Below, in pieces: positions 1 through 33,230 of a stretch of 33,230 bases of DNA. Source of the DNA: Acidobacteriota bacterium. GTDB taxonomy: Bacteria; Actinomycetota; Thermoleophilia; Miltoncostaeales; Miltoncostaeaceae. The position numbers were made by a program, and so were the translations under genes. Each line of letters opens with the position of its first letter. Positions within the stretch are counted from its first letter, which is position 1. The stretch spans positions 1 to 33,230 of the forward strand of contig JAGWYY010000003.1 in assembly GCA_018969105.1 (NCBI GenBank), in the 5' to 3' direction. The notes under the pieces are model-generated. The model did no database searches. It was not told the DNA's origin and was given only the letters and a program-made list of their open reading frames with translations.

Positions 1-1401
1 GTCGAGGTGGTTCGTGGGCTCGTCGAGCACGAGGAGGTTCCCGCCCTCGGCCACCAGCTCCACCAGGCCGAGGCGGCGGCGCTCCCCGCCGGAGAGGTCC
101 TCCACCAGCCGATCGGCCATGTCGCCGCTGAACAGGAACCGCCCGAGGAGCCTGCGCGCCTCGGTCTCCGTGAGCGCGGTGCCCGTCTTGACGGTCTCGG
201 CCAGGCTCTTCTGCCCGTCGTACTCGCGCGCATGCTGGGTGAAGTACGACGGCATCACCTTGTGGCCCATGCTCACGCGCCCGGCCGCGGCCTCACGGCG
301 TCCGAGCAGGGTCTCCACCGTGGTGGTCTTCCCCGCGCCGTTCGGACCCACCACGGCCACGCGCTGCCCCCGCTCGATGGTGAAGCCCGCGCCGTCCACC
401 AGGGTGCGGTTGGCCACGGCTACACCGAGGCCATCCGCCTCGAGCACCACGCGGCCCGGCCGCTCGGTCTTCGGGAAGCCGAACGAGAGCGCCCGGTCGC
501 GGCTCGGCGCCTCAACCGGCTCCATGCGCTCGAGCCTGCGCGCGCGCGACTTCGCCTGCTTGGCCTTGGTGCCCGCGCGCCACCGCGTCACGAACCGCTC
601 GAGCCGCTCCATCTCCTCGCGCCGCTTCTCGGCCATGGCCACCTGCTGGGCATCCTCCTCCGCCCGGGCGCGGCGGAACGCCGAGTACCCCATGGGCCAG
701 AGCTTGGCGCGGCCGCCCGAGATCTCCAGCACGGCGGTGGCCGTCGACTCCAGGAACCAGCGGTCGTGCGACACGATCACCACCGCGGCGCCGATGTCAC
801 GCACGATCCCCTCCAGCCATTCCATGGCCTCGAGGTCGAGGTGGTTCGTGGGCTCGTCGAGCAGCAGCACCTGCGGGCGCCCGGCCAGGGCCCGCGCGAG
901 CGACGCCCGCGTGAGCTCGCCGCCGGACAGGCTCGCGAGCGGTCGGTCGAGGTGATCGTCCGTGAGACCCAGTCCGCGGGTGACGCGCTCCACCCACGCC
1001 CGCCAGTGGTAGCCGCCCGCGGCCTCGAGGTCGCCCTGCGCGCGGTCGTACTCGGCCATGGTGGCGGGGCCGTGGTCGCCGGCCGCCATGCGGGCCTCGA
1101 GGGCGGCCATGCGCTCCTCGGCATCGCGGGCGTGCGCGAGCCCCTGCTCCACGTACTCGCGCACCGTGCCGGCCGCCTGGGCGTCGGGCCGCTGGTCATG
1201 CAGGGCCACGCGCTCGCCCCGCGGGATGGACACCGACCCGGAGTCGGCGTCCTCGATCCCGGCGAGGATCCTCAGCAAGGTCGTCTTGCCCGCGCCATTG
1301 CGCCCCGCCACGGCCAGGCGGTCACCCGGACCGATCCGGAACCCCACGTTGGCGAAGAGCGTGCGCGGGCCGAACGACTTCGTAAGCCCGGTTACCTGCA
1401 C
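1..1401 (-). CDS. ABC-F family ATP-binding protein (two ABC cassettes, truncated by window edge)
   Basis: Reverse strand encodes GTG start VQVTGLTKSFGPRTLFANVGFRIGPGDRLAVAGRNGAGKTTLLRILAGIEDADSG..., a second cassette with GPNGAGKTT, and ...EGGNLLVLDEPTNHLD at the left edge; LDEPTNHLD is typical of ABC-F. No stop before the window edge. Confidence 0.93.
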   Translation of the reverse strand, partial: MQVTGLTKSFGPRTLFANVGFRIGPGDRLAVAGRNGAGKTTLLRILAGIEDADSGSVSIPRGERVALHDQRPDAQAAGTVREYVEQGLAHARDAEERMAALEARMAAGDHGPATMAEYDRAQGDLEAAGGYHWRAWVERVTRGLGLTDDHLDRPLASLSGGELTRASLARALAGRPQVLLLDEPTNHLDLEAMEWLEGIVRDIGAAVVIVSHDRWFLESTATAVLEISGGRAKLWPMGYSAFRRARAEEDAQQVAMAEKRREEMERLERFVTRWRAGTKAKQAKSRARRLERMEPVEAPSRDRALSFGFPKTERPGRVVLEADGLGVAVANRTLVDGAGFTIERGQRVAVVGPNGAGKTTTVETLLGRREAAAGRVSMGHKVMPSYFTQHAREYDGQKSLAETVKTGTALTETEARRLLGRFLFSGDMADRLVEDLSGGERRRLGLVELVAEGGNLLVLDEPTNHLD

Positions 1402-1405
1402 GAGG

Positions 1406-1417
1406 CCTAATGTTAGG
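1406..1417. promoter_or_regulatory. Bidirectional promoter core: overlapping -10 boxes TAATGT (+, 1408-1413) and TAACAT (-, 1410-1415) inside CCTAA-TG-TTAGG
   Basis: Inverted repeat; GTG starts lie 8 nt downstream of each -10 (1401 on -, 1422 on +), symmetric about position 1411.5. Confidence 0.65.
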
Positions 1418-1421
1418 CGCT

Positions 1422-2609
1422 GTGAGCGATCGGACGAGCATGCTCGTCGCGCCCGAGGAGGTCTCCGACCTCGCCGGGCGCGTACGGGAACACGGGCGCA
1501 TGGCCCTCGACGTGGAGTTCCTGTGGGAGCGCACGTACGCGCCCATCCCCTGCCTCGCGCAGGTTGCCACGGGCGATGAGATCGCGCTCATCGATCCGAT
1601 CGAAGGCGGAGCGCTCGACGACATCGCCGCGCTGCTGGCCGACCCGGGCGTTCAGGTGGTCATGCACGCGCCGAGCGCCGACCTCACCCTGTTCGCGCTG
1701 GGGTTCGACGTGCGCCCCTCGAACCTGCTCGACTCGCAGCTCATCGCCGGCTTCGTGGGACTCGGCGCCGGGCAGAGCCTGGGCGCGCTGCTGCAGAGGG
1801 TGCTCGACATCCGCGTGCCCAAGACGGAGGGCTACTCCGACTGGTCACGTCGGCCGCTCACCAAGGCGCAGCTCGAGTACGCCGCCACCGACGTGGCGCA
1901 CCTGTTCGACATGGTGGATCAGCTCATGCGCCGCGCTGCGGACCTCGGCCGCACGGAGTGGGTGCTCGAGGAGCACGAGCGCCGCTACGGCCCCGATGCG
2001 CGCGTGGCACCCGACCCCTATGAGGCCTGGCGCAAGGTGAAGGGGCAGGGGCGCCTGCAGCCGGCCGAGCGGGCCGTGCTGCGCCGCGCCGCGGCCTGGC
2101 GCGAGATGGAGGCGCGCAGGCGCGACCGCCCCGTGGGCTGGCTGCTCCCCGACCGCACGCTGCTCGAGATCGCCCGCCGCAGGCCGAAGGGCCCCGGCGC
2201 GCTCCTCGACGAGCGGGGGGTGCCATCCGCAATGCGCGAGCGCGAGGCGGAGTCGCTCATCGCCGCCATGGACGAGGCCGCGAACGACCCGCCCATCGCC
2301 CTGGGCCCGCCCCCGCCCGCGAAGGTGCAGGCGCGACTCGACACGCTCACGCCGCTCGCCCAGATACTGCTGACGGCCCGTTCGGCGGCCGTCGACCTGG
2401 CGCCTACGCTCGTGGCCACCCGCGACGACGTCGACTCATTCCTCGCCGGCGTGCTCATGGAGGCCCCCCTCGAGGACCTCCCGCTCGGGCGCGGCTGGCG
2501 ACGCGAGGTGGCCGGAGACGCGCTCATCGATCTCGCGGCGGGCCGCCTGGGCCTCGCGCCGCTCGCCGGACCCCCCTACCTCGCCGAGATCCAGCTGCCC
2601 GGTCACTAG
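1422..2609 (+). CDS. rnd: Ribonuclease D (DEDD 3'-5' exonuclease with C-terminal HRDC-like region)
   Basis: LDVEFLWERTY..LAQVATGDEIALIDP, VMHAPSADLTLF, DSQLIAGFVGLGAGQSLGALLQRVL, EYAATDVAHLFDMVDQL. Track start 1410 (ATG) is possible, but GTG 1422 fits the leaderless -10 spacing better. Confidence 0.92.
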   Translation: MSDRTSMLVAPEEVSDLAGRVREHGRMALDVEFLWERTYAPIPCLAQVATGDEIALIDPIEGGALDDIAALLADPGVQVVMHAPSADLTLFALGFDVRPSNLLDSQLIAGFVGLGAGQSLGALLQRVLDIRVPKTEGYSDWSRRPLTKAQLEYAATDVAHLFDMVDQLMRRAADLGRTEWVLEEHERRYGPDARVAPDPYEAWRKVKGQGRLQPAERAVLRRAAAWREMEARRRDRPVGWLLPDRTLLEIARRRPKGPGALLDERGVPSAMREREAESLIAAMDEAANDPPIALGPPPPAKVQARLDTLTPLAQILLTARSAAVDLAPTLVATRDDVDSFLAGVLMEAPLEDLPLGRGWRREVAGDALIDLAAGRLGLAPLAGPPYLAEIQLPGH

Positions 2610-2630
2610 CGACCGGGTCGTGAAATGCCA

Positions 2631-2684
2631 CGGGGGGCGCCTGCGCCTGGGACGGAGCCCTGTCCCGGCGCGGACGCCCCCCGG
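2631..2684. terminator. Large GC-rich hairpin between convergent genes (putative bidirectional terminator)
   Basis: GGGGGGCGCCTGCGCC-T-GGGAC / GTCCC-GGCGCGGACGCCCCCC: about 21 base pairs with one mismatch, one bulge and an 8-nt loop (2654-2661). No clear U-tract. Confidence 0.65.
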
Positions 2685-2697
2685 ACCCGCAGGAGGC

Positions 2698-2871
2698 CTA
2701 GGCGGCCGTGGGGAGGTCGTACTCCCCAGCGGCGCCACAGCACTCCCCATCGTGGGAGCAACCCGGCACGGAGCACGGCTCGTCGAGCCTCCACTCCAGC
2801 CGGTCGAGGAGGGCGGCGACACGATCCATGTCCACCACCTCCCCGCTCCTCATGTCGATGACGGTGCCCAT
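2698..2871 (-). CDS. Small (57 aa) Cys-rich protein of unknown function
   Basis: MGTVIDMRSGEVVDMDRVAALLDRLEWRLDEPCSVPGCSHDGECCGAAGEYDLPTAA; preceded by a strong Shine-Dalgarno (ACAGGAGGAGATC-ATG). Confidence 0.7.
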   Translation of the reverse strand: MGTVIDMRSGEVVDMDRVAALLDRLEWRLDEPCSVPGCSHDGECCGAAGEYDLPTAA

Positions 2872-2956
2872 GATCTCCTCCTGTAACGGTGTTGGAACCC
2901 ACCTCATCTGCGGGGAATCCAACTCCCGGCCGTGCGACGGCCGCGTGGAGGTGCTG

Positions 2957-3673
2957 TTAGGGCTCGGTGAAGCCGGGGGGCTCCACCAGCGGGGCCAGAT
3001 CGGCCATCGCGGTGACCAGCGCCACGCGGGCCGGTGATGGTGCATCCGCCGCCAGCGGCAGCACCTGCCACTGCGTGCGGGTGAGGTAGGTGCCCGCCCA
3101 CCGGCGATGCTGGTCGCCCGTGCGCATGACGAGGGCCTGGATGCTGCGCAGGTTGTCCGAGCGATCTGCGATCTTGAGCAGGTGCGCATCCGGGGGCCCC
3201 TGTTCCAGAAGCCGGCGGTAGTAGTCGCGCACGGCATCCCCCGCCACGCGCGCGTCGGGCGCCGTGAGCCACACCACGAGGTTCTCGGTGCGCACGCCGA
3301 ATGCGCTGCGAATCTCCTCGGGCGTGGTGACGGTGTCCTCCACCACGTCGTGCAGCAGCGCCGCGGCGAGAACGTCTCGATCGGTAACTCCCCAGCGCAT
3401 GAGCCCGAGGGCCACGCGCACGGGGTGCAGCCAGTACGGGGTGTCGCTGCCGCGACGGGTCTGCCCCTCGTGCCGCTCGCGCTCGAAGGAATCGGCGCGC
3501 AGCAGGGTGCGGCGATCGGCGGCGGGGCGGGTGGCGAGGGCCTTCTCCCAGGCGTCCTCCACGTCGTCGGCGGTGTCGAAGTGCTCGGGCCAGGCCAGGT
3601 GCCGCGGGGCGATGGGCGCAAGCGCCTCCCCCGACTCACCAACGGACGGGGGTTCGAGCGGGCCGGTCGACAT
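2957..3673 (-). CDS. Stand-alone HD-domain (RelA/SpoT hydrolase-type) protein, putative small alarmone hydrolase
   Basis: YWLHPVRVALGLMRWGVTDRDVLAAALLHDVVEDT...HLLKIADRSDNLRS matches the HD/ED and D..N metal-site layout of RelA/SpoT/MESH1 hydrolases; no synthetase domain. Confidence 0.82.
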   Translation of the reverse strand: MSTGPLEPPSVGESGEALAPIAPRHLAWPEHFDTADDVEDAWEKALATRPAADRRTLLRADSFERERHEGQTRRGSDTPYWLHPVRVALGLMRWGVTDRDVLAAALLHDVVEDTVTTPEEIRSAFGVRTENLVVWLTAPDARVAGDAVRDYYRRLLEQGPPDAHLLKIADRSDNLRSIQALVMRTGDQHRRWAGTYLTRTQWQVLPLAADAPSPARVALVTAMADLAPLVEPPGFTEP

Positions 3674-3678
3674 GGGGT

Positions 3679-3687
3679 CTAGGGTAG
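3679..3687. promoter_or_regulatory. Bidirectional -10 core CTAGGGTAG: TACCCT (-) and TAGGGT (+)
   Basis: Near-perfect palindrome. The minus -10 (3681-3686) lies 7 nt from ATG at 3673; the plus -10 is 3680-3685. Confidence 0.55.
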
Positions 3688-3707
3688 CGCGGCCCGAGGC
3701 GGTCGCG

Positions 3708-5219
3708 GTGGACGCGCGTCGCCTCGCGGTGGTCGACCTGGGGTCGAACACGTTCCGGCTCGTGGTGTTCGAGTACCGGCCCGGTGGACCGTTCCGCCTC
3801 GTCGATGAGGTGCGCGAGGTGGTGCGCCTCACCGAGGGCTCGCCGCCCGGCGCGCCCATCGCCCCGGCGGCCCTCACCCGCGCGGCGCGCGTGGCGCGCC
3901 TGTTCGTCGGCTTCTGCCGGGGCTCGGAGATCGACGAGGTGCGGGCCGTGGCCACGAGCGCCATCCGCGACGCGCCGAACGGCGACGAGGTGCTGCAGGC
4001 GATCATCGATGCCGGGCTGCCCGCCCGCGTGGTCTCGGGCGAGGAGGAGGCCCGCTACGGCTACATCGGCGCGGTGAACGGCACCACGCTCACCGACGGG
4101 CTCGTGGCGGAACTCGGCGGCGGCAGCATCCAGGTGGGCCTGGTGGACGACCGCCAGCTCACGCGCTCGGTGAGCCACCCGCTGGGCGCCGTGCGCATGA
4201 CCGATGCGTACATGGCGGGCGACGTGCAGACCAAGGAGGACGTGCGGGCGGTGAGGCGCCATGCGCTCGAGGTGTTCCACGGCGATGCGTGGATCCCGGG
4301 GGCGAACCGGCTGGTGGCCATGGGCGGTGCGGTGCGCACGCTGGCCGCCATGGCGCAGAAGGCGTCGGGGTATCCGCTCGGCGAGGTGCACGGCTACCTG
4401 CTGGGTCGCGACGCGCTGCGGGAACTCATCGAGCAGATGACGGCCCTGCCGCGACGCGAGCGCAAGCGGATCGCCGGCCTCAAGGCCGATCGCGCCGACA
4501 TCATGCTGGCGGGCGCCGTGGTGCTGGACGCCCTCATGCAGGCCGCGGAGGTGGACCGCGTGGAGGTGTGCGCCGAGGGGCTTCGCTGGGGGGTGTTCTG
4601 GGAGGACTACCTCGCCCCGGCCGACCCCCCGCTGGTGGACGACGTGCGCGCGACCAGCGTGCGCGACCTGGCCCAGGTGTACGGCTACGACCGACCGCAC
4701 TGCGAGCAGGTGGCGCGCCTCGCGCTCGAGATCTTCGACGGCCTCGCGCGCCTCGGCGTGCACGACGGCGACCCGCGCGAGCGCGAATGGCTTCACGCCG
4801 CGGCACTGCTGCACGACGTCGGCACGCTCGTCGACTACAACGACCACCACAAGCACGGGCACTACCTGGTGCTGAACGCCGGGCTGCCCGGGTTCCGCCA
4901 CCGCGAGCTGGTGATCATCGCCCAGCTGGTGCGCGGCCACCGCAAGTCCATCCAGCCACCGGGGGCACTGGGCGCGCTGCTGAAGACCCGCGACGAGGAG
5001 CGCATCCTGCGGCTGGCCGCCTTCCTGCGCATCGCCGAGCAGCTCGAGGTGGGCCGCGAGCGCGCGATCACGGGGATCGACTGCGCGATATCCGGTGACC
5101 ATGTGACCCTGTGGCTGCGGGCCCACGGCGATGTGGACGTGGCCATGTGGTCGGCGCGCCAGGAGGCCGACATCTTCAAGAAGGCCACCGGGCGCCGGCT
5201 GGCGATCGAGCGCGCCTAG
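3708..5219 (+). CDS. ppx: Ppx/GppA exopolyphosphatase / pppGpp phosphohydrolase with C-terminal HD domain
   Basis: VVDLGSNTFRLVVFEY, VATSAIRDAPNG, VSGEEEARYGYIGAV, VAELGGGSIQVGLV, VAMGGAVRTLAAM, C-terminal HAAALLHDVGTLVDYNDHHKHGHYL. Start uncertain (GTG 3708 or ATG 3672, same frame). Confidence 0.92.
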   Translation: MDARRLAVVDLGSNTFRLVVFEYRPGGPFRLVDEVREVVRLTEGSPPGAPIAPAALTRAARVARLFVGFCRGSEIDEVRAVATSAIRDAPNGDEVLQAIIDAGLPARVVSGEEEARYGYIGAVNGTTLTDGLVAELGGGSIQVGLVDDRQLTRSVSHPLGAVRMTDAYMAGDVQTKEDVRAVRRHALEVFHGDAWIPGANRLVAMGGAVRTLAAMAQKASGYPLGEVHGYLLGRDALRELIEQMTALPRRERKRIAGLKADRADIMLAGAVVLDALMQAAEVDRVEVCAEGLRWGVFWEDYLAPADPPLVDDVRATSVRDLAQVYGYDRPHCEQVARLALEIFDGLARLGVHDGDPREREWLHAAALLHDVGTLVDYNDHHKHGHYLVLNAGLPGFRHRELVIIAQLVRGHRKSIQPPGALGALLKTRDEERILRLAAFLRIAEQLEVGRERAITGIDCAISGDHVTLWLRAHGDVDVAMWSARQEADIFKKATGRRLAIERA

Positions 5220-5234
5220 CCCGGGTCAGGCGGG

Positions 5235-5606
5235 CTATCCCCCGGCGATCTTCACGCGATACCGCTGCCCCAGATGCGCCGCCACCTTGTCGCGATGGTC
5301 GCCCTGCACCTCCACCACGCCGTCCTTCACGGCGCCCCCCGATCCGCACAGGCGCTTCAGGTCGCGGGCGATGTCCCCGAGGTCGGCGGGCGGCAGCCCC
5401 GTGACCAGCGTGACCGTCTTTCCCTTGCGCCCGGCCTTGGTACGCGAGACGCGCACGATGCCGTCCGGGCTCCCGGGCGAAGGTGATCCCTGCGACCCCT
5501 GCCGGGACGACCCGCCATCGCGCGCGGTCGCATCGTCGATGCGCCCGGCCTCGCTGGAGTAGACCGCGCGGGCGTTATCGCCCATGTCCCGTCGGATGCG
5601 TCCCAT
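5235..5606 (-). CDS. SUI1/YciH-family translation initiation factor-like protein
   Basis: VRVSRTKAGRKGKTVTLVTGLPPADLGDIARDLKRLCGSGGAVKDGVVEVQGDHRDKVAAHLGQRYRVKIAGG is a SUI1 domain; N-terminal extension of uncertain start. Confidence 0.88.
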   Translation of the reverse strand: MGRIRRDMGDNARAVYSSEAGRIDDATARDGGSSRQGSQGSPSPGSPDGIVRVSRTKAGRKGKTVTLVTGLPPADLGDIARDLKRLCGSGGAVKDGVVEVQGDHRDKVAAHLGQRYRVKIAGG

Positions 5607-5616
5607 CGCGTGGCCG

Positions 5617-5626
5617 ATGGTACCGT
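5617..5626. promoter_or_regulatory. Overlapping divergent -10 boxes TACCAT (-) / TACCGT (+) sharing GGTACC
   Basis: ATGGTACCGT; starts at 5606 (-) and 5636 (+) are 10 and 9 nt away. Confidence 0.5.
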
Positions 5627-5635
5627 CGGCCGCCA

Positions 5636-6472
5636 ATGGCGCACGACCTGCACGTCCACACGAATCGGTCCGATGGGTCGCACGACCCGGCCGAGCTCGT
5701 GGAGTACGCGGCAGAGCGCGGCGTGGAGGTGCTGGCCATCACCGACCATGACACCATGGCCGGCGTGGCCGAGGCCGACGCCGCCGGGCGGGCCATCGGG
5801 GTGACGGTGATCCCGGGCATCGAGCTGTCGATCAAGGTGCCCCACGGCAGCATGCACCTGCTCGGATACTTCACCGAACCGGCGCCCGAACCGCTTGCCG
5901 GCCTGATCGCCGGCTTCGGCGAGACACGCGTGGAGCGCGCGAAGGAGATGGTGGACCGCCTCAACGACATGGGCGTGCCCCTCGACTGGCAGGACGTGCT
6001 CGACGGGGCCGCGGGTGCCCCCCTGGGGCGTCCGCACATCGCCGAGGCGCTCATGCGCGCGGGCCACGTGTCGGAGCGCAAGGAGGCCTTCGACCTCTAC
6101 CTGGGCGATGGACGGCCTGCGTACGTGGGATCGGACGGGCTGGGGGTGGAGGAGGGCATCACCCTGGTGCGCGAGTCCGGTGGGGCCCCCGTGCTGGCCC
6201 ACCCGTACACCCTGAGGCTCGACGACGCGCACCTCGACCCCTTCGTGGGGCGCCTGGCGCAGGCCGGGCTCGCGGGCATCGAGGTGCACCGGCCCGAGTA
6301 CTCCCCCGACCAGTACGCCACCTACGGGGCGCTCGCGCGCAAGTACGGACTCATCCCGTCTGGGGGGTCCGACTACCACCGGCCCACCAGCCCCCATCAC
6401 CCGGGCGCCACCGGTAATCCACCCCTCCCGGAGGAGACGGTCGACCGCCTCATCGCGGCCGCGCTGGGCTAA
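5636..6472 (+). CDS. PHP-domain metal-dependent phosphoesterase
   Basis: MAHDLHVHTNRSDGSHDPAELVEYAAERGVEVLAITDHDTMAGV...VIPGIELSI...PVLAHPY...GGSDYH: PHP motifs. Confidence 0.92.
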   Translation: MAHDLHVHTNRSDGSHDPAELVEYAAERGVEVLAITDHDTMAGVAEADAAGRAIGVTVIPGIELSIKVPHGSMHLLGYFTEPAPEPLAGLIAGFGETRVERAKEMVDRLNDMGVPLDWQDVLDGAAGAPLGRPHIAEALMRAGHVSERKEAFDLYLGDGRPAYVGSDGLGVEEGITLVRESGGAPVLAHPYTLRLDDAHLDPFVGRLAQAGLAGIEVHRPEYSPDQYATYGALARKYGLIPSGGSDYHRPTSPHHPGATGNPPLPEETVDRLIAAALG

Positions 6473-6482
6473 CGTCAGCCGC

Positions 6483-8273
6483 ATGACGACGACCGATTCC
6501 GCACCGCGCGCCGAGGGCGTCCGCTGGGACCTCTCCCCCCTCTGCGCATCCGCCGACGACTGCCGTGATCGCCTCGCGAAGGTGCTCGACGACTGCCGCG
6601 CCTTCGAGTCCCGCTACCGGGGCACGGTGGCCGGCATGGACGGCGAAACCCTTGCCGGGGCGCTTGCCGAGATGGCCCGCATCGAGAACGAGATCGGACG
6701 GCTCTACTCGTACGCCTCGCTGCGCGAGTCGGTGGACGTGACCGACCCCGAGAACCAGGACCTCGACTCGCTCATGGACCGCTCGATGGTGGAGGCGTCG
6801 AACGCCCTGCGCTTCTTCGAGCTCGAGTGGCTCGCGCTCGACGAGGACGTCGCCGACCGCCTGGCGAACGCCCCCGAGGTGGCGGCCGACCGGCATCACC
6901 TGGTCTCGGCCCGCCGCTTCAAGCGCCACACGCTCACCGAGCCCGAGGAGCGCATGCTCGCCGAGCGCAGCCCGGCCGCCGCGAGCGCGTGGCAGACGCT
7001 CTTCGGTCGCATCACCTCCACGCTCGAGGCCGAGTTCGACTCCGGCGACGGCATGGAGCCCCATACGATCGACCGCCTGCTCGCCTGCGTGCGCAACCCC
7101 GACCGCGACCTCCGCTTCCGCGCCCTCGACACCCTCTACGCGACCCTCGGCCCGCACTCCCCCACCCTCGCCCACTGCTACGACACCCTCGTGGGCGACC
7201 GCCTGGCCATGGACCGCCTGCGCCACTACGACGACCCCATGGACCCGACGCACCTGCGCAACGAGGTGCCCGGGCCTGCCGTGGAGTCGATGATGTCCTC
7301 GGTGGAACTGCATTACGGGCTGGCCCAGCGGTGGTTCCGGGTGAAGGCCCGCCTGCTCGGCCTCGACACCCTCCACCTGGCCGACCAGTACGCCCCGCTC
7401 GGCGAGGCCCGCCAGGTGCTCTTCCCGGAGGCCCGCGGCATCATCGGCGCGTCGTTCCGCGCATTCTCGCCCCGTATCGGCGACATCGCCGACGGCTTCT
7501 TCGAGGAGGAGCGCATCGACGCCGAGCCGCGCGCCGGCAAGCGCGGTGGTGCCTTCTGCGCGTCGGTGGCCCAGGACGCCCGGCCGTTCATGCTCATGAA
7601 CTACACCGACCGCATGGACGACGTGATGACCCTCGCCCACGAGCTCGGCCACGGCATGCACTTCACGCTGTCGTCCGAGCGCCAGACGGCGCTGTCGTAC
7701 CACACGGGCCTGGCACTGGCGGAGGTGCCCTCCACGTTCGCCGAGATCATCGCGTTCGACCACCTCATGGCCACCGAGCAGGACGAGGCCACGCGCACGG
7801 CGCTGGTGTGCGAGCGCGTGGAGGGTTCATTCGCCACGGTGTTCCGCCAGACGGTGCTGGCGCGCTACGAGCAGGACGCCTATGCGATGCGCTCGGAGGG
7901 CACCACGCTCACCGACGACCGCCTCTCGGAGATCTGGATCGCCCGCAACGCCGCGTACTACGGCGACGCCATGGAGCTCCCCGAGGGCTACGGCCTCGGC
8001 TGGTCGTACATCCCGCACTTCATCTCCACGCGCTTCTACACCTACGCATACGTGTTCGCGCACCTCGTCACGCTCGCGCTCTACGCCCGCTACCGCGAGG
8101 ACGGCGACGACTTCGTGCCGCGCTACCTCGACTTCCTGGCCGCCGGTGGATCGGCCGCGCCGGCCGACCTCCTGCGCCCGCTGGGCGTGGACCTCACGGA
8201 CCCCTCGTGCTGGGACCCGGGCTTCCGCGAGATGGAGCGCATGGTCGAGCGCGCTGAGCAGATGACCGGGTAG
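6483..8273 (+). CDS. pepF: M3 family oligoendopeptidase F-like metallopeptidase
   Basis: Zinc motif LAHELGHGMHF; M3 oligoendopeptidase layout (RWDLSPLCAS..., YHTGLALAEVPSTFAEI, YIPHFISTRFYTYAYVF). Confidence 0.93.
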   Translation: MTTTDSAPRAEGVRWDLSPLCASADDCRDRLAKVLDDCRAFESRYRGTVAGMDGETLAGALAEMARIENEIGRLYSYASLRESVDVTDPENQDLDSLMDRSMVEASNALRFFELEWLALDEDVADRLANAPEVAADRHHLVSARRFKRHTLTEPEERMLAERSPAAASAWQTLFGRITSTLEAEFDSGDGMEPHTIDRLLACVRNPDRDLRFRALDTLYATLGPHSPTLAHCYDTLVGDRLAMDRLRHYDDPMDPTHLRNEVPGPAVESMMSSVELHYGLAQRWFRVKARLLGLDTLHLADQYAPLGEARQVLFPEARGIIGASFRAFSPRIGDIADGFFEEERIDAEPRAGKRGGAFCASVAQDARPFMLMNYTDRMDDVMTLAHELGHGMHFTLSSERQTALSYHTGLALAEVPSTFAEIIAFDHLMATEQDEATRTALVCERVEGSFATVFRQTVLARYEQDAYAMRSEGTTLTDDRLSEIWIARNAAYYGDAMELPEGYGLGWSYIPHFISTRFYTYAYVFAHLVTLALYARYREDGDDFVPRYLDFLAAGGSAAPADLLRPLGVDLTDPSCWDPGFREMERMVERAEQMTG

Positions 8274-8322
8274 AACCCCCGCGCGGGTAGCGCGCCCACC
8301 CTCTTCCGGGTAGCGTTGTCCT

Positions 8323-11300
8323 ATGCCCCCTCCCCCCGCCATGACCCCGCGTACCCGGAATCGCCGTGCCCGGCGTGCCCGTCCCGCCTCGCTGCTCGCC
8401 GCCGTCGGGCTCCTCCTCGCCAGTAGCGGCGTCGCGACCGCCGCCACCTCGGCGGCCGGAAACCCCACCGTCTCGGGCGCCCCCGATGCCACGATCGCCG
8501 CCAGCTACATCGGCCCGAACGCCGGCAGCGGCGCGCCATCGGCGCTCGTGGTGGGCCCCGGACGCGAGGCGGCCCTGACCCTGGGAATCGCCTACGACGC
8601 CGTGGAGCAGCACGACGGGCCCATCACGGTGAACGTGACCCTCCCGGGTGGCCTCGAGATGGTGCGCACCAAGACGATCCTCCCCGACGCGCTCGATCAG
8701 GGCGCTGCGTGGACGTGCGCCCCCGGCGCGCCCACCATCACGTGCACGCTCGCCCGCGCCGATGGCCAGGGCGCGTACACGCTGTCGCCCGACACCTCGG
8801 CACAGCTCGTGATGGTGGTGCGCGGCACCGACCAGGTGCCCGCCGTGGCCGACGGCGCCCCCCCGGTGGCGCTGGCCGACGTGAAGGCCGACCTCAATGT
8901 GCCGTTCGGCGGTGTCGTGCCGGCGCTCACCTCGAGCACCACGGTGCCCGTGCAGGCCGCCAGCGGGTCATTCGCCCCGCGCATCGTGGTGAGCAAGGTG
9001 CTCCGCCCGAGCGCCGAGCCGGGCAACCCGGCCACGTGGGATGGCTACGACCTGCTGGTGCACAACGTGGGCGCCAGCCCTGCCCGGACAGGCAGCGGGC
9101 ATCCGGCCGTCACCCTCTCGAAGGTCCTCCCGCCGTTGCGCGTGAAGGGCATCACGATCTCCGGTGCCGGGTGGTCGTGCACCCGCGCCGACAGGGGAAC
9201 CTGCCGCTTGAGCCGACGCATCGACGTGGGCGACACGGCGAGCGTCATCAAGGTGCGCTGGCGATCCATGCACGACACGGCGAAGATCGACACCTCGTGG
9301 ACGAGCAATGGCGTCGCGGGCTTCGCCGGGGCGCTCACGGCCTCTGAGGTGCCCGCAGGCGCGCTGCCGCCGCCGGGGACCGTCCCGTTCACGGCGAACA
9401 TGCAGCTCAACTTCGTCGACACCGTGGTGAACCTCGACGTCCACGCCGCGGCGCCGGAGGGCATCGAGGTGCTCTCAGGCGGCAAGCCGACCCCGCTGAA
9501 GGGCCGGATCAGCAACACCGGCGACACCTTCGCCCACGTCGTGGGCCTGCGCGTCACCGTGCCGAAGGGCGTGCTGGTGTCGATCCCCACGCCCGGCTGG
9601 AAGTGCCCGGGGACGAGCGGCGTCGTGATCTGCCGGTTCAGCGCGCACCTCAAGGCCAAGGCGTCCGCCCCGTTCGACCTCCTCCTCTCGGCTCCGCTGG
9701 GGCAGCCCGCCGCCCAGGGCAGGCTCCAGATCGTGCCGATCGGCCGCCAGGACGCCGTGCGCGGCGCCACCCGGAACGTGGCGCTGGCGGTCCTGGATCC
9801 GGGCGATCCGCAGGCCACGCCGCAGGTGTTCTTCCTCAACGGCGCCAAGTGGGAGCGCTGGGTTGATGGCGGTACCCACCGCGTGCCCGCGCTCGATGAC
9901 TTCACCTATCGCATCGCCCTGTTCAACAGCGGCGGCGACGTGCTGCAGCCCGGCACGTCGGTGCAGGTGACCCAGGCGATCGGATCGGCGATGGCCCTGA
10001 AGGCCGTCAACCCCGGCCCCGGCATCACGTGCGCCCAGGGCGGGCAGGTGTCGTGCACCCTCACGACCACGCAGCCCGTCCAGCCGGACCAGTCGTTCGG
10101 CGACATCCTGGTCACCGTCAACCCCAGTTCACCCGACCCCACGGCCAACCTCGGCCCCGTGGTGGCCACGGTCGCCGGGCAGCGCGGCAGCGAGCGGCTT
10201 CCCATGAACGTCGAGGTGACCGACAACCCCAACTCACTGCGCCCGTCGATGAAGGTGACGCAGGAGCCCACCGCCGGTGGAGTGGGACGCATCTCGATGG
10301 TGCTTCGCAACGACGGCCGCGAACCCGTGACGGGCCTGTCGGCCACTGGCACGCTGCCCGCCGGCCTCGCGATGACCCGCGTCACCGCCCCCGCAGGATG
10401 GTCGTGCGCCACCAGCGGGCGGGCGGGCGTGAAGTGCGCGTACCGCCATGGCCTGAAGGGCGGCGCACGCACGCCCGGCGTGGTGCTTCAGGTTGCCGCG
10501 GCGCGGGGCCAGGCGGCGAGCCGCAATGACATGACATGGCGCGCCGCCGGTCGCGCCTCCGATGGCACGCGCCAGGCGGGTCTGCGCCGGGGCCCGGTGC
10601 CGATCCGCGGGCCCATCACGGCCAGCGCCAAGGTGACGCCCTCGGTGGTGAGCGCCGTGACCGAGATGACCACCGAGCACCGCCGCGTATCGCTCGACGG
10701 ATCGACCAGCGCCGGCAACGGGATCTCGCTCGACTACAAGTGGACCCAGCGCTGCACCACGCCGGCCGACGCCGCCAAGGTGCCGTCGTGCCGCGGGCAG
10801 GTGGCCCCGGTCGCCGCCATCGACTCACCCTCCCTGCCGTCCACCCACGCCGTGCTGCCGCTGGTGCGCACGCGCACCCGCTTCACCTTCGAACTGGCCA
10901 TCACCGACGGCAGTGCCACGTCCACCCGCACCGTCACGGCGACCGAGGCCGTGCCCGTGAAGGCGTCGAAGGCCACGAAGCGTTCGACGGGCCTGAGCCC
11001 CGCTGACGCCGCCGCGCGGGCTGCGATCACGCGCAACCAGCGCGGCGCTGCGGCCGCACGCCGCAGCGCCGCGCGTGGCGCCACCGCCGGCCGCCGGAGC
11101 GCGGCGTCCACGAATGCCCGCAACGCCCGGGCGGCGCGGTCGACCACGCCCCGCGTGCGCATCGCGGACGGCCCCATCATCACGGCCCAGCCGGGAACCA
11201 GCGTGACCCTCAACGCGCGGCTCCAGGGCCGCTGGACCGGCGAGGTGACCTACCAGTGGACGCAGGTCTCCGGCCGCGCCGGCGCGCTCTCGGGCACGAG

Positions 11301-14300
11301 CGGTGGCCAGGTGCGTGCGCGGGCGCCGGACACTCCGGGCCGCATCGTCGTGCGGGTTCGTGCACGCGATGCAGTGGGTCACGTGGCGAGCGGCCAGGTG
11401 ATCGTCAACGCCGGCAAGGCCGGGTCGCCCCAGGCGGCCGCGGTCATGGCCAGCGCCGCGCGTGCGGCAAGCAGCGGCAAGCCCCTCAACGTCTCCCTCC
11501 CGGGCGGCAACACCGCCACGCTGAAGCGCCTGCGTGCCATGCGGGGCGGCATGGCGGTGTCCAACCAGGCCGACGCGGCGTATGCCTTCAACGGCTCCGA
11601 GCTCAAGGTCGGCCAGGTGTCGATCACCGGGGCGAGCGGCAACGTGAGCATCACGGGCATCCAGCTCGACTCGGGCACCCTCACGTTCCCGGCAGCGTGG
11701 AAGATCGGCCCCCTGTCGGTGGTGAAGGGCAAGTCCCTCGTCTACACGTTCGCGAGCGGCGACGACCCGTCGACGCTGGTCGGGCAGGTCGAGGACTCCA
11801 CGCACTTCGCGTTCCTCACGCTGCCCACCGGCTGGGCGGGTACCACCACCGTCACTTTCGCCAAGGACTCCTGGAGCGTCGAGGCCACCGCGGTAGGCGA
11901 CAAGGGCGGCAAGGTCGTCGTCGACGGCACCGCGAAGCAGGACGGCACCTACTCGGCCTCGGTCACCGGCACGCAGATCGCGACCTTCGAGGGCGTCACC
12001 CTCGACATGTCGGGAACCATCACGAAGGCGGCGCCGGACAAGGACGCCACCACCACCGTGACTGGGTCGATCGCCGAGCCGGTCTCCCTTGGCGACGGGG
12101 TGCGCCTCGAGTCGCTCACCGCCAAGTGGACGCCCGACGTCAAGGACGGCCCGGTGCTCACCGGGGCGGCGAGCATCAGCATCGACAGCGGCGCGGCCAC
12201 GCCCCTCACCATCGACGCCGCGCTGAAGTACACGGGCGCGAACGACTGGTCGGTGGAGCTGAGCGGCTCCGGCGGGCCCTCCTGGAACCCCCTGCCGGGC
12301 CTCTCGCTTTCGGCGTCCAACCTGACCGGCTCGGTCGGCATGGAGAAGGGCGAGAAGAAGTGGAACGTCACCGGCAAGGTGGCCAGCTGGCAGGTGTCCA
12401 GCATCCTCACGCTGTCCGACGTCCAGATCGACCTGACGAATGACTGCGGCGACGGCACGCAGCCCGCGTGCCCCAAGGGCGAACTGTTCCTGAAGCTGGG
12501 CACCACCGCGCGCCTGGCGCCCCCGGTGATCCAGCCGATCACCATGAAGACGCAGGCGATCCTCGGACTGGGCGACGGTGGTGGATTCGCCCTCTACGCC
12601 ACCATGCCCAACCTCACCCTCGGGCCGGGCGTGGAGTTGGGCAGCCCCACGCTGAACGTGACGTACAACATGCCCGACGAGCTGCTCCCCAGCAGCGTCG
12701 GCATGCCCTCCTTCAGCCTGCCGAAGGGCCTCAACGGCGGCTTCGACATCCAGGCCATCGGCTCCCTCAAGGTGCCGGGCCTGGGCGACTTCGGCTCGAT
12801 CGTCTCGATGATCACCCCGAAGGGCTGGACGCTCGGCGGCTTCGACCTCGACGGCGTGTCACTTGGATCGGGCAACGGGTCGCAGTCGAGCGCCTGGTTC
12901 GGGTGGTCGTCGTTCGACACCACCATGAGCGTCAACATGCCGGGCATCGGCGTCAGGTCGATCCCGGTTCCGAAGGACTCCTTCGCCGTCACGGGTGACT
13001 ACTCGGCGCCCGGGTGGTTCACGAAGATGGTCGGGATGGAGTCGGCCCACGCGGTGGGCACCATCAACTTCGACGCGGGCACCGGCTTCTTCAGCGCCAA
13101 GATCGCGTTCGACGGCAGCTACACGCTGCCCGGCGGCGGCTCGAGCCTGCAGTCGACGTCGGTCTTCTTCGACCTCCAGAACAACGCCTCGGGCATCACC
13201 GTGGCCGTGGGCGGCACCACCACCCTGGGCGTGCAGGGCATGGACGCCAATGGGCAGCAGGTCGCCGCGCCGCAGCTGGACATGCGCCTGGGCTTCGACC
13301 TGACCAGCCAGACCGTGTCGGCGTCGCTCACGTTCACCGATCCCGCCGGGTGGCAGGACGCCTTCGGCGTGGACGGCCTGGTGATCAACCAGGCGTCGTT
13401 CACGCTCGAGGTCAACGTCGTCACCCTCACGCCGGGCCTCAAGCTGATGGCGCAGGGGCAACTGCCATCCAGCGTGGCCGGGCCGTTGCAGGTGCCCGGC
13501 CAGGGGATCCCCATCAAGGTGGGGGCCGAGCTCTCCGCCGCGCATCCGTGCGTGGACTTCCAGGTGGGCAACCCCAAGGGCACGCAGCCCGTGCTCCAGG
13601 TGGGCGGCGGCGTGGCGTCCGCCAACTTCTTCGAGTTCATCCTGGCGCCCAGCGGTTGCCAGCTCTCCCCCCTCTCCCCGGCCATCCCGCCCGGCTTCTC
13701 GATTGCATTCGATGGCCAGGTGCTGGGTGCGACGGTAGACGTGGGCGCGACCCTCGAGATCGCGCCGAAGATGAAGCTCGACGCGCACGTCAACATCGGC
13801 GCCTTCAAGCTGGGCGGCGTCCAGTTCGAGAAGACCACCCTCCAGGTGAAGCTCGACGAGGGCACGGGCGTCAATGAGGTCTCGTTCTCGGGTGGGTTCA
13901 CCATCTTCGGGAACGGCGTCAACGTGGCGGGGAGCCTCAAGCAGGACGGCACCACCACATCCGCGTCGCTCGACGTGCAGCAGGTGGGCCAGATCTCGGT
14001 CGACGGCTTCACGCTCGAGGACATGCGCTTCCACGCGGCCGTGCAGGTCGGCCCATCCGTGAACAAGGTGGCCATCTCCGCCGGCGGCAAGGTGAACATC
14101 CTCGGGCAGATGCTCGACGTCAAGCAGTTCTCCGTGTCGATCGACAACGGCGTGGTGGAGGACGTGTCGTTCGACGTCCAGGCGAAGATCAACATCAATG
14201 ACGTGGCCACGGCCGACGGTGAGTTCAAGATGAGCTACACCGAATCGTCCGGCGACTTCCAGTTGCACGCCTCAGTGGCCCTCTCCACCGCGGCCGGGTT

Positions 14301-15543
14301 CAGCATCGGCACCCCGGCGAAGCCCGCCACCCTCGACATCTCACCGCAGTGCGCCGCGTTCGAGGGGTCCATCCAGATGGGCCAGGTGTTCACGGCCACC
14401 CTCTCGGGCACGTTCGCGTATGCCGACGGCTGCGCCCAGACCGTGCGGACGGTCGATGGCCAGCAGGTCGCGGCCAAGAAGGGTGACTTCAGCATCGCCG
14501 CCGACAACGTGGCCCTGCAGCTCGGTGTCTTCGAGACCACCGGCTCGGTGGCCATCGGCGACGTCGGCGGAACCGCGTACGCCACCGTCAAGGCCTCCCT
14601 CAGGCTCGGATCCCAGGACGCCGGGGGCGACGTCAGCGTGGCCGGCTCGTTCCAGAGCAATGGCGACTTCACGTTCGACGGCTCGGGCAACCTGGCCCTC
14701 GCAGGATTCACCCTCAACACCGCCGTGCACGTGTCCAACAAGGGCGGCAATGTCGACGTGTCCGGGCGCGCGACCCTCGACATCGTCGGCACCCAGGTGG
14801 AGATCAGCGGCCAGTTCACCGAGATCAACGGCGCGCCGTCCACCACGCTGCGCGGTGCCATCAACAACCTGTCGCTCGGGGGCTTCAGCGTCGGCAAGGC
14901 CGAGGTCACCCTCACGCAGACACCAACCGAGGTGGGCGTCGACGCTGCCGTGGACATGACGGTGGGCGACGCCGCCACCGGACAGCTGCACGCCGACGGC
15001 ACCATCTCGTTCGTCGAGGGGGCTGCCACCGACGGCGTGCCGCTCTTCTACGCCTCGCTCAACGGCAACATGGGCTTCCCGTCCATCGGCGCCACGATGA
15101 CGGGCAACGTGACGTTCTCCAACTGCACCGCCAACTGCACGCAGCCGGCGCCGGTCCAGTTCTCCCTGCACGGCGCGATCGGCACCGGCGGGTTCCAGTT
15201 CGTGACCGACGTGAACATGTCCTCAGATGGAAAATTCGAGGCCTCCGCGGTGTTCAACAGCAGCGCCTGCACGGGCACCGTGAACCTCCTGATCGTCCAG
15301 GCGCAGGGGTGCTTCTCCTTCAACGTGAACCTGTGGGTCGGCAGCCGCGCGCCGTACGGCTCGCTGTCCGCCACGGCCAGCGCGAACATCAACATCCAGT
15401 ACTGGGACGCATCGCCGTGGTACGCCCCCTGGAGATGGACCTGGGGTTCATGGCGCTCCTACGGGGTGAGCCTGAGCGCCAGCATCCAGTTGTCGCCCTT
15501 CAGGATCTGCATGGGCGTTCTGGGCAAGGATCTCTGCGTGTAG
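8323..15543 (+). CDS. Very large (2406 aa) secreted protein: signal peptide, DUF11/Ig-like repeats, Arg/Ala-rich linker, PKD/Ig-like domain, long repetitive beta-strand region, Cys/aromatic C-terminus
   Basis: N-terminus RNRRARRARPASLLAAVGLLLASSGVATAATSA looks like a Sec signal; repeated ...GWSCTR.../...GITCAQGG...VSCTLTTTQP DUF11-like units; VTLNARLQGRWTGEVTYQWTQVSG PKD/Ig-like; C-terminal repeats such as ISVDGFTLEDMRFHAAVQV and LALAGFTLNTAVHVSNKGGNVDVSGRATLDI. No LPxTG or C-terminal TM seen. Confidence 0.88.
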   Translation: MPPPPAMTPRTRNRRARRARPASLLAAVGLLLASSGVATAATSAAGNPTVSGAPDATIAASYIGPNAGSGAPSALVVGPGREAALTLGIAYDAVEQHDGPITVNVTLPGGLEMVRTKTILPDALDQGAAWTCAPGAPTITCTLARADGQGAYTLSPDTSAQLVMVVRGTDQVPAVADGAPPVALADVKADLNVPFGGVVPALTSSTTVPVQAASGSFAPRIVVSKVLRPSAEPGNPATWDGYDLLVHNVGASPARTGSGHPAVTLSKVLPPLRVKGITISGAGWSCTRADRGTCRLSRRIDVGDTASVIKVRWRSMHDTAKIDTSWTSNGVAGFAGALTASEVPAGALPPPGTVPFTANMQLNFVDTVVNLDVHAAAPEGIEVLSGGKPTPLKGRISNTGDTFAHVVGLRVTVPKGVLVSIPTPGWKCPGTSGVVICRFSAHLKAKASAPFDLLLSAPLGQPAAQGRLQIVPIGRQDAVRGATRNVALAVLDPGDPQATPQVFFLNGAKWERWVDGGTHRVPALDDFTYRIALFNSGGDVLQPGTSVQVTQAIGSAMALKAVNPGPGITCAQGGQVSCTLTTTQPVQPDQSFGDILVTVNPSSPDPTANLGPVVATVAGQRGSERLPMNVEVTDNPNSLRPSMKVTQEPTAGGVGRISMVLRNDGREPVTGLSATGTLPAGLAMTRVTAPAGWSCATSGRAGVKCAYRHGLKGGARTPGVVLQVAAARGQAASRNDMTWRAAGRASDGTRQAGLRRGPVPIRGPITASAKVTPSVVSAVTEMTTEHRRVSLDGSTSAGNGISLDYKWTQRCTTPADAAKVPSCRGQVAPVAAIDSPSLPSTHAVLPLVRTRTRFTFELAITDGSATSTRTVTATEAVPVKASKATKRSTGLSPADAAARAAITRNQRGAAAARRSAARGATAGRRSAASTNARNARAARSTTPRVRIADGPIITAQPGTSVTLNARLQGRWTGEVTYQWTQVSGRAGALSGTSGGQVRARAPDTPGRIVVRVRARDAVGHVASGQVIVNAGKAGSPQAAAVMASAARAASSGKPLNVSLPGGNTATLKRLRAMRGGMAVSNQADAAYAFNGSELKVGQVSITGASGNVSITGIQLDSGTLTFPAAWKIGPLSVVKGKSLVYTFASGDDPSTLVGQVEDSTHFAFLTLPTGWAGTTTVTFAKDSWSVEATAVGDKGGKVVVDGTAKQDGTYSASVTGTQIATFEGVTLDMSGTITKAAPDKDATTTVTGSIAEPVSLGDGVRLESLTAKWTPDVKDGPVLTGAASISIDSGAATPLTIDAALKYTGANDWSVELSGSGGPSWNPLPGLSLSASNLTGSVGMEKGEKKWNVTGKVASWQVSSILTLSDVQIDLTNDCGDGTQPACPKGELFLKLGTTARLAPPVIQPITMKTQAILGLGDGGGFALYATMPNLTLGPGVELGSPTLNVTYNMPDELLPSSVGMPSFSLPKGLNGGFDIQAIGSLKVPGLGDFGSIVSMITPKGWTLGGFDLDGVSLGSGNGSQSSAWFGWSSFDTTMSVNMPGIGVRSIPVPKDSFAVTGDYSAPGWFTKMVGMESAHAVGTINFDAGTGFFSAKIAFDGSYTLPGGGSSLQSTSVFFDLQNNASGITVAVGGTTTLGVQGMDANGQQVAAPQLDMRLGFDLTSQTVSASLTFTDPAGWQDAFGVDGLVINQASFTLEVNVVTLTPGLKLMAQGQLPSSVAGPLQVPGQGIPIKVGAELSAAHPCVDFQVGNPKGTQPVLQVGGGVASANFFEFILAPSGCQLSPLSPAIPPGFSIAFDGQVLGATVDVGATLEIAPKMKLDAHVNIGAFKLGGVQFEKTTLQVKLDEGTGVNEVSFSGGFTIFGNGVNVAGSLKQDGTTTSASLDVQQVGQISVDGFTLEDMRFHAAVQVGPSVNKVAISAGGKVNILGQMLDVKQFSVSIDNGVVEDVSFDVQAKININDVATADGEFKMSYTESSGDFQLHASVALSTAAGFSIGTPAKPATLDISPQCAAFEGSIQMGQVFTATLSGTFAYADGCAQTVRTVDGQQVAAKKGDFSIAADNVALQLGVFETTGSVAIGDVGGTAYATVKASLRLGSQDAGGDVSVAGSFQSNGDFTFDGSGNLALAGFTLNTAVHVSNKGGNVDVSGRATLDIVGTQVEISGQFTEINGAPSTTLRGAINNLSLGGFSVGKAEVTLTQTPTEVGVDAAVDMTVGDAATGQLHADGTISFVEGAATDGVPLFYASLNGNMGFPSIGATMTGNVTFSNCTANCTQPAPVQFSLHGAIGTGGFQFVTDVNMSSDGKFEASAVFNSSACTGTVNLLIVQAQGCFSFNVNLWVGSRAPYGSLSATASANINIQYWDASPWYAPWRWTWGSWRSYGVSLSASIQLSPFRICMGVLGKDLCV
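13792..15020 (+). repeat. Degenerate protein repeats in the C-terminal part of the giant protein
   Basis: Eye-alignable units: NIGAFKLGGVQFEKTTLQVKLDEGTGVNEVSFSGGFTIFGNGVNVAGSL; QVGQISVDGFTLEDMRFHAAVQVGPSVNKVAISAGGKVNILGQMLDVKQF; GSGNLALAGFTLNTAVHVSNKGGNVDVSGRATLDIVGTQVEISGQF; AINNLSLGGFSVGKAEVTLTQTPTEVGVDAAVDMTVGDAATGQL. Confidence 0.55.
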
Positions 15544-15571
15544 CCCCGCTCGCCCATGACGCGCCGGAACG

Positions 15572-15601
15572 ACAAGGGCCGCCCGGAAGGGCGGCCCTTG
15601 T
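15572..15601. terminator. Strong hairpin after the giant gene (bidirectional terminator)
   Basis: CAAGGGCCGCCC-GGAA-GGGCGGCCCTTG, perfect 12-bp stem with tetraloop, plus one more A-T pair, between convergent genes. Confidence 0.85.
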
Positions 15602-15643
15602 GCGTGCCTGCCTGCCAAGCCCCGTGCAGGGCGGCGCCATGCC

Positions 15644-16081
15644 TCAGCCGGCGCCCTTCGAGGACTTCTTCGAGGCCTTCAGCGGGTTGAGCGCCTTCTG
15701 CACCTGCTCGGGCAGCTCGGTGGAGTGGTAGACCGGGCGACCGCACTCCGACCGCGCCGAGATGGGCGCATGGCACGTGGTGGGCGGCTCGCTCCAGATC
15801 GAGAGGGTGCGGTGGCCGCGCTCGCAGAGGTACAGCGTGGCGAGTCCCTCGCGGGCACGCGGGGCGGACGAGGTCTCCTCGACGTCGTACTCCTCGGCGG
15901 GGGTGCCCTCCTCGACGATCTCCTCCTCGACCACGACCTCCTCGGCCACGGGCTCGGCGGCCTCGTCGGCGGCAGGCTCCTCGGCCGGCGCGTCGTCTGC
16001 GGGCGCCTCCTCGGTGGCCACGGCGGCCTCGGGGGCCTCCTCAACGGCCTCAGCGGCCTCCTGCTCGGTCTCGTCGCTCAT
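15644..16081 (-). CDS. Acidic low-complexity protein with C-terminal Cys/His (zinc-ribbon-like) segment
   Basis: MSDETEQEAAEAVEEAPEAAVATEEAPADDAPAEEPAADEAAEPVAEEVVVEEEIVEEG...LYLCERGHRTLSIWSEPPTTCHAPISARSECGRPVYHSTELPEQVQKALNPLKASKKSSKGAG; SD-like GAGGAGAG upstream and TATAGT -10. Confidence 0.75.
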   Translation of the reverse strand: MSDETEQEAAEAVEEAPEAAVATEEAPADDAPAEEPAADEAAEPVAEEVVVEEEIVEEGTPAEEYDVEETSSAPRAREGLATLYLCERGHRTLSIWSEPPTTCHAPISARSECGRPVYHSTELPEQVQKALNPLKASKKSSKGAG

Positions 16082-16153
16082 CTGGAAGGTCTCTCCTCGG
16101 GGTCGAACGGTCGGGGACTATAGCGCCCATCCCGCCGATTACCCTGCCCGGTC

Positions 16154-16837
16154 GTGCATCCCGACGATCCACGCACGGTGTGGGAGGACGTCCCCGCCGG
16201 CCACCTGCACTTGCGCATCAAGCGCCCGCCCTCGGCAGAGGACCTGCTCGACGAGGCGGAGTTCGCCGATGACGAGCGCCTGCCCTACTGGGCCGAGGTG
16301 TGGCCGAGCGGGCGCGTGCTCTGCGGCGTGCTCTCAGAGATGCACCTCGCCGGGCGCAGCGTCATCGAGCTCGGGGCGGGCATCGGAACCGGCGCGATGG
16401 TGGCCGCCATGCGCGGCGCGAGGGCCCTCTCCACCGACTGGTACGAGGCCGCCGTGGACTTCAGCCGCTGGAACGCCCGCAACCTGGACCTCGACATGGA
16501 TGCCTGCGTGATGGACTGGCGCCACCCGCCCGCGGAGGTGCTCGCGCGCGCGCCCTACGACCTGGTGGTGGGCGCGGACATCCTCTACGAGGCCCGCAAC
16601 GGCGAGGCGCTGGGGCTGCTGATCCCCGCCCTGTGCGGCCCAGCGACGGAGGTGATCATCGCCGATCCCCGCAGGCCCGACGCGCGCGCATTCGTCGAGG
16701 GGATGCAGTCCGCCGGGTGGGGGTACGACCGTGAGGACCTTCCAGTGCCCGGGCGAATCGACGAGACCGGGGCGATCGTGCACGTGCACCGGTTCCGGCC
16801 CCCGCCCCTGAAGCACAACGAGCCGGTCGTCATCTAG
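16154..16837 (+). CDS. Class I SAM-dependent methyltransferase (lysine/METTL-like)
   Basis: LPYWAEVWPSGRVLCGVLSEMHLAGRSVIELGAGIGTGAMVAAMRGARALSTDW...YDLVVGADILYEARNGEALGLLI. Confidence 0.88.
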   Translation: MHPDDPRTVWEDVPAGHLHLRIKRPPSAEDLLDEAEFADDERLPYWAEVWPSGRVLCGVLSEMHLAGRSVIELGAGIGTGAMVAAMRGARALSTDWYEAAVDFSRWNARNLDLDMDACVMDWRHPPAEVLARAPYDLVVGADILYEARNGEALGLLIPALCGPATEVIIADPRRPDARAFVEGMQSAGWGYDREDLPVPGRIDETGAIVHVHRFRPPPLKHNEPVVI

Positions 16838-16853
16838 ACTCCCGGCTCGCCGA

Positions 16854-16925
16854 TCCTCGGTAGCTCAATGGTAGAGCATCCGGCTGTTAACCGGAGGGTT
16901 GTAGGTTCGAGTCCTACCCGAGGAG
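16854..16925 (+). tRNA. tRNA-Asn (GTT)
   Basis: Cloverleaf: acceptor TCCTCGG/CCGAGGA, D-arm GCTCAATGGTAGAGC, anticodon arm TCCGG-CTGTTAA-CCGGA (anticodon GTT 16886-16888), T-arm GTAGG-TTCGAGT-CCTAC. CCA not encoded. Confidence 0.97.
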
Positions 16926-16948
16926 TTCCCTGCTCAGAGGTGTGTTCT

Positions 16949-16974
16949 TGCCACTGGCAGCGCAGCCGGTGGCA
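16949..16974. terminator. Hairpin between tRNA-Asn and convergent osmC-like gene
   Basis: TGCCACTGGC-AGCGCA-GCCGGTGGCA, 10-bp stem with one G-T wobble. Confidence 0.55.
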
Positions 16975-16994
16975 TGCTCGTGGCGATCGCCGCC

Positions 16995-17495
16995 TTAGGC
17001 GGGCGCGCCCGCCTTCTCCTCCACCGGCACGAAGTCGAGCTCGGTGACGATGTCGATGGCGGCGGCTACCGAGCGGGCGTTCGGGCAGTGGTGCGCGTGG
17101 ATGGAGTTGCAGCGCTCGGCGGCCTCGCGGTGCTCGGGGGCGGCCTTGAGCGTGTAGCGCACGACGATGCGGCGAAGGCGCAGCACGTTGTCGTCGTCCA
17201 CGCCCACCTCGCCGATGGCATCCGCCACCAGGTCGTCGCCGGTCGCGGTGATGCCGCGGGCCTTGAGCGTGCCCCCGAAGGTGCCGATGAGGCAGCCGGC
17301 CACGGAGGCCACGAGGTAGTCGAGGGTTCCGGGGTACTCGGGCACCGTTCCGGGCTCGAAGCCGTAGTGCTCGCCCTGCCAGCCGGGCACGCCGAAGGTC
17401 ACGTCGGTGCCGGTCATCTCGAGCACCGCCTTGCGGATGGGCGCCTGCTCGCGGGTGAGGTGCACGCGCACCTCGTGGACCTGGTCGTCTGCCAT
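16995..17495 (-). CDS. OsmC/Ohr-family protein
   Basis: MADDQVHEVRVHLTREQ...PGTLDYLVASVAGCLIGTFGGTLKARGI...HREAAERCNSIHAHHCPNARSV: OsmC fold with two conserved Cys. SD GGAGGAG; start ATG 17495 (GTG 17498 also possible). Confidence 0.88.
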   Translation of the reverse strand: MADDQVHEVRVHLTREQAPIRKAVLEMTGTDVTFGVPGWQGEHYGFEPGTVPEYPGTLDYLVASVAGCLIGTFGGTLKARGITATGDDLVADAIGEVGVDDDNVLRLRRIVVRYTLKAAPEHREAAERCNSIHAHHCPNARSVAAAIDIVTELDFVPVEEKAGAPA

Positions 17496-17521
17496 CACTC
17501 CTCCGATCCGGGGTGGGTCAT
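17495..17521 (-). CDS. Possible leaderless 8-codon upstream ORF (MTHPGSEE) overlapping the osmC start
   Basis: TATCAT-N7-ATG ACC CAC CCC GGA TCG GAG GAG TGA; the stop overlaps the osmC start (TGATG). Confidence 0.35.
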   Translation of the reverse strand: MTHPGSEE

Positions 17522-17570
17522 GGCGGGAATGATACGGGCCGCGCGGGGCCCGAACCCGGGGCGTGCGCCA

Positions 17571-18437
17571 TCACTCGGCGTAGCGCTCATCCAGCCGGCG
17601 GTGCTCCGGCAGCCCAACTGCATCCGTGATCTCGGTGAACGTCATCAGCCGCGCGGGGTCGGGCCCCGAGCCCGTCGTCGCGAGGGCGTCATATGTGGCG
17701 CGGAGCGCGTGGCCGACGGCCAGGATGCCGCTGATGCCCCACAGCACGACGCGGAAGCCCATCTCACCCAGCTCGGGCGTGGGCACGATGGGGGTCCTCC
17801 CCCCCTCCACCATGTTGGCCACCGGCCGGCACCCCGCGAGCTCGGCGCCGATGCGCGCGAGTTCGTCGCGATCGAGGGGCGCCTCCACGAAGATGGCGTC
17901 GGCCCCGAGGGCGGCGGCGGCCTGCCCGCGCGCGATGGCCTCATCGAGCCCCTCGAGCCCCCGGGCGTCGGTGCGCGCGATGAGGAAGAGGTCGATTCCC
18001 TCCGCGCGCAGGTCGGTGACCGCGCGGATCTTCGCGAGCCACTCCTCCCGCGGCACGATGCTCTTGCCGTCCATGTGCCCGCAGCGCTTGGGCCACTGCT
18101 GGTCCTCGATGATCATCCCGGCGGCCCCGGCGGCGTGCAGCAGGCGCGCCGTGCGCGCCGCGGAGAGGGCGTTGCCGTACCCGGTATCGGCGTCGACGAT
18201 CACCGGCACGCCGGGCACGGCGGCCACGAGGTCGCGGGCGGCATCGGTGATCTCGGTCTGGGTGAGGTAGCCGAAGTCCGGGAGTCCCAGGCGCGAGGCC
18301 GCCACCGAGTAGCCGGACACCACCAGCGCCTCGAAGCCGGCCTGCACGGCGAGCCGTGACGAGAGCCCGTCGTACACGCCCGGCAGCACCACGGGGCCGG
18401 GGCCGTCGGCCAGGGCCCGGAGGCGATCGGCGCTCAC
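17571..18437 (-). CDS. Isocitrate lyase/PEP mutase superfamily protein (2-methylisocitrate lyase-like)
   Basis: VVLPGVYDGLSSRLAVQAGFEALVVSGYSVAASRLGLPDFGYLTQTEI...VIVDADTGYGNA...IEDQQWPKRCGHMDGKSIVPREEW; the KRCGH Cys favours a lyase over a mutase. Confidence 0.88.
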   Translation of the reverse strand: MSADRLRALADGPGPVVLPGVYDGLSSRLAVQAGFEALVVSGYSVAASRLGLPDFGYLTQTEITDAARDLVAAVPGVPVIVDADTGYGNALSAARTARLLHAAGAAGMIIEDQQWPKRCGHMDGKSIVPREEWLAKIRAVTDLRAEGIDLFLIARTDARGLEGLDEAIARGQAAAALGADAIFVEAPLDRDELARIGAELAGCRPVANMVEGGRTPIVPTPELGEMGFRVVLWGISGILAVGHALRATYDALATTGSGPDPARLMTFTEITDAVGLPEHRRLDERYAE

Positions 18438-18883
18438 GTGCCGCCCAGCATGGCGTCGTCCTTGCGCCGCAGGTAGCGCAGCACCCACGCGAGGGCAGCG
18501 AGGTAGCCGAGCGTGAGCGCGGCCCCGTTGGTGAACCACGCCACGGGATAGGCCACGAAGTAGGCGGATGCCAGGGCCAGGAGGAACACCGTGCCAAGCG
18601 GGATCACGTGCACCATCTGCCAGCTGTTGAGCGGGATCGGCCGGGGATGCACGCGCATGCGCAGGCCGGTGGTGGCCGCCGCCATGATCGCGTAGCCGCT
18701 GAACGCGCCCAGGAGGAACAGCAGGATGTCCCACGGGCCCGGTGAGTGGCCCTGGAAGTGCACGGCGAGCCCGCCCGACGTGAAGGTGGCCAGCGTGAAG
18801 CCGTACGGGGGCGCCATCTGCACGAGCAGGGCACGCAGGCCCGTGCCGTAGTCATCCTCGGGGGGATCGGCGTGGGTGCTCAC
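18434..18883 (-). CDS. Small integral membrane protein, unknown function
   Basis: 149 aa with hydrophobic segments (WDILLFLLGAFSGYAIMAAATTGL, VIPLGTVFLLALASAYFVAYPVAWF, LTLGYLAALAWVLRYL); GTGA start/stop overlaps with both neighbours. Confidence 0.75.
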   Translation of the reverse strand: MSTHADPPEDDYGTGLRALLVQMAPPYGFTLATFTSGGLAVHFQGHSPGPWDILLFLLGAFSGYAIMAAATTGLRMRVHPRPIPLNSWQMVHVIPLGTVFLLALASAYFVAYPVAWFTNGAALTLGYLAALAWVLRYLRRKDDAMLGGT

Positions 18884-19614
18884 GGGCCGGCGGCGGTGTC
18901 CTTGCCCACCACCACGACCACGTCGGCGTTGCCGATGGCCTCGCTCGCCACGCCGTCGACCGGCGGGGCGCTGGTGATGCCGAGGTCCTTGGCCACGTTC
19001 TGCGCCACGGCCTGCTTGCCGGGCTTCCACATGACCACGGACGTCGCGAGGTTCTGGTCGTTGGCGTCGCCCACCTGCCCCACGCGGTAGCCGGCGGTCT
19101 CCACCTTGGGCGCCACGCGATCCGCCGCCGCGCCGGTGACGCCGCTGGCGTTCAGCACCGCCACGGTGTACGCCGCGCGATCCTGGATGGCCGGGGGGTC
19201 CTCCGGCACCGACGCATCGGGGTCGGCGCCCAGCGGGCCGTTGGCCGGCTTGGTGATCTGCGCCGTGCCCGCCGTGCCCGATGACGACCCGCCGCCCCGG
19301 ACGAGGAACCACCACCCGGCGAAGCCGCCCACCACGATCACGGCGAGCACCGCGGCGATGATGCCGATGGTGGCGCCGTTGCCCGTGCTGCTGGGCATGG
19401 GCAGCCCCCCTTGCGAGATGCCCTCGCGGCCGGACAGGGCCTGCGTGCGGTCGCTCGCCACAGGCGCCGAGTGGCCGAGCCCGTGCTGCTCGCGCGCCTG
19501 GAGTCCATTGATGACCTGCTGGCGTCGCCAGGCCACGAGCAGCAGGCCCAGTGCCCCGAAGAGGGACACGAACATCACGATTGTCGCGGAGATCATGATC
19601 CAGTCAGACGACAC
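18880..19614 (-). CDS. LytR_C-domain membrane protein with two predicted TM segments
   Basis: N-terminal TM IMISATIVMFVSLFGALGLLLVAW, second TM IGIIAAVLAVIVVGGFAGWWFLV, then YTVAVLNASGVTGAAADRVAPKVETAGYRVGQVGDA, typical of LytR_C. Confidence 0.8.
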   Translation of the reverse strand: MSSDWIMISATIVMFVSLFGALGLLLVAWRRQQVINGLQAREQHGLGHSAPVASDRTQALSGREGISQGGLPMPSSTGNGATIGIIAAVLAVIVVGGFAGWWFLVRGGGSSSGTAGTAQITKPANGPLGADPDASVPEDPPAIQDRAAYTVAVLNASGVTGAAADRVAPKVETAGYRVGQVGDANDQNLATSVVMWKPGKQAVAQNVAKDLGITSAPPVDGVASEAIGNADVVVVVGKDTAAGP

Positions 19615-20819
19615 TAGGCACCTTCCCCAGGGGCCGGCGGGACGTCACCGCCGGTGACGACGGGCGTCGTCGAGGTGGATCCTGCCGCATCGCCCGGCGT
19701 CGTGGCCGCATTCCGGAACATCGTGGTGAGCGTGACGGCCTTGAGGCCCTTCGCCTTGAGGCCCGCGATCATCGAGGGGAGGGCGTCGGCCGTGGTGCCG
19801 ATCGCGTGCAGCACGACGATGGATCCGTTCTTCGATGCGCTGACGACGCGCTGCGTGAGGGTGGCGGCATCGGGCTTCTGGTAGTCGGATGGGTCGACGT
19901 CCCACAGGACGATCCACCGGTAGCCCAGCTTGCCCGCCGCCTTCTGGATGCCGGGGCTGAGCGCGCCATAGGGCGGCCGGTAGAACGGCACGCTCGCCAC
20001 GCCGATATAGCGATCCGTCGTGGCGTTGTTCGAGAGGTCCGCGGTGGCCTCGGCCTCGCTGCTGGTGGTGCTCGTGCGATGCCCCCAGCCGTGGCTGCAG
20101 AGGCTGATCACCCCGTCGGCCACCGCGGCATGCACCTTCTTGGTGAGCGACTCCGTCCACGTCTTGACGTTGATCCCATTGAGGCAGAAGGTGCCCCCGG
20201 ACTTCGTCTGCCGCAGCACGTCAATGATGCGGGACACCCCCGCGCCATCGAGGCCGTCATCGAACACCAGGGCCACGTAGGGCTTGCTGCTGCTGCCCGA
20301 TCGCACCACCTGCGCCGTGCCGGGCCCGGGATCGGGCGGAAGCAGGATCACGCTCGACCGGGCGGTCCTGCCCGAGTCGTCGCGCACCTCCACGTAGCCG
20401 GGGATCGACCCCGCGCGGGTGGCGCCGGCGATGGCAGCGGGAACGGCGAGCGCCTTCCCGCCCGGCTCCCAGGGTCCGGTCACCGGCGCGGCATCCCTCG
20501 GGGTGGCCACCAGGCGCATCTGCAGCCCGCTGCCACCCGCGGCGGTCACCGCGATGCTGGCGGTCTTCGGTGCCGGCAGTTGCGGCTTGGGCGCGGTGGC
20601 GAACACCTGAAGCGGGGCATCCTGCGCCGTGGCGGGCGCGTCGGACGACCCGCCGCCGGAGTCACGGGATGACCACGCGATGGCGCCCACCACGGCGATG
20701 ACGGCCACGAGAACCAGCAGGAAGGCGTTGCGCCGGCGCTGCCGCAGCTGCCGGGCACGATCCGGCTCGCCGGGGCGGCGGCGACGAGCTGATGAGCGCG
20801 ATGGTCCGCGACTGCTCAC
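19614..20819 (-). CDS. Membrane-anchored polysaccharide deacetylase (CE4-like)
   Basis: GTG start; TM NAFLLVLVAVIAVVGAIAW; YVALVFDDGLDGAGVSRIIDVLRQTKSGGTFCLNG, SLCSHGWGHRTSTTSSEAEA, FYRPPYGALSPGIQKAAGKLGYRWIVLWDVDPSDY. TAGCAT-N8-GTG upstream. Confidence 0.87.
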   Translation of the reverse strand: MSSRGPSRSSARRRRPGEPDRARQLRQRRRNAFLLVLVAVIAVVGAIAWSSRDSGGGSSDAPATAQDAPLQVFATAPKPQLPAPKTASIAVTAAGGSGLQMRLVATPRDAAPVTGPWEPGGKALAVPAAIAGATRAGSIPGYVEVRDDSGRTARSSVILLPPDPGPGTAQVVRSGSSSKPYVALVFDDGLDGAGVSRIIDVLRQTKSGGTFCLNGINVKTWTESLTKKVHAAVADGVISLCSHGWGHRTSTTSSEAEATADLSNNATTDRYIGVASVPFYRPPYGALSPGIQKAAGKLGYRWIVLWDVDPSDYQKPDAATLTQRVVSASKNGSIVVLHAIGTTADALPSMIAGLKAKGLKAVTLTTMFRNAATTPGDAAGSTSTTPVVTGGDVPPAPGEGA

Positions 20820-20877
20820 GGGACCCGATGCTAGCCCCACCATCCGGCGGCACGGCACCCCGGGTAGGCTTGGTGAC

Positions 20878-21378
20878 ATGCACGAATGGACAGGCCTTTC
20901 CCGCGGGCGCGCGCTCGCCGTCACCACCGCCCGAGACCCCCGCGAGTTCCCGGTGGGCCTCTTCCACCGCGACCCGGTGCCGCCGCCGAACGTCGGCCCC
21001 GGCGCCTTCATGTGGTTCGCCGACGACGCCGAGGCCGCCGACTTCATGGTGGAGGTCGTGCCGCGGCTGCTGCTCGACCCCGACAGCTGGCCCGACTTCG
21101 ACGAGCTGGTGGCCAGCACGCGCGAGGTGGTGCAGGGCGTGCCCGCCGGTTCGATCGGCCCCATGGACGCCCTGCGCGAGCTCGGCCCCTACTGGGCCTC
21201 GCGCGCGCACTTCGTGTGGTGGGGAACCTTCGACGAGTTCCCTGGCGGGGCCACGGACTTCGGGCGCCTCGTGCGCCTGCAGTACCTGGAGCACATCGAC
21301 GCGCCCGACGGCGAGCGTGACCTGGCCGACGACGAGATCGACGCCTTCATCCACTTCATGCGCGTGTACCCCGACTAG
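20878..21378 (+). CDS. Hypothetical protein (166 aa)
   Basis: MHEWTGLSRGRALAVTTARDPREFPVGLFHRDPVPPPNVGPGAFMWFADD...; TAGGCT-N7-ATG upstream; frame open with actinobacterial-type codon bias. Confidence 0.78.
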   Translation: MHEWTGLSRGRALAVTTARDPREFPVGLFHRDPVPPPNVGPGAFMWFADDAEAADFMVEVVPRLLLDPDSWPDFDELVASTREVVQGVPAGSIGPMDALRELGPYWASRAHFVWWGTFDEFPGGATDFGRLVRLQYLEHIDAPDGERDLADDEIDAFIHFMRVYPD

Positions 21379-21396
21379 GGGCGCGCAGGCCCTCCG

Positions 21397-22183
21397 CTAC
21401 GAGCGCAGCGCGTCGGCCACGCCGGCGCCGAAGTCATCCACGGCGGCGTCGGCGGCCCGGGCGTCGGGGGCGTCCCCGATGCGCCGGATGATCTCGCTGG
21501 CGATCACCACGCCGTCGGCGAGTTCGCCGATCTGCTCGGCCTGGTCGGGCGTGCGCACGCCGAAGCCCACGACCACCGGCACGGGGATGTGCCTCCGCGC
21601 GCGGTCCACCAGCGCGCGCAGGCGGTCGTCCATGGTCATCTCGCCCCCGGTCACGCCGGTGACGGCGACGAGGTAGACGAACCCCTCGGCGCTCTCGCCG
21701 ATCTCGGCCATGCGCGCGTCGTCGGTGGTGGGGGCAGCGAGGGCGATGAGGGCCACGCCGGCCTCGCGCGCGGCCTCGCGCACTTCGGTGGCCTCGTCCA
21801 CGGGGAGGTCGGGGATGATGATGCCGGCCACGCCCTTGGCGGCGGCGGCGCCGAGGAACTCCGAGGCCCCCTGGGCAATGACGGTGTTGAAGTAGGTCAT
21901 CACCACCACGGGCGGCCCATCGCGGAGGTCGTCGGCGATGTCGAGCACGTCCGACGGCCGCGTGCCGCTGTCGAGCGCCGCCTGGCCTGCCGCCTGGATC
22001 GTCGGACCGTCGGCAAGCGGGTCGGAGAAGGGAATGCCCAACTCGATGATGTCGGCGTGCTTCGCGAGGATCTGCGCGTGCCGCCGGCTGGCGTCGATGT
22101 CCGGGTAGCCGCCCATCACGTAGGGCACGAACAGCGGACGCCCGGCGTCGCGGAACACGCGCTCGAGGCGCGCGGCGCCGGAC

Positions 22184-22191
<8 letters not shown>
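21397..22191 (-). CDS. trpA: Tryptophan synthase alpha chain
   Basis: [95 protein letters not shown] start overlaps the trpB end by 8 nt. Confidence 0.95.
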
Positions 22192-23367
<1,176 letters not shown>

Positions 23368-23371
<4 letters not shown>

Positions 23372-24012
23372 GCCGCCTCCTCCATTGCCGCCGCGCGGGC
23401 GGCCTCTGCGAACGCCCTCACGCGACCTGCATCCTTGCGCCCCACGACGTCGCCCTCCACCCCGCTGGACACGTCAAGGACGAATGGCCGCACCCGGCGC
23501 ACGGCGTCGCCCACCACCTCGGGGGTGAGCCCGCCGGCGAGCGCGAACGGGCGCTGGGGGCGGCGGCGCTCGAGCAGGGTCCAGTCGGCGCGCACCCCAG
23601 TGCCCCCGTGGGCGCCCGGCACCGCGGCGTCGAACAGCACGAGGTCGCAGTCGATGTGCTCGGCCACGTCGATGGAACCGGCGTCCGCGAGGGGCACCGC
23701 GACCGTCACCGGCACGCCCGCCGCAGCGGCGATGCCGGCGACGTCGTCCACGTCGTGCAGCTGAACCCGCGTGAGGGCACAGGCATCCACCGCGCGCGCG
23801 ATCGCGTCGGGCGCCGGGGCAACGAACACGCCCACGCGCTCCACGCCCGCGGGCACCTCGGCCATCACGGCAACTGCCGCGGCGGGGTTGAGCGCGCGCG
23901 GGCCGTGGGGCGTCATGACGGCGCCGATCGCCCATGCCCCGGCGAGGACGCACGGCTCCACGTCCGCCGGGTGGGTGACCCCGCAGTACTTGATGCGCTG
24001 ATCGGGCAACAC
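23368..24012 (-). CDS. trpF: Phosphoribosylanthranilate isomerase
   Basis: [84 protein letters not shown] overlap with trpB; TACTCT-N7-GTG upstream. Confidence 0.93.
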
Positions 24013-24062
24013 GTGCTGCAGAGTAGTCCGCCGGGGTGCCCCGCCGCGATACACTCGCCCGG

Positions 24063-24173
24063 ATGCCCAGCGTGCCGTGCACCACAGCGACGAGGAGACT
24101 CGACGATGGCGAGCCTTCCCAACATCCGTCGCCACGCCAGGCGGACCTCGCCGTCCGCCCTGGTCGCCCCTGA
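24063..24173 (+). CDS. Possible leaderless 36-aa upstream ORF overlapping the corA start out of frame
   Basis: TACACT (24050-24055)-N7-ATG; MPSVPCTTATRRLDDGEPSQHPSPRQADLAVRPGRP stop, 7 prolines; overlaps corA codons 1-22 in another frame. Confidence 0.4.
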   Translation: MPSVPCTTATRRLDDGEPSQHPSPRQADLAVRPGRP

Positions 24174-25107
24174 GCGCGACCGGCCGGACGTCCAGCGCCT
24201 CGAGGCCCACGGCCTCACCTGGCTGAACATCGAGGAGCCCACGGACGCCGAGACGGCGTGGCTCGCCGAGCACCAGGACTTCCACCCCCTCGATCTCGAG
24301 GACGTCCTCTCGCGCCGTCGCCAGCGGTCGAAGATCGACGAGTACGACGACTACGTGTTCCTCGTGCTGCACTTCCCGCGCTTCGACAAGCGCACGGGGC
24401 GCCTGCAGGCCACCGAGCTCAACGTGTTCATCGGGCCGGGCCTCCTCATCACCATCCCGAAGGAGCCGCTCAAGCCCATCTCGGCGCTGTGGTCGCGCTG
24501 CGAGGCGCGCGAGGATGCGCGCTTCGACTACATGTCGAAGGGCTCGGGATTCCTGCTCTACGAGATCGTCGACCAGATGTTCGACTACTGCTTCCCGATC
24601 CTCGACAAGATCGGCTTCAAGCTCGACACGCTGGAAGACGCCATCTTCGAGGGCCAGAGCAACGAGCTGGTGCGCGATATCTCCAACGTGAAGCAGGAGA
24701 TCATCAACTACCGCAAGATCATCAAGCCGCAGCGCCCCACGCTGCGCATGCTCGAGCGCGCCGTGCAGCGCTACGCGCCCGACGACCTCGAGATCTACTT
24801 CGACGACATCGTCGACAAGAACGAGCGCATCTGGGACTCCCTCGAGAACTACAAGGAGGTGGCCGACGCGCTCGAGGCCACCAACGAGTCGGTCATCACG
24901 CACCGCCTCAACGCGATGCTGGCGCTGCTCACCATCATCTCTGCGGTCATCCTGCCGCTCACGCTGATCACCGGGTTCTACGGCATGAACATCGACGGCC
25001 TGCCGTTCGCGCGCAACGGCATGGCGTCATTCATCATGCTCGTGGTGGTGATGGTGGTGCTCGCCGGCGGCGTGCTCTGGTACTTCCGCAGGCGCAAGTG
25101 GCTGTAG
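24106..25107 (+). CDS. corA: CorA-family magnesium/divalent cation transporter
   Basis: C-terminal two TMs with GFYGMNIDGLPF (GMN motif); YDDYVFLVLHFPRF; SD GAGGAG upstream. Confidence 0.93.
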   Translation: MASLPNIRRHARRTSPSALVAPERDRPDVQRLEAHGLTWLNIEEPTDAETAWLAEHQDFHPLDLEDVLSRRRQRSKIDEYDDYVFLVLHFPRFDKRTGRLQATELNVFIGPGLLITIPKEPLKPISALWSRCEAREDARFDYMSKGSGFLLYEIVDQMFDYCFPILDKIGFKLDTLEDAIFEGQSNELVRDISNVKQEIINYRKIIKPQRPTLRMLERAVQRYAPDDLEIYFDDIVDKNERIWDSLENYKEVADALEATNESVITHRLNAMLALLTIISAVILPLTLITGFYGMNIDGLPFARNGMASFIMLVVVMVVLAGGVLWYFRRRKWL

Positions 25108-25130
25108 GAGGCGCGCCGGGACGGCAGATC

Positions 25131-25616
25131 ATGTGGGCGCCGTGGAGAATGGCCTACGTGTCCGCCGAGAATGACCACGAGTACGAGGGCCCGCGCTGCG
25201 TGTTCTGCGACCTGCCCGCCATGGGCGACGACCCGCAGGCGCTCATCCTGGCCCGCGGCGATCACTGCTTCGTCATCCTCAACGCCTACCCCTACGCGTC
25301 GGGGCACCTGATGGTCGTCCCCTACGCGCACCTCGACCGCCTCACCGACCTTCCCCCCGACGCCGTGGCTGAGATGATGGACCTTGCCCGCACCGCCCAG
25401 GACGTGCTGCAGGGGGCCCTGAAGCCGCATGGCTTCAACCTCGGCATGAACCAGGGGGCGGCCGCGGGGGCCGGCATCGAGGCGCACCTGCACCTTCACC
25501 TGGTGCCCCGGTGGTCCGGCGACACCAACTTCATGCCCGTGACCGGAGATGTGCGCGTGATGCCCCAGAGCCTCGAGGAGACCTACGCCCTGCTGAAGCC
25601 GGGGTTCGGCGCATGA
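25131..25616 (+). CDS. HIT-family hydrolase (Ap4A phosphorylase/hydrolase-like)
   Basis: CVFCDLPAMGDDPQALILARGDHCFVILNAYPYASGHLMVVPYAH...GFNLGMNQGAAAGAGIEAHLHLHLVPRWSGDTNFMPV. Confidence 0.93.
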   Translation: MWAPWRMAYVSAENDHEYEGPRCVFCDLPAMGDDPQALILARGDHCFVILNAYPYASGHLMVVPYAHLDRLTDLPPDAVAEMMDLARTAQDVLQGALKPHGFNLGMNQGAAAGAGIEAHLHLHLVPRWSGDTNFMPVTGDVRVMPQSLEETYALLKPGFGA

Positions 25617-26965
25617 CGCTGCTGCCCGGGGTGTTCAAGGCGTACGACATCCGCGGCCTCTACGGCGAGGAGATCGACGAGGAGGGCGCCGAGCGCGTGG
25701 GCCGGGCCTTCGTGGAGGTCACCGGGGGTGGGCGCGTGGCCGTGGGGCACGACGTGCGTCTGTCGTCCCCGGGCATCAGCGCGGCGTTCATCCGCGGGGC
25801 GCTGTCGGCCGGCGCCGACGTGACGAGCCTCGGGCTGGCCGCCACCGAGATGGTCTACTTCGCCGTGGACGAGGGCGGGTACGACGCCGGGGCGGTCATC
25901 ACGGCCAGCCACAACCCGCCCGCCTACACGGGTGCGAAGATGGTCACGGCCGGGGCGCTGCCGCTGTCGGGCGACACGGGCATCTCCGAGATCGGGCGCC
26001 TGGCGCTGGCCGGCGAGCCTGCTCCCGCCGCCACCCCGGGCAGCGAGTCGGTGGACGACGGCCTGCTGGGCCGTTTCGTCGACCGCTGCATGCAGTTCGT
26101 CGACCCCGCGGCGATCACCGGCCTGAAGGTGGTGCTGGACGCCGCCAACGGAATGGCCGGGGTGTACCTGCCCCCGGTGCTGGAGCGCATCTCCATCGAC
26201 GCCGTGCCGTGCTTCCTCGACCCCGACGGCCGCTTCCCGCACCATGAGCCCAACCCGCTGCTCGAGGAGAACCGCGCGTTCATCGAGGGCGCCGTGGTGG
26301 AGAACGGCGCCGACCTCGGAATCGCGTGGGACGGCGACGCCGACCGCTGCTTCTTCATCGACGAGAAGGGCGGGTTCGTGGCCGGGGACTTCCTCACGGC
26401 CCTGCTCGCCCGCCACATCCTCGGGCAGGTGGGTCCGTCGACGGTGGTGTACGACCTCCGTGCCTCGTGGGCCGTGCGCGACGCCATCATCGAGGCCGGC
26501 GGCACGCCTGATGAGTTCCGCGTGGGGCACGCCTTCATCAAGCGCCGCATGCGCGAGGTGGACGCCGTGTTCGCCGGCGAGGTGAGCGGCCACTACTACT
26601 TCCGCGACTTCTCGTACGCCGACTCGGGGCTCATCCCCGCGCTCATGGTGATGGAGATGGTGGCCACGTCGGGGCAGCCGCTCTCGGAAATGGTGGCCGC
26701 GCTTCGCGAGCGATACCACATCTCCGGGGAGATCAACTCCACGGTGGCCGATCCCGGGGCGGCGATCGACCGCCTTCGGGCACGCTACGCGGACGGCCGG
26801 CAGGCCGAGGTCGACGGGTTGTCCGTGGCCTATGACGACTGGCACTTCAACGTGCGCCCCTCGAACACCGAACCGCTCCTACGCCTCAACCTCGAATCCC
26901 TCGTGTCGGAGGCGGACATGGAGCGCAAGCGTGACGAGGTGCTCGCGATCATCAGGGAGGGCTGA
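25613..26965 (+). CDS. manB: Phosphomannomutase/phosphoglucomutase
   Basis: FKAYDIRGLYGEEI, GAVITASHNPPAYTGAKMV (active Ser), AWDGDADRCFFIDEKG, GEVSGHYYFRDF, VRPSNTEPLLRLNLES. ATGA overlap with HIT gene. Confidence 0.95.
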   Translation: MTLLPGVFKAYDIRGLYGEEIDEEGAERVGRAFVEVTGGGRVAVGHDVRLSSPGISAAFIRGALSAGADVTSLGLAATEMVYFAVDEGGYDAGAVITASHNPPAYTGAKMVTAGALPLSGDTGISEIGRLALAGEPAPAATPGSESVDDGLLGRFVDRCMQFVDPAAITGLKVVLDAANGMAGVYLPPVLERISIDAVPCFLDPDGRFPHHEPNPLLEENRAFIEGAVVENGADLGIAWDGDADRCFFIDEKGGFVAGDFLTALLARHILGQVGPSTVVYDLRASWAVRDAIIEAGGTPDEFRVGHAFIKRRMREVDAVFAGEVSGHYYFRDFSYADSGLIPALMVMEMVATSGQPLSEMVAALRERYHISGEINSTVADPGAAIDRLRARYADGRQAEVDGLSVAYDDWHFNVRPSNTEPLLRLNLESLVSEADMERKRDEVLAIIREG

Positions 26966-26966
26966 G

Positions 26967-27197
26967 ATGGCCGAGATCGAGATCGACGGCGAGCGCTACC
27001 GCCTCACGGTGGACCACGACCTGTGCATGGGCACCCGCGTGTGCATCGCGCGACTGCCGGGCGTGTTCAGCGTGGACGACGACACCAACCTGTCGAGCGC
27101 GAGCGACGACGTGCTCGACCCGTCGCTGGCGGACGCCGTGCGCGAGGCGGTGGACGACTGCCCGCAGGAGGCCATCCGCCTGGAGAAGCTGGGCTGA
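26967..27197 (+). CDS. Small ferredoxin ([3Fe-4S]-type)
   Basis: RLTVDHDLCMGTRVCIARLPGVFSVDDD...AVDDCPQEAIRLEKLG: C-x2-T-x2-C...CP arrangement. Confidence 0.87.
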   Translation: MAEIEIDGERYRLTVDHDLCMGTRVCIARLPGVFSVDDDTNLSSASDDVLDPSLADAVREAVDDCPQEAIRLEKLG

Positions 27198-27226
27198 GCA
27201 CCCCGGGGGGCGCATCGCCGGATGCG

Positions 27227-27826
27227 GTGATCCGCGCCCGGGCCATCGAGGTGCGCTACCAGCGCGGCGGCGCGCTGGCCGTGAGCGGCGTGAACCTCGA
27301 CCTGCGCGCGGGAGCGGGCCTGCTCATCACGGGCGACCGTGGATCGGGCAAGTCGAGCGTGCTCCGGGCGGTGCTGGGGCTCGCGGGCCCGGGCGGCGAC
27401 ATCACGGTGCTGGGCTCCCCCGCCGGCGACCCGGCTGCGCTGCGCCGCATCGGCTGGGCCCCGCAGGCGTGGCCCTTCACGTTCGGCCTCAGGGGCCGTG
27501 AGGTGGTGCGCATGGTGGCCGAGCTCGGCGGCCACGGAGCCGAGGCGGCCGACCGGGCCATCGAGCAGATGGCCGTGGATGCCCCCGACGCCCGCGTGGA
27601 GTCGCTGGAGATGGAGGACGTGCGCCGCATCTGCATGGCGTGCGCGATCATCGGCAACCCGGACCTCCTGGTGATCGACGACCCTTGGGAGTTCCCGGAG
27701 ACCACCGATGCCATCAGGCGGGCAATGGCGCGGGGCGCAGCCGTGCTGGCGGCGTCGTCCGACCCCGGAGGGCTGCCCGGCCTGCTCGGCGCGAGCATCC
27801 ACCTCGTCGAGGGGGTGCCGGGGTGA
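27227..27826 (+). CDS. ABC transporter ATP-binding protein with degenerate motifs
   Basis: Walker A GDRGSGKSS; Q-loop-like WAPQ; signature position reads LEMED; Walker B LLVIDDP; switch-His position reads SSDP. Start uncertain (GTG 27227). Confidence 0.82.
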   Translation: MIRARAIEVRYQRGGALAVSGVNLDLRAGAGLLITGDRGSGKSSVLRAVLGLAGPGGDITVLGSPAGDPAALRRIGWAPQAWPFTFGLRGREVVRMVAELGGHGAEAADRAIEQMAVDAPDARVESLEMEDVRRICMACAIIGNPDLLVIDDPWEFPETTDAIRRAMARGAAVLAASSDPGGLPGLLGASIHLVEGVPG

Positions 27827-28641
27827 ACGCCGTCGCCGTCATCGCACGTGTGGAGGCCCGCGGCATCAGCCGGCGGCGCTGGTTCGTGATCCTGCTCGCC
27901 CTCGGCGCGGCGGTCATCATCGCCGGGGCCGGGCTGGCCGCCACCCGCAACGGCCTCGCCGCGAGCGACACCATGCGCTCATGGACGGCGGCCGTGTACC
28001 TGGTGGGCGGCCTCCTCGTGGCCGCCACGCTCGGGGCCAGCACCGTGAACCGCGACGCCGACGGCGGGTGGGTGGGCATGCAGGTGACCACCGGCACGCC
28101 GCGCGCGACGGTGACGCTCTCCCGCATCGCCGGGCGCGTCATTGCCCTGGTGGCAGTCTTCGTGATCTGGATCGTCATCGCCGCCATCTGCTCCCTCGCC
28201 ATCGGCCAGGGCGGCGACTGGCCACTGTTCGTGCACGGGCTGGCCATGCTCGAGAACATGGTGCTCGTGCTCGTGGCCGGCGCGCTCTGCAGCGTGGCGC
28301 TGGGCCCGGTGGCATCGGCCATCGTGGCGATCTTCTTCTACGTCTCGTGCCTGTCGCTGGTCAACCTGATGGCCGCCTCGAACGACGGGGCCATCGGATC
28401 GGCCTGGTCGGGGCTGATCAAGGGCTTCTACGTCCTGTTCCCCCGGGCGATCACCTCGCCGATGCTCAGCGAGATGCAGGCCCGCGGCGCTGCCGGCGTG
28501 GCCGGCGCGCAGCTGGAGATCAACGGCAACATCGTGATCGTGCCGGCGTCGTCGTGGCTCACGGTGCTCTGGACCCTGCTGTGGTGCGCCGTCATCGCGT
28601 TCGCGGCGGGGGTGTCGTTCCGCCGCCGGGCGATCTCGTAG
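27823..28641 (+). CDS. ABC transporter membrane (permease) protein
   Basis: Multiple hydrophobic segments; ABC-2-like layout; GTGA overlap with upstream ATPase. Confidence 0.8.
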   Translation: MNAVAVIARVEARGISRRRWFVILLALGAAVIIAGAGLAATRNGLAASDTMRSWTAAVYLVGGLLVAATLGASTVNRDADGGWVGMQVTTGTPRATVTLSRIAGRVIALVAVFVIWIVIAAICSLAIGQGGDWPLFVHGLAMLENMVLVLVAGALCSVALGPVASAIVAIFFYVSCLSLVNLMAASNDGAIGSAWSGLIKGFYVLFPRAITSPMLSEMQARGAAGVAGAQLEINGNIVIVPASSWLTVLWTLLWCAVIAFAAGVSFRRRAIS

Positions 28642-28659
28642 CGCCCCCTGCCGGGGGCG
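28642..28659. terminator. Hairpin between convergent permease and MqnE-like genes
   Basis: CGCCCCC-TGCC-GGGGGCG directly after the permease stop. Confidence 0.6.
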
Positions 28660-28667
28660 GGCAGCCG

Positions 28668-29771
28668 CTAGGCCGAGACGGCCTCCTGCGCCACGCGCCC
28701 ATAGGTGGTGTTGCGCTCCACGGGTGTGCGCCCGCCCCCGCGGATGAGGTCGCCGATGCGCTCGCGCGTAAGCCCCATGGGGGTCTGCACGGTGGTGGCG
28801 TGCGCCACGCGCTCCTCCACGAGGGTTCCCGACAGGTCGTCGAGGCCGAAGCGCAGCCCCTCCTGCGTGATGTCCTCCTCGAGCATCACCCAGTGGCCCT
28901 TGATGTGCGGCACGTTGTCGAGCACGAGGCGCGAGAGGGCGATGGTGCGCAGCTTCTCGTCGCGCGACGGGCCCGGCAGGTACGAGAAGTCGGTGTTGCC
29001 GGGCAGGAACGGCAGCGGGATGAACGCCTGGAAGCGCGCGGGGCTGCCCGCGGCGATGCCCTCGTCCTGCAGCTCGCGCAGGCGCACCATGTGGTCCACC
29101 TTCTCGTCCGGCGTCTCGAAGTGGCCGAACAGCAGCGTGGCGTTGGTGGGCAGGCCCAGTGCGTGGGCGTCGCGGTGGACGTCCAGCCACACCTCGGCCG
29201 GCACCTTGCGGTCGGCGATGATCTTGCGCACGCGGGGGCTGAACACCTCGGCGCCACCCCCGGGCATGCTGTCGTGGCCGGCAGCGATCAGGCGCTCGAG
29301 CGCCTCGCGCGGCGTCACCTTCGCCATGCGCGCCACGAACTCCACCTCCACGGCCGTGAGGGCCGTGAGCGACACGTGCGGCAGCGCGGCCTTGAGCTCG
29401 CGGAAGAGGTCCTCGTAGTACTCGAGGGTGTACTCCTTGGTCATGCCGCCGACGATGTGCAGCTCGGTGATTCCGAGGTCGGAGATCTCCTGGGCGCGGT
29501 CCACGAGCTGGTCGACCGAGTAGGCGTAGGCCCGCGGGTCGTGGTCGGTCCACACCGCGAACGCGCAGAAGCCGCACCCCACCACGCAGATGTTGGTGGG
29601 GTTGAGATAGCCGTTGACGTTGTAGGTGACCTCGTCGCCGTGCATGCGGCGGGCGACGGTCTCGGCGGCGGCCCCGAGGTCGTCCAGCGGAGCCTGCTCG
29701 TAGAGGGCAACGGCCTCGTCGGCGCTGATGCGCTCGCCCTCCGCGGCCTTGGAGAGGATGGCGTCGATCAT
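28668..29771 (-). CDS. mqnE: Radical SAM aminofutalosine synthase MqnE-like (menaquinone futalosine pathway)
   Basis: NPTNICVVGCGFCAF (CxxxCxxC), SMPGGGAEVFSPRVRKIIADRKVPAEVWLDVHRDAHALGLPTNATLLFGHFET, FQAFIPLPFLPGNT. MqnC/CofH paralogues not fully excluded. Confidence 0.82.
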   Translation of the reverse strand: MIDAILSKAAEGERISADEAVALYEQAPLDDLGAAAETVARRMHGDEVTYNVNGYLNPTNICVVGCGFCAFAVWTDHDPRAYAYSVDQLVDRAQEISDLGITELHIVGGMTKEYTLEYYEDLFRELKAALPHVSLTALTAVEVEFVARMAKVTPREALERLIAAGHDSMPGGGAEVFSPRVRKIIADRKVPAEVWLDVHRDAHALGLPTNATLLFGHFETPDEKVDHMVRLRELQDEGIAAGSPARFQAFIPLPFLPGNTDFSYLPGPSRDEKLRTIALSRLVLDNVPHIKGHWVMLEEDITQEGLRFGLDDLSGTLVEERVAHATTVQTPMGLTRERIGDLIRGGGRTPVERNTTYGRVAQEAVSA

Positions 29772-29810
29772 GGGCGCGATGGTAGCGCCGCTTCGCGCTA
29801 CCTTTGCCGA

Positions 29811-30401
29811 GTGCAGCCGTTCGCGCTGAAGGAATGGGCAACCGTCATCACCGCCATGCTGGCGGGCGATCAGGTGGTGATGCTGCGCAAGGGCGGCATC
29901 GGGGAAAAGCGCTTCGACGTGCCCCATCGGGAGTTCCTGCTGCTCCCCACCCACGTGCACCAGCGCCCCGAGCTGCTGGCGCCTGAGGTGGCGGAGCGCT
30001 GGCCCGCTCTGCTGGCGATCACCGAGGAGCCGCCGAGCGTGGAGATGGCCGCCTGGTGCGAGGTGGCCGATGTGCACGAGGTGAGCGAACAGGCCGAGCT
30101 CGACGCCCTCGCGCCGTTCCACGTGCTGGGGCCCGACTACGCCGCCGCCCGCCTCAGGTGGCGCCCGAAGCATCCGCTGCTGGTGATCGTGCCGCGCGTG
30201 CACCGCATCTCCCCTCTCCTGCCACTCGATGTGTCACCGGAGATGCGCGGCTGCCGCAGCTGGGTGGAGGTTCCGCTCGACATGCCCGCAGCCGACCCGG
30301 TGCTGGACGACGCGCGCTTCGCCGAGGTGCGCGACCAGGTGGCCGGGGCGCTCGCCGCCGCGCGTCCGGAGTCGCCTCACGGCGCCACGGCGCTCGGCTA
30401 G
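29811..30401 (+). CDS. DUF1802-family protein
   Basis: VQPFALKEWATVITAMLAGDQVVMLRKGGIGEKRFDVPHREFLLLPTHVHQRPELL matches the DUF1802 consensus as recalled; TACCTT-N6-GTG upstream. Confidence 0.75.
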   Translation: MQPFALKEWATVITAMLAGDQVVMLRKGGIGEKRFDVPHREFLLLPTHVHQRPELLAPEVAERWPALLAITEEPPSVEMAAWCEVADVHEVSEQAELDALAPFHVLGPDYAAARLRWRPKHPLLVIVPRVHRISPLLPLDVSPEMRGCRSWVEVPLDMPAADPVLDDARFAEVRDQVAGALAAARPESPHGATALG

Positions 30402-30410
30402 CCTGCACGC

Positions 30411-30737
30411 GTGCCGTACGCAGACGATTTCGACGCCGTGCTCGCCGAGCTGGCGCCCGACTGGGCATCGCTCGAGTGCTACCTCACCGTGGACGACCCG
30501 CTGCGCCTCGCCGACGCCCGCGTGGCCCTGGCGCGCGCCAACGGCCGCCCCGTGCGCGAGGACGCCGACCACGACTTCGCCATCACCGTCGCCAACACCC
30601 ACGGCCGCGGAGCGCGCGCCGGCGTGGTGCGCTCGGCGCTGCGCACCCTCGACGACCGTGGCGTGACCGGCCGCATCTGGATGGGCGCGGCCTACGACTC
30701 CCTGCGACCGGCTCCCGCCCACCGGTACGGCCCCTAG
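30411..30737 (+). CDS. Hypothetical protein (108 aa)
   Basis: VPYADDFDAVLAELAPDWASLECYLTVDDPLRLADARVALARANGRPVRED...; GTG preceded by TAGCCT-N6. Confidence 0.7.
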   Translation: MPYADDFDAVLAELAPDWASLECYLTVDDPLRLADARVALARANGRPVREDADHDFAITVANTHGRGARAGVVRSALRTLDDRGVTGRIWMGAAYDSLRPAPAHRYGP

Positions 30738-30739
30738 GC

Positions 30740-31177
30740 ATGTACCGGGACGAGGACGACCTGCAGCTGCTCGCCGAGGTGGCGGGCGTGCTCGACCAGG
30801 TGGTGATGGACGCCGGGCTGTCGTCGGGGTCGTACCTTCTGCTGCGATCGCTCGCGCGCCATCCCGACGGCCGCCCCATGACCGCGCTGGCCGAGGAGTT
30901 TGGCGCCGAGCCCGACGAGATCGCCGCGGCCGCGAAGGCGCTCTCGGTTGCCGGGCTGGTGGATGTGGAGGGCGCGGGCGTGGTGGCCACGGCCGTCGGA
31001 CGCCAGGCGGTGGAGGAGATCGACGCCCGGGGCAATGAGGCCATTCGCGAGTACGTGCTGGAGCGCCCCCACTCGGCCACCATCTACGGCCTCATGGCGT
31101 CGATGCAGGCCGGCCGCTTCACGGTGGAGGACCTCATCGAGTTCCTCATGGAGGACGAGGACCCGGACGACGCCTAG
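30740..31177 (+). CDS. Putative winged-helix (MarR-like) protein with acidic C-terminus
   Basis: SSGSYLLLRSLARHPDGRPMTALAEEFGAEPDEIAAAAKALSVAGLVDVEGAGVVATAVGRQAVEEID resembles a MarR wHTH; weakly supported. Confidence 0.6.
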   Translation: MYRDEDDLQLLAEVAGVLDQVVMDAGLSSGSYLLLRSLARHPDGRPMTALAEEFGAEPDEIAAAAKALSVAGLVDVEGAGVVATAVGRQAVEEIDARGNEAIREYVLERPHSATIYGLMASMQAGRFTVEDLIEFLMEDEDPDDA

Positions 31178-31269
31178 CCGGGGTACCTCCCGGGCATGCG
31201 GGGCGACCATGGCCGCGGCCGTGCCCCGGGGGCGGGTGGCGTCGGGGGGCGTGCGTAACCTCACTGCCC

Positions 31270-32391
31270 ATGCGCTATCGGGAGATCCCCGGCACGGGCA
31301 TCCGCGTGTCGGAAGTGGCGTTCGGCGCCGAGCCGTTCGCCATCGGCTGGTGGGGTGACGACGGTGACGACGAGGCCGTGCGCCTGCTGCACGCGGCGCT
31401 CGACCGCGGCGTCACCCTGTTCGACGCGGCCGACCGCGACGGCGACGGGCGCGTGCAGCAGGTGCTGGGCCGCGCGTTCGCCGGGCGCCGCGACCGCGTG
31501 GTGCTGTCCACGCGCGTGGGCTACGCCTGGCAGGACGCCGAGCCGCGCAAGCCGGGCCGCCCCATTCCCCAGGACTTCCGGCCCGAGGCCATCCGGGATG
31601 CCGTGCGCGCCAGCGCAAGCCGCCTGGGCGGCGTGATCGACGTCTGCGAGCTGCACCACCCCCCGCGGCGCGCGCTGGCCGACGAGGCGCTTGCGCAGGT
31701 GATGGACGAGCTGGTGTCCGAGGGCACCGTCCGCACGTTCGGCGTGGCGATCCCATCCGGTGCGCGCCCCGGGGACGGCCGAAGGCTCATCCGGCAGAAG
31801 CGGTTCCCCGTGCTCGACGTGGAGCTCGGCATGATCGGGCACGACCCCGGTGCCGAGATCGCCGGGCTGGCGCAGGCCGCGGGCGCGTGCGTGATCGCCC
31901 GTGGCGCGCACTGCCGCGGCCTGCTCGAGGGCAAGTACTCGCGCGAGACGACCTTCCCGCCGGGCGACCCGCGCGCGGACATCACCCGCGAGTGGCTCGA
32001 GGAGGGCCTGCGCCGCGTGGGCACGCTCGACTTCCTCCACGCCGCCGGCCGGCCATGGAGCCTCGGCCAGGCGGCGATCCTCTGGGTGCTCTCGCGCCCC
32101 GGGGTTGCATCCGTGGTCACCCCCATCCACTCCGAGGAGCAGCTCGAGGAGTTCACCCGGGCCATCGACCTGCCACCGCTCGCGGACGATGACCTCGCGC
32201 GCATCGAGGCCCTGATCGAATCGGGCTTCCAGCCGGAGGCCGAGGCGCCGGCGGATGGCGAACCCAGCGAGCCCGATGAGGCGGAGGCGGCCGACGAGCC
32301 GCAGGCGGACGCTGACGCAGGCGCGCGTGATGAGGCGGAGGTGGAGGGCGCTGCCGAGCAGGCGCCTGCGGGGGCTACCGCAGCGGCGTGA
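31270..32391 (+). CDS. Aldo/keto reductase-family protein (likely non-canonical active site) with acidic tail
   Basis: MRYREIPGTGIRVSEVAFGAEPFA...GVTLFDAADRDGDGRVQQVLGRAFAGRRDRVVLSTRVG...CELHHPP...LGQAAILWVLSRPGVASVVTPIHSEEQLEEF. Confidence 0.85.
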   Translation: MRYREIPGTGIRVSEVAFGAEPFAIGWWGDDGDDEAVRLLHAALDRGVTLFDAADRDGDGRVQQVLGRAFAGRRDRVVLSTRVGYAWQDAEPRKPGRPIPQDFRPEAIRDAVRASASRLGGVIDVCELHHPPRRALADEALAQVMDELVSEGTVRTFGVAIPSGARPGDGRRLIRQKRFPVLDVELGMIGHDPGAEIAGLAQAAGACVIARGAHCRGLLEGKYSRETTFPPGDPRADITREWLEEGLRRVGTLDFLHAAGRPWSLGQAAILWVLSRPGVASVVTPIHSEEQLEEFTRAIDLPPLADDDLARIEALIESGFQPEAEAPADGEPSEPDEAEAADEPQADADAGARDEAEVEGAAEQAPAGATAAA

Positions 32392-33049
32392 CGTGCGCGC
32401 GGGCCATCTCGTCCGCCGCCTCCACGATGCCGGGCATGGCCTCCGCCAGGAGCTTCCCGAGTGACGCGCCCAGCCCGGCGGCGTCCGCCGCCCGCTCCAC
32501 GTCCACGAGGGCGGTGAGCAGGGCCGCGTCGAGGGAGTCCTGGCGTTCCACGAGGGGCTCGGTCACCCCGGCGAACGTGGCGTAGGCCGCATGTGCACGC
32601 TCCTGGATGGCCGTGGCCTCGTCGAGGTCGACGAGCGACGCGACGATGCGCCGGGGGTCGTCTCGCCACTCGGCCAGGGCGTCCGCGGCATCGGCGGCGC
32701 GCCCGAGGGCCTCCACGGCCGCCGGGAGATCGGCCGCCCAGGCATCCATGGCCGCAGCCGGCGCCCGGAACGCCCGCAGCGCCTGGGCATCCACGGCGTC
32801 GTCCACCAGTTCGGCGGCGAGCCCCGCCTGCGCCACGTCGCGGAAGCGCGTGAGCGAGGTGACGGAGTCGAGGGCGTCATCGAGCACGAGGAACGCCGGG
32901 CCCTCGAGCGCCACCAGCCACGCGCGGCCGCCGGTGCCCGGTCGCACGGCGCGAAGGCCGAGCATCGGCACGCCGGCCACCCCCACCGCGGCCTCTCGCG
33001 CGGCCATCATGTCTCCCTCCATGCGCGCGATGTCGAGGTCGCCGCTCAA
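32375..33049 (-). CDS. Hypothetical Ala-rich helical protein (about 224 aa)
   Basis: TTG start preceded by GGAG; MSGDLDIARMEGDMMAAREAAVGVAGVPMLGLRAVRPGTGGRAWLVALEGPAFLVLDDALDSVTSLTRFRDV...; 3' end overlaps the AKR gene by 17 nt. Confidence 0.6.
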   Translation of the reverse strand: MSGDLDIARMEGDMMAAREAAVGVAGVPMLGLRAVRPGTGGRAWLVALEGPAFLVLDDALDSVTSLTRFRDVAQAGLAAELVDDAVDAQALRAFRAPAAAMDAWAADLPAAVEALGRAADAADALAEWRDDPRRIVASLVDLDEATAIQERAHAAYATFAGVTEPLVERQDSLDAALLTALVDVERAADAAGLGASLGKLLAEAMPGIVEAADEMARAHVTPLR

Positions 33050-33087
33050 GCGAGGGCTCCAGCAGGCCGGGCGTACACTCGGCCGGG

Positions 33088-33230
33088 ATGACGTCCCCCT
33101 CCGAACCCACCGCCGCGGACCACGGGGCCCCCGGCGCGCAAGCCGCCCGAGGCGCGCACGGCGGCCGAGACGCGCAAGGCGGCCGAGACGCCCACGCGGA
33201 TGGCCCGGGGGCGGGCGCGGTGCCCACGGC
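33088..33230 (+). CDS. N-terminus of a CDS running off the right edge (Gly/Ala-rich, low complexity)
   Basis: TACACT-N8-ATG; MTSPSEPTAADHGAPGAQAARGAHGGRDAQGGRDAHADGPGAGAVPTA..., no stop before window end. Confidence 0.5.
   Translation, partial: MTSPSEPTAADHGAPGAQAARGAHGGRDAQGGRDAHADGPGAGAVPT

What the first reader, a model, noticed from the sequence alone, without database searches (positions are those of the whole stretch)
8323..15543. 2406-aa secreted repeat protein of unknown function, about 22% of the window
One uninterrupted ORF encodes a signal peptide, several DUF11/Ig-like units, an Arg/Ala-rich linker, a PKD/Ig-like domain and about 1300 aa of glycine-punctuated beta-strand repeats (e.g. 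ISVDGFTLEDMRFHAAVQV, LALAGFTLNTAVHVSNKGGNVDVSG, LSLGGFSVGKAEVTLTQ). It ends in a Trp/Tyr-rich, Cys-containing segment (NINIQYWDASPWYAPWRWTWGSWRSYGVSLSASIQLSPFRICMGVLGKDLCV). I see no sortase signal or C-terminal TM, so attachment to the cell is unexplained. Alternating hydrophobic strands with repeated GF/GG turns recall extended beta-groove (AsmA-like) or beta-solenoid architectures. This is inference only, but such a protein outside the membrane of an apparently monoderm lineage would be new. It has its own leaderless promoter and a strong terminator, so it is a monocistronic unit.
Basis: partly seen in the sequence, partly recalled or inferred. Interest (0 to 1): 0.72.

Follow-up and report, generated by a model that had tools for sequence, protein, structure and literature searches.

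The report
Giant secreted beta-ribbon protein, lake actinobacteria
A lake-dwelling actinobacterium secretes a giant, 2,400-residue protein of a widespread but uncatalogued family whose second half is predicted to be one very long, nearly arginine-free beta-ribbon with a greasy face, a shape otherwise seen in lipid-handling proteins, though its actual job is still unknown.

Summary
The ORF is real and correctly placed (8323-15543, 2406 aa). It belongs to a conserved family under purifying selection that no searched family library covers. Full-length collinear relatives occur in Thermoleophilia (freshwater Miltoncostaeales-type MAGs, often two per genome) and in Acidimicrobiales (C-module 30% identical). 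Six Ig-like modules, one disulfide pair each, lead through a polybasic linker (net +15) and a PKD domain into a 1,326-aa C-module with no Pfam, NCBIfam, PHROG or PDB sequence match. Twenty-four cysteines form 12 local pairs; in distant homologues pairs are lost mostly together, pointing to an oxidised extracellular protein. AlphaFold2 gives an all-beta meander of about 65 amphipathic strands; about 60-aa four-strand repeats are confirmed by profile self-comparison. Nearest folds are generic: ApoB100 belt, LptD, ushers, porins; none superposes globally. The genome has no sortase or Omp85 hit. The gene is accessory: relatives have a clean empty site after pepF, and a paralogue sits in a variable island with a two-component system, ferric-reductase-like proteins and ApbE. 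Best reading: an accessory cell-surface attachment/hydrophobic-contact protein. An ApoB-like lipid belt is possible but unproven; AsmA/TamB membership is not supported.

The parts
8323..15543 (+). Whole gene, 2406 aa secreted protein (ATG 8323; a second in-frame ATG at 8341)
8311..8316 (+). TAGCGT, -10-like element 7 nt before the start codon (possible leaderless promoter)
   Evidence: sequence; not found by the consensus scan; inference only
8323..8448 (+). Signal peptide (residues 1 to about 42)
   Evidence: sequence inspection; no predictor run
8503..10953 (+). Six Ig-like modules (residues about 61-877), five DUF11-like with the GW-x-C...C hairpin and one PKD-like; Cys pairs 132/141, 286/294, 428/437, 570/578, 695/705, 811/823
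10954..11154 (+). Arg/Ala-rich polybasic linker, residues 878-944, net charge +15
11188..11406 (+). PKD domain, residues 956-1028
   Evidence: PF22352 E 1.4e-7; 12 of 12 homologues
11563..15540 (+). C-module, residues 1081-2406: acidic (net -48), nearly Arg-free, about 65 amphipathic antiparallel beta-strands
13798..15024 (+). Region of clear internal repeats, units of about 55-60 aa / four strands (residues 1826-1876, 1888-1944, 2056-2114, 2116-2171, 2178-2234)
15385..15540 (+). W/Y-rich C-terminal cap, residues 2355-2406, ending in the Cys pair 2396/2405
15573..15600 (+). Terminator-like hairpin, 12-bp stem, GGAA loop

Best explanation
The gene encodes a Sec-exported, disulfide-stapled accessory cell-surface protein of a previously uncatalogued Actinomycetota family. 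The basic N-terminal half (six Ig-like modules plus the +15 linker) acts as a stalk that holds the protein on the anionic cell wall without sortase, lipid or membrane anchor. The 1,326-residue acidic C-module is one long antiparallel beta-meander with a continuous hydrophobic face; it is the outward working part and mediates attachment, by binding a hydrophobic surface or ligand through that face or by packing it into a rigid rod. Shown here: the gene, family, collinear architecture, cysteine pairing pattern, repeats, one-faced strands, gain/loss as a single gene. Predicted only: the meander fold. Inferred only: electrostatic wall retention, orientation, attachment function.
For: Purifying selection. 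Full-length collinear homologues in two classes. Twelve local cysteine pairs, usually gained or lost as pairs in distant homologues, the signature of disulfides in an exported protein. PKD and DUF11-like Ig modules, which are typical of surface proteins (general knowledge). Strand alternation 2.65 versus 1.20 +- 0.11 in shuffles, one face V/L/A/F/G/I and the other S/T/D/Q/N/K; 21 of 24 scorable hairpins keep the hydrophobic face on one side. AlphaFold2 pLDDT 81 for residues 1782-2406. Arg 1.0% in the C-module versus 8.3% in the other window proteins, and 1 Arg in about 1,194 residues in group b. Patchy distribution with clean empty sites after pepF means a dispensable, niche-type function. No sortase and no Omp85 hit in the genome.
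Against: No localisation or binding data. Wall retention by the linker is a guess; the linker is only +7 in group b and is not R/A-rich in the Acidimicrobiales homologue. pTM is 0.37 and 0.52, so the overall shape is unknown. No known adhesin domain in the C-module. Group b/c1 copies sit beside a redox cassette rather than adhesion genes.
Confidence: 0.5

Rival explanations
1. Lipid-binding belt or groove: the hydrophobic face is open and holds lipid or hydrocarbon, as the amphipathic beta-belt of apolipoprotein B or a repeating-beta-groove bridge does, so the protein carries or scavenges extracellular lipids.
For: The best PDB fold matches of both models are ApoB100 (E 7e-8 and 7e-6, probability 1.00) and LptD, both lipid-interfacing antiparallel sheets. 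One face is hydrophobic over about 65 strands.
Against: TM-scores are only 0.06-0.33 with rmsd about 20-54 A, and porins and ushers match nearly as well, so the match says only 'long antiparallel amphipathic sheet'. Beta-sandwiches and closed rods have one-faced strands too. No lipid-metabolism neighbours. Patchy presence argues against a core envelope lipid function.
Confidence: 0.2
2. Passive structural surface layer or shield: the protein is a spacer or coat against predators and phages, without a specific ligand.
For: Large, acidic, nearly Arg-free, disulfide-rich, accessory, up to two or three paralogues per genome.
Against: Strong purifying selection on the C-module, stronger than on the N-half (dN 0.21 versus 0.40), and invariant residues across genera are unexpected for a passive, fast-evolving coat.
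Confidence: 0.15
3. Part of an extracytoplasmic redox/sensing island: the b/c1 paralogues work with the adjacent histidine kinase/response regulator, ferric-reductase-like membrane proteins and ApbE flavin transferase, and the window copy is a relocated paralogue.
For: Orthologues of the kinase and of ApbE occur in the same 9 of 20 genus genomes; the big gene is next to the kinase in 8 of these 9, plus G077 which keeps a kinase remnant; no such copy was found in the kinase-negative genomes.
Against: The window copy and the c2 copies are not beside this cassette. G077 keeps the big gene after losing most of the cassette, and G009 has the kinase without the big gene beside it. No flavin- or metal-binding motif was seen. 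Co-inheritance of an island does not prove joint function.
Confidence: 0.1
4. AsmA/TamB-like envelope lipid bridge.
For: Long antiparallel beta architecture with a hydrophobic face.
Against: No AsmA, TamB or chorein profile hit in any of 20 members; cleavable signal and Ig stalk instead of an N-terminal membrane helix and chorein domain; four-strand instead of five-strand repeat (RBG definition in PMC12066543); no outer membrane target.
Confidence: 0.03

Closest known systems
Large secreted Ig/DUF11/PKD-repeat surface proteins of bacteria
   Same: Signal peptide, array of Ig-like modules with one disulfide each, PKD domain, very large size, no catalytic domain
   Different: More than half of the protein is a C-module with no known domain, nearly Arg-free, and no sortase, LPXTG, SLH or membrane anchor
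Apolipoprotein B-100 amphipathic beta-belt (PDB 9e9r, 9ea7, 9bde)
   Same: Best fold match; long antiparallel one-faced beta-sheet following a globular N-terminal part
   Different: No sequence similarity beyond 7-10% in the fold alignment, TM at most 0.33, no LLTP/vitellogenin N-terminal domain, lipid binding untested
Repeating-beta-groove / AsmA-TamB lipid bridges
   Same: Long open antiparallel beta-sheet with hydrophobic interior
   Different: No chorein domain, no membrane helix, about 60-aa four-strand repeat, disulfides, extracellular Ig stalk, apparently monoderm host
LptD / usher / porin beta-barrels
   Same: Amphipathic 10-15-residue strands joined by tight turns
   Different: No Omp85 insertase and no outer membrane expected; 65 strands with no barrel closure shown

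Membership tests
AsmA/TamB/RBG superfamily | AsmA, TamB or chorein sequence profile | tested here: not met
   No such hit in 20 members against Pfam-A at E <= 1 or in P0001
AsmA/TamB/RBG superfamily | Repeat of five antiparallel strands ending in a loop (PMC12066543) | tested here: not met
   Repeat units of about 55-60 aa, four strands in the predicted model
AsmA/TamB/RBG superfamily | Hydrophobic groove that carries lipid | not testable with these tools
   One face is hydrophobic but groove geometry and lipid were not resolved
ApoB / large lipid transfer proteins | Sequence homology to LLTP N-terminal domain | tested here: not met
   No vitellogenin/LLTP profile in Pfam scans of whole homologues
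ApoB / large lipid transfer proteins | Amphipathic beta-belt on a lipid core | tested here: inconclusive
   Fold match E 7e-8 but TM at most 0.33
Sortase-anchored surface proteins | LPXTG-type signal and a sortase in the genome | tested here: not met
   No sortase hit in the assembly (94% complete), which rings in 3 control genomes; no such C-terminus
Outer-membrane beta-barrels | Omp85 machinery / outer membrane | tested here: not met
   No Omp85 hit in the assembly, rings in 7 control genomes
DUF11/PKD-containing secreted proteins | PKD and DUF11-like modules behind a signal peptide | tested here: met
   PF22352 in 12 of 12; DUF11 in 4 of 12 at E <= 0.1, best 3.2e-5; six Cys-paired modules
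Bacterial adhesins | Binding to a surface or cell | not testable with these tools
   No ligand-binding domain recognised

The most novel reading that the evidence does not exclude
The C-module is an extracellular, bacterial counterpart of the ApoB belt: a roughly 65-strand, one-faced beta-ribbon (about 30 nm if laid flat) that wraps or carries lipid or hydrocarbon outside monoderm cells, in a family spread over two classes of Actinomycetota.
Probability: 0.15. Interest if true: 0.85.

Novelty: new variant of a known kind. Interest (0 to 1): 0.55.

Why it matters
It defines a domain family of over 1,300 residues that no curated library searched here describes, although it is conserved over two classes of Actinomycetota, including freshwater lineages with small genomes. 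A secreted protein with a continuous hydrophobic beta face in cells without an outer membrane poses a clear biophysical question (open lipid-binding ribbon or closed adhesive rod) that one purified construct could settle. The near absence of arginine in a 72% GC genome, and presence/absence as a single gene, make it a tractable marker of surface variation in uncultured lake bacteria.

Tried and rejected
Peptide-pattern search of genome contigs with the single protein found nothing, whereas the alignment-based search did. Phage and plasmid tblastn: none. PHROGs: none. Viral-contig searches gave no answer twice. The genome search with the whole protein failed twice and worked with the C-module. 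Viral structure library: only weak, poorly superposing matches (best a phage tail-fibre fragment, E 1.3e-7, TM 0.2). PDB phmmer hits to ubiquitin-conjugating enzymes at E 0.2-1 are noise. NCBIfam 'Lsa19 adhesin' at E 0.079, 12.7 bits against a cut-off of 250, is noise. Beta-solenoid rejected: DSSP shows antiparallel hairpins, 33 of 43 inter-strand gaps at most 4 residues. Literature searches for the family or clade found nothing relevant.

Full report
1. The window is the complete contig C64 of a 1.87-Mb, 94%-complete assembly in 198 contigs with 72% GC. The ORF 8323-15543 encodes 2406 aa, has a strong codon-position GC bias and evolves under purifying selection: dN/dS 0.29/0.84 against the nearest orthologue, with the C-module (0.21/0.76) more constrained than the N-half (0.40/0.93). 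Upstream lies pepF (stop 8271-8273), downstream a gene for an acidic protein on the other strand; a 12-bp hairpin at 15573-15600 follows the stop (-39 kcal/mol, z -5.8) and group-a orthologues have a hairpin at the same place with different stem sequences. A TAGCGT element 7 nt before the ATG fits a leaderless start, but no consensus promoter is detected. The unit is plausibly monocistronic.

2. The host. Homologue records are MAGs titled Thermoleophilia, Miltoncostaeales, Gaiellales or 'uncultured actinobacterium' from lake and estuary samples; I infer a Miltoncostaeales-type freshwater lineage. The assembly gives no sortase hit and no Omp85 hit, while both families ring in control genomes, so an apparently monoderm host and the lack of sortase anchoring are supported; the assembly is only 94% complete.

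3. A family, not an orphan. The C-module finds homologues in the same genus at 72%, 55% and 49% identity, often two per genome, then at 39-42% in another family of the class, in a third family, and at 29-30% in Acidimicrobiales; weaker relatives occur in other Actinomycetota as parts of roughly 970-3,600-aa frames. In a sample, 23 of 299 genomes of the class and 7 of 398 of the phylum are positive. The tree separates the window copy (with L024-L026) from the own-genome paralogue at C125 (with L029/L032), both with full support. Length is preserved: 1,205 versus 1,200 residues at 30% identity. The Ig region also aligns over 776 of 817 positions in the Acidimicrobiales homologue (22% identity; its PKD part aligns poorly), so nearly the whole architecture is ancient.

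4. Anatomy. Residues 61-877 contain six Ig-like modules, each marked by one close cysteine pair; DUF11 is sub-threshold here but significant in homologues. Residues 878-944 are a polybasic linker (net +15; +7 to +16 in orthologues). A PKD domain follows (956-1028). The C-module (1081-2406) has no Pfam, NCBIfam, PHROG or PDB sequence relative. All 24 cysteines form 12 local pairs. Pairs 2010/2037 (L042), 2316/2330 (L042 and L022) and 2396/2405 (L036) are each lost together; the exception is 2272, lost without 2268 in L036 and L039. I read this as disulfide bonding, hence export. The C-module is acidic (net -48) and nearly free of arginine: 13 in 1,326 residues here and 1 in 1,194 in group b, against 8.3% Arg in the other proteins of the window.

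5. Structure. HMM self-alignment shows real internal repeats (97.8% and 95.4% probability), and an iterated repeat model finds five units of about 55-60 aa between 1826 and 2234, against weak hits in shuffled controls. AlphaFold2 on 20 sequences gives an all-beta model of residues 1207-2406 (pLDDT 72.6, pTM 0.37), and of 1782-2406 with pLDDT 81.1, pTM 0.52. In the larger model 65 strands of at least 7 residues average 11.4 residues; their family-averaged hydropathy alternates far beyond shuffles (2.65 versus 1.20 +- 0.11, maximum of 2,000 shuffles 1.57). In 21 of 24 scorable hairpins the hydrophobic face stays on the same side. This is what a continuous antiparallel meander predicts; it does not by itself separate an open ribbon from closed sandwiches or rods. 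Foldseek ranks ApoB100, LptD, ushers and porins first, at TM at most 0.33 and rmsd of about 20 A or more, so only the local architecture is matched, not a fold.

6. Genomics of gain and loss. In genus members without the window-type copy, pepF is followed within about 14 to 120 bp by the downstream flank of the window: a precise empty site, so the roughly 7.3-kb segment with this single gene comes or goes. The b/c1 paralogues lie elsewhere, in several genomes next to groES/groEL, tail-to-tail with a histidine kinase/response regulator and near ferric-reductase-like and ApbE genes. Kinase and ApbE orthologues occur in the same 9 of 20 genus genomes; the big gene adjoins the kinase in 8 of these and in G077, which keeps only a kinase remnant; G009 has the kinase without it. 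That is an island, and a hint of function for those paralogues; the window copy is outside it. Draft assemblies limit these absence calls.

7. Mechanism. I commit to an accessory cell-surface attachment/hydrophobic-contact protein: Ig stalk and polybasic linker on the wall side, acidic beta-ribbon as the outward working part (confidence 0.5). Shown: gene, family, architecture, repeats, cysteine pattern, gain/loss. Predicted: meander fold. Inferred: wall retention, orientation, ligand class. The lipid-belt reading (0.2, with the stronger ApoB-like form at 0.15) is the most interesting one not excluded. AsmA/TamB membership fails on profile, repeat type and domain order; similarity of mechanism stays untested.

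8. Novelty. Large Ig/PKD surface proteins are a known kind; this is a new variant because its larger half is an undescribed domain family with unusual composition and a predicted fold with no good global match.

Noticed in passing
L011 4953-12113 and flanks; L018, L019, L020, L021, L029, L116, L014: Variable island: paralogue of the big gene tail-to-tail with a histidine kinase/response regulator, plus two ferric-reductase-like membrane proteins and ApbE; kinase and ApbE orthologues occur in the same 9 of 20 genus genomes.
   Followed up: partly
residues 1081-2406 of the window protein; group b homologues L027, L028, L029, L032: Near-total loss of arginine (1 Arg in about 1,194 residues in group b) in genomes of about 72% GC, while the N-half of the window protein keeps 7.5% Arg; no explanation found.
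   Followed up: partly
L019 2684-6904 (-): Another giant secreted protein (1407 aa, eight DUF11 units) next to groEL in one genome carrying the paralogue.
   Followed up: no
L081 86-6304 (G098:C4): A distant third paralogue, 2073-aa open frame, sharing only the middle of the C-module and continuing into a D-G-D-rich C-terminus that looks FG-GAP-like by eye; no Pfam hit.
   Followed up: partly
L030, L035, L039 record titles: Three MAG records are titled 'Bifidobacterium breve' but carry close relatives of this Thermoleophilia family (up to 72% identity); the public labels are probably wrong.
   Followed up: no
L088 (G235:C84) 2934-8456: A 1841-aa frame made of repeats of roughly 90 aa related to the GDF...GxVxxGxVG segment of the C-module, in a different family of the class.
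   Followed up: no
L117 (G077:C73) about 5024-5660: Natural deletion that removed most of the kinase, the response regulator and ApbE but kept the big gene.
   Followed up: partly
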